From: Chitinophaga pinensis
Lineage (GTDB): Bacteria > Bacteroidota > Bacteroidia > UKL13-3
Assembly (NCBI GenBank): GCA_945861965.1
Contig: CAMAWM010000016.1
Location: 1-44,788, forward strand
Direction: 5' to 3'
DNA length: 44,788 bases
Numbering within the stretch: the stretch's first letter is position 1; every line of letters starts with the position of its first letter. The notes under the pieces are model-generated. The model saw only the letters and a list, made by a program, of their open reading frames with translations. It did no database searches and was not told the origin of the DNA. The translations under genes were made by a program, and so were the position numbers. Positions 1-44,788 of this stretch are shown piece by piece.

Positions 1-150
1 TTCAAAAACAAAAATTAAAACAGAAAGATTATGGAAAAACTACTATCGAAAAAAACTACATTTGTAAACCCAGTTCAGGACTAAAAATGAACTGTAAACT
101 TATTGCAGGATTAATCAATTAAACTGTAAACTTTTTTTAGGACGAGTCAA
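1..150 (+). mobile_element. Probable right end of an insertion sequence (partial)
   Basis: A reading frame is open from the window edge and stops with TAA at 120-122, giving a 39-residue lysine-rich tail. Its last part reads through three spaced copies of TGTAAAC-N7-AGGA, at 63-80, 93-110 and 125-142 (steps of 30 and 32 bp). Repeated end motifs that run into the transposase C-terminus are typical of IS ends, where transposase binds. The last copy continues into CGAGTCA, which would be the outer tip. No catalytic domain is inside the window, so the family cannot be assigned. Inference: an IS copy ends near 148-150, immediately upstream of the sulfur island. Confidence 0.5.
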
Positions 151-168
151 AAAAATATTTAAAATAAA

Positions 169-201
169 TTTGGAAATTAGATATAAACATATCTATCTTT
201 G
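169..201 (+). promoter_or_regulatory. Bacteroidota-type promoter of the arsR-like gene
   Basis: TTTG at 169-172 and TATCTTTG at 194-201 match the -33 (TTTG) and -7 (TAnnTTTG) elements of the Bacteroidota primary sigma factor, separated by 21 bp. It lies 27 bp before the start codon at 229. It is the only strong promoter seen upstream of the sulfur genes. Confidence 0.65.
178..195. promoter_or_regulatory. Palindromic operator candidate for the ArsR-like regulator
   Basis: TAGATAT-AAAC-ATATCTA is a perfect 7-bp inverted repeat with a 4-bp centre. It sits between the -33 and -7 elements and overlaps the first two bases of the -7 box. ArsR-family dimers bind such AT-rich dyads and block polymerase, so autoregulation by the protein at 229-534 is the simplest reading. 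Confidence 0.55.
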
Positions 202-228
202 TATCTTTAATTAAAACAAATAGAAAAA

Positions 229-534
229 ATGGTTTTGACAGAACGCATTGAAGCAGATAAAATTCTTTCCGCAGTAAATATGTTGAAAGTAATTGCACAC
301 CCTGTTCGCTTGGCTATTGTGGACTTGCTGACAGAGAACAAAAAAATGACTGTGCTTGAAATTCAGGAGGCTTTGAATTTAGAACAAGCCATTGCATCTC
401 AACACCTGACACTGATGGAGGACAAAGGCGTATTGATTTCTGAAAAAGTGAGCAGAAATAAATTTGTTTCACTTCGCCACCCAAAAATGAAAAACATTGT
501 TACCTGTTTAGAAAATTGCTGTAACGAATTATAA
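229..534 (+). CDS. ArsR-family winged-helix regulator, probable sulfur/redox sensor
   Basis: A 101-residue single-domain winged-helix protein. The segment around residues 19-35 (MLKVIAHPVRLAIVDLL) is the classic ArsR first helix, followed by a recognition helix near residues 53-66 (QAIASQHLTLMEDKGVL). The canonical ELCVCD metal-binding motif is absent. The only cysteines are C93, C97 and C98 at the C-terminus. ArsR relatives such as SqrR/BigR sense persulfides through cysteine pairs; this cysteine arrangement is different, so a sulfane-sulfur or thiol signal is an inference from the neighbouring sulfur genes. It is the first gene of the island, 7 bp before the next gene, and has a palindrome in its own promoter. 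Confidence 0.85.
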   Translation: MVLTERIEADKILSAVNMLKVIAHPVRLAIVDLLTENKKMTVLEIQEALNLEQAIASQHLTLMEDKGVLISEKVSRNKFVSLRHPKMKNIVTCLENCCNEL

Positions 535-541
535 ATTTTTT

Positions 542-1303
542 ATGATAAAACATATATACATAACTATAATTCTATCCTATTTTAACAATACAATTTTTGC
601 CCAAAGCATTCCGCATCTCAATTCTTGGTGTAGAGTTACACTTTCGCAACCCATCACTGAAAAGTGGAGAACAGAAACCGAGTTACAGCATAGGCGACAA
701 AACGATTTTTCCCAACAAGGAAAAAATGTATTTGACGAAAATTTATTAAGTAGCGTTCGTACTTGGGTACACTACCAACACAAAGACGATTTAAGTTTTT
801 CATTTTCGCCTTTTGCATATTACTGGCATAATAGCATTATAGTAAATGATGCAGACAAAGAAAAACCACAAATAAAAGAAATACGGTTTTCAATTGCAGC
901 CGACCTAAACCATGAACTAGTAAAAAGCCTTTTGATTATTGATCGTACTTGTTTAGAATACCGTGATTTTCAAAACACAAATACGGATTTTACCAGAATG
1001 CGAAACCGCCTTGGGCTTCGCTATGAGTTTAGTAAAAAATTGAACTTTACATTTTACGATGAAATATTTTTAAATCTCAAAGGAGCTAAACCAGTTAATT
1101 TTTTGGACCATGACCGTTACGCATATATACTCAACTATAAGCCAAACAAATACCTACGAATAGAAACTGGATATATCTATATTGCACGTCTGCCAAGAGG
1201 TACTGACGAATTTTTGCACGAGAACAATTTTTTGCTTCAGTTCTATTATATTTTACCACACAGGGAGCATCGTAAACACCCAAAGACACAACATCATTCA
1301 TAA
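542..1303 (+). CDS. DUF2490 outer-membrane beta-barrel-like protein
   Basis: A 253-residue protein with a signal peptide that probably ends after FAQ near residue 21, followed by alternating hydrophobic/aromatic strands. The opening (LNSWCRVTLSQPITEKWRTE) and the repeated R/Y-rich strands match DUF2490, a Bacteroidota family of unknown function predicted to form an outer-membrane barrel. It follows the regulator by 7 bp and precedes the TauE-like exporter, so it is probably co-transcribed. A role as an outer-membrane channel for sulfur compounds is possible, but nothing in the sequence proves it. Confidence 0.75.
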   Translation: MIKHIYITIILSYFNNTIFAQSIPHLNSWCRVTLSQPITEKWRTETELQHRRQNDFSQQGKNVFDENLLSSVRTWVHYQHKDDLSFSFSPFAYYWHNSIIVNDADKEKPQIKEIRFSIAADLNHELVKSLLIIDRTCLEYRDFQNTNTDFTRMRNRLGLRYEFSKKLNFTFYDEIFLNLKGAKPVNFLDHDRYAYILNYKPNKYLRIETGYIYIARLPRGTDEFLHENNFLLQFYYILPHREHRKHPKTQHHS

Positions 1304-1322
1304 ATATATTAAATTTAAAAAA

Positions 1323-2120
1323 ATGGAAATAATAGGTTATATCGCATCAATTTTTATAGGCATTGCGCTTGGTTTAATAGGTGGTGGTGGCAGCATTCTT
1401 ACGGTGCCAGTTTTAGTATATCTTTTCGCAGTAGATGCAGTGGCAGCCACTGCTTACTCATTGTTTATTGTCGGGCTAACAAGTGCCGTAGGTTCAGTTT
1501 CTTATTTTAAAAATGGTTTAGTAAATATTAAAACGGCCATCATTTTTGGTATCCCTTCCATCATAGCCGTTTTTTTTACAAGGGCTTATATAGTTCCAGC
1601 CATACCAAAAGAAGTATTTAGTATTGGCGATTTTATGGTTACTAAAAGCATATTAATGATGTTGCTATTTGCCATATTGATGATAGCCGCCTCTTACAGT
1701 ATGATAAAGAAAGTTAAGAAGAAAACTACTGAAAACGATAGCAAACAAGAATTTAATTATCCAATCATATTAATAGAAGGAGCAGTAGTAGGCATTCTTA
1801 CCGGTTTAGTAGGAGCAGGTGGTGGATTTTTGATTATTCCTGCATTGGTTATACTTTCTAAACTGCCAATGAAAGAAGCCGTTGGCACTTCGTTAGTAAT
1901 TATTGCGGCAAAATCTTTAATAGGATTTTTTGGAGAAGGCTCAGAAACTTTTATTGACTGGGCTTTGCTCATTAAAGTATCTGCCTTTGCCATAGCTGGA
2001 ATTTTTATAGGCACTATGCTTTCTAAAAAAATTGACGGTGCAAAACTAAAACCTGCCTTTGGATGGTTTGTATTGGTAATGGGTATTTACATCATCATCA
2101 AAGAAACCATTTTTAAATAA
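1323..2120 (+). CDS. TauE/SafE-family sulfite/organosulfur exporter
   Basis: A 265-residue polytopic membrane protein. The reading frame is open further upstream, but the ATG at 1323 starts directly with a membrane segment (MEIIGYIASIFIGIALGLIG) and clears the preceding gene, so I chose it. The two family hallmarks are present: a glycine-rich GLIGGGGSILTVPVL near residues 17-31 and its inverted-repeat partner GLVGAGGGFLIIPAL in the second half. TauE/SafE proteins export sulfite, sulfoacetate and related anions. Placed beside a persulfide dioxygenase gene, removal of sulfite from the cytoplasm is a reasonable job. Substrate is inferred. Confidence 0.85.
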   Translation: MEIIGYIASIFIGIALGLIGGGGSILTVPVLVYLFAVDAVAATAYSLFIVGLTSAVGSVSYFKNGLVNIKTAIIFGIPSIIAVFFTRAYIVPAIPKEVFSIGDFMVTKSILMMLLFAILMIAASYSMIKKVKKKTTENDSKQEFNYPIILIEGAVVGILTGLVGAGGGFLIIPALVILSKLPMKEAVGTSLVIIAAKSLIGFFGEGSETFIDWALLIKVSAFAIAGIFIGTMLSKKIDGAKLKPAFGWFVLVMGIYIIIKETIFK

Positions 2121-2184
2121 AAATGAAACTAATGGTGGTACTTAGCAACAAGTAAATCAATTTGTAGCTAATAAATAATTGCAA

Positions 2185-3273
2185 ATGGAAAGCAATAAAG
2201 AACAAAAATACATTGATACAATTATTTCATTGGTTAAGACTATTATTTATTTAGTTTTATTAATTCTTTGTTGCATTTTGTTTTTGTTATTTCAAGAGGA
2301 TATTCAAAAATATATTGATGATGCACCTAAACGAAAAGCCGAAAAAATTGCTTTAGATGCTCAACTTGAAAAAAATAAAATTGAACCTGAAAAACAGAAA
2401 GAACTAGATTCTTTTTGGGTAGCTAAAGATTTTTCTAATATTTCAGATAGTGCACAATTGGCTCAACTAGAATATGGCAAAGATCTTATTGCACATACTG
2501 CCAAATTCCTTGGACCACATGGAAGTGTAGCCCGAATCACTAATGGAATGAATTGTCAAAATTGCCACTTAGATGCTGGTACAAAAGCATGGGGGAACAA
2601 TTATGGTGCAGTATTTAGCACTTACCCTAAATATAGAGCAAGAAGTGGCAAAGAGGAAGATATTTTTAAAAGAATAAATGATTGTGTAGAGCGGAGTTTA
2701 AATGGAAAAGCATTGGAAATAAACAGCAAAGAAATGCAGGCTATTAAAACTTATATTGAGTATATTGGAAGTGATGTTAAAAAAGGCAAAGAAGCCAAAG
2801 CTAGTGGAATATATAAACTTGGTTTTCTAAATAGACCAGTAAATCCTGAAACTGGCAAAGCTATTTATGCTACTAAATGTGCAAGTTGCCACCAAGCCAA
2901 TGGTCAAGGAGTATTAGCCGAAGATAAAAAAGAATACACTTACCCACCTCTGTGGGGAAATAATTCTTATAATGATGGTGCTGGTTTGTACAGTATAAGC
3001 CGATTTGCTGGCTATATAAAATTCAATATGCCTCAAGGGGCCACCTATCAAAATCCACAATTGACCGATGAAGAAGCTTGGGATATTGCAGCCTATGTAA
3101 ACTCTCAAGATAGACCAAAAAAAGACCTAAGTAATGATTGGCCAAATATAGCAGAAAAGCCTGCAGGCTACCCTTTTGGTCCTTTTGCTGATAGTTTCAA
3201 CACAGCTCAGCACAAATACGGACCTTATCAACCCATTGCGGATTTTAACAAAAAAAATAAAAAGAAATTGTAA
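2185..3273 (+). CDS. tsdA: TsdA-like dihaem cytochrome c (thiosulfate dehydrogenase family)
   Basis: A 362-residue protein with an N-terminal membrane anchor at residues 12-36 and no cleavable signal, so the haem domains should face the periplasm. Haem motifs are CQNCH at 124-128 and CASCH at 232-236. C167 in NDCVERSLNG matches the unusual cysteine axial ligand of haem 1 in TsdA, and M282 (NMPQG) fits a haem 2 ligand. TsdA joins two thiosulfates into tetrathionate or runs the reverse reaction; direction cannot be told here. ATG 2185 was preferred over a TTG two codons upstream. The stop codon touches the start of the soxB-like gene, so the two are probably translationally coupled. Confidence 0.82.
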   Translation: MESNKEQKYIDTIISLVKTIIYLVLLILCCILFLLFQEDIQKYIDDAPKRKAEKIALDAQLEKNKIEPEKQKELDSFWVAKDFSNISDSAQLAQLEYGKDLIAHTAKFLGPHGSVARITNGMNCQNCHLDAGTKAWGNNYGAVFSTYPKYRARSGKEEDIFKRINDCVERSLNGKALEINSKEMQAIKTYIEYIGSDVKKGKEAKASGIYKLGFLNRPVNPETGKAIYATKCASCHQANGQGVLAEDKKEYTYPPLWGNNSYNDGAGLYSISRFAGYIKFNMPQGATYQNPQLTDEEAWDIAAYVNSQDRPKKDLSNDWPNIAEKPAGYPFGPFADSFNTAQHKYGPYQPIADFNKKNKKKL

Positions 3274-4980
3274 ATGGACAATAATAAAAGAAGAGATTTT
3301 TTAAAAAATCTAGGGACTTTAGGTCTTGGTTTAAGTTCCGTTTCTACACTATCTAGTTTTAGTATGGAGACAGAACATACCAAAGGAGAAAAAACAATAG
3401 AAACCATAGGTGCTAATGGTGAAAAAACGACAACCATTAGTATTCTTCAAACCACCGATGTGCATTGTCAGATACACCCACACGATGAGTTATTTTGGGA
3501 GAATGAAAAGATTGTTTTTCGTAAAACAGGCGGCTATGCTCAAATGGCTACCATGCTAAAAAATTACAAAATAAAAAATAAAAATACTTTCATTATAGAT
3601 ACTGGTGATATGTTTCAAGGCAGTGCTTTAAGTGTGAAAACTACAGGCGAAGTTTTTGTGCCAATACTCAATGCACTCGATTACAATTTGTATCTGCCAG
3701 GAAATTGGGAAGTAATTTATGGTAAAAGAAAAATGCAAAATTTATTGGGTAGTCTTAATGCTCCAAAAATATGTGCAAATATGTACCACGATTTAGGGGA
3801 AGGCAAACGAGGTGAACTCATATTTCAACCCTATCATATTTGGACTGTAGCAGGCGCTAAAATTGGATTTCTAGGTTATACCGATCCATTAGTTCCTATC
3901 CGCCAAAGCCCTAATTACAGCAAGGGAATACTTTATACAAAGCCCGAAGAAAATTTAGCTCATTACATTGATGTTCTAAAAAATCAAGAGCAATGCAGTT
4001 TTGTAATTATTCTATCTCATTTAGGTTTATCGCAACAGATTGCTCTTGCCAATATGCAAGATTGCAAAGGTGTGGATTATATTCTCGGTGGAGATACTCA
4101 CGAAAGAATTCGCAAACCAATAGTTTGTAAATATTCAAAAGTAGTAGAACCAGGTGCATTTGGTAGTTTCATAGGTAAATTAGATTTGACTATAAAAAAT
4201 GGAATCGTAGTAAATGAAAACTACGAATTACTAGAAGTAAATGCAACAAAAATCAAACCCGATGTAAAAATTCAAAAGTTATTAAAGGACAAAGAAAGTT
4301 TGTATAAAGCAGAAATTGATACTGTGGTAGGTTACAGCACCATTCCTTTGTACCGCTACTTTGTAGTAGAAAATCCTATCGACACGATGATTGTAAACAG
4401 CTTACATTGGCGATTCCCCGAAATTGATGTAGTGCTTAGTAATGGGTTTAGATTTTGTCCGCCTAGAGCCACAGCAGATCATACGGGCAATATACCAATT
4501 ACTGTCGGTTATATATTTGATATGCTCCCTGTGGATAGTGTTGTGAGGACGGCTAAGGCTACTGGCAAACAATTGCAAGATTGGCTTGAAAGAGAATTAA
4601 ACAATGTATTTTCCAAAGATGCATCAAAACGCTTAGGCGGTTGGGTAGTTAAATTTAAAGGAATGCAAATGAGCTTTAATGCCTTTGCCGAAATGGGGAA
4701 GAGAGTACAAAGTTTAACAGTGAAAGGAATGCCAATAGACCTGAACAAACAATATTCAATATTGGCTTGTGAAAGAGATGGCGACCCAGAAGATATGCTG
4801 TGCAGATTGAAAGGTGTAACAGATGCTAAAAATACAGGAGTTACTTTGCATAAAGTAATGAAGGAATACTTACTGGTGAATTCACCAGTAACGCCTTCGC
4901 CTGAAAAAAATGCTGTCATTTTGGATGCAAAACCAACTTTGTTATCTCAAGTGACAGATGTAGATTATACTTTTAAATAA
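3274..4980 (+). CDS. soxB: SoxB-like thiosulfohydrolase with Tat signal
   Basis: A 568-residue calcineurin-like metallophosphatase/5'-nucleotidase-superfamily protein. The N-terminus has a twin-arginine signal (KRRDFLKNLG), implying folded export with metals bound. Metal and catalytic motifs: D62-x-H64, DTGDMFQGS near 109-117, GNWEV at 143-147, SHLG near 248-251 and GGDTHE near 272-277. GNWEVIYGK in place of the nucleotidase GNHE is the SoxB signature. The C-terminal domain has LSNGFRF, comparable with the SoxB LSPGFRWG region. SoxB normally removes sulfate from a sulfane chain on the SoxYZ carrier, but no soxYZ is in the window. It starts at the base after the tsdA stop. An unusual nucleotidase is the alternative. 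Confidence 0.8.
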   Translation: MDNNKRRDFLKNLGTLGLGLSSVSTLSSFSMETEHTKGEKTIETIGANGEKTTTISILQTTDVHCQIHPHDELFWENEKIVFRKTGGYAQMATMLKNYKIKNKNTFIIDTGDMFQGSALSVKTTGEVFVPILNALDYNLYLPGNWEVIYGKRKMQNLLGSLNAPKICANMYHDLGEGKRGELIFQPYHIWTVAGAKIGFLGYTDPLVPIRQSPNYSKGILYTKPEENLAHYIDVLKNQEQCSFVIILSHLGLSQQIALANMQDCKGVDYILGGDTHERIRKPIVCKYSKVVEPGAFGSFIGKLDLTIKNGIVVNENYELLEVNATKIKPDVKIQKLLKDKESLYKAEIDTVVGYSTIPLYRYFVVENPIDTMIVNSLHWRFPEIDVVLSNGFRFCPPRATADHTGNIPITVGYIFDMLPVDSVVRTAKATGKQLQDWLERELNNVFSKDASKRLGGWVVKFKGMQMSFNAFAEMGKRVQSLTVKGMPIDLNKQYSILACERDGDPEDMLCRLKGVTDAKNTGVTLHKVMKEYLLVNSPVTPSPEKNAVILDAKPTLLSQVTDVDYTFK

Positions 4981-5020
4981 ACAATAATAAATTATTCATT
5001 AACCAAATAAATATATCAAT

Positions 5021-5587
5021 ATGATAGAATTAATCAAACAACCCTGGCATTGGGCAGTAGCAGGCGCCATAATCGGCTTAACCGTGCCCACCTTATTGCT
5101 CATTGGCAATAAAAAGTTCGGCATCTCATCATCGCTTCGCCACATTTGTGCGATGTGTTTGCCTGCTAATATTCCATTTTTTAAGTACGACTGGAAAAAA
5201 GAAATCTGGAATTTATTTTTCGTAGTAGGTGTACTTCTAGGTGGTATTATTGCAACTCAATTTTTAAGTAACCCCGATACAATTGTAATAGCAGATAGTA
5301 CTAAAGCAAGTTTATCGGCATTGGGGATTACAGATTTTAGCAATTTAATGCCTTCTGATTTATTTAGTGTAGAAAATATTTTTACCCTAAAAGGGCTTTT
5401 CTTTTTCGTAATCGGAGGCTTTTTAGTTGGATTTGGCACTCGCTATGCAGGTGGCTGCACCAGCGGACACGCCATTATGGGCTTATCAACACTACAAATG
5501 CCTTCGCTTATTGCTACTTGTTGCTTTATGGCAGGCGGTTTCTTTTCGGCAAATATTCTTTTACCACTCATCTTAAAATTATTTTAA
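5021..5587 (+). CDS. YeeE/YedE-family transporter, N-terminal half
   Basis: A 188-residue membrane protein with about four or five membrane segments. Conserved parts are the glycine/proline-rich [20 protein letters not shown] near residues 15-34, the ICAMCLP cysteine pair near 41-47, and [20 protein letters not shown] in the C-terminal half. CTSGHAI is the sulfur-handling cysteine motif of YeeE (TsuA), which takes up thiosulfate. The family often occurs as two half proteins in Bacteroidota and Proteobacteria, and the second half follows after a 2-bp gap. Thiosulfate or sulfane-sulfur import is therefore likely, but not proven for this protein. Confidence 0.85.
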
Positions 5588-5589
5588 CA

Positions 5590-6078
5590 ATGGAAAATAA
5601 ACAATCAATAGAAACTCGTCATCAAGACGCAATGTGTACCAACGAAGCAGAGGTACAGCACCCATTTTGGCACAATTTAAAATACCTTGTAGTAGGCATT
5701 GCCTTTGGTATTGTATTCGTGAAAGCCGAAATCATCAGTTGGTTTCGCATACAAGAAATGTTTCGATTGCAATCGTTTTTTATGTATGGGGTCATAGGTA
5801 CAGCCGTAGTAGTGGGTATGCTATCCGTTTGGCTTATCAAAAAGTACAACATCAAAACAATGAGTGGTGAAACCATCAAATTTGAAGACAAAACTTTTAG
5901 CAAAGGACAAATTTTTGGAGGTTTAATTTTTGGCATCGGATGGGCTATTACAGGTGCTTGCCCTGGACCATTGTTTGCACAAATCGGCAGTGGCTTTTTG
6001 GTAGTAGGTGTTACCTTTTTAAGTGCCGTAGCGGGTACTTGGGTGTATGGCTATTTCAGAGAAAAACTTCCCCATTAA
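5590..6078 (+). CDS. YeeE/YedE-family transporter, C-terminal half
   Basis: A 162-residue membrane protein that pairs with the gene just upstream. An upstream extension is open to 5518, but it overlaps the previous gene; the ATG at 5590 gives the usual start (MENKQSIETRHQD, then PFWHNLKYLVVGIAFGI). The family's second cysteine site is visible as GWAITGACPGPLFAQIGSG near residues 118-136. The two halves probably assemble into one transporter that relays a thiosulfate-type ion over conserved cysteines, as in the single-chain YeeE. Operon position between soxB-like and TPMT-like genes supports a sulfur role. Confidence 0.83.
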   Translation: MENKQSIETRHQDAMCTNEAEVQHPFWHNLKYLVVGIAFGIVFVKAEIISWFRIQEMFRLQSFFMYGVIGTAVVVGMLSVWLIKKYNIKTMSGETIKFEDKTFSKGQIFGGLIFGIGWAITGACPGPLFAQIGSGFLVVGVTFLSAVAGTWVYGYFREKLPH

Positions 6079-6099
6079 TATCAAAAACATTTAATAAAG

Positions 6100-6738
6100 A
6101 TGGATAATCAAGAAAAAGAATTGCAATGTTGTGTAACCACTTGTGGTTTGCCACTTAACGCTGAGTATTGGAATAACCAATACAAGAACAACGAAATTGG
6201 TTGGGACTTACATCAGGTATCGCCACCATTAAAAGCATATTTTGATCAATTAGAAAATAAAAATATTTCAATTCTAATTGCAGGTTGCGGCAATGCTTAC
6301 GAAGCCGAATATTTATATTCAATAGGGTTCACAAATATTACATTGGTAGATATTGCAGTTGAATTAGTAAATGCTTTAAAAGAAAAATTTAGCAATACTT
6401 CTATCAAAGTAATTCATCAAAATATTTTTGAACATCTAGGGCAATACAACTTAATTGTAGAGCAAACTTTATTTTGTGCTATTGACCCAAGTTTGCGGAA
6501 AAACTATGTTGTCAAAATGCACGAATTACTAAAAGAAAATGGCAAACTAGTAGGCTTGCTTTTTGACAAAGAATTTGAAAAACAAGGTCCACCTTTTGGT
6601 GGTTGCAAATGCCAATATGAACCATTATTCAGCCCATATTTTACTTTTAAAACTTTTGAAGAATGTTATAATTCAACAAAAGCAAGAAAAGGAGAAGAAC
6701 TATTTATAAACTTTAAAAAAAAATTAAAAAATGAATAA
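6100..6738 (+). CDS. TPMT-family S-adenosylmethionine-dependent S-methyltransferase
   Basis: A 212-residue class I methyltransferase. The N-terminal EYWNNQYKNNEIGWDLHQVSPP (near 18-39) is the thiopurine-methyltransferase family signature, followed by the SAM-binding glycine loop IAGCGNAYEAEYL near 60-72 and an acidic strand (LVDIA). Family members methylate thiols and related chalcogen compounds. Extra cysteines occur at the N-terminus (C10, C11, C15) and in the loop GGCKCQYEP. The last 8 bases overlap the persulfide dioxygenase gene. From context it may methylate hydrogen sulfide or a small thiol, as a detoxifying branch; this is inference. Confidence 0.8.
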   Translation: MDNQEKELQCCVTTCGLPLNAEYWNNQYKNNEIGWDLHQVSPPLKAYFDQLENKNISILIAGCGNAYEAEYLYSIGFTNITLVDIAVELVNALKEKFSNTSIKVIHQNIFEHLGQYNLIVEQTLFCAIDPSLRKNYVVKMHELLKENGKLVGLLFDKEFEKQGPPFGGCKCQYEPLFSPYFTFKTFEECYNSTKARKGEELFINFKKKLKNE

Positions 6739-8179
6739 TACAAAATTTCAAGTAGAGCAAATCTACACAGGATGCTTGGCACAAGGTGCTTACTACATCA
6801 CTTCAAATGGCGAAGCCGCCATTATTGACCCACTGCGTGAAACACAACCTTACCTTGATAGGTTGCAACGAGACGGAGTATCACTCAAATACATTTTTGA
6901 AACCCACTTTCACGCTGACTTTGTGAGTGGGCATTTGGATTTGAGCAAACAAACCAATGCAGCCATTGTGTATGGTCCCAATGCCAACCCAACTTTTGAT
7001 ATTATAAGTGCAAAAGATGGAGAAGAATTTGCAGTAGGAAACATTAAGCTAAAAGTGCTGCACACACCAGGGCATACAATGGAAAGTACTTGTTATTTAC
7101 TGATAGACGAAAACGGCAACGAGCATTCCCTATTTAGTGGCGACACTTTATTTATTGGCGATGTAGGCCGACCCGACTTGGCTCAAAAAGCAGCAACAAT
7201 GACACAAGAGCAATTAGCTGCTATATTGTATAATTCTTTACGTACCAAAGTAATGACTTTGCCTGATGAAGTGATAGTATATCCTGCACACGGTGCTGGT
7301 AGTGCTTGTGGTAAAAATATGAGCAAAGAAACCGTTTCAACCATTGGCAATCAAAAACAATTCAATTATGCGTTAAGAGCCAATATGACCGAGGCAGAAT
7401 TTGTAACTGAAGTTACAGACGGTCTTTTGCCCCCACCAATGTATTTTGGAGCAAACGTTGCAATGAACAAAAAAGGCTATGAAAGTTTTGACACTGTTTT
7501 TAATAATGGAATGAGAGCCTTATCAGTGGCAGAATTTGAAGTAGCAGCCGAAGATACAGGAGCATTGATTTTAGACACCAGAAATAACACCGATTTTTGG
7601 AAAGGATTTGTGCCCCAATCTATCAATATTGGTATCAATGGCGACTTTGCCCCTTGGGTAGGTGCATTAATTGGCGATGTAAAGCAAAGCATACTTTTAA
7701 TTACCGAACTTGGACAGGAAGAAGAAACCGTTACACGACTTACCCGAGTAGGTTTTGACAATTTGGTTGGACACCTAAAAGGAGGCTTTGATGCTTGGAA
7801 AAATGCATGTAAAGAAACTGACATCGTAAACCGTATCAGTGCAACTGAATTTGCGAACGAAGTAAAAATTGGAGAAAATAAAGTAATAGATGTACGCAAA
7901 GAAAGTGAGTATGCAGCCGAACACGTAGATGAAGCATATAGCCGACCATTAGCCGACATCAACAACTGGATAAAGGACATTAACTCAACCGAACATTTTT
8001 ACTTGCACTGTGCAGGTGGATACAGAAGTATGATGGCTGCAAGTATTCTAACAGCAAGAGGCTACAGAAATTTTACAGAAATTGAAGGAGGCTTTAAAGC
8101 AATTGCAGAAACAACAATCCCAAAGACAGACTTTGTTTGCCAAAGCAAAGTAATGAAAGCGTGTCTTGTCCTGAAATAG
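6731..8179 (+). CDS. Persulfide dioxygenase-rhodanese fusion (CstB-like)
   Basis: A 482-residue cytosolic multidomain enzyme. The N-terminal metallo-beta-lactamase domain has THFHADF (H59, H61, D63), TPGHT (H115) and SGDTLFIGDVGRPDL, the last being typical of ETHE1-type persulfide dioxygenases. A middle rhodanese-like domain (about 260-360) lacks a catalytic cysteine. A C-terminal rhodanese has HCAGGYRS with C427 as the active-site cysteine. This order matches CstB of the staphylococcal cst system, which turns persulfides into sulfite and thiosulfate. It overlaps the TPMT-like gene and would supply thiosulfate or sulfite to the rest of the island. Domain identities are certain; the substrate is by family analogy. 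Confidence 0.88.
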   Translation: MNNTKFQVEQIYTGCLAQGAYYITSNGEAAIIDPLRETQPYLDRLQRDGVSLKYIFETHFHADFVSGHLDLSKQTNAAIVYGPNANPTFDIISAKDGEEFAVGNIKLKVLHTPGHTMESTCYLLIDENGNEHSLFSGDTLFIGDVGRPDLAQKAATMTQEQLAAILYNSLRTKVMTLPDEVIVYPAHGAGSACGKNMSKETVSTIGNQKQFNYALRANMTEAEFVTEVTDGLLPPPMYFGANVAMNKKGYESFDTVFNNGMRALSVAEFEVAAEDTGALILDTRNNTDFWKGFVPQSINIGINGDFAPWVGALIGDVKQSILLITELGQEEETVTRLTRVGFDNLVGHLKGGFDAWKNACKETDIVNRISATEFANEVKIGENKVIDVRKESEYAAEHVDEAYSRPLADINNWIKDINSTEHFYLHCAGGYRSMMAASILTARGYRNFTEIEGGFKAIAETTIPKTDFVCQSKVMKACLVLK

Positions 8180-8196
8180 GTTTACACATAGTAAAC
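8163..8196. repeat. IS-end-like motif with short hairpin at the 3' end of the cstB-like gene
   Basis: CTTGTCCTGAAATAGGTTTA (8165-8184) resembles the reverse complement of the terminal motif at 125-148. It contains the stop codon of the upstream gene. GTTTAC-ACATA-GTAAAC at 8180-8196 is a perfect 6-bp dyad without a following T-run, so it is a weak terminator at best. The partner copy in the other orientation is at 8898-8917. Confidence 0.3.
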
Positions 8197-8214
8197 TAAA
8201 AAACAAAACAAATT

Positions 8215-8595
8215 ATGACAGAAGAACAAAAATCATTACCAAAATGGATACTCATCGTATCGGCACTTTTTGCAATAATGGAGCTTATGGTAAGTGTCTC
8301 TTTATGCTTTTCTCCACAATCGGTTTTGGAGACCGTTGACCTTAGCGCAAAAGGCGTTGACTACCTGATTTATATGTGGGCGGCCCGACAATTTGCACTT
8401 GGTTTTATCTTTGCTTTTGCGACATATAAAAAATCAATTCCTATGCTGACCATTGCATATATTTTCTTTTTAGTAATGTTTGTTGGCGACTTCATTATTG
8501 GCATTTTACAAAAAGAAAATTCACTTATCGTTGGCGCTTTAGTCATGTGTATTGTTTCTTCAGCATTGATTTTTGCATTAAATAAGAGAAAATAA
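8215..8595 (+). CDS. Small four-helix membrane protein, unknown function
   Basis: A 126-residue protein with four predicted membrane segments (near 11-31, 46-67, 73-95 and 101-121) and a basic tail (NKRK). I do not recognise a named family with certainty; it resembles the general shape of small DUF4345/DUF4267-type proteins. It lies 35 bp after the persulfide dioxygenase gene, separated by an AT-rich dyad, so it may or may not belong to the same transcript. It has no cysteine-rich or catalytic motif that would tie it to sulfur chemistry. Confidence 0.65.
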   Translation: MTEEQKSLPKWILIVSALFAIMELMVSVSLCFSPQSVLETVDLSAKGVDYLIYMWAARQFALGFIFAFATYKKSIPMLTIAYIFFLVMFVGDFIIGILQKENSLIVGALVMCIVSSALIFALNKRK

Positions 8596-8863
8596 TTTTG
8601 ATCAGAAAGCCAATGCCCTAAAGCGCGAATCTGAAGTTGCATTCTCCAAGAATGCTCAGCCTATGTGGTTTAGTGTTTTGAAATATCTTGTATTGGGAAG
8701 TATCATTTACTTCTTTTGGAATAGTAATTTGTTTTGGCCCGTTTTGACTCTTGTATTAATTTTAAGTTTGCTCCTTCATTTTTGGTATAGGTTTAAAACA
8801 AGGGCTTGGACAAGAAGTTATGGCGCATGGAATTATGATAAAAATAAACCTAAGCTATATTGA
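8582..8863 (+). pseudogene. Small membrane ORF, possibly a 5'-truncated gene
   Basis: From the ATG at 8663 this encodes 66 residues with two membrane segments and the tail SYGAWNYDKNKPKLY. The frame is open further upstream to 8582 and the extra residues (FDQKANALKRESEVAFSKNA, about 8597-8656) read like ordinary charged protein, yet no ATG, GTG or TTG lies in that part. The frame runs into the end of the preceding gene. Inference: an older gene lost its start when the island was joined here, near 8590-8600. The alternative is an intact 66-residue protein. I recognise no family. Confidence 0.45.
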
Positions 8864-8897
8864 ACGGTAAGCTAATAATGGGCTTTACAAAACGCAT

Positions 8898-8917
8898 AAA
8901 CTTTTTTAGGGCAAGTC
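8898..8917 (+). repeat. Degenerate IS-end-like motif
   Basis: AAACTTTTTTAGGGCAAGTC matches the tip of the IS-like end at 128-148 with two substitutions and one missing T, in the same orientation. The T-run lowers its significance. It marks the right border of the sulfur island, just before the deoxyhypusine-synthase-like gene. Confidence 0.3.
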
Positions 8918-8964
8918 GTGCCGTGCATCCATAAACCGCTATATTTGCCGAAATTTTTTACACC

Positions 8965-9939
8965 ATGAGCAAAGGACCCATCTCCGCATTTATCGAAAAA
9001 CACTACCTTCATTTTAATTCGGCCGCACTTGTTGACGCAGCAAAGGGTTACGAAACCCATTTGATGGAAAACGGAAAAATGATGATAACACTGGCTGGCG
9101 CTATGAGCACTGCCGAGCTGGGAAAATCATTGGCAGAAATGATAAGACAAGATAAGGTTCACATCATAAGCTGTACCGGTGCAAACCTAGAAGAAGATAT
9201 TATGAATTTGGTGGCGCACAGCCACTACAAAAGGGTCCCCAACTACCGAGATTTAAGCCCACAAGACGAGTGGGATTTATTAGAAAATCACTACAACCGT
9301 GTTACGGATACTTGCATTCCGGAGGAAGAGGCGTTTCGCAGATTGCAAAAACACATTCATAAAATATGGAAAGACGCAAACGACAATGACGAACGTTTTT
9401 TTCCGCACGAGTATATGTACAAAATGTTGCTTTCTGGTGTGTTGGAACAGCATTACGAAATAGACCCAAAAGACAGTTGGATGTTAGCTGCTGCAGAAAA
9501 AAACTTGCCGATTGTTGTCCCTGGTTGGGAAGACAGCACCATGGGAAATATTTTTGCTAGCTACATAATTAAAGGCGAATTGAAGGCTACAACCATGAAA
9601 AGCGGAATTGAATACATGGTTTGGTTGTCAGATTGGTACCGAAACAATTCGGGCGGAAAAGGCGTTGGTTTTTTTCAGATTGGCGGAGGAATAGCGGGTG
9701 ATTTTCCAATTTGCGTGGTGCCTATGATGTATCAGGATTTGGGCTGGCACGATGTTCCGTTTTGGAGTTATTTCTGTCAGATCTCTGATTCTACAACTTC
9801 ATTTGGCTCTTATAGCGGTGCGGTTCCCAATGAAAAAATTACTTGGGGAAAATTAGACGTCAACACTCCAAAATTTATTGTTGAAAGCGATGCAACAATT
9901 GTAGCTCCTTTAATATTTGCTTGGGTTTTGGGCTGGTAG
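8965..9939 (+). CDS. Deoxyhypusine-synthase-like protein
   Basis: A 324-residue Rossmann-type protein of the deoxyhypusine synthase family. Visible signatures are TGANLEEDI near residue 72-80 (NAD site), a GGG-type loop near 235-239, and GSYSGAVPNEKITWGK near 281-296, whose K296 aligns with the catalytic lysine of the eukaryotic enzyme (GSDSGA...SWGK). The aspartate of GSDSGA is replaced by Y283. Bacteria lack eIF5A, so a different polyamine-transfer substrate is likely, for example homospermidine-type chemistry. TATATTTG at 8940-8947 is a possible -7 element. The stop is only 5 bp from the end of the convergent helicase gene. Confidence 0.8.
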   Translation: MSKGPISAFIEKHYLHFNSAALVDAAKGYETHLMENGKMMITLAGAMSTAELGKSLAEMIRQDKVHIISCTGANLEEDIMNLVAHSHYKRVPNYRDLSPQDEWDLLENHYNRVTDTCIPEEEAFRRLQKHIHKIWKDANDNDERFFPHEYMYKMLLSGVLEQHYEIDPKDSWMLAAAEKNLPIVVPGWEDSTMGNIFASYIIKGELKATTMKSGIEYMVWLSDWYRNNSGGKGVGFFQIGGGIAGDFPICVVPMMYQDLGWHDVPFWSYFCQISDSTTSFGSYSGAVPNEKITWGKLDVNTPKFIVESDATIVAPLIFAWVLGW

Positions 9940-9944
9940 TTTTT

Positions 9945-11228
9945 TTATCGCCCCCTCCAGTTTCCTCTAAAGTGCTTTTGCTCTGCCGGTTTTTGGTTTT
10001 GTCTTCTTCCGCCACTTTGATTTCCGTTGTTTTCTCTTGGGCTTCTGTTTCTTCTTTCGGGCGTCTTTGCTTTTGGCGATATTGTATTGACAAGCATAGG
10101 AAATGGGTGATTGTCAATTACCGGAATGCTTTTTCCAATTAGTTTTTGAATGTCGCGCAAATATTCTTTTTCTTCAATATCGCAGAACGATATGGCAATG
10201 CCTTTCAATCCAGCTCTTCCGGTTCTTCCAATTCTATGAACGTATGTTTCAGGAATATTGGGTAATTCAAAATTAATTACGTGCGAAAGTTCGTCAATAT
10301 CTATTCCTCTGGCCGCAATGTCGGTTGCAACAAGTGCGCGAATCTTTCCACTTTTAAAATCTTTAAGTGCGTTTTGTCTGGCTGGTTGCGATTTGTTTCC
10401 GTGAATAGCCAGTGCTTTAAATCCTGCACCCTGCAAATCTTTTACAATCTTGTCTGCCCCATGTTTGGTGCGCGAAAAAATCAATGCGCTTTGAACGCTA
10501 TTGTCTTTAAGCAAATGCTTTAACAAGTCTTTTTTGTTTTTTTTGTCTGTAAAATATACCGCCTGTTTTATGGTATCTGCTGTTGACGACACCGGTGTTA
10601 CTTCAACCCTAATAGGGTTGGTTAGTATTGTTGATGCTAGTTTTACAATCGGTGGCGGCATGGTTGCCGAAAAAAATAAAGTCTGCCTTTTTTGCGGCAA
10701 TTTTGTTATGATTTTTTTTACATCGTGAACAAATCCCATGTCTAACATACGATCCGCCTCGTCTAAAACAAATACTTTTAAATGCTGCAAATGAACGTGG
10801 CCCTGATTCATTAAATCTAACAATCGCCCAGGCGTTGCTACCACAACATCAACACCTCTTTTAAGCGCTTCGGTCTGCGAGCGTTGATTAACACCACCAA
10901 ATATTACAGCACATGCCGTGTTGGTATATTTTCCGTAGGCCTTAAAGCTTTCTTCAATTTGAATTGCCAATTCGCGAGTTGGGGTTAAAATAAGCGTTTT
11001 GATTGTTTTTCTTCCTTTTTCATCGCCCGCTTCGGTATACAGTCTTTGTAAAATAGGAATGGCAAACGCTGCGGTTTTTCCTGTTCCGGTTTGGGCGCAG
11101 CCCAGCAAATCTTTTTTTTCTAAAACAATTGGAATTGCTTTTTGTTGTATTGGTGTTGGCGTTTCGTACCCTTCGGCTTTCAATGCCTTCAATAGTGGCT
11201 CTATTAAGTTTAATTCTTCAAATTTCAT
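9945..11228 (-). CDS. DEAD-box RNA helicase (RhlE-like)
   Basis: A 427-residue ATP-dependent RNA helicase. Ordered motifs: Q-motif (TPTPIQQKAIP near 23-33), AQTGTGKT (Walker A), PTRELAIQ, TPGRLL, DEADRMLDMGF, FFSATMP, ARGIDID and HRIGRTGRAG. The C-terminal tail beyond about residue 375 is rich in R, N and G and likely binds RNA. This arrangement is that of RhlE-type helicases active in ribosome assembly and mRNA turnover. It is monocistronic, convergent with the preceding gene. TACTTTTG on the minus strand at 11330-11323 is a possible -7 promoter element about 95 bp upstream of the start. Confidence 0.93.
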   Translation of the reverse strand: MKFEELNLIEPLLKALKAEGYETPTPIQQKAIPIVLEKKDLLGCAQTGTGKTAAFAIPILQRLYTEAGDEKGRKTIKTLILTPTRELAIQIEESFKAYGKYTNTACAVIFGGVNQRSQTEALKRGVDVVVATPGRLLDLMNQGHVHLQHLKVFVLDEADRMLDMGFVHDVKKIITKLPQKRQTLFFSATMPPPIVKLASTILTNPIRVEVTPVSSTADTIKQAVYFTDKKNKKDLLKHLLKDNSVQSALIFSRTKHGADKIVKDLQGAGFKALAIHGNKSQPARQNALKDFKSGKIRALVATDIAARGIDIDELSHVINFELPNIPETYVHRIGRTGRAGLKGIAISFCDIEEKEYLRDIQKLIGKSIPVIDNHPFPMLVNTISPKAKTPERRNRSPRENNGNQSGGRRQNQKPAEQKHFRGNWRGR

Positions 11229-11434
11229 GTGTTTTTTGGATAAATGTGCTGGCTACATCTGGCAAAAACCTCATTTACAGGGGTTGGCAAATCGGAGTGT
11301 TGCAATGTTTTTTGTTGGCGACAAAAGTAGTTAATATTTCTTGATGTTTTTGTCCCCTTGATTTATATCTTTTATTGCCAGTTTTCTTCCTATAGGTTTT
11401 CGCTTAACTTTGCTTTCTTTTTACACAACTATTT

Positions 11435-12676
11435 TTGATAAACTACAGTAAATTTAAATTACAAAACGGGCTAACCGTTATTCATCACCTGGACGAATCT
11501 ACCAAGCTTTGTGTGTTGAACGTCCTTTACAATGTTGGTTCAAAACACGAAAACCCGGAAAAGACCGGATTTGCGCATTTGTTTGAGCATTTGATGTTTG
11601 GCGGATCTGCAAACGTAACCGATTTTGATGGCGAGCTTCAAAAGGCCGGTGGCGAAAGCAACGCGTTTACAAGCAACGATTTGACAAATTATTACCTAAC
11701 GCTTCCCGCCAACAATATCGAAACTGGCTTTTGGCTTGAGAGCGACAGAATGTTAGGTCTTAACCTTGATCAAGAAAAATTAGACATTCAGCGAAGCGTA
11801 GTAATTGAAGAGTACAAGGAGCGTTATTTAAATCAACCTTATGGCGATATTTGGCTAAAGGTTTTGCCGTTGGCGTATAAAGTTCACCCCTATTCGTGGC
11901 CGACTATCGGTAAGGAGCTTTCGCACATTGAAGGCGCAACGATTGAAGACGTAAAAGAATTTTTTGGGCGCTTTTACTGTCCAAACAATGCTATTCTTGC
12001 GGTTTCTGGAAATATATCCTTTGACGATTGTAAGCGTTTGTGCGAAAAGTGGTTTGCTGATATTCCGCAAAGGCAATTTAATCCTGTTACAATTTTAAAA
12101 GAACCCAAACAATTGGCGCCCAGGCAAGAAACCGTGTACGCAGACGTTCCTTTAGACGCAATTGTAAAAGCATATCACATTCCGGCAAGAACAGACGGGG
12201 CGTTTTATTCGCTTGATTTTATATCCGATTTGCTTGGTGCCGGAAAATCGTCCCGTTTTTTTAACGAATTAGTAAAAAAACAAAACCTTTTTAGTGAATT
12301 AGACGTATACATAAGTGGCGATGTCGAAGAGGGCTTGTTGGTTATTGAAGGTCGACTAACTAAGTGCGTAAACATGTTAGATGCCGAGAAGTCAATATTA
12401 AATGAATTGGAGCGATTTAAACTTGAAGGCGTAAGTGCAGATGAATTACAAAAAGTAAAAAATAAAACAGAAACGAATATTCGTTTTAACAACATGACCG
12501 CACTAAGTAAAGCAATGAAGTTAAGCTATTGCGAGTTGCTCGGAAACATTGAGCTTGCAAACACCGAAGCCGAGGATTATTTGGCGGTTTCGGCCGAGGA
12601 TATTGCGCTTTCTGCAACTACCCTTTTGATTGAAAACAATTGTTCTACGCTTTATTATTATTCAAAACAAAAATGA
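11435..12676 (+). CDS. M16 zinc peptidase, catalytic member (TTG start)
   Basis: A 413-residue pitrilysin/processing-peptidase family protein. The inverted zinc motif HLFEH (H48, E51, H52) and a downstream glutamate region (VVIEEYKERY near 115-124) mark it as catalytically competent. The C-terminal half is the usual second M16 repeat. No ATG is available at the expected N-terminus; TTG at 11435 gives the standard family start (INYSKFKLQNGL). TAACTTTG at 11405-11412 is a possible -7 promoter box. It overlaps its inactive partner by 4 bases (ATGA), a hallmark of translational coupling. No clear signal peptide was seen, so the location is uncertain. Confidence 0.9.
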   Translation: MINYSKFKLQNGLTVIHHLDESTKLCVLNVLYNVGSKHENPEKTGFAHLFEHLMFGGSANVTDFDGELQKAGGESNAFTSNDLTNYYLTLPANNIETGFWLESDRMLGLNLDQEKLDIQRSVVIEEYKERYLNQPYGDIWLKVLPLAYKVHPYSWPTIGKELSHIEGATIEDVKEFFGRFYCPNNAILAVSGNISFDDCKRLCEKWFADIPQRQFNPVTILKEPKQLAPRQETVYADVPLDAIVKAYHIPARTDGAFYSLDFISDLLGAGKSSRFFNELVKKQNLFSELDVYISGDVEEGLLVIEGRLTKCVNMLDAEKSILNELERFKLEGVSADELQKVKNKTETNIRFNNMTALSKAMKLSYCELLGNIELANTEAEDYLAVSAEDIALSATTLLIENNCSTLYYYSKQK

Positions 12677-13947
12677 GTTTAAACCGAGCCATCGCCCCAA
12701 ATAGTGCCGAGATAAAAAACTTTAATATTATCGAGGTGCAAAAAATTCCTCTCGATTCGGGACTTGATTTGTATTATGTAAATGCCGGAAACGAAGATGT
12801 GGTTCGTGTTGATTTTGTTTTCAATGCCGGATCAAGAAATCAAAACCAAAAATGCCTTGCAAGCTATACTGCGCAAATGCTTAGCGAAGGAACCAAGCGT
12901 TTTTCGGCAAAACAACTTGCCGATGGATTAGATTATTTTGGCGCTTACTTCTCTGCACATTCTTCGGCCGATGACGCTACCGTTACTTTGTATTGTATAA
13001 GCAAGCACCTTGATTCGTGTTTGCCTTTTATTGTTGATGTTTTAAGCGACTCTACATTCCCCGAAGAAGAATTAAAAATTATAAAGAACAACAACATTCA
13101 AAGGCTTTTGGTCAACGAACAAAGAAATTCTTTTTTGTTAAGACGGCATTTTTATAACACGCTTTTTGGTGGCAATAGCGCATACGGTTCGTTTGCCACA
13201 CAAAACGATATTGAAAAAATTGATAGAATTGGGCTCGTTGACTTTTATAACAAAAATTATTTTGGCGCCTTGCGCTTTGTTTTGGTTTCCGGAAGGGTTA
13301 GCGACAGCGTAATTTCTACCATTTCAAAATATGCGAAAACCCCTCATTTGTCTAACAACACCGTAGATAAAAGTCAGGTGTTTTCCGAATCTATTGAGCC
13401 GCAAAAGTCGTTTATAAAAAAGCCCGGTTCTGTTCAATCGGGCATTCGAATTGGAAGAAAAATGTTTAATCGAACACATAAAGATTACAGAGAATTGCAA
13501 TTGCTAAATTTGGTTTTGGGTGGTTATTTTGGTTCTCGCTTGATGAAAAAAATTCGCGAAGAAAGTGCTTTGACTTATGGTATTTATTCCGCTTTAGAGT
13601 CTTTTCGCGAGGATGGTTGTTGGTATATTGAAACGGAAATAAATCACCATTTGCGCGAACGCGGATTGACAGAAATATATAATGAGATTAAAAAACTTCG
13701 AGAAATTAAAATTTCAGAAAACGAGCTAAACACTTGCAAAAACTATATGCTTGGCTCTTTTTTAAGAAGTATTGATGGTCCGTTTAGTCTTGCAGACAGA
13801 TTTAAAACCTTGCACGATTTCGGGTTCGATTATAATTATTATTATACATTTGTGGAGACGATTAAAAACGCTCGGCCAGAAAGATTGCAAGAACTTGCAA
13901 ATTTGTACTTTTCAGAAAAAGATTTAAGCGAAATAATCGTTGGTTAA
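12673..13947 (+). CDS. M16 peptidase-like protein, non-catalytic partner
   Basis: A 424-residue M16 homologue. The frame extends upstream, but the ATG at 12673 overlaps the stop of the previous gene as ATGA and gives the natural start (MSLNRAIAPNSAEIK). The HxxEH motif is replaced by KCLASY at the equivalent place, so zinc is not bound. The partner signature survives: SALTYGIYSALE near residues 293-304, matching the R/Y substrate-holding motif of inactive subunits. Together with the upstream gene it likely forms a heterodimeric peptidase, as in mitochondrial processing peptidase and other bacterial M16 pairs. The next gene starts 8 bp downstream. Confidence 0.9.
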   Translation: MSLNRAIAPNSAEIKNFNIIEVQKIPLDSGLDLYYVNAGNEDVVRVDFVFNAGSRNQNQKCLASYTAQMLSEGTKRFSAKQLADGLDYFGAYFSAHSSADDATVTLYCISKHLDSCLPFIVDVLSDSTFPEEELKIIKNNNIQRLLVNEQRNSFLLRRHFYNTLFGGNSAYGSFATQNDIEKIDRIGLVDFYNKNYFGALRFVLVSGRVSDSVISTISKYAKTPHLSNNTVDKSQVFSESIEPQKSFIKKPGSVQSGIRIGRKMFNRTHKDYRELQLLNLVLGGYFGSRLMKKIREESALTYGIYSALESFREDGCWYIETEINHHLRERGLTEIYNEIKKLREIKISENELNTCKNYMLGSFLRSIDGPFSLADRFKTLHDFGFDYNYYYTFVETIKNARPERLQELANLYFSEKDLSEIIVG

Positions 13948-13955
13948 AAACAACA

Positions 13956-15734
13956 ATGCGTACTTTTTTTATATTGTTTTTTGTGATTTATTCTTCTGTT
14001 ACCGCTTGTGCTACAAATGGTTGCGTTGAGCTTGCGCGCATTTGCCGTTCGGGAAACGACAACACAATTTATTGGCGGGTTCCAATTTCGCTAAGTTGCG
14101 GTTCGTTTGTTAAATATAAAATTCATGCGAAAAACACATCGGCTCCCATTCCTTCTTTTTTGATTATTGACTCTATCAATAATTTTAACATTACTAGTTT
14201 TATTCACACAAACGCTGGGCTTCCCGCTCCTCCACCCGCTTGGGTTTATACTCTTGAGGTCGTGGTTGATTGTGGCGGATCATTACAAAGTTGCTTTTCA
14301 GACACATTATCAATTGACAACTCGCCACCGTCAAATAGTTTTTTAGATTCGGTTTCGGTTGACGTTAACACCGGATCAATATTGCTTGGCTGGCAGCAGA
14401 ACGGCAGTCCAGATTTTAAATATTTCAACATTTATAATTCTCAAAAAACACCAACACCTTTTGTTGCAAACACAACGAACGTGTTTTTTATTGACAACCC
14501 AACAATTCCGCCAGACTCTATCGCGCTTGAATACGACATAGCGCCTTTGGACAGCTGCAACAACAGAACTAATTTTGGAATCAATCCACACACAACAATG
14601 CTTCTAAAAACAAAGATTGACACGTGTAAGGGTGAAACAATACTTTTTTGGTCTTTATATAAAGGCTGGCCTTCAATTAAAGAGCTGCGCGTATATAGAA
14701 ACATTAACTCTGCTGGGTTTGTTTTGCTGGCCATTTTGGGCTCGAACGATACTGTCTTTATTGACAAAAACCTACCGCTTCAATCAATCATTAAATATTT
14801 TATTCGCGCTTTTAAAAACGGGACAATGGCGACTATTAGCTCAAGCTCTAACGCCAAAACGGAAACAACAGGGAAAAGAATTGATTCAAAAAGCAATTAT
14901 ATTAACTACGTAACAACCAATTTGGGAAAAATTGAGTTGTCGTTAAACAAAGATGATGCTGCGATAATTAACAGGTTAGACGTTCAAAAGTCTAACGATG
15001 GGGTTGGTTTTGTGTCGCTTACAACAATTAGCAACGCCCCTTCTCCAATAATAATCAACGACTTGATCGCCAACGCTTCAACAAAAAACCATTATCGTTT
15101 TATCGATTATAATTTGTGCGGTTTGCCAAACGACACCTCGAACACCTCTAATAATATTGTGCTGAGGATTAAACAAACTGCTGGTGGAAACCTGCTTGAT
15201 TGGGACAGCTATTTCACGTGGAACACCGGAATAAAAAATTATTCTGTGTTTCGCGAAACAAGAATTGGAACCCAAATAACAGAACCCTATTCGCCAATAA
15301 ACACAAGCCCGAACGATACTTTTTATTTAGATACAGAATCTGGTGGCTTGCCTGTTGGTGCTTCTTATTGCTATGTTGTTGAGGCGCTTCAAAATCCAGG
15401 ATCTCCGCTTGGGCGATCCGAAACAAGCAAATCAAACGAAGTCTGTTTGCTTGGGCAACTATCGGTATATTTTCCTTCTGCTTTTTATCGTGACGGAACA
15501 ATCCAATCCTTTAAACCCGTTGGCGCATATGTTGATTTCAAAAAAAGCTATTTGGAAATATATGATCGTTGGGGGGCTAAACTGACAACATTAAAAGACC
15601 TGAGCGTGGGCTGGGAGGGAAAAGGCGAATCTGGTGAGCTAAGCCCTTCTGGGGTTTATTTTTATAGGGCCTTTGTTTTTGGCATTGACGGAAGCGCATT
15701 AATTAAGGAGGGCTTTGTTACGCTTTTAAACTAA
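13956..15734 (+). CDS. Secreted protein with gliding-type (T9SS) C-terminal domain
   Basis: A 592-residue protein with an N-terminal signal peptide (about residues 1-18) and several fibronectin/Ig-like strands rich in N, S and T. The last ~90 residues carry the gliding-motility-associated C-terminal signature: LEIYDRWGAKL, GWEGKGESG, SPSGVYFYRAFV and a final EGFVTLLN. Such domains direct export by the type IX secretion system and surface attachment. The usual PNGDG loop is replaced by YRDGTIQ. It sits inside a housekeeping operon between the M16 pair and ybeY, and its stop codon shares one base with the ybeY start. Ligand or role unknown. Confidence 0.8.
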   Translation: MRTFFILFFVIYSSVTACATNGCVELARICRSGNDNTIYWRVPISLSCGSFVKYKIHAKNTSAPIPSFLIIDSINNFNITSFIHTNAGLPAPPPAWVYTLEVVVDCGGSLQSCFSDTLSIDNSPPSNSFLDSVSVDVNTGSILLGWQQNGSPDFKYFNIYNSQKTPTPFVANTTNVFFIDNPTIPPDSIALEYDIAPLDSCNNRTNFGINPHTTMLLKTKIDTCKGETILFWSLYKGWPSIKELRVYRNINSAGFVLLAILGSNDTVFIDKNLPLQSIIKYFIRAFKNGTMATISSSSNAKTETTGKRIDSKSNYINYVTTNLGKIELSLNKDDAAIINRLDVQKSNDGVGFVSLTTISNAPSPIIINDLIANASTKNHYRFIDYNLCGLPNDTSNTSNNIVLRIKQTAGGNLLDWDSYFTWNTGIKNYSVFRETRIGTQITEPYSPINTSPNDTFYLDTESGGLPVGASYCYVVEALQNPGSPLGRSETSKSNEVCLLGQLSVYFPSAFYRDGTIQSFKPVGAYVDFKKSYLEIYDRWGAKLTTLKDLSVGWEGKGESGELSPSGVYFYRAFVFGIDGSALIKEGFVTLLN

Positions 15735-16177
15735 TGAAATGTAAAATCAATATTTCCTCTGCGCATAGAATTAAAAACAAAAAGTTAATAAAAACCCTGG
15801 TTGGCGCTTGTGTTGATAAGGAGGGCTGTTTGGCAAAAAGCATTAGCATAATCATCACAACAGATCCGCGCCTGCTAGAAATAAACAAGCAATTTTTAAA
15901 ACACAATTACCATACCGATGTAATTACCTTTGAGCTAAACGATAAAAACAAAGCAATTGAGGGCGAAATATACATAAGCTCTGACAGGGTTAAAGAGAAC
16001 GCTATTTTATATAAAACAAGTACAGAAAACGAACTCAGAAGGGTTGTTGTTCATGGTGTTTTGCACCTTTGTGGGTTTGGCGACAAGACAAAAAAAGAAA
16101 AAGAGACTATGCGCCAAAAAGAAAATTATTATTTGGGTCTTTATGACAACAATATTTCACGTGAAACAAGCAAATAA
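15734..16177 (+). CDS. ybeY: Endoribonuclease YbeY (rRNA maturation factor)
   Basis: A 147-residue metal-dependent endoribonuclease that processes the 16S rRNA 3' end and helps ribosome quality control. The family motif appears as HGVLHLCGFGDKTKKE near residues 113-128. The third histidine of the general H-x3-H-x5-H motif is absent in this position, a pattern also seen in other Bacteroidota YbeY proteins, so it is not evidence of decay. The upstream part has NKQFLKHNYHTDVITFEL, the usual LN-x2-YR-x3-x-TDVLSF region. ATG shares its first base with the previous stop, and the mnmG start follows the stop directly. Confidence 0.92.
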   Translation: MKCKINISSAHRIKNKKLIKTLVGACVDKEGCLAKSISIIITTDPRLLEINKQFLKHNYHTDVITFELNDKNKAIEGEIYISSDRVKENAILYKTSTENELRRVVVHGVLHLCGFGDKTKKEKETMRQKENYYLGLYDNNISRETSK

Positions 16178-18043
16178 ATGTTAAAAAAATACGATATAAT
16201 TGTTGTTGGCGCTGGGCATGCGGGTTGCGAGGCCGCTGCCGCTGCTGCAAATCTTGGCAGCAGCGTTTTGCTAATCACAACGGATATGGGTAAAATTGCC
16301 CAAATGAGCTGCAACCCCGCCATGGGCGGGGTTGCAAAGGGACAAATTGTAAGAGAAATTGATGCGCTTGGTGGTTATTCTGGTATTGTTTCAGACCTGT
16401 CTACAATCCAGTTTAGAATGTTAAATCTTTCTAAGGGCCCGGCAATGTGGAGCCCGCGATCGCAAAACGACAGAATGTTGTTTAGCTCCTGTTGGAGAGA
16501 AATGCTTGAGAAAACCAAAAATGTTGATTTTTGGCAAGATACAGTTAAAGAAATTGTTGTTAGCGGTGGGCGCCTAAGTGCCGTAAAGACTGGCCTTGGT
16601 ATTGAAATTAAATCTGATTCGGTTGTGTTAACCAACGGGACCTTTTTAAACGGGATAATCCATATTGGAAGAAAGCAATTTGGCGGAGGAAGAATGTCTG
16701 ATGCTGCCGTATATGGAATTACAGAACAGCTGCTTGGGCTTGGATTTGAAAGCGGCAGAATGAAAACAGGAACTCCGCCAAGGGTTGATGGCCGAAGCTT
16801 AAACTATGAGAAAATGGAGGTGCAACCTGGTGACGAAAGCCCCGGCAAGTTCTCTTTCTCGGACGAAACCGTGCCAGTCAAAAACCAAAGACCCTGTTGG
16901 ATAACATATACCAATCCCGAGGTTCATGATATTTTAAAAACCGGGTTTGACGATTCTCCAATGTACGCGGGAAGAATTCGGGGTCTTGGCCCTCGTTATT
17001 GCCCATCAATAGAGGATAAAATAAATAGATTTGCCGAGCGCGATAGGCATCAGATTTTTGTTGAGCCCGAGGGTTGGAATACCGTTGAAATTTATGTGAA
17101 CGGTTTTTCTACATCTTTGTCGGAAAGCGTTCAAATTAAGGCGCTTCAAAAAATCCCCGGATTTGAAAACGCCAAAATGTTCCGTCCCGGTTATGCAATT
17201 GAATACGACTACTTTCCTCCAACACAATTAAAACCCACTTTAGAGACGCATTTGATTGACAATCTGTATTTTGCTGGTCAAATTAATGGCACGACCGGTT
17301 ACGAAGAGGCGGCCTGTCAGGGATTAATGGCTGGCATAAATGCCCATCAAAAAATCAAAGAAAAAGAGCCGTTTATACTTAAAAGATCCGATGCTTATAT
17401 AGGTGTGCTTATAGATGATTTAGTAAATAAGGGTACGGATGAGCCATATCGCATGTTTACTTCAAGGGCCGAATTCCGAATTATGCTTCGTCAGGACAAT
17501 GCCGATATTCGCCTAACCGAAGCTGGAAGCGGGCTTGGGCTTGCAAGCGAAAAGCGCCTAGAAAAAACAAAAAAGAAAATTAGGGCCGCTGAAGATATTG
17601 TGGCCTACTTTAAGAAAACCTCTGTTTCTCCAGGTGAAATTAATCCCATGTTATCGGATTTGGAGACAAGCGAAATTAAACAAAACTATAAATTAGACGC
17701 TATTCTTAGCCGCCCGCAAATAGATATTGCTGCTTTGTGCAAGCGAATCCCGTCAATTGAAAACGCATTGCGCCAATACGACAAAGAATCAATACTTCAG
17801 GCTGAAATAATTATTAAATACGAGGGTTATTTAGAGAAAGAAAAAATATTGGTGGAAAAAATGGGTCGTTTGGAAAACGTAAAAATTTACGATTCGTTTG
17901 ATTTTCTTTCTATAAAGTCGCTATCAAAAGAGGCGCGCGAAAAGTTAAGCAAACAACGCCCGGGCACTTTGGGCCAAGCTGCTCGCATTAGCGGAATTTC
18001 TCCTGCCGATATTTCTATTTTAATGGTACATTTGGGGCGATAA
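16178..18043 (+). CDS. mnmG: tRNA uridine-5-carboxymethylaminomethyl modification enzyme MnmG (GidA)
   Basis: A 621-residue flavoprotein that, with MnmE, adds the cmnm5 group to the wobble uridine of several tRNAs. The FAD-binding GxGxxG is at residues 9-14 (VVGAGHAGCEAA), followed by MSCNPAMGGVAKGQIVREIDALGG, GLGPRYCPSIEDK, and GTTGYEEAACQGL, all hallmark segments with full family length. The C-terminal helical MnmE/tRNA-binding part is intact. It begins at the base after the ybeY stop and is followed after 1 bp by a methyltransferase gene. mnmG is often close to the replication origin in bacteria, though location here is not proven. Confidence 0.97.
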   Translation: MLKKYDIIVVGAGHAGCEAAAAAANLGSSVLLITTDMGKIAQMSCNPAMGGVAKGQIVREIDALGGYSGIVSDLSTIQFRMLNLSKGPAMWSPRSQNDRMLFSSCWREMLEKTKNVDFWQDTVKEIVVSGGRLSAVKTGLGIEIKSDSVVLTNGTFLNGIIHIGRKQFGGGRMSDAAVYGITEQLLGLGFESGRMKTGTPPRVDGRSLNYEKMEVQPGDESPGKFSFSDETVPVKNQRPCWITYTNPEVHDILKTGFDDSPMYAGRIRGLGPRYCPSIEDKINRFAERDRHQIFVEPEGWNTVEIYVNGFSTSLSESVQIKALQKIPGFENAKMFRPGYAIEYDYFPPTQLKPTLETHLIDNLYFAGQINGTTGYEEAACQGLMAGINAHQKIKEKEPFILKRSDAYIGVLIDDLVNKGTDEPYRMFTSRAEFRIMLRQDNADIRLTEAGSGLGLASEKRLEKTKKKIRAAEDIVAYFKKTSVSPGEINPMLSDLETSEIKQNYKLDAILSRPQIDIAALCKRIPSIENALRQYDKESILQAEIIIKYEGYLEKEKILVEKMGRLENVKIYDSFDFLSIKSLSKEAREKLSKQRPGTLGQAARISGISPADISILMVHLGR

Positions 18044-18044
18044 C

Positions 18045-18932
18045 ATGCAAACCCTTTTAAACTGCCCCGTTTGTGGCGGCATCGCGCTTAACAACACAAT
18101 AAGCTGCAAAGACTTTGTTGCCTCTGGCGAGTGTTTTTCCTTACAGCGTTGCGCGGACTGTACTTTTCTTTTTACCAATCCGCGCCCAGACGAAAACGAA
18201 ATAGGCAAATACTACCAAAGCGACAAATACATTTCCCACAGCGGCTCAAAGTCCGGCATTATTTACAAAATATACGATGTGGTGCGCAATTTTAGCATAC
18301 GATCAAAACTGAGGCTTATCAAAAAACACCACAAAAGCGGGCGCTTGTTGGATTTGGGTTGTGGCTTGGGTTACTTTTTAAACGGTGCAAAAAAAGACAA
18401 TTCGTTTGATGTTGTTGGGGTTGACGTTAGCGATGATGCTGTTGCGTATGTTCATAAAAATTTTGGGCTTGTTGTTAAAAAAGAAGGTGAGCTAGACACC
18501 TTTCTAAATCACGAATTCGATGTAATTACCCAATGGCACGTGTTAGAACACGTTCATTTGTTAAACGAACGCATGCAACAACTTAAGCGAATTCTTAAGG
18601 CGGGCGGAACTATGTTTGTTGCGGTTCCAAACTCTAATAGCTTGGACTCAAAAAACTATCGCGAGTTCTGGGACGGATACGATGCGCCTAGGCACCTTTA
18701 TCATTTTAACAGAAAATCCTTTCGCTTGCTGATGGAAAAACACGGCTTTGAGGTGATAAAAGAGCGGCCGCTGTGGTTTGATGCGCCCTATGTTTGTATG
18801 CGAAGCGAGGCACACAAGGGGAACAAAATCTTGGCGTTTGTTTTTGGCGCTTTTTCTGGTGCTTACTCAAATTTTTTTGCTTTGTTTAGCGGTAACTACT
18901 CAAGTGTTTTGTTTGTGGTTAAAAACAAATAA
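18045..18932 (+). CDS. Class I SAM-dependent methyltransferase with zinc-ribbon-like N-terminus
   Basis: A 295-residue methyltransferase. The N-terminus has CPVCGG at residues 6-11 and CADC near 39-42, a possible zinc ribbon, followed by LFTNPRPDENEIGKYY, typical of the Methyltransf_23-type family. The SAM loop is LLDLGCGLGYFLNGA near 101-115, and the acidic strand is VVGVDVS near 123-129; QWHVLEHV lies near 164-171. Substrate is unknown; related proteins act on sugars, quinones or small cell-envelope molecules. It starts 1 bp after mnmG and closes about 50 bp before the Ig-like lipoprotein gene. Confidence 0.85.
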   Translation: MQTLLNCPVCGGIALNNTISCKDFVASGECFSLQRCADCTFLFTNPRPDENEIGKYYQSDKYISHSGSKSGIIYKIYDVVRNFSIRSKLRLIKKHHKSGRLLDLGCGLGYFLNGAKKDNSFDVVGVDVSDDAVAYVHKNFGLVVKKEGELDTFLNHEFDVITQWHVLEHVHLLNERMQQLKRILKAGGTMFVAVPNSNSLDSKNYREFWDGYDAPRHLYHFNRKSFRLLMEKHGFEVIKERPLWFDAPYVCMRSEAHKGNKILAFVFGAFSGAYSNFFALFSGNYSSVLFVVKNK

Positions 18933-18985
18933 CGGCCGCTTGTTTTATAAATTTTCGTTTCTATTTTTGTCAAAACACTTTAAGC

Positions 18986-20602
18986 TTGACAAACGCGATT
19001 AAAAAATTCACTGTCGGGGTTTTCCCGTTTTTTATTTGGCTTTTTTTGGCTTCTTGCGCTCAGGTTGTGGCGCCATCTGGGGGCCAAAAAGACGCGTCTT
19101 CGCCTGTGGTTGTTTCTGTTTTTCCACAGGAGAGGTCAACTCTTTTTCCTCTGAGCGGACAAGAAGTAATTTTTGTCTTTGACGAGTTTGTTCAACTTAA
19201 AGACCCACAAAAGACAATAATTATGTCGCCACCGCCAAGGTTGGGCCCTGTTTTCGTGGTTAATGGAAAGGTTTTGACGGTTTTGTTTGGCGAGTCGCTT
19301 CTGCGAAACACGACATATTCAATCAATTTTTCTGGTGCCGTTTCCGATATACATGAAAACAACGCGATTGATGATCTAAACTTTTCTTTTTCAACGGGTG
19401 GTTTTATCGATTCCAATTCTGTTTCTGGTTTTTTAAAAAATGCATTTACGGCTATGCCCGTTGGTGGTGCGCTTGTTTCTTTGTGGCCCAACCATGGGTT
19501 TTGTGACTCTACTCTGTTCCAAACAAAGCCGTCTTATTATACAAAAACGGCAGCCGATGGTCGCTTCCAAATTAAAAACCTCCCTTCGGATAGTTTTCGG
19601 CTGTTTGCTTATAAAAAAACCAGTGCAGGTTTGTCCTACTCTGTTGGTGACAGCTTGGCGATTTTTACTAATCCAATACTTGTTTCGGGCGATTTTGATG
19701 TTGGTGATTTGTTTATTTTTGCCCCACAGCGCGCCCAGCCAAACCAACTTCTTAGCGCAACTAGCCAAGGGCCCGGTTGTTTTTGTCTTGCTTTTTATCG
19801 TCCCGAAAACTTAGGTGTTTCTGTTGTTGGTGATGGCGCATATCTTTCTAATAAAAAGACTGGCGCCTTTGGGGTCGACTCGTTTTATTTTTTTTCGGAT
19901 TCTTCTACAAAAGATAGCGTTTGTTTTAAAATAAGCACCCCCGACACTTCTTATGTTTTTTTTGTTGCCCAACAAAAAAAAATCAAACGACCTGGTTTTG
20001 CTTTAGTTGGCGCTGCCGCTACCGAGCTTTCTGACACAATTATAATTGAGTTAAGTGCGCCAAAAAGCATATTTAATAATAGGCTTGTTTTTTTTTATGA
20101 AGACTCGCTCGAAACCCAGCCTTTGTTTTTTGGGTTTGATGGCGATAGCCGACTTAAACTTTTTCATCCGTGGAAAGAAAAAACAAACTATTCGTTGGTT
20201 TTTAAAGACTCTGCGCTGCTTGATGTTTTTGGTCGACACAGCCCAGCTTTAGAAATAAGATTTAAAAGTAAGGGTATAAAAGACTATGGTTCGCTTGTAT
20301 TAAACATAGAAAAAACACCTTCTGGCGCCACTTATATTTTACAGCTAACAAAGCGCAATGTTGTTGTTAAAGAGGCGCTTATAAACGGTTCTAAAAACCT
20401 TGTTTTTAATTATCTATCGCCTGGCGAATACCGCGTTAAACTAATTAAAGACGACAATAAAAACGGTGTTTGGGATGCTGGCGATTTAAAAAACGGATTG
20501 TTTCCTGAGCGTTGTTATATATATAATCAGCCATTTAATATTCGCGCCTTTTGGGATTTAGAACAATCTGTTGATTTAGATATGCTTTTAAATACCCGGT
20601 GA
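18986..20602 (+). CDS. Ig-like (Big_5) domain lipoprotein (TTG start)
   Basis: A 538-residue lipoprotein of a Bacteroidota-specific family. The signal peptide (about residues 1-23) ends in the lipobox LASC, C24. The next residues (QVVAPSGGQKD) are the recurrent start of this family. A Big_5 Ig-like domain follows (SPVVVSVFPQ...FDEFVQL), and the C-terminus has an EF-like loop DDNKNGVWDAGDLKNG near 491-506. No ATG exists near the start; TTG 18986 is the best choice. Codon third positions are very T-rich. It is the last gene of the long + strand run, so the AT-rich gap after it is a natural transcript boundary. Function unknown. Confidence 0.82.
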   Translation: MTNAIKKFTVGVFPFFIWLFLASCAQVVAPSGGQKDASSPVVVSVFPQERSTLFPLSGQEVIFVFDEFVQLKDPQKTIIMSPPPRLGPVFVVNGKVLTVLFGESLLRNTTYSINFSGAVSDIHENNAIDDLNFSFSTGGFIDSNSVSGFLKNAFTAMPVGGALVSLWPNHGFCDSTLFQTKPSYYTKTAADGRFQIKNLPSDSFRLFAYKKTSAGLSYSVGDSLAIFTNPILVSGDFDVGDLFIFAPQRAQPNQLLSATSQGPGCFCLAFYRPENLGVSVVGDGAYLSNKKTGAFGVDSFYFFSDSSTKDSVCFKISTPDTSYVFFVAQQKKIKRPGFALVGAAATELSDTIIIELSAPKSIFNNRLVFFYEDSLETQPLFFGFDGDSRLKLFHPWKEKTNYSLVFKDSALLDVFGRHSPALEIRFKSKGIKDYGSLVLNIEKTPSGATYILQLTKRNVVVKEALINGSKNLVFNYLSPGEYRVKLIKDDNKNGVWDAGDLKNGLFPERCYIYNQPFNIRAFWDLEQSVDLDMLLNTR

Positions 20603-20998
20603 ATAAGCTGTAACTAATTTGTTGGTATCTGTTGATATTTTTTTCTCGTTTGGTTTTTTGGTTTTTTATTCTTTTGTTTTGGTAAACAATAAACCCTTTA
20701 ACAACAATTTATTAAAATTTAATTAAGAACAATTTATTGTTAATGTCGCAATTAACATCCTGTTATTAAGTGTTTAATATATTATAAATCAATAAATAAG
20801 GGTGTTTTTGTTTTGTTATTAATTATTAGTTAAATACAATAACAATTTTTAAAAAAAATATTATTAGTACAATTAACATCTCTATTATTATAACAATTTT
20901 TTATTAAATATATTAATACATAATTAGTTTTGGGTATAACCCTATCTTTTTTTTCTTTTCATTTGATAAAAAAATAAAGTCTTTTAAAAATAAAATAA
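20603..20998. other. AT-rich gene-free gap with short repeats
   Basis: A 396-bp non-coding interval with almost no G or C in its middle. It contains four AACAATTT copies (20703, 20728, 20841, 20892), two CAATTAACATC copies 121 bp apart (20749-20759 and 20870-20880), a palindrome AACAATTTATTGTT at 20728-20741, and GGGT-ATA-ACCC at 20932-20942. TAGTTTTG at 20925-20932 could be the -7 box for pheS. No consensus DnaA box (TTATCCACA) and no tRNA were seen. Base composition of + strand genes changes from T-rich on the left to A-rich on the right across this gap. Confidence 0.6.
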
Positions 20999-22012
20999 AT
21001 GAAAAATAAGTTAGAAGAAATAAAAAACAACATTGAAAAAATAACCATCAATTCAATTGAAGAATTAGAGTTGTTTAGAAATAAATATTTTTCAAAAAAA
21101 GGAATATTGGCTGAGTTATTTGAAGAATTTAAACAAGCACCAAACGAAGTAAAAAAGGATCTTGGAAAACTATTAAATCAAATAAAAATAGAAACCGAAA
21201 CTAAAATTCAAAAAGCAACTGACAATTATTCTAAAAAAACAAAGAAAAAACCAACCAAAAAAGACAAAACACTTACTATTGATAAACTTTTAAGCGGAGT
21301 GCGACATCCGCTGACAAAAGTAGAAAAAGAAATAATAAATATATTCAAAAAACAAGGTTTTACTGTATCAGATGGGCCAGAAATAGAAAGCGATTGGTAT
21401 AATTTTTCGGCATTAAATTTTCCTCAAAATCACCCAGCAAGAGATATGCAGGATACCTTTTTTATTGATAAAGAAATAGCATTAAGAACACACACATCAT
21501 CAGTACAAGTAAGGATAATGGAAAACCAAAAACCACCCATTCGGTCTATAATGCCAGGAAGGGTTTATCGTAACGAATCCATATCCTCCAGATCAAATTG
21601 TTATTTTCATCAGGTTGAAGGGCTTTTTATCGACAAGGATGTAAGCTTTGTAGATTTAAAACAAACCCTTTTTTCGTTTGTAAAAGAAATGTTTGGATCA
21701 AATACAAATGTCCGCTTTAGGCCAAGCTATTTTCCATTTACAGAGCCAAGCGCAGAGATGGATATAAGTTGTTTGATATGTGGCGGAAGCGGCTGTAATA
21801 TTTGTAAACACAGCGGATGGGTAGAAATATTAGGGTGTGGAATGATTGATGAAAACGTATTAGAAAACTGTAAAATAAATCCAAAAGAATATACTGGATT
21901 TGCTTTTGGAATGGGCGTTGAGCGAATTACAATGTTAAAATATAATGTAAAAGACTTAAGGGTGTTTTTTCAAAACGACATACGATTTTTAGGACAATTT
22001 ATAGGCGAATAA
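20999..22012 (+). CDS. pheS: Phenylalanyl-tRNA synthetase alpha subunit
   Basis: A 337-residue class II aminoacyl-tRNA synthetase subunit that charges tRNA-Phe together with PheT. After the coiled-coil N-terminal region (about 1-90, lysine-rich), the catalytic core shows RHPLTKVEKEI, DGPEIESDWYNFSALN, HTSSVQVR, the motif 2 region RVYRNESISSRS, FRPSYFPFTEPSAE and the motif 3 region GFAFGMGVERITML. A cysteine cluster CLICGGSGCNICKHSGW matches the usual PheS zinc-like loop. pheT is not adjacent. The 5' untranslated region is the AT-rich gap. The next gene follows after 12 bp. Confidence 0.96.
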   Translation: MKNKLEEIKNNIEKITINSIEELELFRNKYFSKKGILAELFEEFKQAPNEVKKDLGKLLNQIKIETETKIQKATDNYSKKTKKKPTKKDKTLTIDKLLSGVRHPLTKVEKEIINIFKKQGFTVSDGPEIESDWYNFSALNFPQNHPARDMQDTFFIDKEIALRTHTSSVQVRIMENQKPPIRSIMPGRVYRNESISSRSNCYFHQVEGLFIDKDVSFVDLKQTLFSFVKEMFGSNTNVRFRPSYFPFTEPSAEMDISCLICGGSGCNICKHSGWVEILGCGMIDENVLENCKINPKEYTGFAFGMGVERITMLKYNVKDLRVFFQNDIRFLGQFIGE

Positions 22013-22024
22013 AAAACGAGACCA

Positions 22025-23302
22025 ATGACAACAAATAGAAGAAACTTTATCAAATCAGCATCAGCGCTTGCCGCGCTTTCATTAAGTGAAATTGATTTAA
22101 TGGCGGCAACACAACAAATAAAAACAGAAGGAAAAGGGGTTTCTCCAGAAGACGAAAACTATTGGAATAATGTCCGGCAATTATTTCCACTGACAAAAGA
22201 TTGGGCCTACCTAAACAACGGAACAATGGGCCCATCGCCCTATCCGGTAATCGAGGCAACCAAAAAGTGGATGTTAGATGGAGACCAGTTTGGAAACTAT
22301 GGCGGATGGGAGTCAACGGCCACAAAGTTGGCCGCATTTGTCGGAGCAAACGAGGACGAAATAGCGCTAACACACAATGTGACAGACGGAATAAACATAG
22401 CGTGTTGGGGAATACCAATAAAAAAAGGAGAAGAGGTGATTTTAACCACACACGAACATGTTGGAAACGCCTTTCCTTGGTTGTGCAGAGAGCGCCTTGA
22501 CGGAATTGTAGTTAGGGCCTATACGCCAGGAAACACAGCCGAAGAGACGCTTGAAAGAATAAAAGCACTAATAACCAATAAAACGCGCGCCATTGCCACA
22601 CCACACATTCCGTGCACACAGGGGCAAATTTTTCCAATAAAAGAAATTTGCACTTTGGCTAGAGAAAGAGAAATTTTTTCAATTATTGACGGAGCGCACG
22701 GGCCCGGAATGCTTTCAATTAATCTTCATGATATGGGCTGTGATACGTACGCAAGCTGTTGTCACAAATGGATGTTGGGACCAAAAGGAACGGGTTTTTT
22801 ATATGTAAGAAAAGATTTTCAAGAAACGCTACAAACATATTTTGTTGGTGGCGGAAGCGACAACGGAAAGTGGAATATGGCAAGCGTACCAATATCAACG
22901 GGCGACTACGCAAAAAGCGCACACCGCTATTATGGTGGCACACAAGCGCTTGGGCTTTACAAGGGTGTTGATGCGGCTATTGATTTTATTGAAACCATTG
23001 GAATGACAAACATTCACAACAGAATAAAACATTTGGGCGCATATGTTCAAGATGGCCTGTTGGCGATTGGCGACAAAATCGAATTAATTACACCGACAGA
23101 AGATCGGTCTCGATGCGCGGTAAATGGATTTAGAATAAAAGGAGTAGAATACACAAAGTTTTATTCCTTATGTGCCGAAAACAAAATAAGAATAAGAAGC
23201 GTTGCCGAAAACGGACTTAACTCTTTAAGGGTATCAACACACATTTACAACAACAAAGCAGAAATCGACAAACTGTTGGTGCTTGTAAAAAGCGTAGTAT
23301 AG
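22025..23302 (+). CDS. Tat-exported class V aminotransferase-like PLP protein
   Basis: A 425-residue fold-type I PLP enzyme. The N-terminus TNRRNFIKSASALAALS is a twin-arginine signal, so the folded protein is probably exported. The PLP-binding lysine lies in CCHKWMLGPKGTGFLY near residues 241-256, and the cofactor aspartate in IIDGAHGPG near 220-228. The family holds cysteine desulfurases, isopenicillin-N epimerase-like proteins and kynureninases; the exact reaction is unclear. An exported PLP enzyme is uncommon but known in Bacteroidota. It lies 12 bp after pheS and 44 bp before der. Confidence 0.87.
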   Translation: MTTNRRNFIKSASALAALSLSEIDLMAATQQIKTEGKGVSPEDENYWNNVRQLFPLTKDWAYLNNGTMGPSPYPVIEATKKWMLDGDQFGNYGGWESTATKLAAFVGANEDEIALTHNVTDGINIACWGIPIKKGEEVILTTHEHVGNAFPWLCRERLDGIVVRAYTPGNTAEETLERIKALITNKTRAIATPHIPCTQGQIFPIKEICTLAREREIFSIIDGAHGPGMLSINLHDMGCDTYASCCHKWMLGPKGTGFLYVRKDFQETLQTYFVGGGSDNGKWNMASVPISTGDYAKSAHRYYGGTQALGLYKGVDAAIDFIETIGMTNIHNRIKHLGAYVQDGLLAIGDKIELITPTEDRSRCAVNGFRIKGVEYTKFYSLCAENKIRIRSVAENGLNSLRVSTHIYNNKAEIDKLLVLVKSVV

Positions 23303-23346
23303 GCAATCAAAAAACAAGTATCTTTGCGGGCTAAAAAACTTTTATT

Positions 23347-24663
23347 TTGGGAAATATTGTAGCCATAGTGGGGAGACCAAATGTAGGAAAATCAACACTT
23401 TTTAACCGCTTAACGGGCGGAAGAATAGCAATTGTGGACGATTTTAGCGGAGTAACGCGCGACCGGCACTACGGAAAAACAGAGTGGAACGGCAAAGAAT
23501 TCAATATAATTGATACGGGAGGATATGTTGTAGGAAGCGATGATATTTTTGAAGCCGCCATTCGAAGCCAGGTTAAAATAGCCATAGACGAGGCGGACGT
23601 CCTTTTGTTTATGGTCGATGTTGCTTCTGGAATTACAGACCTAGACACAGAGTTTGCAAACGTTTTACGAAAAAGCAAAAAACCGGTTTGTGTTGTCGTA
23701 AACAAAGTAGATAACACAGATAGACAATACGAAGCGGCCGAGTTTTGGGGCCTTGGGTTTAAATCGCTTTTTAATATTTCTTCAATGACGGGATCGGGAA
23801 CCGGAGAGCTGCTTGACGAAATAGCAAAACACATTGAAACAGAAACCACCGAAAATAGCGACACCGAAAAAGCAGAATTGCCTAAAATTGCTGTTGTTGG
23901 AAGGCCAAATGTCGGAAAGTCGAGTTTGGTAAATGCGCTTTTGGGCGAAGACAGAAATATTGTTACAGACATTGCCGGAACAACGCGCGACACGATACAC
24001 TCACATTATAAATTATTTGAAAAAGAATTTCTGTTAATTGACACCGCGGGAATTAGAAAAAAAGCGAAAGTACACGAAGACATAGAGTTTTACTCGGTAA
24101 TGAGATCAATAAAAGCAATTGAAAATTGCGATATTGTTTTGTTGCTTATTGACGCAACTGTTGGTATTGACGCCCAAGATATGAGCCTAGTACAGCTGGC
24201 CATAAACAACAACAAAGGCCTGGTGATATTGGTAAATAAATGGGATTTGATTGAAAAGCAAACAAAAACCGCAAACGAATACGAAAAAATAATAAAGGAA
24301 AAACTAAAGCCGTTTAGCGATGTACCAATTGTTTTTGCCTCGGCCCTGACCAAACAGAGAATTTTTAAAGCGATAGAAGTGGCGCTTGAAGTATACGACA
24401 ACAAAACACGAAAAATAAAAACCAAAGAGCTGAACGATGTTTCGCAAGAAATAATTGCAGCCTATCCGCCACCCGCAATAAAAGGGAAGTTCATCAAAAT
24501 TAAATACGCAACTCAGCTTCCAGGAAGAAGCCCAAAATTTGCATTTTTTTGCAACCACCCACAATACGTTTCTGAAAGCTATAAACGATATTTGGAAAAC
24601 AGATTAAGAGAAAGATACAGCTTTTGCGGAGTACCGATAATGATTTTTTTTAGAAAAAAATAA
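23347..24663 (+). CDS. der: Ribosome-assembly GTPase Der (EngA), TTG start
   Basis: A 438-residue double GTPase needed for 50S assembly. The first G domain has [17 protein letters not shown] at about 9-25, DTGG and NKVD; the second has [21 protein letters not shown] and NKWD. The C-terminal KH-like domain includes [17 protein letters not shown] and [10 protein letters not shown]. The protein must begin at IVAIVGRPN minus two residues, and only TTG at 23347 supplies that start ([10 protein letters not shown] follows), so TTG use is well supported. It is followed by a separate strong promoter. Confidence 0.96.
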
Positions 24664-24669
24664 AAAAGT

Positions 24670-24699
24670 TTTGATAATTGATTCTTTAAGATATTTTTG
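24670..24699 (+). promoter_or_regulatory. Strong Bacteroidota-type promoter of the small lipoprotein
   Basis: TTTG at 24670-24673 and TATTTTTG at 24692-24699 fit the -33/-7 consensus with an 18-bp spacer. The leader to the ATG at 24736 is about 30 nt. Confidence 0.6.
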
Positions 24700-24735
24700 C
24701 AATCGAATTAGAAACCCTAAAACAAAAACAAAAAC

Positions 24736-24960
24736 ATGAAAAAAGTATTATCAATCGTTGCTGCTACTGCTATGATAGCTTTAGTTGCTTGTGGTCCTTC
24801 TGAGGCTGACAAAAAAGCTGCTGCTGACAAAGCTATGCAAGATTCAGTTGCTATGGCCGATTCATTGGCTAGCGCTGAAGCTGCTGCTGCTTCTGCTATG
24901 GTAACAGATTCAACTAAAGTTGATTCTGGCGCTGCAGTTGTTGCTGAAGAAGCTAAGTAA
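24736..24960 (+). CDS. Small alanine-rich lipoprotein, probably highly expressed
   Basis: A 74-residue protein with a signal peptide ending in the lipobox VACG (C19). The mature part is rich in A, D, S and K, predicted helical, with the motif DSVAMADSLAS near 36-46. Nearly all alanines use GCT, unlike neighbours, a sign of very high expression, and the gene has its own promoter and intrinsic terminator. No known family was recognised. Two further small lipoproteins with comparable DSL-type motifs follow. It may be an abundant envelope spacer or structural lipoprotein, by analogy with Lpp-like proteins; that is speculation. Confidence 0.75.
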   Translation: MKKVLSIVAATAMIALVACGPSEADKKAAADKAMQDSVAMADSLASAEAAAASAMVTDSTKVDSGAAVVAEEAK

Positions 24961-24977
24961 TTAACACAAACTAAAAC

Positions 24978-25014
24978 AAAAGCTATCCAACGATTTGGGT
25001 AGCTTTTTGTTTTT
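24978..25014 (+). terminator. Intrinsic terminator after the first small lipoprotein
   Basis: AAAAGCTATCC (24978-24988) pairs with GGGTAGCTTTT (24997-25007), with one G-T wobble and an 8-nt loop, and runs into T-rich DNA up to 25014. It ends the lipoprotein transcript before the next gene. Confidence 0.75.
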
Positions 25015-25030
25015 ACTAAAACCCACAAAA

Positions 25031-25240
25031 ATGAAAAAAACAATATTCCTGTTTTTGATAAGCACTCTTATTTTCTCTTGCGGACCAAGCGATACAGAAA
25101 GGGCTAAATACAACGCAAAAAAAACAAAAGACTCTTTAGACAAGGCACAAAGAAGCGCAGACTCGCTTGCCTCATATCAATCGCAGCCTGTTGAACAGCC
25201 AACAGAAAGCGCGCATACAGACACAACAAACAATCACTAA
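25031..25240 (+). CDS. Small lipoprotein 2
   Basis: A 69-residue protein. The frame is open from 24995, but the ATG at 25031 gives a proper lipoprotein signal (KKTIFLFLISTLIFSC, lipobox IFSC, C17) and lies after the terminator. The mature part carries CGPSDTERAK and KDSLDKAQRSADSLASYQ, similar in style to the preceding lipoprotein (CGPSEADKKA and ADSLAS), so the two are probably paralogues. It is hydrophilic and helical. No conserved domain was recognised. It ends 6 bp before lipoprotein 3. Confidence 0.65.
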   Translation: MKKTIFLFLISTLIFSCGPSDTERAKYNAKKTKDSLDKAQRSADSLASYQSQPVEQPTESAHTDTTNNH

Positions 25241-25246
25241 CAAAAA

Positions 25247-25465
25247 ATGAAAACAGCAATTATTATTGGCTCTGTTTGTTTGGTTTTTGGATCTTGCTCT
25301 GGCTTAGAACAGAAAAGGGCAGAACAAGAAATGCAAAGACTAAACGATTCTATATCAGAAGTGTTGCGAAACACGGCCATGTTGGACTCTCTTGAACCAA
25401 GCATGATGCCCGAAGAAACGGACACCAGCACAAAAACAGAGGCGGACACCGGCACAAAAAAATAA
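25247..25465 (+). CDS. Small lipoprotein 3
   Basis: A 72-residue protein with a lipoprotein signal ending in FGSC (C17), then charged helix-forming residues (EQKRAEQEMQRLNDSISEVL) and a T/D/E-rich tail. It resembles its two upstream neighbours in size, architecture and DS-spaced motifs but is more diverged. It starts 6 bp after lipoprotein 2 and is likely co-transcribed with it. The region between its stop and rpmH (about 64 bp) holds the rpmH promoter candidate. No function can be given. Confidence 0.6.
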   Translation: MKTAIIIGSVCLVFGSCSGLEQKRAEQEMQRLNDSISEVLRNTAMLDSLEPSMMPEETDTSTKTEADTGTKK

Positions 25466-25529
25466 ATTTTATCGTTCGCTTTATTTTCTTTCAAAAAAAA
25501 CATACTTTCGCAGCAAATTAATTTAGGCC

Positions 25530-25691
25530 ATGGCACAACGTACATATCAACCTTCGGTTAGAAAAAGAAAAAACAAACACGGTTTTCGCGAGAGAATGGC
25601 ATCCGTATCGGGCCGCAAAGTAATTGCATCGCGCAGAGCAAAGGGCAGAAAAAAACTGACCGTTTCTGACGAGCGTTTCGACAAAAAATAA
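25530..25691 (+). CDS. rpmH: 50S ribosomal protein L34
   Basis: A 53-residue basic protein that is too short for many ORF filters. It begins [20 protein letters not shown] and continues [20 protein letters not shown], the L34 signature, with a short acidic tail (VSDERFDKK) typical of Bacteroidota. It is followed 19 bp later by rnpA, the conserved bacterial order. TACTTTCG at 25503-25510 may be the -7 promoter box. The combination rpmH-rnpA-yidD makes the call certain. Confidence 0.96.
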
Positions 25692-25710
25692 TTCGACATT
25701 CGGTTGCGAT

Positions 25711-26124
25711 ATGAAATTTTCATTTCAAAAATCCGAAAAACTAATAAGCAAAAAAACAATTAGTTCCCTTTTCGAAAAGGGCAATTTTAGTTTTAACACC
25801 CCGCCATTTCGTTTCGTTTTTAAATTTACCGACAATCAATCGGCCAATTGTGCTGTATTAATTACGGCAGCAAAAAAAAACCAATCAAGCGCAGTTTCAA
25901 GAAACAGAATCAGAAGACAATTGCGCGAACTTTACAGATTAAATAAAGGAAATTTATTGGCTGCGCTAGAAAAAACCCAACTACAAATAGCGCTGCTTAT
26001 TTCGTATTCATCAAAAAAAGAATTGATCTACAAATCGTCAGAACAAACATTCGTTGACGGATTAAATAAACTAATTAACGAAATTGAAAAAGGCAATCCA
26101 AATACCGTTTTTAATTCTAATTAA
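25711..26124 (+). CDS. rnpA: Ribonuclease P protein component
   Basis: A 137-residue basic protein that assists the RNase P RNA in cleaving tRNA 5' leaders. The start [20 protein letters not shown] and the RNR box [13 protein letters not shown] near 67-79 are family hallmarks. It lies between rpmH and yidD. Its 3' end overlaps the yidD start by 41 bp, which is common in this block. No truncation is seen. Confidence 0.94.
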
Positions 26125-26305
26125 AGCATATAAGCTTTTGCTTTCACCGTTTCTGCCAAACGGCTGTAGATATACGCCAACATGCAGCAGCTACGCAGAA
26201 GAAGCAATAAAAAAACACGGAATAATTAAGGGAATTAAACTTACATCAAAACGAATAGCGCGTTGCAATCCGTGGGGCGGACACGGATACGATCCGGTGC
26301 CATAA
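26084..26305 (+). CDS. yidD: Membrane protein insertion efficiency factor YidD (TTG start)
   Basis: A 73-residue protein with the full YidD signature: an N-terminal amphipathic/hydrophobic segment ([17 protein letters not shown]), then [15 protein letters not shown] and [13 protein letters not shown]. It acts with YidC to insert membrane proteins. TTG at 26084 gives the normal start ([12 protein letters not shown]) inside the rnpA 3' end. yidC itself is not next to it. It converges with the EnvC-like gene, the two stops being 2 bp apart. Confidence 0.93.
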
Positions 26306-26307
26306 AA

Positions 26308-27582
26308 TTAATTTTTCAACCAACTCTCGGGATCTTGAGATTGTTTTAGTTTGTACAGTTCAAAGTGTAGTTCCGTTTTTTTGTCCGTTGGGCTTGTAAA
26401 AACAACGCCAATATTTTGTCCGACAACAATATTTTGTCCGATTTTTACGGATGTTTTTTCCATGTTTGCGTACACAGAATAATACTCCCCATGATTAATA
26501 AGCACAACAAGCTCAAGCCCAGGAACCGAAAATATGGCCTTAACCGTTCCGCCAAAAACAGATTTAACAACGCTTCCTTCGCGGCAAGTAATATTTGCTC
26601 CGTTGTTTTTTGTTTTAACGCCACTTAATGTTGGGTGCTTGTGCTCGCCAAAACCCTCCGAGACATAGCCGTTGTCAACAGGCCAAGGTAAATTCCCTCG
26701 ATTTTCGGTAAAGGTCGCGCTTAGTTTTATTGCTTCGGGCGACAGGCCAATATTTGGGCTTTTTGCATTAGTTTTTCCCGATTCAGATTTTTTTCTGTTT
26801 GCTTCTCGCAATCGCGCGTCTTCAATTTCTTTTGCTATTAAATCTTCAATTGCTTTGTTAAGTTTTCGGTACGCCCTTTCTGTTTCGCCAAGCTGTATTT
26901 GTAGCTGTTTTCCTTTGGTTTGCAATTGCGTTAACACCTTGTTTTGTTCAACTTTGTCAAGCACCAATTCTTTTTTTTCGACCTCTTTAATTCCAGCCAG
27001 CTCTCTTTTTTCTGTTTTAATGCTTTGCATACTTTTAACTTCTGTTGTAATCAAAGCCTGTGTGTTGCCAATTAGTTTGGATTGAAGTTTTCTATAAACA
27101 GCAAGCTTGTCTAAATAGTTTATTCGTTTATATGCAGAGTTAAACCCCTCAGCATTAAAAATAAAAATCAGCTCTTGTAGGTCGTTTGTGTTTTTATAAA
27201 TAGCAAGCATGTATTTGCCAAAATCTAGTTTTAGCCGCACAATTTGTGCGTTCAGCGTATCAATTACAGTATTGCTTTCGGCAATTTCAACATCAAGCTC
27301 AAATATTTGTTGTTCGATGTTTCCAATTACCCGATCGCGAGTTTTTATTTGCGCGCTAATAATTTTTAACTCGCTCAGCTTGCTGCTTTCTTTTTTGCGT
27401 GCAACAGCCATTGCAACCTTGGTTTCGGTAATGCGCGCAAGCAAATCTTTGCGTTTGGTTTCAAGCTCTTTGCGTTTTGATGTAGATGCTTTTTGTGAAA
27501 AGCCAACGACCATAGAAAGCAAAAAGCAGCACAGTAAAAAACAAACCTTAGCGATTGATAACTTTGTAGTTTTTGGGTACAC
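26308..27582 (-). CDS. EnvC-like murein hydrolase activator (degenerate LytM/M23 domain)
   Basis: A 424-residue exported coiled-coil protein with a C-terminal LytM/M23 domain. The frame is open to 27726, but there it covers the neighbour; GTG at 27582 gives a short basic stretch and a hydrophobic signal (VCFLLCCFLLSMVVGFS), so I prefer it, with a 35-bp overlap. Residues about 30-250 form the long coiled coil of EnvC. The LytM zinc ligands are damaged: the usual GIDI aspartate is A (NNGANI) and the HxH pair is ELHFE. Such degenerate domains activate amidases rather than cut peptidoglycan. It is downstream of the DUF4292 gene in a likely operon. Confidence 0.85.
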   Translation of the reverse strand: MYPKTTKLSIAKVCFLLCCFLLSMVVGFSQKASTSKRKELETKRKDLLARITETKVAMAVARKKESSKLSELKIISAQIKTRDRVIGNIEQQIFELDVEIAESNTVIDTLNAQIVRLKLDFGKYMLAIYKNTNDLQELIFIFNAEGFNSAYKRINYLDKLAVYRKLQSKLIGNTQALITTEVKSMQSIKTEKRELAGIKEVEKKELVLDKVEQNKVLTQLQTKGKQLQIQLGETERAYRKLNKAIEDLIAKEIEDARLREANRKKSESGKTNAKSPNIGLSPEAIKLSATFTENRGNLPWPVDNGYVSEGFGEHKHPTLSGVKTKNNGANITCREGSVVKSVFGGTVKAIFSVPGLELVVLINHGEYYSVYANMEKTSVKIGQNIVVGQNIGVVFTSPTDKKTELHFELYKLKQSQDPESWLKN

Positions 27583-28330
27583 TGAATTGTATTTCGCGCT
27601 TTTTTTCAAAGGCAAAGTTGCTAAGTTTAAACGTACAGGCAACATTTTTTTGTGCAGCAATGTTGATAGCAATGTTGCTCGGATAAAAATTATCTGAACG
27701 AACATAAAAATTCGAATAAAAAACATTCATATTTTGATTTATAGCGCTGTCAGTTATTGAAGCCGAAACCGGTTTAAATGTATTTTTGTTGTAAGCGCTT
27801 TTTTGAAACAAAGCAACGCCCAACAATTGTGTTAAAAAATATTTTTCGTCTGACGAATCTGCAGCGGCAACTAAAGTATCAGAAACAAACAATGCGTTGC
27901 CGATAAATAAATTTTGCAATTGCTCAAACGCCAAAGGCGCCCGCGTAAACTCTTTTAAAAAATCGTAGCCGGCAACCGTAACCGACCTTTCGAGGCGATT
28001 AACAATTTGAATGTTGTGTGGTGTGATATAAGCCCTCGCCACCTCAATTCCCAAAAATGCAGATGCCGAAAAATAAATATACTTGTCTTTTTCGAGCACG
28101 AGTTTTATATCAAAATCGTAGTTGTTTTTTCCATCGTTGTAGCTTGCATCCACATCGGCCGACAAATAAGAAAACGTGTTTGAGTGCTGGTTAATTTGGT
28201 TTAACAAAACAGCATTAGCCACAGTTGTTTTTGGTTCAACATCGAGGGCGCGTATCGGCAAGTTTTTTTTGCTTTTGCACGACAAAAACAAAAAAACAAA
28301 TGACATTAAAAACAAAAAATAGTCGCGCAT
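27548..28330 (-). CDS. DUF4292 lipoprotein (LolA/outer-membrane family)
   Basis: A 260-residue lipoprotein with lipobox FLSC (C18) after a short signal. The mature protein is predicted mostly beta, with LSADVDASYNDGKNNYDF near 55-72 and DKYIYFSASAFLGIEVARAYITP near 82-104, which match DUF4292, a Bacteroidota family related in fold to LolA-type lipoprotein carriers. It lies between a TPR protein gene (6 bp upstream) and the EnvC-like gene (overlap), a frequent trio in Bacteroidota. Role in envelope biogenesis is inferred from this context. Confidence 0.85.
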   Translation of the reverse strand: MRDYFLFLMSFVFLFLSCKSKKNLPIRALDVEPKTTVANAVLLNQINQHSNTFSYLSADVDASYNDGKNNYDFDIKLVLEKDKYIYFSASAFLGIEVARAYITPHNIQIVNRLERSVTVAGYDFLKEFTRAPLAFEQLQNLFIGNALFVSDTLVAAADSSDEKYFLTQLLGVALFQKSAYNKNTFKPVSASITDSAINQNMNVFYSNFYVRSDNFYPSNIAINIAAQKNVACTFKLSNFAFEKKREIQFSVPKNYKVINR

Positions 28331-28336
28331 GGTATT

Positions 28337-30049
28337 TTATTGTTCTATTAATTTTTCTTCCTGAATTTTTCTGTCTATCAAAACCGAACCGCCACCAAGC
28401 GACTTGGCTTTTTTCCAATTTTCCACCGCAGCAACCTTGTCATTAAGTTTATACATTACATCGCCCAAATGCTCTAAAACTTCAGCGTTGTTTGGACTTG
28501 CCTTTAACGATTTTTCAATAGGTATTTTTGCTTCCAAATAGTTGCCTTTCTGAAAAAGTATCCAACCATATGTGTCAAGATAGCTTGGATTGTCGGGCTC
28601 TAAATCCAACGATTTTTTGCTCATGCTGTCTGCCAAATCCAACTTTGTTTTTCTAACACTTAAAAAATAAGCATAGTTGTTTAGTGCAAGCGAGTTGTCA
28701 GGCTTAATTTTCAATGCTTCTTCATACGAGGAATCCGCCAAAGAATATTTTTTTGCATAATGACTCGCATCGCCCAAAAGCGTTAGCAAATTTGTTTTGT
28801 CTTCGTTTTCAGAAATATATTCCAATGCTGATTGTGCGTTTTTAATAGCGGCTTCGTAGTTTTTTAATTGCATGTTGGCATAACAAAGACCATTGTAAAA
28901 CCGAGGCTCTGCCGGAAAATAAGTTAAAGCCAATTCGCAATCTGTTTTCATTCTCTCGCTATCTCTCAACTCTTGATTGCAAAACAAAATTTGCAACCAA
29001 GCATTCATGTTATTTCCATCAAGCCCGACAGCCGTTTGGTATTTTTTGCGTGCCGATTCAAGGTCGTTGCCGTGTAAATACAAATCGCCTTTTAGCATAT
29101 AAGCAGCAGTTTCGTCTGGATTTGCAGAAATAAAAACATCACTTAGCTCGTCTAATTGAACTTTGGAAACTGCTCCTTTTTGATCAAGCATTAAGGAAAC
29201 CAACAAATCAATTTTTGATTTTACAGGCACATCAGAAGATGCCATGCCTTGTTTTAAAAACGCATACGATTTTTCCTTGTCGCCTTTTTGCGCATAATAA
29301 TCGCTAAGCGCAAAACTTGCATATCCGTTTCCGGGCTTTTGAATTAAAATGTTTTCATAAATTTTTAAACCCTCTTTTTCTTTTCCGTTGGCAACATACA
29401 AATCGGCCAACATTCCTTTGTAATGTATATCGTCAGGAAACAGGACAATTAATTTGAGCACCTCTTGTATTGCTTTTCCAATTTTGTTTTGCGACAAATA
29501 AATCTGTTCGCGTTTAATAATAACGTCTTCTCTATTGCCCGAAATTTTTTCAATTCGATTTAGCGTTTTAGTGGATTTTTTAAAGTTTCCAGCAAAAAAA
29601 TAATTGCTTGCCGCCTCATAAAGATTGCTTATGTTTTTATCATGCTTTTCGTAAATTAAAATATTAACCGATGCCGATTTGTTATATTGTTTGGTGGCTT
29701 TGTAAGCCTCGGCCAACAATGATTTATACCAACGGTTGTCGTCATTTAGTTTAACCGCAACACTTGCGTAGCGAAGTGCCTCTCCGTAGCTTTTTTGCGC
29801 CAATTGCAATTGTGCAATTTGATAGTAGACATTCGAGTTTTCGGGATTAATAATGGCAGCTTCTTTAAATGTCAAAAGCGCATCCGAATAATTTCCTTGC
29901 ATTTTTTCTTTCATCGCTTTGAAAAAAACACGATCGAAAACCAAGCGCTTTTCTTCGCTTAATTCAGTTTGTTTCTGCGCAAAAAGTTGCGAAGCAGAAA
30001 GAAAAAAACACAAAATAATATGTAGAAAAAAGAGATAAGATTTAACCAA
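28337..30049 (-). CDS. Exported TPR-repeat protein (TTG start)
   Basis: A 570-residue protein made almost wholly of tetratricopeptide repeats after a signal peptide that ends in LFAQ. Repeats include YYQIAQLQLAQKSYGEALRYA and ALNNYAYFLSVRK-type units, with DTYGWILFQKGNYLEAKIPI and EHLGDVMYKLNDKVAAVENW near the C-terminus. The frame is open to 30094, but TATTTTCG (minus strand, 30079-30072) resembles a -7 box, so the TTG at 30049, which starts directly at the signal peptide (VKSYLFFLHI), is more likely. It probably scaffolds envelope complexes and is first in the operon with the DUF4292 and EnvC-like genes. Confidence 0.82.
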   Translation of the reverse strand: MVKSYLFFLHIILCFFLSASQLFAQKQTELSEEKRLVFDRVFFKAMKEKMQGNYSDALLTFKEAAIINPENSNVYYQIAQLQLAQKSYGEALRYASVAVKLNDDNRWYKSLLAEAYKATKQYNKSASVNILIYEKHDKNISNLYEAASNYFFAGNFKKSTKTLNRIEKISGNREDVIIKREQIYLSQNKIGKAIQEVLKLIVLFPDDIHYKGMLADLYVANGKEKEGLKIYENILIQKPGNGYASFALSDYYAQKGDKEKSYAFLKQGMASSDVPVKSKIDLLVSLMLDQKGAVSKVQLDELSDVFISANPDETAAYMLKGDLYLHGNDLESARKKYQTAVGLDGNNMNAWLQILFCNQELRDSERMKTDCELALTYFPAEPRFYNGLCYANMQLKNYEAAIKNAQSALEYISENEDKTNLLTLLGDASHYAKKYSLADSSYEEALKIKPDNSLALNNYAYFLSVRKTKLDLADSMSKKSLDLEPDNPSYLDTYGWILFQKGNYLEAKIPIEKSLKASPNNAEVLEHLGDVMYKLNDKVAAVENWKKAKSLGGGSVLIDRKIQEEKLIEQ

Positions 30050-30200
30050 AACCGATTGAATGTTTAAGAAACGAAAATACAAATTAAAACACAAAAAGCA
30101 GTAGAATGAAAATCAATAATTGGACAACGCGTAAGCGGGTTGTTTGTGTCCGCGCTTGTAGCCCTCAACAACCGAGAAAAAACCACTTTTAATTTGCTTT

Positions 30201-30260
30201 GTCATGCTGAGCGAAGCGAAGCATCTAAAAAAAGATTCTTCGCCAAGGGCTCAGAATGAC
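30201..30260. repeat. REP-like palindromic element
   Basis: GTCATGCTGAGC (30201-30212) pairs with GCTCAGAATGAC (30249-30260) with one mismatch, and CGAAGCATCT pairs with AGATTCTTCG with one mismatch, giving a long hairpin. The sequence closely resembles the dispersed GTCATTCTGAGC...AGATTCTTCG palindromes found in many Bacteroidota genomes. It lies between the nucleotidyltransferase gene and the TPR gene. A second hairpin TTGGTG-TCCC-CACCAA follows near 30278-30296. Confidence 0.6.
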
Positions 30261-30315
30261 TAGCTCTTCTGTCTGCGGTTGGTGTCCCCACCAATCACCC
30301 AAAAACCAAACTATT

Positions 30316-31326
30316 TTATTGAATAGCGGAAAAATCACCAATACTTAAATCTTTTGTTTGGCCAATGTAATCAACATTACTTCCAATCATTGCGTTGTCA
30401 ATTACTGCATTTTTTATTGTCGTGTTGTTTTGAATAATGCAATTTCCAACCACAGAATTTTCAATTGTACAATCATCTCCAATGCTTGCAAATGGGCCCA
30501 CAACGCTACGAATTATTTTAACGTTTTTTCCAATGAAACAAGGCGGAATTAGTTGTGCATTTTCTAAAAGTACGCTTTCGTCAATTAGCTTTTCGTTCGC
30601 TTCGTTCATAAAATGCAGAATGCGCGAATTGGTATAAACCGTTGAGTTTTTGTTGCCACAATCCAACCACTCTGTAACTTGTCCGGGAACAAAATTTGTT
30701 CCTTTGTTTTTCATGTTTTCAAGCGCATTGGTTAATTGAAACTCACCTTTTTCTTTGATGTCGTTATCCAACAAATATTGTAATTCGGTACGCAAATAGT
30801 GCCCATCTTTAAAATAATAAATTCCGATAATAGCCAAATCAGAAACGAAACTTTTTGGTTTTTCTACAAAGTCGGTAATGTGATTATCGCTGTTCACTTT
30901 TACTACACCAAATGGACTTGGGTCGTCCACTTTTTGTACCCAAATAATTCCATCTTGAGTTCTGTCTAAAACAAAATCGGCCTTAAATAAAGTGTCGGCA
31001 AAAACAACCAAAACATTTCCATCCAAGCTTTCTTTTGCACACATAATTGCATGAGCCGTTCCAAGAGCTTCGTGTTGGTAATAAATACTTCCTTTTGCAC
31101 CTAATTTTTCAGCAATTTCAATAAGTTTTTTTTCAACTTCGGCACCAAAAGCGGGCCCGATTATAAAGGCAACTTCTTCTATATCGTTGCCGCAAACTTT
31201 CTCAAGGTCTTCAATTATTTTTTGTACTATTGGTTTGCCGGCAACCGGCAACAATGGCTTTGGAGTGCTTAGCGTATGTGGCCTCATGCGTTTTCCCATG
31301 CCAGCCATTGGAACTATTATTTTCAT
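30316..31326 (-). CDS. Sugar-nucleotidyltransferase (NTP-transferase family)
   Basis: A 336-residue enzyme that transfers a nucleotide to a sugar phosphate. The N-terminus KIIVPMAGMGKRMRPHTLS with STPKPLLPVAGKP is the classic NTP-transferase loop and K-containing substrate site. A conserved IGIYYF segment lies near 165-170, and WLDCGNK near 223-229. The C-terminal ~80 residues form hexapeptide repeats (I/V/N ladder such as SVVGNCIIQNNTTIKNAVI), so it is a two-domain pyrophosphorylase. Sugar and nucleotide (dTDP-glucose or UDP-type) cannot be fixed from sequence. It lies upstream of the polysaccharide flippase and dut genes on the same strand. Confidence 0.87.
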   Translation of the reverse strand: MKIIVPMAGMGKRMRPHTLSTPKPLLPVAGKPIVQKIIEDLEKVCGNDIEEVAFIIGPAFGAEVEKKLIEIAEKLGAKGSIYYQHEALGTAHAIMCAKESLDGNVLVVFADTLFKADFVLDRTQDGIIWVQKVDDPSPFGVVKVNSDNHITDFVEKPKSFVSDLAIIGIYYFKDGHYLRTELQYLLDNDIKEKGEFQLTNALENMKNKGTNFVPGQVTEWLDCGNKNSTVYTNSRILHFMNEANEKLIDESVLLENAQLIPPCFIGKNVKIIRSVVGPFASIGDDCTIENSVVGNCIIQNNTTIKNAVIDNAMIGSNVDYIGQTKDLSIGDFSAIQ

Positions 31327-31432
31327 TCTTTTTTGTTGAGTTGGTTTTATTATCTAGCGCGCAAAAATCTAATTATTATTTCAATTTTAAAACATCCTTT
31401 TTATCATTACAAAACTAAAGTGTAATGTAAAG

Positions 31433-31867
31433 CTACTCTTTACCCGTACTTCCATATCCTCCAATTCCTCTTTCGGTTTCATTCAAATCCGATACTTCAA
31501 CAAACCCAACCGAAGCGTGATTTGAAACTATCATTTGTGCGATGCGATCGCCATTTTTTATTTCAAAAACATCTGAGCCAAAATTTATTAAAAGCACCAT
31601 AATTTCTCCGCGATAATCTGCATCAATTGTTCCTGGAGAATTTAAAACTGTAATTCCGTGTTTCAATGCCAATCCGCTTCTTGGTCTAATTTGCGCTTCG
31701 AATCCTTGCGGCAATTCAATAAACAAACCCGTATGAATTAGTTTGCGTTCCATGGGTTTAATTAATATGTGTTCGTTTGTAAACGCCCGCAAATCAAGCC
31801 CTGCAGCAAGTTTGCTTGCATAGCTTGGCGTTTCGTTGTTTGATTTATTTACTAATTTAATCTCCAT
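31433..31867 (-). CDS. dut: dUTP pyrophosphatase
   Basis: A 144-residue trimeric dUTPase that hydrolyses dUTP to dUMP. Motifs in order: AGLDLRAF (motif 1), [11 protein letters not shown] (motif 2), [11 protein letters not shown] (motif 3), [10 protein letters not shown] (motif 4) and the glycine-rich [10 protein letters not shown] (motif 5) at the C-terminus. Length is normal. It lies 14 bp downstream of the flippase gene and about 100 bp upstream of the nucleotidyltransferase gene, in the same direction. Confidence 0.96.
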
Positions 31868-31881
31868 TTATTTTAAAGAAA

Positions 31882-33351
31882 CTATTGCGCTTCAAATTTG
31901 TTATTTTTTTCCATGACATAAACACCCAAAATAAAAACACCAAACAAAAGTGATTGTATTGCAAGTATCATCGCTTGGTTTGTAATTTGTTTAAACAAGA
32001 AATCATTCAAAAAACAAATTGATAATGCAAAAAATAAATAAACAAAAAAGCGCTTTAGTTTGTAAGGAACGGGATAATTTTTTTGACCAAACCAATAGCT
32101 AATAGCAGCAATTGAAAAGTATGTAATTAATGTAACCCAAGCCGCACCAAAATATCCATAAGAAGGAATCAGCAAAATGTTTAACACAACAGTAAGAGCA
32201 GCGCCAAACAAGGAAATATATGCACCGTATTTTGTTTTATCGCTAAGCTTGTACCATATAGAAAGGTTGTAATAAATTCCCAAAAACATATTGGCCAAAA
32301 GTAAAATAGGAACGATGCCCAAGCCCACATGAAAATCCTCGCCAATAAAAATTTTGAACTGCTGAATGAAAAGCGTTACCAACAAAAAAATCAACAAACA
32401 AGCGATGCCAAAATAATGTGTAACCTTGGCATAAGTTATTTGTCGGTCTTCGCTTTTTGAGTGTGAAAAAAAGAAAGGTTCGGCCGCATATCTAAATGCT
32501 TGAATAAACAAACTCATTAAAACCGCAAATCGAATATTGGCACCAAACACACCCAAATCGGCCATAACATTTTTGTTTTCGGGAAGCAAATATTTAAACA
32601 TAATGCGACTAAAAGTTTCGTTGATCATTCCGGCCAACCCAACGATTAATATTGGAAAAGCATAGACAAATTGTTGGCGAAATAAATTTTTATCAAAACC
32701 GAATTTTGCAAACGACAGCTCTTTCCATAGCATTGGAATTGTAATTAAACTCGCCACAAGATTTGCATAAAAAATATATGCAATTCCAATTTCGGGATTG
32801 TAAGTTTTTAAAATAAAACTATCGGGTTGGTGGATTTGCAAATAGGGGCACAGCAACAAAAAATAAAGGTTGAGCAAAATGTTTAAACCAATATTTATGT
32901 TTTTAATTAAAGCAAACTTGAATGGTTTTTTTTGCTGCCTGAGCAAAGCAAATGGGATTGACGAAATGGCGTCTAAAGCAAGAATTCCGGCAAATATCAG
33001 AATGTAATCTGAATGATTTGGATAGTGCAAAACGCTTGCAATGGGCGATGAAAAAACAACAACCAATAAGAAAAAAACAACAGAAGAAAAGAAGATTGAA
33101 TTAAACGAAGTGGCAAACACGCGATGTTCATTTTCTTTTTGACAGAAACGAAAAAAAGCAGTTTCCATGCCGTAAGTAAGTACAACGGTAAAAAAAGCTA
33201 CATAAGAATACAGCTCTGTAACAACCCCGTATTCGGCAGGCATAAAAATGCGTGTATGCAAGGGAATAAGAAAATAATTTAACAAACGACCGACAACGGT
33301 GCTCATGCCATAAACGGCAGTTTCGGAAGCAAGTTTTTTGAGAGAGGTCAA
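31882..33351 (-). CDS. Polysaccharide flippase / O-antigen transporter-like (TTG start)
   Basis: A 489-residue membrane protein with about 14 hydrophobic segments of the Wzx/MATE (MviN-like) fold. The N-terminus TSLKKLASETAVYGMSTVVGRLLNYFL, beginning from TTG at 33351, is the usual start in Bacteroidota members, so TTG use is likely. Such proteins flip lipid-linked oligosaccharides across the inner membrane. It is the first gene of the operon with dut and the nucleotidyltransferase, and diverges from the large secreted protein gene, with about 94 bp between the start codons. Confidence 0.87.
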   Translation of the reverse strand: MTSLKKLASETAVYGMSTVVGRLLNYFLIPLHTRIFMPAEYGVVTELYSYVAFFTVVLTYGMETAFFRFCQKENEHRVFATSFNSIFFSSVVFFLLVVVFSSPIASVLHYPNHSDYILIFAGILALDAISSIPFALLRQQKKPFKFALIKNINIGLNILLNLYFLLLCPYLQIHQPDSFILKTYNPEIGIAYIFYANLVASLITIPMLWKELSFAKFGFDKNLFRQQFVYAFPILIVGLAGMINETFSRIMFKYLLPENKNVMADLGVFGANIRFAVLMSLFIQAFRYAAEPFFFSHSKSEDRQITYAKVTHYFGIACLLIFLLVTLFIQQFKIFIGEDFHVGLGIVPILLLANMFLGIYYNLSIWYKLSDKTKYGAYISLFGAALTVVLNILLIPSYGYFGAAWVTLITYFSIAAISYWFGQKNYPVPYKLKRFFVYLFFALSICFLNDFLFKQITNQAMILAIQSLLFGVFILGVYVMEKNNKFEAQ

Positions 33352-33383
33352 TCGGAAGTTTTTGTCAAATCAACAAAAAAATA

Positions 33384-33418
33384 GTGTACTTGACCACAAA
33401 AAATTTGCACAAGTACAC
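33384..33418. promoter_or_regulatory. Perfect 9-bp inverted repeat around the -33 box
   Basis: GTGTACTTG (33384-33392) and CAAGTACAC (33410-33418) are exact reverse complements separated by 17 bp. The -33 TTTG at 33404-33407 lies in the centre and the right arm fills the spacer before the -7 box. This is an operator-like arrangement in the divergent region between the flippase and the large secreted protein. Confidence 0.55.
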
Positions 33419-33433
33419 AAAACAATATATTTG
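33404..33433 (+). promoter_or_regulatory. Promoter of the large secreted protein
   Basis: TTTG at 33404-33407 and TATATTTG at 33426-33433 form a consensus Bacteroidota promoter with an 18-bp spacer, ending 12 bp before the ATG at 33446. The leader would be only a few nucleotides long. Confidence 0.6.
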
Positions 33434-33445
33434 AATAATAAGTTT

Positions 33446-36400
33446 ATGAAACCAAACGCTGCGCTTTTATTTGTTGCGACACTATTGACATCAATTTGTA
33501 GCGCTCAAGTTGTTGATAATTTTGACGATGACGATTTCGGCAACAACCCAACATGGATTGGAGACGACAGTCTTTTTCAAATCAATACAAACAAGCAACT
33601 TCAAAGCAAAGGAACGGCAGGAACACCCAAAGACATTTCACTTGCAACAGCATCGCAAAACATAAAAAACTGCGAATGGAGATTTTGGATACGATTTAAT
33701 TTTAGTCCAAGCACACAAAATTTTTGTTGGTATTATTTAACATCAAACGCGTCTAATTTAAAGGGAAATTTAAATGGATATTACATACAATTTGGCGGTA
33801 GCGCAGGAAGTACAGATACAATAAGTTTAAACAAACAATCTGGAATTACGCGAACGATTATTGTTGCCGGAAGACCAGGAACGATATCTAAAACAAATAA
33901 CGTTGTTGAAATAAAAGTAACGCGAGACAGCATTGGAAATTGGGAACTTTTTTCGGATACATCGGCAAATGAAAATTATATTTTAGAAGGAAAAGGATTT
34001 GATTCAACTTTCAAAACATCTGACTACTCGGGCATTTTTGCGCGATTTACATCAAGCAATGTCAGCAACTTTTATTTTGACAATTTGCGAATTGGCGCAG
34101 CAATAACAGATACATTGCCTCCCGTTTTGTTTTCTCATTTTTTGTTAAACGACAGCAGTGTTCAATTAAATTTTAATGAAAAACTTGAAACAACATCGGC
34201 ACAAAACAAGCTAAATTTTTTGCTCGATAGCGTGGAAGAAAATCCGATTTCCGCAACCGTTTCGTTAGACGAAAAGAGTGTTGTATTAACTTTTTCTCGC
34301 GCATTTGTTTCGCCTAAAAATTATTTTCTAATTTGCAAAAACATAAAAGATAAAGCAGGTAATACACAAACACAAAACGCAATAAATTTTTTATTTTTTC
34401 TTCCACAAAAAGACGATATACTAATAAACGAATTGATGCCAGACCCAACCCCAACAAGCGGTTTGCCCGATGCCGAATTTGTAGAATTGTTTAATCGATC
34501 AAAATATCCGATTGATTTAACGGGATGGAAAATTGACGATGGCAACACAACAGGCACGCTAAGTAAAATACTTTTAAAACCCGATTCGTTTTTGATTTTG
34601 TGTAGCGCGACCAATGAAATTTTATTTAAATCGTACGGAACAACATTGCCCATAATTTCTTTTCCCGGCTTAAACAACGATGGAGAAAATTTAACATTAA
34701 CCGACAACAAAAATAATATTGTAAATAGGATTCGATATGATTTGAGTTGGTACAAATCAACGTCAAAACAAGAGGGAGGATTTAGTCTGGAATTAATTAA
34801 TCCGTATGTGCTTTGTAAGGAAAGCGACAACTGGATAGGAAGCGAATCGCCCATTGGAGGAACGCCCGGAAAACAAAATTTTTATACACAACTTTTTACC
34901 GATACGATAAAGCCCAAAATAAAAAGTTTTGATTATACAAACAGCACTCAATTGCGTTTGGTTTTTAACGAAAAAATGGATTCCGTTTCTGTTTTGAATT
35001 CTATCGTTTCAATTACAAACAATACAATTATTAATAAAACAAGTATCGGAAAAATAGCCGATACCTTACTGTTTAATCTTGCTTTGCCGCTAATTGAAAA
35101 CCAATTGTACACGCTAACGCTAAACGCTGCAAGCGATTGTTCGGGCAATACAATTGAGGCAAATACACAAAAGACATTTACATTTATTCCAATTGCCGAA
35201 GCAAAGCAAAACGATGTTATCATCACCGAAGTGTTTCCAAATCCAAAAGCATTTTCGGCATTGCCAGAAGCGGAATATTTAGAATTATTTAATCGATCGA
35301 AAAATATTGTTGAACTGAAAAATTGGACACTTAAAAACGGAAGCAACCTTGGAATTTTTGGCGATATAAAAATTTATCCCGACAGCCATTTAATACTTTG
35401 TGACGACAGCAAATTAATTTTATTCGCTGCGTATTCAAATGCTTTTTCATTACAAAATTTTCCTGCGCTTAGCAACGATGACGATTTGGTTTTGATAGAT
35501 AAAAACGGTTTTGTAATTCATCAATTGCAGTACAAAAACACTTGGTACAACGACAATGTGAAAGCCGCATCCGCTTACAGTTTGGAAATGATAGACACCC
35601 GAAACCCCTGCGGGCAAAGCGAAAATTGGAGTGCAAGCAATTCAAACCTTGGCGGAACGCCAGGAAAAACAAATTCAATAAAAGGATTATCAAAAGACAA
35701 TAAAAAAGCACAACTGATAAGAATTTATCCGACTACAAACCAAACATTGGATTTGTTTTTTGACGAAACATTAGACAGCTTGACATCGTGCAAGGGCAAA
35801 AATTTTATAACCGAACCCGCAATCCTTGGCGCAACAAAATTTAATTTTAAAAACGATGCGCTAACACAAATGGAATTAATTTTTTCAGATAGTTTTAAAG
35901 CAAATCAATCGTATAAAATTAGAGTGGATAGCGTTTATGATTGTGCAAATAATTTGATAGACGACAACAATATATTTTCGTTTGCGCTAACAAAACAGGC
36001 CGACACGAGCGATGTTGTAATTAACGAAATACTTTTTAATCCGCGAACAGGCGGGATTGATTTTGTAGAAATTTATAACAAAAAGAATGAATTCATTGAC
36101 TTGAAAAATCTTTTCATCGCCAATAGAGATGCAAGCGGAATGATAGACAATTTTTATCCTATTGCCGATTCGGGCTACATGCTTTTGCCAAATGAATATT
36201 ATGCAATCACATCCGACAAAAAGATTTTGGAGCAGCAGTATTTTGTAAGAAATCCAAAACAAATTATAGAAACAAATGCATTTCCGTCTTTTAATGATGA
36301 CGAAGGAAGTGCGCTAATTTTTAGTAAGCCCTCCCGCATTTATGACGAGTTGTTGTACGATGAAAAAATGCATTTTCCTTTGCTTGATATGAAGGATGGT

Positions 36401-36847
36401 GTTAGCTTGGAGCGCATTGATTTTAATCGCCCAACAAGTGACAGAAGCAATTGGACTTCTGCTTCTCAAACATCAGGATTTGCAACACCAACTTGCAGAA
36501 ATTCGCAGTTTTTGAGAAGCGAAAAAAGTGTAGATGTGTTAACGATTCACCCTGAAATATTTAGTCCGGATGGAGATGGATATAACGACATTGTAAATTT
36601 TAATTACCGATTGGAAGAGGGTGAAAACATTGGCAAATTAATTGTTTTTAACAGCAAAGGATTCATCATAAAACAACTTATGAATAACATGCTACTTGGA
36701 ACCGAAGGAACAATAAGCTGGAACGGATTAAGCGATAAAAACGAACAGCTACCCATCGGAATTTATATAGTTTATTTTGAAGTGTTCAATAAAAATGGAG
36801 ACATAAAAAGCTATAAGAAAACACTTGTTTTGGCCAGCAAAATTTAA
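33446..36847 (+). CDS. Large secreted protein with three lamin-tail domains and a T9SS-type C-terminus
   Basis: A 1133-residue exported protein. The frame is open to 33338, but the ATG at 33446 starts the signal peptide (KPNAALLFVATLLTSICSAQ) and follows a clear promoter. Repeats of the LTD type occur at about residues 322-440 (INELMPDPTPTSGLPDAEFV), 580-700 (ITEVFPNPKAFSALPEAEYL) and 850-970 (INEILFNPRTGGIDFVEIYN), with Ig-like linkers (NEKL...; TLPPV). The C-terminus has HPEIFSPDGDGYNDIVNFNY and SWNGLSDKNEQLPIGIYIVYF, a gliding/FlgD-type domain that directs type IX export. Such proteins are often nuclease- or adhesion-linked. Ligand unknown. Confidence 0.85.
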   Translation: MKPNAALLFVATLLTSICSAQVVDNFDDDDFGNNPTWIGDDSLFQINTNKQLQSKGTAGTPKDISLATASQNIKNCEWRFWIRFNFSPSTQNFCWYYLTSNASNLKGNLNGYYIQFGGSAGSTDTISLNKQSGITRTIIVAGRPGTISKTNNVVEIKVTRDSIGNWELFSDTSANENYILEGKGFDSTFKTSDYSGIFARFTSSNVSNFYFDNLRIGAAITDTLPPVLFSHFLLNDSSVQLNFNEKLETTSAQNKLNFLLDSVEENPISATVSLDEKSVVLTFSRAFVSPKNYFLICKNIKDKAGNTQTQNAINFLFFLPQKDDILINELMPDPTPTSGLPDAEFVELFNRSKYPIDLTGWKIDDGNTTGTLSKILLKPDSFLILCSATNEILFKSYGTTLPIISFPGLNNDGENLTLTDNKNNIVNRIRYDLSWYKSTSKQEGGFSLELINPYVLCKESDNWIGSESPIGGTPGKQNFYTQLFTDTIKPKIKSFDYTNSTQLRLVFNEKMDSVSVLNSIVSITNNTIINKTSIGKIADTLLFNLALPLIENQLYTLTLNAASDCSGNTIEANTQKTFTFIPIAEAKQNDVIITEVFPNPKAFSALPEAEYLELFNRSKNIVELKNWTLKNGSNLGIFGDIKIYPDSHLILCDDSKLILFAAYSNAFSLQNFPALSNDDDLVLIDKNGFVIHQLQYKNTWYNDNVKAASAYSLEMIDTRNPCGQSENWSASNSNLGGTPGKTNSIKGLSKDNKKAQLIRIYPTTNQTLDLFFDETLDSLTSCKGKNFITEPAILGATKFNFKNDALTQMELIFSDSFKANQSYKIRVDSVYDCANNLIDDNNIFSFALTKQADTSDVVINEILFNPRTGGIDFVEIYNKKNEFIDLKNLFIANRDASGMIDNFYPIADSGYMLLPNEYYAITSDKKILEQQYFVRNPKQIIETNAFPSFNDDEGSALIFSKPSRIYDELLYDEKMHFPLLDMKDGVSLERIDFNRPTSDRSNWTSASQTSGFATPTCRNSQFLRSEKSVDVLTIHPEIFSPDGDGYNDIVNFNYRLEEGENIGKLIVFNSKGFIIKQLMNNMLLGTEGTISWNGLSDKNEQLPIGIYIVYFEVFNKNGDIKSYKKTLVLASKI

Positions 36848-36851
36848 AAGT

Positions 36852-37853
36852 TTAATTTAAGGAAACTTCGTTTGCAAAAGTATAATGATGTTGAATTTCA
36901 TTTAAGGTTTCCAACACTTCAACAAATGAATTTTGTGTAACTAATTTGCTGCGAAACTCTTTAAAGTTTTCAATGTTTTTGAAATACTGACTATAGTGTC
37001 TTCTCATTTCGAACAGGCCAACAATTTCGCCTTTCCATTCAACAGATTTTTGTAAATGAATTCTACAAACCTCAACACGCTCAGCAATTGTTGGCGGCTG
37101 CAACAATTCACCCGTTTTCACAAAATGTTTTATTTCGTTAAAAATCCAAGGATAACCAATTGCTGCTCGACCAATCATAACGCCATCTACACCAAATTTA
37201 TTTTTGTATTCAAGCGTTTTTTGTGGACTGTCAATATCTCCATTTCCGAAAATAGGAATTTGAATTCTGGAATTGTTTTTAACATCAGCAATTAATGTCC
37301 AGTCTGCCTCGCCTTTGTAAAGTTGTGAGCGCGTACGGCCATGAATACTTAATGCTTTTATGCCCACATCTTGCAGACGTTCTGCAACTTCTAAAATGTT
37401 TTTATTGTTATCGTCCCAACCAAGACGCGTTTTTACCGTTACAGGCAAATGTGTTGATTTTACAACCGCTTCGGTTAATCTAACCATCAGTGAAATATCT
37501 TTTAATACCGCAGCGCCCGCGCCTTTACAAACAACTTTTTTAACTGGACAACCAAAATTGATATCTACCAAATCTGGATTTACCGCTGCAACTATTTCTG
37601 TTGCTTGTGCCATTGCTTCTTCGTCACCACCAAAAATCTGTATACCAATTGGCCGTTCGTAATCAAAAACATCTAATTTTTTTTTGCTTTTCATTGCATC
37701 GCGAATCAACCCTTCGGATGAAATAAACTCAGTAAACATTAAATCTGCACCGTATTGTTTGCAAACCGCACGAAAAGGCGGATCGCTTACATCTTCCATG
37801 GGCGCAAGTAAAAGAGGGAATTCGCCTAATGATATATTGCCGATTTTTATCAA
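36852..37853 (-). CDS. dusB: tRNA-dihydrouridine synthase (DusB family, TTG start)
   Basis: A 333-residue FMN enzyme that reduces uridine in the tRNA D-loop. Hallmarks: FPLLLAPMEDVSDPPFRAVC near 12-31, INFGCPVKKVVCKGAGAA (catalytic cysteine in the CPVKKV context near 99-105), KTRLGWDD, HGRTRSQLYKGEADW, and GNGDIDSPQ. TTG at 37853 supplies the standard family start (IKIGNISLGEFP). It converges with the large secreted gene, 4 bp from its stop, and lies 22 bp downstream of the CBS-domain gene. Confidence 0.94.
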   Translation of the reverse strand: MIKIGNISLGEFPLLLAPMEDVSDPPFRAVCKQYGADLMFTEFISSEGLIRDAMKSKKKLDVFDYERPIGIQIFGGDEEAMAQATEIVAAVNPDLVDINFGCPVKKVVCKGAGAAVLKDISLMVRLTEAVVKSTHLPVTVKTRLGWDDNNKNILEVAERLQDVGIKALSIHGRTRSQLYKGEADWTLIADVKNNSRIQIPIFGNGDIDSPQKTLEYKNKFGVDGVMIGRAAIGYPWIFNEIKHFVKTGELLQPPTIAERVEVCRIHLQKSVEWKGEIVGLFEMRRHYSQYFKNIENFKEFRSKLVTQNSFVEVLETLNEIQHHYTFANEVSLN

Positions 37854-37875
37854 TGAAAAACAGATTTTATTTGGA

Positions 37876-38532
37876 TTAGGTATTCAGATATTTCAACAAC
37901 CAATTGTAGCGCGATTTAAAATTATGCGATTCGTCTTCGGTTTGAGTGGCATAAACGATAGTATAATTAAATCGCTCAAATGTGGCAATGATGGATTTTA
38001 AATCGCTTACATTGTATTTTAAAGATACATGTACTAGTTGATTATTGTTTTCAACTTGCTCCACATGAACATAAATTATTTTTGCATTGTTTGCTTCGCT
38101 AATTCGTGCAATTTCGGCCAATGAATAATTATGCGATTTGATTTCCAATACTACAATTCCACCGTCTTGTTTCAGACTACTATTGTTGTAAATAATTGTA
38201 GCCAGCTCTCTGGTTAAAATAATTCCTCTGAAAACATTTTCGTCATCAACTACTGCAATACTTGTGAGTTGAAAATCGTGTAGTTTTTTCAAAACATCAA
38301 ACAAATGCATGTGCTCATTTACGAAACATTCTGAGGTGTTTATTTGGTCATTGATTTTCTTTTTCTCGTCATCGGGAAGTGTTTTTTCTGAAACAAAACC
38401 AATTACTTTTCCATTGTCAACAACGGGCAAATGTTTTATTTGCCAATCGTTCATAAAGATTAATGCAGCCGCGCAAGTGTCCGTTTTTTTAAGCGGGAAA
38501 ACTTCGTTTGATATCAACTGAAATGCGAGCAT
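37876..38532 (-). CDS. CBS-domain pair protein
   Basis: A 218-residue cytosolic protein. Two CBS motifs fill residues about 1-130 (DWQIKHLPVVDNGKVIGFVS and DFQLTSIAVVDDENVFRGII), the adenosyl-nucleotide-binding Bateman module. The C-terminal 80 residues look like an ACT-type ligand-binding fold (GGIVVLEIKSHNYSLAEIARI). The regulated partner is unknown. Bacteroidota carry this gene near pdxJ/alpha-beta hydrolase genes; here an alpha/beta hydrolase precedes it by 5 bp, consistent with one operon. Confidence 0.83.
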   Translation of the reverse strand: MLAFQLISNEVFPLKKTDTCAAALIFMNDWQIKHLPVVDNGKVIGFVSEKTLPDDEKKKINDQINTSECFVNEHMHLFDVLKKLHDFQLTSIAVVDDENVFRGIILTRELATIIYNNSSLKQDGGIVVLEIKSHNYSLAEIARISEANNAKIIYVHVEQVENNNQLVHVSLKYNVSDLKSIIATFERFNYTIVYATQTEDESHNFKSRYNWLLKYLNT

Positions 38533-38537
38533 ATTTG

Positions 38538-39302
38538 TTAAATGTTAAATAATTTTTGAAAAAACTTTTCTGCAATTTCATTAAATTCTTTTGGTCGTTC
38601 CATCATAGGCGCATGGCCGCATTTGTCTAATATATGCAATTCTGAATTTATCATTAGTTGATGAAATTCTTCTGCAACATTTGGAGGCGTTATGATGTCT
38701 TGTTTTCCCCAAATCAAACAAGTTGGCAAAGTAAATTGCGGAAGATCTTTTTTCATGTTATGCCGTATGGCCGATTTTGCCATTCTAATCAATCGCAACA
38801 GTTGCATTCGATCTTGCAAAGAATCGTAAACCTCATCTACCAATTCGTCCGTTGCCATTTGTGGATCATAAAACGTAACACCAATTCTGCCCTTCAAATA
38901 TATTTTATCGCTTTTTCGCGGATACGATTCGCCCAAAGCGTTCTCGTACAAACCACTGCTTCCAGTTAATAGCAAAGAGCGAATTTTTTCGGGATGTTTT
39001 TTTAAATAAACCAATGCAACGTGTCCGCCAAGCGAATTGCCAAGCAAGTTTATTCTGCGTAGTTTTTTGTATTCAATAAAATCGTTTATGAAATTTGCCA
39101 AACCATCAACGCTTAATTTTAAAATATTCATCTCAAAAATCGGCATAAGCGGAATTAAAACTCTGTGGCTTTTAGAAAAATGTACCAGCACGTCTTTCCA
39201 GTTACTAAGCGCACCAAACAATCCGTGCAACAAAAGCAATGGTTCTCCTTTGCCTTCGTCAATATATTTGAAACCGTCTTCGTGTTTTAAATTAAATTCC
39301 AT
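38538..39302 (-). CDS. Alpha/beta hydrolase
   Basis: A 254-residue serine hydrolase fold protein. The oxyanion segment LLLLHGLFGALSNW is near 22-35, the nucleophile elbow GNSLGG near 87-92 contains the catalytic serine, IWGKQDIITPP holds the acid, and CGHAPMMERP the histidine. Length and order fit small esterase/MhpC-like enzymes. Substrate unknown. It is transcribed ahead of the CBS and dusB genes, and follows the amidotransferase gene by about 19 bp. Confidence 0.88.
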   Translation of the reverse strand: MEFNLKHEDGFKYIDEGKGEPLLLLHGLFGALSNWKDVLVHFSKSHRVLIPLMPIFEMNILKLSVDGLANFINDFIEYKKLRRINLLGNSLGGHVALVYLKKHPEKIRSLLLTGSSGLYENALGESYPRKSDKIYLKGRIGVTFYDPQMATDELVDEVYDSLQDRMQLLRLIRMAKSAIRHNMKKDLPQFTLPTCLIWGKQDIITPPNVAEEFHQLMINSELHILDKCGHAPMMERPKEFNEIAEKFFQKLFNI

Positions 39303-39321
39303 GCAGCAAATATATCAAATG

Positions 39322-39900
39322 TTACGTTTTTATGTATTGTTTTGATAGAGTAATAAAGTTAGAGATTATTTGCAATCCAGATTCAGTTTGGCAACTTTCA
39401 GGATGAAATTGCAATCCGAACAAAGGCAATATTTCATGTTGGATAGCCATAATTTCATTTCGACAGAATGCGATAGGCAACAAACAAGAAGGCAAATCTT
39501 GTAATATTAAAGAATGATAACGAGTGGCATGAAATGGGTTTGAAACAGTTGAAAATAGGGTAGAATCTGTATGTTCAATTAAATCTACTTTGCCATGACG
39601 AGGAATTTTTGCTTTAAGCAATTTTGCGCCAAAAAATTCTCCTAAAGCTTGATGACCCAAACAAACTCCAAGTATTGGCTTGCTCAAATAAAACAAGTCA
39701 ATACATTTTAACAACAATCCTGCGTTTTGTGGTTTTTGTGGTCCGGGAGAAATAACAAGTGCATCAAATTCCAATTGCAAAAAATCCTTTTCATTGAGCT
39801 CGTCATTTCGATAAACAAAACAACTAACACCGGATTGCTCAATATAATCTTTGAGCATGTATGTAAACGAGTCGTAATTATCGAGCAATAGAATTTTCAA
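39322..39900 (-). CDS. Glutamine amidotransferase, PabA/TrpG type (TTG start)
   Basis: A 192-residue class I amidotransferase that feeds ammonia to an aminodeoxychorismate or anthranilate synthase. Signatures: LLLDNYDSFTY at the start, ISPGPQKPQNAG near 50-61, GVCLGHQALGEFFG with the catalytic cysteine near residue 79, and LQFHPES with histidine near 169. TTG at 39900 overlaps the stop of the glycosyltransferase gene (TTGA) and gives the exact family start. No pabB/trpE is nearby in the window, so the partner cannot be settled. Confidence 0.9.
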   Translation of the reverse strand: MKILLLDNYDSFTYMLKDYIEQSGVSCFVYRNDELNEKDFLQLEFDALVISPGPQKPQNAGLLLKCIDLFYLSKPILGVCLGHQALGEFFGAKLLKAKIPRHGKVDLIEHTDSTLFSTVSNPFHATRYHSLILQDLPSCLLPIAFCRNEIMAIQHEILPLFGLQFHPESCQTESGLQIISNFITLSKQYIKT

Positions 39901-41072
39901 ACCGAAGTATAAAATTTTTTAATGTTTGCAATCACTTTATCAGCACTAATTTCATTGATTTTTGAATTGGAGTTATAACGAGTTAAATGCGAAATGCTCG
40001 CTTTGTTATTTTCAAAAAACGTATCAAAACTATCGGGATAAACGTAAGATAAATTCTTTGGACTATTTGGATAAGGCGCAAATCGTCCATAATGTCTTCC
40101 CATTAAAAGACAAAGGGTTTGCGTTCCGCTACAAGCTGCTATATGGAAGGCGCTAGAATCGTTTGTAAGCAACAAATTTGCATTTTGAATAAGTGCAATT
40201 AATTCCATCAAATCTGTTTTGCCACACAAGTTTTCGAATGGAATATCTTCATTTAATTCAGAAATAATTTCATCAGCAAGTTTTTGATCTTCGGAGGATC
40301 CGCAAATTTTTATTTCAAAACCATAATTTGTAAAAATAAAATTGGCGACAAGGGCAAAGTTTTTAGGATCCCATTGTTTTATTTTTTCTCCAGCTCCAGG
40401 AAAAAATATAGCATATTTTTTTTCTATTAACGAATTAGAAATTTTTGGAAGTGAAGGAATTGGAAGCGAGATTTTCTCTTTCAAAAAAAGTTCAAAAAAC
40501 AATTTGTTTCGATCAAATTCAAAAATCAAATCCTCGCCTTCTGAATACAATTTGGTATAAAAAAAATCGGATAGCCAAGTAAACAATTTTATGTCGTTTG
40601 CATTGTCGCCACGATGAGCAATAATTTGTTTTGCTGCCGATGCTTTTGCCAAGGAGTCGCTAATCAAAAACTCGCGCGAGTAGCCTGGCTGCAATGTAAT
40701 TTCGGCCTTGAGTGAATTTATTTTTTGGAAAATTGATTTTCTATAATTCGTATTTTTGGAAAGCAGTTTTCGATCAATCCAGACAAACTCATCGACAAAT
40801 GTTTTGTCCAAGTTTTCGGCAATATTTTTGAAAGCCGCGTTTCCACAAAAAACTAGTTTGTAATTTTTGTATTCTAGATTGTTTCGCAACACTTCTAAAA
40901 AATTGCGAAACAAAATATAATCGCCAATAGCATCGGTTTTAATTACCAGAATTATCTTTTCGAAGGATGTATTTTTTTTATAAAAAAAACGATCCGCAAA
41001 AAAACATTTCAGACATTGCCAATTGTGTCTAATCCGCAAGATGCGTTTGATGCTTGAAAAACAAATACCCAT
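39897..41072 (-). CDS. Glycosyltransferase family 9 (heptosyltransferase-like)
   Basis: A 391-residue GT-B glycosyltransferase. The N-terminal strand IILVIKTDAIGDYILFRNFL is the usual ADP-heptose acceptor-side motif, and the C-terminal domain has FFPGAGEKIKQWDPKNFA and LLTNDSSAFHIAACSGTQTLCL, a hallmark of GT9 nucleotide-sugar binding. It likely adds a core-LPS or similar sugar on the cytosolic face. It starts at an ATG (41072) and diverges from the cluster at 41139; the 66-bp gap holds no clear promoter. It couples to the amidotransferase by TTGA overlap. Confidence 0.85.
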   Translation of the reverse strand: MGICFSSIKRILRIRHNWQCLKCFFADRFFYKKNTSFEKIILVIKTDAIGDYILFRNFLEVLRNNLEYKNYKLVFCGNAAFKNIAENLDKTFVDEFVWIDRKLLSKNTNYRKSIFQKINSLKAEITLQPGYSREFLISDSLAKASAAKQIIAHRGDNANDIKLFTWLSDFFYTKLYSEGEDLIFEFDRNKLFFELFLKEKISLPIPSLPKISNSLIEKKYAIFFPGAGEKIKQWDPKNFALVANFIFTNYGFEIKICGSSEDQKLADEIISELNEDIPFENLCGKTDLMELIALIQNANLLLTNDSSAFHIAACSGTQTLCLLMGRHYGRFAPYPNSPKNLSYVYPDSFDTFFENNKASISHLTRYNSNSKINEISADKVIANIKKFYTSV

Positions 41073-41138
41073 ATTCTATTTCAAAAATAGTTGAATTTTT
41101 CAGATAGCGTTTATTTTTAGTAAACTCGCGGTATAAAT

Positions 41139-42047
41139 ATGCAGTTGCAAACGCCCGTTTTGTTTTTAATTTTTAATCGCCCCGACACTACAAATCGGGT
41201 GTTTGATGAGTTACGCAAAGCGCAACCCGCAAAACTTTATGTAGCTGCAGACGGAGCGAGAAAAGACAAAAATGGCGAAGAGCAGCTTTGTACAAATACA
41301 AGAGAAATACTGAATAAAGTAGATTGGAAATGCGATGTTAAAACACTTTTTCGCAGCGAAAATTTAGGATGCAAAATAGCGGTGAGCTCAGCCATTGATT
41401 GGTTTTTTGAAAACGAAGAACAAGGAATAATATTAGAAGACGATTGTTTGCCAAACCCAAGTTTTTTTAGGTTTTGTACAAAACTATTAGACCATTTCAG
41501 GCATGACGAAAAGGTGATGCACATTGGCGGAACAAATTTTCAGAACGGAAAGCAAAGAGGTGATGGAACGTATTATTTTTCAAAATACAACCACATTTGG
41601 GGATGGGCAACATGGAAAAGAGCTTGGAAACAGTACGATGTTGCAATGAAACAATTTCCAGATTTTGTAAAAAACAAAAAAACTGAAACAATATTTGACA
41701 CACAAAAAGAGATTAAATATTGGAACAAAATATTTCAAAGCGTGTACGATGGCAAAGTAAATACTTGGGATTACCAATGGACATTTGCCATATGGAATCA
41801 AAATGCTTTGGCCGTTGTGCCCAATAAAAACCTAGTTTCAAACATTGGATTTAGCGATGAAGCCACGCACACAAGCAGCCATTCGCCTTTGGCCAATCTG
41901 CCAAGCGAAGAAATTGCAGAAATAACGCATCCCGGTTTTATATTGCAAAACAAAGAAGCCGATAAATTTACGCTCAATGTGTTTTATCCTTCGTTGATTT
42001 CATACGCTAAGCAAAGGGCATTAAAATTTATTAAAAAACAGATTTGA
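41139..42047 (+). CDS. GT-A glycosyltransferase-like protein
   Basis: A 302-residue protein of the nucleotide-diphospho-sugar transferase fold. It begins LQTPVLFLIFNRPDTTNRVF, has a canonical acidic metal site GIILEDDCLPNPSFF near 95-109, and WGWATWKRAWKQYD near 149-162, which is frequent in Bacteroidota surface-polysaccharide enzymes. The sugar specificity is unknown. It is the first gene of a tightly overlapping + strand cluster with three FkbM-like proteins, implying modified glycans. Its stop overlaps the next start as TTGA. Confidence 0.82.
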   Translation: MQLQTPVLFLIFNRPDTTNRVFDELRKAQPAKLYVAADGARKDKNGEEQLCTNTREILNKVDWKCDVKTLFRSENLGCKIAVSSAIDWFFENEEQGIILEDDCLPNPSFFRFCTKLLDHFRHDEKVMHIGGTNFQNGKQRGDGTYYFSKYNHIWGWATWKRAWKQYDVAMKQFPDFVKNKKTETIFDTQKEIKYWNKIFQSVYDGKVNTWDYQWTFAIWNQNALAVVPNKNLVSNIGFSDEATHTSSHSPLANLPSEEIAEITHPGFILQNKEADKFTLNVFYPSLISYAKQRALKFIKKQI

Positions 42048-42961
42048 AAAACTTTATAAAAAACATAACAGGAGCAAAAAAATTTGCTGATTACTTGCGC
42101 GAAGAAAACGACAAATCAAAAATATTGTCGGCTAAAAATTTGATTAATCACATCAAACAAATAAAAGTGCCGGCTAACATTCATGACGTTGAATTTTCGG
42201 TGTTTTCGCAATGGGGAGATGACGGAATAATACAATACTTAATCCATGCAATAAACATAGAAAACGAAACTTTTATTGAGTTTGGGGTTGGAAATTATTT
42301 AGAGGCAAACACCAGATTTTTGTTAATCAACAACAATTGGAAAGGATTGATTTTTGATGGCTCCGAAAAAAACATCCACTATGTTCAAAACGACTCCATT
42401 TATTGGAAATTTGATTTAACGGCAAAACCACTTTTTATTACAAAATCAAATATAAACGAAGCAATAAAAAGTGCAGGATTTGAAGGAAAAATTGGTTTGC
42501 TTCATATTGATATTGACGGAAACGATTATTGGATTTGGGAACACATACAGGTGGTTGATCCCGAAATTGTAATCATGGAATACAACAGTGTTTTTGGCAA
42601 CAAATCGGCAATCAGCGTTCCTTATAAAGACGATTTTTTTGTGAGCAACGAACACTACAGCAACTTGTTTTTTGGTGCATCGCTAAAAGCAATGATTCAT
42701 TTGGCCGATAAAAAAGGATATTCGTTTGTTGGCAGCAACAGTGCGGGCAACAATGCGTATTTTGTAAGAAACGACAAGATGAATTTTTTAAAATCAATGA
42801 GCGCAGAAGAAGGATATGTAAAATGCAAATTCAGACAAAACAGAAATGCCAATGCTGAATTTAGTTTTGAGCCCGACACAGAAAAAATAAATCAATGCGG
42901 AAGTTTAATGGTAGTGAATGTAGAAAACGGAGAATCGGCTTCGCTAAATAATTATTTGTAA
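42044..42961 (+). CDS. FkbM-like protein 1 (TTG start)
   Basis: A 305-residue protein distantly related to FkbM methyltransferases. FSQWGDDGIIQYLIHAI near 51-67 and FIEFGVGNYLEANTRFLL near 77-94 match the start of the SAM-binding fold in such proteins, and GLLHIDIDGNDYWIWEHI near 150-167 matches the conserved LLKIDIEG segment. It uses TTG at 42044 within the previous gene's stop, so it is translationally coupled. It probably O-methylates or otherwise acts on the glycan made by the cluster; substrate unknown. It shares one base with the next start. Confidence 0.72.
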   Translation: MKNFIKNITGAKKFADYLREENDKSKILSAKNLINHIKQIKVPANIHDVEFSVFSQWGDDGIIQYLIHAINIENETFIEFGVGNYLEANTRFLLINNNWKGLIFDGSEKNIHYVQNDSIYWKFDLTAKPLFITKSNINEAIKSAGFEGKIGLLHIDIDGNDYWIWEHIQVVDPEIVIMEYNSVFGNKSAISVPYKDDFFVSNEHYSNLFFGASLKAMIHLADKKGYSFVGSNSAGNNAYFVRNDKMNFLKSMSAEEGYVKCKFRQNRNANAEFSFEPDTEKINQCGSLMVVNVENGESASLNNYL

Positions 42962-43854
42962 TGCTTCAGCAATTCATTTTTGATAAAATAATTTCATCGT
43001 CAAAGCAAAATAATTTTAAATACAAATTATTGCTTGCTGCGCGAAATTACTTGTTGAAATTTGGCGAATCAACTATCAATTACCGTTACAAAGAGTTTGA
43101 TTTGACGCTTCCGTTTTCGCACGATTTTCCGATTAATTTTAAGGCAATTCCAAGTTACAGTCAAAATTTGGGAGTGATAGCAAAAGCAATTTCTCAAAAA
43201 TATTCAAACCTCAAAATAATTGATGTAGGCGCCAATGTTGGCGATTCGGTAGCCATTATTCAGCATCGAGTAAAAACACCAATTTTGTGCATTGAAGGCA
43301 ATCCCAAATTTATTCCATTGCTCGAAAAAAATGTCGCGCAATTTACGGACATTGAAATCGAAAAATGTTTTTTGGGCGAGGGGTCAGAAAAAGTGAGTCC
43401 GGTAAATAATTTAGGAACAGCTTACCTTCAAAAATCAGACGATGGAATTGAAGTAAAAACCTTGAGCGAAGTTTTAGAAAAGCACACGGAGTTTAAAAAC
43501 GCCAAACTTTTAAAAATTGATACCGATGGTTTCGATAATAAAATAATTCGCGGAGCAACAAGTTTTTTGGAGGAATCGAAAGCGCTTGTTTTTTTTGAGT
43601 ACGACCCTTTTTATTTGGCAAAGCAAAACGAAAATGGACTTGCTATTTTTGAGTTGTTTGAAACATTGGGTTACACAAAACTGTTGCTTTATGATAATTT
43701 AGGATTGTATATTACAACGCTCAGCACATCGGACAAAGGGCAACTAAAAAATTTCCATAATTATTATAATCAAGGCGGTTCAAAATACTTAGATATTTGC
43801 GCCTTGCACCAAAGCGATGAAGATTTGCAAGAACTGATTGTAAAAACATGTTAG
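42961..43854 (+). CDS. FkbM family methyltransferase 2
   Basis: A 297-residue SAM-dependent methyltransferase. The SAM motif IIDVGANVGDSVAIIQHRV is near 85-103, followed by LCIEGNPKFIPLLEKNV and KLLKIDTDGFDNKIIRGA near 180-197, all FkbM hallmarks. Members O-methylate sugars and polyketides. The ATG shares its first base with the stop of the preceding gene, and the last 7 bp overlap the next gene, so the three genes form one coupled unit. The acceptor sugar is unknown. Confidence 0.87.
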   Translation: MLQQFIFDKIISSSKQNNFKYKLLLAARNYLLKFGESTINYRYKEFDLTLPFSHDFPINFKAIPSYSQNLGVIAKAISQKYSNLKIIDVGANVGDSVAIIQHRVKTPILCIEGNPKFIPLLEKNVAQFTDIEIEKCFLGEGSEKVSPVNNLGTAYLQKSDDGIEVKTLSEVLEKHTEFKNAKLLKIDTDGFDNKIIRGATSFLEESKALVFFEYDPFYLAKQNENGLAIFELFETLGYTKLLLYDNLGLYITTLSTSDKGQLKNFHNYYNQGGSKYLDICALHQSDEDLQELIVKTC

Positions 43855-44543
43855 AAAAATTTATCCCTACAAAATACCACAACAAAGCATTTAGATTAAA
43901 ACAAATGCTGAACGGATTTTATACCAAAAGCTATTCGCAAGAAGGCGAAGACATGGTGCTGAACAGATATTTTCAAGGAAAAAATTCTGGATTTTATGTT
44001 GACATTGGCGCGCATCATCCCAAACGATTTTCGAACACGTATTTTTTTTATAAAAAAGCATGGTGCGGAATAAACATAGATGCCATGCCTGGAAGTATGG
44101 ATCAATTTAAAAAAACCAGAAAGCGAGATACCAATATTGAAGCTGCTATTTCTGACAAAAAAAGCGAATTGACCTATTATGCATTTGACGAACCCGCAAT
44201 CAATGGATTTGATAAAGGGGTTTCAGAAGAAAGAATTAAAGGTGGTCAAAAACTTTTGTTTAAAAAAACAATTGAAACAGTTTTGCTAAGTGAAATACTA
44301 GAAAAAAATATTCGTCAAAACCAAACGATAGATTTCATGTCGGTTGATGTTGAAGGAAATGATTTGAATGTGATACGATCTAACAATTGGGAAAAATTCA
44401 GGCCCGAAATAGTTTTAATCGAATCATTAAACAAGGATGTAAAAAATGTTTTGAATGAAGACATAAACAAATTTATGTGCAGCATAAATTACGGGTTAAT
44501 AGCCAAAACAATCAATACGTGTTTTTATAAAAATAAGGGATAA
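43848..44543 (+). CDS. FkbM family methyltransferase 3
   Basis: A 231-residue FkbM-type methyltransferase of the short subgroup. KSYSQEGEDMVLNRYFQGKN near 26-45, FYVDIGAHHPKRFSNTYFFY near 48-67 and IDFMSVDVEGNDLNVIRSNNW near 162-182 are the family blocks, and LIES ends the core. It probably works on the same glycan as the two enzymes before it. Its 3' end overlaps, tail to tail, the partial kinase-like ORF on the opposite strand by 32 bp. Confidence 0.85.
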   Translation: MLEKFIPTKYHNKAFRLKQMLNGFYTKSYSQEGEDMVLNRYFQGKNSGFYVDIGAHHPKRFSNTYFFYKKAWCGINIDAMPGSMDQFKKTRKRDTNIEAAISDKKSELTYYAFDEPAINGFDKGVSEERIKGGQKLLFKKTIETVLLSEILEKNIRQNQTIDFMSVDVEGNDLNVIRSNNWEKFRPEIVLIESLNKDVKNVLNEDINKFMCSINYGLIAKTINTCFYKNKG

Positions 44544-44787
44544 GATTTGTGCGATAACGGTTTGCAGATTTGCGATGGGCGGGATTTTTACCACTGAACA
44601 TTGACTCGTCCTCGTAAAAAAGTTTGTGTCCAAGTAAAGAATACAACATGCAAACAGCCAAAGAATAAAAATCAGTTCTTGCTGGTAATCTGTTTTCTTC
44701 TTTCCTAATTAGTTCGGGTGCTGAAAACTTATTGCTGAATTCATTCTCGGATGGTCGTTTTGAAATCGTGTGTTCAAGAATTGAAAT
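44512..44787 (-). CDS. Protein-kinase-like ORF, partial (runs off the window)
   Basis: An open frame of 91 codons continues beyond the right edge and stops with TGA at 44514-44512. NKFSAPELIRKE matches the APE segment of protein kinase subdomain VIII, and RTDFYSLAVCMLYSLLG matches the DxYSLG helix of subdomain IX. The protein ends only about 38 residues later, shorter than a full kinase C-lobe, so the C-terminus may be truncated or replaced. The piece FYEDES is encoded by DNA that matches the IS-end motif AGGACGAGTCAA. No start is visible, and the N-lobe lies outside. Confidence 0.55.
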   Translation of the reverse strand: MSILEHTISKRPSENEFSNKFSAPELIRKEENRLPARTDFYSLAVCMLYSLLGHKLFYEDESMFSGKNPAHRKSANRYRTNLIPYFYKNTY

Positions 44788-44788
44788 T

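Follow-up and report, generated by a model that had tools for sequence, protein, structure and literature searches.

A TsdA-like and SoxB-like gene pair in a Bacteroidota sulfur island and its possible role in thiosulfate oxidation without SoxYZ

The tsdA-soxB locus

The window is a stretch of 44,788 nucleotides from the Bacteroidota bacterium Chitinophaga pinensis (GCA_945861965.1, contig CAMAWM010000016.1, positions 1 to 44,788). Positions 229-8595 hold ten genes, all on the same strand and separated by -8 to 64 nt, among them a tsdA-like gene and a soxB-like gene (Table 1). The products of the genes neighbouring this pair, in the window and in its relatives, were sulfur-handling proteins. 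The metallo-beta-lactamase-rhodanese protein (482 aa), which we take to be CstB-like, matched 3tp9 and 3r2u over residues 8-458, and ETHE1 and BpPRF over its metallo-beta-lactamase part. An OprD-type porin stood in place of the DUF2490 protein in 39 of 61 related loci. The numbers of promoters and terminators found by a scan were no different from chance expectation. An in-frame TTG was present at 2179, ahead of the ATG of the tsdA-like gene.

Table 1. Genes of the sulfur island, with the number of well-covered related loci (of 61) that hold each
Gene or product	Positions	Strand	Basis and remarks	Loci (of 61)
ArsR-family regulator	229..534	+	Profile match; first gene of the island on the contig	
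DUF2490 protein	542..1303	+	Pfam; outer-membrane barrel a guess, role putative	
TauE/SafE sulfite exporter family	1323..2120	+	Pfam	33
tsdA-like	2185..3273	+	ATG 2185, TAA 3271-3273, 362 aa; Pfam SoxA-TsdA_cyt-c + Cytochrom_C	
soxB-like	3274..4980	+	ATG 3274, 568 aa; Pfam Metallophos + 5_nucleotid_C	
YeeE/YedE thiosulfate-transporter-like half 1	5021..5587	+	Profile match	39
YeeE-like half 2 (DUF6691)	5590..6078	+	Profile match	38
TPMT-type methyltransferase	6100..6738	+	Pfam	5
Metallo-beta-lactamase + two rhodanese domains, sulfur-dioxygenase-like	6731..8179	+	Pfam	37
DUF4267-like protein	8215..8595	+	Below Pfam cut-off; closes the same-strand run	

A sequence-only reading of this DNA had reported that the tsdA-like and soxB-like genes abut, and we confirmed that the TAA of the first is followed by the ATG of the second without a gap. 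That reading had taken the zero gap as a sign of translational coupling and a shared product, a conclusion we rejected because relatives lack the gap of 0 and an unrelated pair has it. When the soxB start was taken as the ATG closest to the TsdA stop, none of the 52 relatives in which tsdA lies upstream in the same orientation had a gap of 0 (10 nt or less in 13, 100 nt or less in 25), and ybeY/mnmG in the same window abuts likewise (TAA 16175-16177, ATG 16178). Given the narrow gaps throughout the ten-gene run, the tsdA-soxB pair is therefore not specially tight. No TsdA-SoxB fusion was found among the annotated stretches of relatives; a long open reading frame in one of them (L038), considered as a candidate, was a read-through of an N-run and not a real protein.

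Features of the TsdA-like and SoxB-like proteins

The closest solved structure to the TsdA-like protein by sequence was Allochromatium vinosum TsdA (4wqc, E 4.5e-37). Two CXXCH haem motifs (residues 124-128 and 232-236), Cys167 as ligand of haem 1 and Asn281-Met282 at haem 2 give the protein the two haems, the haem-1 Cys and the haem-2 Met of TsdA thiosulfate dehydrogenases, including those of A. vinosum and C. jejuni. The haem motifs, the Cys ligand and the Asn-Met pair were found in all 58 aligned proteins, the window's included, in an alignment whose length filter leaves out one remnant (L111). At haem 2 the Asn-Met pair is as in C. jejuni, whereas A. vinosum TsdA has Lys-Met. The window's protein differs from both enzymes in its N-terminus, where a hydrophobic segment is predicted to anchor it in the membrane, as the sequence-only reading had proposed in place of a soluble form.

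The closest solved structure to the SoxB-like protein by sequence was Thermus thermophilus SoxB (2wdc, E 1.1e-30). Against the NCBIfam SoxB equivalog model (TIGR04486) it scored 249.3 bits, far under the curated cut-off of 550, with Paracoccus SoxB scoring 836.3 bits as the control; membership of the equivalog was therefore rejected and the protein is called SoxB-like. The twin-arginine motif of the Tat signal claimed for it was present, and is common to Paracoccus SoxB.

The SoxB-like protein carries the motifs Trp145 (GNWE), GxDTHER and Cys395. Nucleotidases have NHE or NHD where it has GNWE; the His of GNHE/GNHD, presumably the catalytic His of 5'-nucleotidases of the UshA/NadN type, is replaced by Trp, as in canonical SoxB (HWE). 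The Trp was present in 81 of 81 sequences from a pattern scan that itself selected for NWE, and also in clades found without that pattern. The protein is further like the canonical SoxB of Paracoccus and Thermus in its fold and in a conserved Arg, which we take to be the substrate-site Arg. It differs in having Cys395 for Gly, in the lack of any SoxY or SoxZ found with it, and in having Asn144 and Asp274 for two His of Paracoccus SoxB in the alignment. These two positions are predicted metal ligands, and the branch would then have altered metal ligands.

Structure comparison of the predicted model gave Z 38.3 for SoxB (2wdc, 23% identity over the model alignment) and Z 36.3 for a 5'-nucleotidase (3ive). 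An unrooted tree placed the protein with SoxB, apart from the NHE/NHD nucleotidases (99/97), subject to two cautions, the joining of long nucleotidase branches and the length of the Allomeiothermus row. A Cohnella row labelled as a nucleotidase was placed in clade III and has GNWD, and that label was rejected. The window's genome holds a separate NHD nucleotidase (L064). Relatives of the SoxB-like protein were encoded by at least 566 genome stretches; in viral contigs, 24 pattern matches included no relatives. The RefSeq name for relatives on plasmids is bifunctional metallophosphatase/5'-nucleotidase.

Co-occurrence with TsdA and absence of SoxYZ

TsdA was found near this type of SoxB in 47 of the 61 well-covered loci. 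Among clade-I loci it was present in 58 of 80, a count that takes in the L111 remnant, whose genome (G339) has an intact TsdA copy; for 20 of the remaining 22 it lay elsewhere in the genome, giving 78 of 80 overall. In 10 of the 61 loci another cytochrome adjoins SoxB, and those genomes have TsdA elsewhere.

At the level of genomes, TsdA was present in 22 of 28 that bear the SoxB-like protein, a set that leaves out five with nucleotidase-like matches only (G399, G428, G012, G441 and G421). Two of the six TsdA-less genomes look like assembly limits: one (G068) has an N-run at the expected place of tsdA with the TsdA C-terminus still readable, and in the other (G426, 87% completeness) SoxB lies on a 4.6-kb contig. 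In the phylum sample, TsdA was present in 14 of 19 SoxB genomes, the window's own included, versus 30 of 376 others (Fisher 4.5e-11, uncorrected for descent). Two genomes whose best match was 30-31% identical (G263, G336) stand outside the SoxB set both of this table and of the 28. Co-occurrence and neighbourhood together indicate that TsdA and the SoxB-like protein are functionally linked. This link and the SoxB-type Trp support the sequence-only reading; what fell was its argument from the zero gap.

That reading had also taken SoxYZ to be missing, and Pfam profile searches bore this out: neither SoxY nor SoxZ, both of which a canonical Sox system has in its genome, was found in any of the 28 SoxB-bearing genomes, including the window's own, which is 96% complete. 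The positive control, a Paracoccus plasmid searched as a single record, matched at 4.3e-34 (SoxY) and 1.2e-30 (SoxZ). In five loci without TsdA, DoxX-family and DsrE-like proteins adjoin SoxB and apparently stand in for the missing TsdA.

A proposed route and its alternatives

From these sequence comparisons, we think it rather probable that the pair stands at the centre of a module that oxidises thiosulfate independently of SoxYZ and would take it to tetrathionate and then to sulfate without the usual carrier. The membrane-anchored TsdA would couple pairs of thiosulfate into tetrathionate at the periplasmic face, handing the electrons to the respiratory chain, and the Tat-exported SoxB-like protein would cut the terminal sulfonate off tetrathionate, or off a thiosulfonate derived from it, leaving sulfate and sulfane sulfur. 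Judging from the neighbouring genes, the YeeE-type importers may take in sulfane sulfur or thiosulfate, the metallo-beta-lactamase-rhodanese dioxygenase may oxidise the imported sulfur, TauE may export sulfite, and the ArsR repressor may sense sulfane sulfur. We counted against this reading the low SoxB score, Asn144 and Asp274, the haem-2 Asn-Met shared with the C. jejuni tetrathionate reductase, and the frequency with which a DsrE-like protein (35/61) or another cytochrome (10/61) accompanies SoxB.

The core idea, SoxB acting on tetrathionate without SoxYZ, holds but is already published. In the accessible portions of the reports, thiosulfate oxidation by TsdA-SoxB-SdoA/B was proposed from mutants of the deep-sea Erythrobacter flavus 21-3, with TsdA and SoxB homologs reported in Bacteroidetes as well (PMC7608252), and SoxB was placed after TsdA, acting on tetrathionate (PMC7608252, PMC9426585). 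According to the same portion of the first report, the soxB mutant retained slight formation of zero-valent sulfur on plates and some late loss of tetrathionate, and two more SoxB-like proteins of the cluster proved dispensable on deletion (PMC7608252); likeness to SoxB is therefore no proof of role by itself. As in that system, as far as it is described there, the window has TsdA, a SoxB-like 5'-nucleotidase-family protein and a metallo-beta-lactamase/rhodanese sulfur dioxygenase in one cluster and no SoxYZ was found, with the SoxB only a divergent homolog. The differences lie in the gene setting, a compact island that also holds TauE, split YeeE and ArsR, and in the enzyme, which falls in a Bacteroidota branch marked by GNWE, GxDTHER and Cys395. 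This branch, which appears distinct in a tree that did not contain E. flavus SoxB, is widespread and usually misnamed. What is new is the branch, its Bacteroidota island and the apparent replacement of TsdA by DoxX and DsrE-like proteins in five loci. The S4I pathway (DoxDA, TetH) likewise leads from thiosulfate to tetrathionate and then to hydrolysis, as proposed here; the window differs from it in having TsdA for DoxDA and a putative SoxB-like hydrolase in the place of TetH.

We regard as rather unlikely that a carrier other than SoxYZ is needed, the substrate being a thiosulfonate borne either by a small thiol or by the Cys of a protein, such as the apparently exported DsrE-like protein of many relatives. 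The possible carrier was encoded in 35 of the 61 loci, with TsdA on one side and SoxB on the other in two Runella plasmids and immediately before SoxB in the DoxX-type loci, and the accessible part of one study has the SoxB of the Sox system acting on Cys-bound thiosulfonate, a Cys that tetrathionate is expected to load chemically (PMC5336275). However, a Pfam search of five genomes found no DsrE-family protein in the window's genome or in one other (G411), with the other three positive. A DsrE carrier is therefore not needed everywhere, and the protein was not upheld as an obligatory one; a small thiol may still play the part.

It is a long shot that the swinging-arm Cys of SoxY has been internalised, with Cys395 as a predicted carrier that picks up a thiosulfonate group out of tetrathionate and hands it on to the metal pair of the same enzyme. 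Cys395 lies two residues past the conserved Arg393, in a loop (391-400) with a mean pLDDT of 64 in the predicted model, and was Cys in 81/81 clade-I and 5/5 clade-II proteins; the position was Gly in the neighbouring DoxX-type group (4/4), in clade III (8/8) and in Paracoccus SoxB. Against the proposal, two loci (L041, L129) combine Cys395 with DoxX, and Pontibacter combines Gly with TsdA, so that the residue does not strictly track TsdA.

It is improbable that TsdA serves as a tetrathionate reductase in respiration, with the SoxB-like protein merely scavenging or detoxifying polythionates. The haem-2 Asn-Met pair (58/58) is that of C. jejuni TsdA, a working tetrathionate reductase, but in the available text of that work changing the Asn to Lys left the direction unturned (PMC5146829). 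TsdA enzymes are described as bidirectional (PMC6879331). The dioxygenase, TauE and YeeE neighbours would point to oxidation, and the E. flavus mutants, as far as the accessible report describes them, show the oxidative order (PMC7608252). Finally, it is very improbable that the SoxB-like protein is a conventional 5'-nucleotidase of the periplasm, placed in a sulfur island by chance, as the common fold and the RefSeq label would allow, since the Trp, the tree and the separate NHD nucleotidase argue against it and the co-occurrence with TsdA would be left unexplained.

For the preferred reading, a SoxYZ-independent module, the RefSeq nucleotidase name and the SoxB model score below the cut-off mean that surveys relying on that model would pass over these thiosulfate oxidisers of the Bacteroidota. 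The minimal version in the window, with TsdA abutting the SoxB-like gene and neither SoxYZ nor a DsrE-family protein found in the genome, offers a direct way to ask whether enzymes of the SoxB type can dispense with a carrier protein, and the E. flavus mutants, in the part of the work available, suggest that they can.

The sulfur island and the tsdA–soxB pair

The window spans one complete contig (44,788 bases), and its sulfur genes lie in one run at the left end (table below); because the contig starts at base 1, the run may lack genes that would lie 5' of ArsR. The MBL-rhodanese protein, which we take to be CstB-like, matched 3tp9 and 3r2u across residues 8-458, and its first half matched the ETHE1 persulfide dioxygenase.

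Positions of features in the window and in two related loci
Feature	Position	Strand	Remarks
Sulfur island	229-8595	+	Ten genes in order: ArsR regulator, DUF2490, TauE, tsdA-like, soxB-like, two YeeE halves, TPMT-type methyltransferase, MBL + two rhodanese protein, DUF4267-like protein
tsdA-like gene	2185-3273	+	Ends in TAA
soxB-like gene	3274-4980	+	Starts with ATG
Deoxyhypusine-synthase-like protein (presumed name)	8965-9939		Directly 3' of the island
ybeY/mnmG junction (presumed names)	16177/16178		Genes abut without a gap
Canonical soxB, Bradyrhizobium betae plasmid (locus L190)	2887-4635		Beside a chromate transporter; no further sox gene annotated within ~3 kb
130-aa ORF (locus L040, same place as L111)	9141-9533	soxB orientation	YeeE-half start fused to TsdA C-terminal part

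The sequence-only reading took the absence of a gap between tsdA and soxB as a sign of translational coupling. The exact abutment was confirmed in the sequence, but its significance was not borne out. TsdA was upstream of soxB on the same strand in 52 of the 58 loci with a TsdA match in clade I, the SoxB-like branch that holds the window protein, and in none of these 52 was the gap 0. The gap was within 10 nt in 13 and within 100 nt in 25 of them, and a DsrE-like gene or porin sat between the two genes in 24. Moreover, ybeY and mnmG abut likewise in the window itself. The abutment by itself is not meaningful.

The association of the two proteins is meaningful. Of 395 evenly sampled Bacteroidota genomes, 21 had a SoxB-like match (E 1e-60 or better). 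TsdA (E 1e-40 or better) was present in 14 of the 19 SoxB genomes at 40% identity or more, window's genome included, versus 30 of the 376 others (Fisher 4.5e-11, a value that ignores shared descent). Across the 28 SoxB-bearing genomes, 22 had TsdA. Those lacking a match were G426 (87% complete, with SoxB on a 4.6-kb contig), G068, in which an N-run occupied the expected tsdA place and a TsdA C-terminus was readable beside soxB, and four genomes with DoxX-type loci (G375, G367, G269 and G103). Counted by locus, a few of which share one genome, TsdA was within reach in 58 of 80 named clade-I loci, themselves among the matches listed, and elsewhere in the genome for 20 of the other 22. The search of these 22 genomes gave no TsdA match in two, that of Flavobacterium salilacus and a MAG whose contig is 4.6 kb long.

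One of the 58, L111, held only a C-terminal TsdA remnant; the 130-aa ORF at this place is apparently a deletion remnant, and an intact TsdA was found elsewhere in that genome. In L042, L044, L045 and the Algoriphagus loci a different dihaem cytochrome (c22) was near the SoxB-like gene, mostly directly before it, with TsdA elsewhere in these genomes. A second TsdA lineage, ~40% identical, occurred away from soxB in some genomes (G409, G424, G411 and G422).

Where 5 kb or more of flanking sequence was present on each side (61 clade-I loci), the neighbours were TsdA (47), an OprD-type porin (39), the YeeE halves (39 and 38), MBL-rhodanese (37), DsrE-like (35) and TauE (33). Most of the island was carried by a 44.7-kb plasmid in Runella slithyformis (TauE, two MBL proteins, cytochrome, DsrE-family, SoxB-like, OprD porin, YeeE and DUF6691), and a near-identical gene set by a 47.7-kb record of R. 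rosea. The cytochromes of both Runella and of the Pontibacter and Hymenobacter plasmids had 55-65% identity to the window TsdA over 265-299 residues. The more distant clade III SoxB-like genes stood amid sulfur genes in Novosphingobium and Sporosarcina, and that of Bosea adjoined an ArsR regulator and thiol-redox genes. L149, a contig under the name of a Streptomyces griseus MAG and probably from a mislabelled bin, also carries a Bacteroidota-type soxB-like gene.

A distinct branch of SoxB-like proteins

The best NCBIfam model for the SoxB-like protein was TIGR04486 (SoxB), but its score of 249 bits falls short of the 550-bit cut-off; Paracoccus SoxB scored 836 bits. Its AlphaFold model (mean pLDDT 84.5) was closest to Thermus thermophilus SoxB 2wdc (Z 38.3, 487 aligned, 2.4 A), with the 5'-nucleotidase 3ive just behind (Z 36.3). 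An unrooted tree of 35 rows separated four NHE/NHD nucleotidases from canonical SoxB plus the SoxB-like clades (99/97), and clades I and II and the DoxX-type group formed one group (100/100) whose internal branching order was not firm.

All 31 SoxB-side rows had Trp at the nucleotidase His position (19 NWE, 7 HWE, 3 HWD and 2 NWD). We take this His to be catalytic, and the metal-binding residues are likewise presumed from the family. The Trp position is telling, since by alignment the SoxB variant in 4uwq, a disulfide-linked SoxB-SoxYZ entry, carries Cys there. Two positions that are His in Paracoccus SoxB are Asn144 and Asp274 in clades I and II, except in L045 of clade I, where residue 274 is Gly. 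Cys395, two residues after the conserved Arg393, was found in 21/21 clade-I and 5/5 clade-II proteins aligned, and Gly in the DoxX-type group (4/4), clade III (8/8) and Paracoccus SoxB. The residue is not strictly tied to TsdA: Cys395 occurs next to DoxX in L041 and L129, and Gly in the Pontibacter protein despite its neighbouring TsdA. Cys65, Cys241, Cys395, Cys499 and Cys510 were invariant in 81 sequences (80 loci and the window) and lie outside the locus-scan patterns; NWE and DTHER were also invariant but were selected for by those patterns. The proposed Tat signal was upheld by a twin-arginine motif in 80 of the 81, detected by pattern rather than by a signal-peptide program.

Carrier proteins and loci without TsdA

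The proposal that SoxB acts without a co-encoded SoxYZ agreed with the Pfam searches: SoxY and SoxZ were found in 0 of 28 SoxB-bearing genomes, window's included (26 at least 90% complete), and the Paracoccus plasmid control matched at 4.3e-34 and 1.2e-30. The window's genome (Bacteroidota, 2.10 Mb, 96% complete) also had no DsrE-family match in a search that matched 3 of 5 genomes and 9 of 14 control genomes. With both searches negative, neither the known carrier nor the relatives' DsrE-like protein was found there.

Among the stretches read, only G375, G367, G269 and G103 had a DoxX-family and a DsrE-like protein directly 5' of soxB; a fifth DoxX-type locus is L129 (F. salilacus), where another DsrE-like gene directly precedes soxB. 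TsdA was not matched in the genomes of the five loci (L041, L052, L053, L054 and L129), as if the pair replaces TsdA. The Pfam search of the pair covered L041; the DsrE-like protein of these loci is apparently exported.

A candidate route for thiosulfate

The two haem motifs, the Cys ligand and the haem-2 Asn-Met were present in 58/58 aligned TsdA, window included. A lipobox occurred in 4/58, and most others had a hydrophobic N-terminal segment (Kyte-Doolittle, untrained; some N-termini are cut by contig ends). The Asn-Met resembles Campylobacter jejuni TsdA, in which Asn254 and Met255 accompany tetrathionate reductase function, and differs from the Lys-Met of Allochromatium vinosum; the direction of TsdA is not told by sequence, since the Asn to Lys exchange left the C. 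jejuni direction unturned (PMC5146829; PMC6879331).

TsdA would convert thiosulfate to tetrathionate, on which the SoxB-like enzyme may then act by sulfonate hydrolysis, by analogy with Erythrobacter flavus mutants. The soxB mutant culture accumulated tetrathionate with zero-valent sulfur not detected in the medium, and the tsdA mutant given tetrathionate formed zero-valent sulfur (PMC7608252; PMC9426585). Too simple a reading of this order is disfavoured by the small amount of zero-valent sulfur that the soxB mutant formed on plates and by its late fall of tetrathionate; in addition, the cluster encodes two further SoxB-like proteins whose deletion had no effect (PMC7608252). Bohai Sea MAGs were interpreted likewise: SoxB was the sole Sox gene in 21, and TsdA was present in 8 of these (PMC12345210). 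In Hyphomicrobium the YeeE-like protein SoxT1A is required for sulfur delivery to the cytoplasm and SoxR is the repressor (PMC11582611), in keeping with the YeeE halves and ArsR gene of the island.

The pathway idea is already published, including TsdA and SoxB homologs in Bacteroidetes (PMC7608252). Our searches of the open-access literature turned up no account of this island in Bacteroidota, the GNWE/GxDTHER/Cys395 branch or a replacement of TsdA by DoxX and DsrE. The core pathway is known, and what is apparently new is the island, this branch and the DoxX + DsrE replacement.
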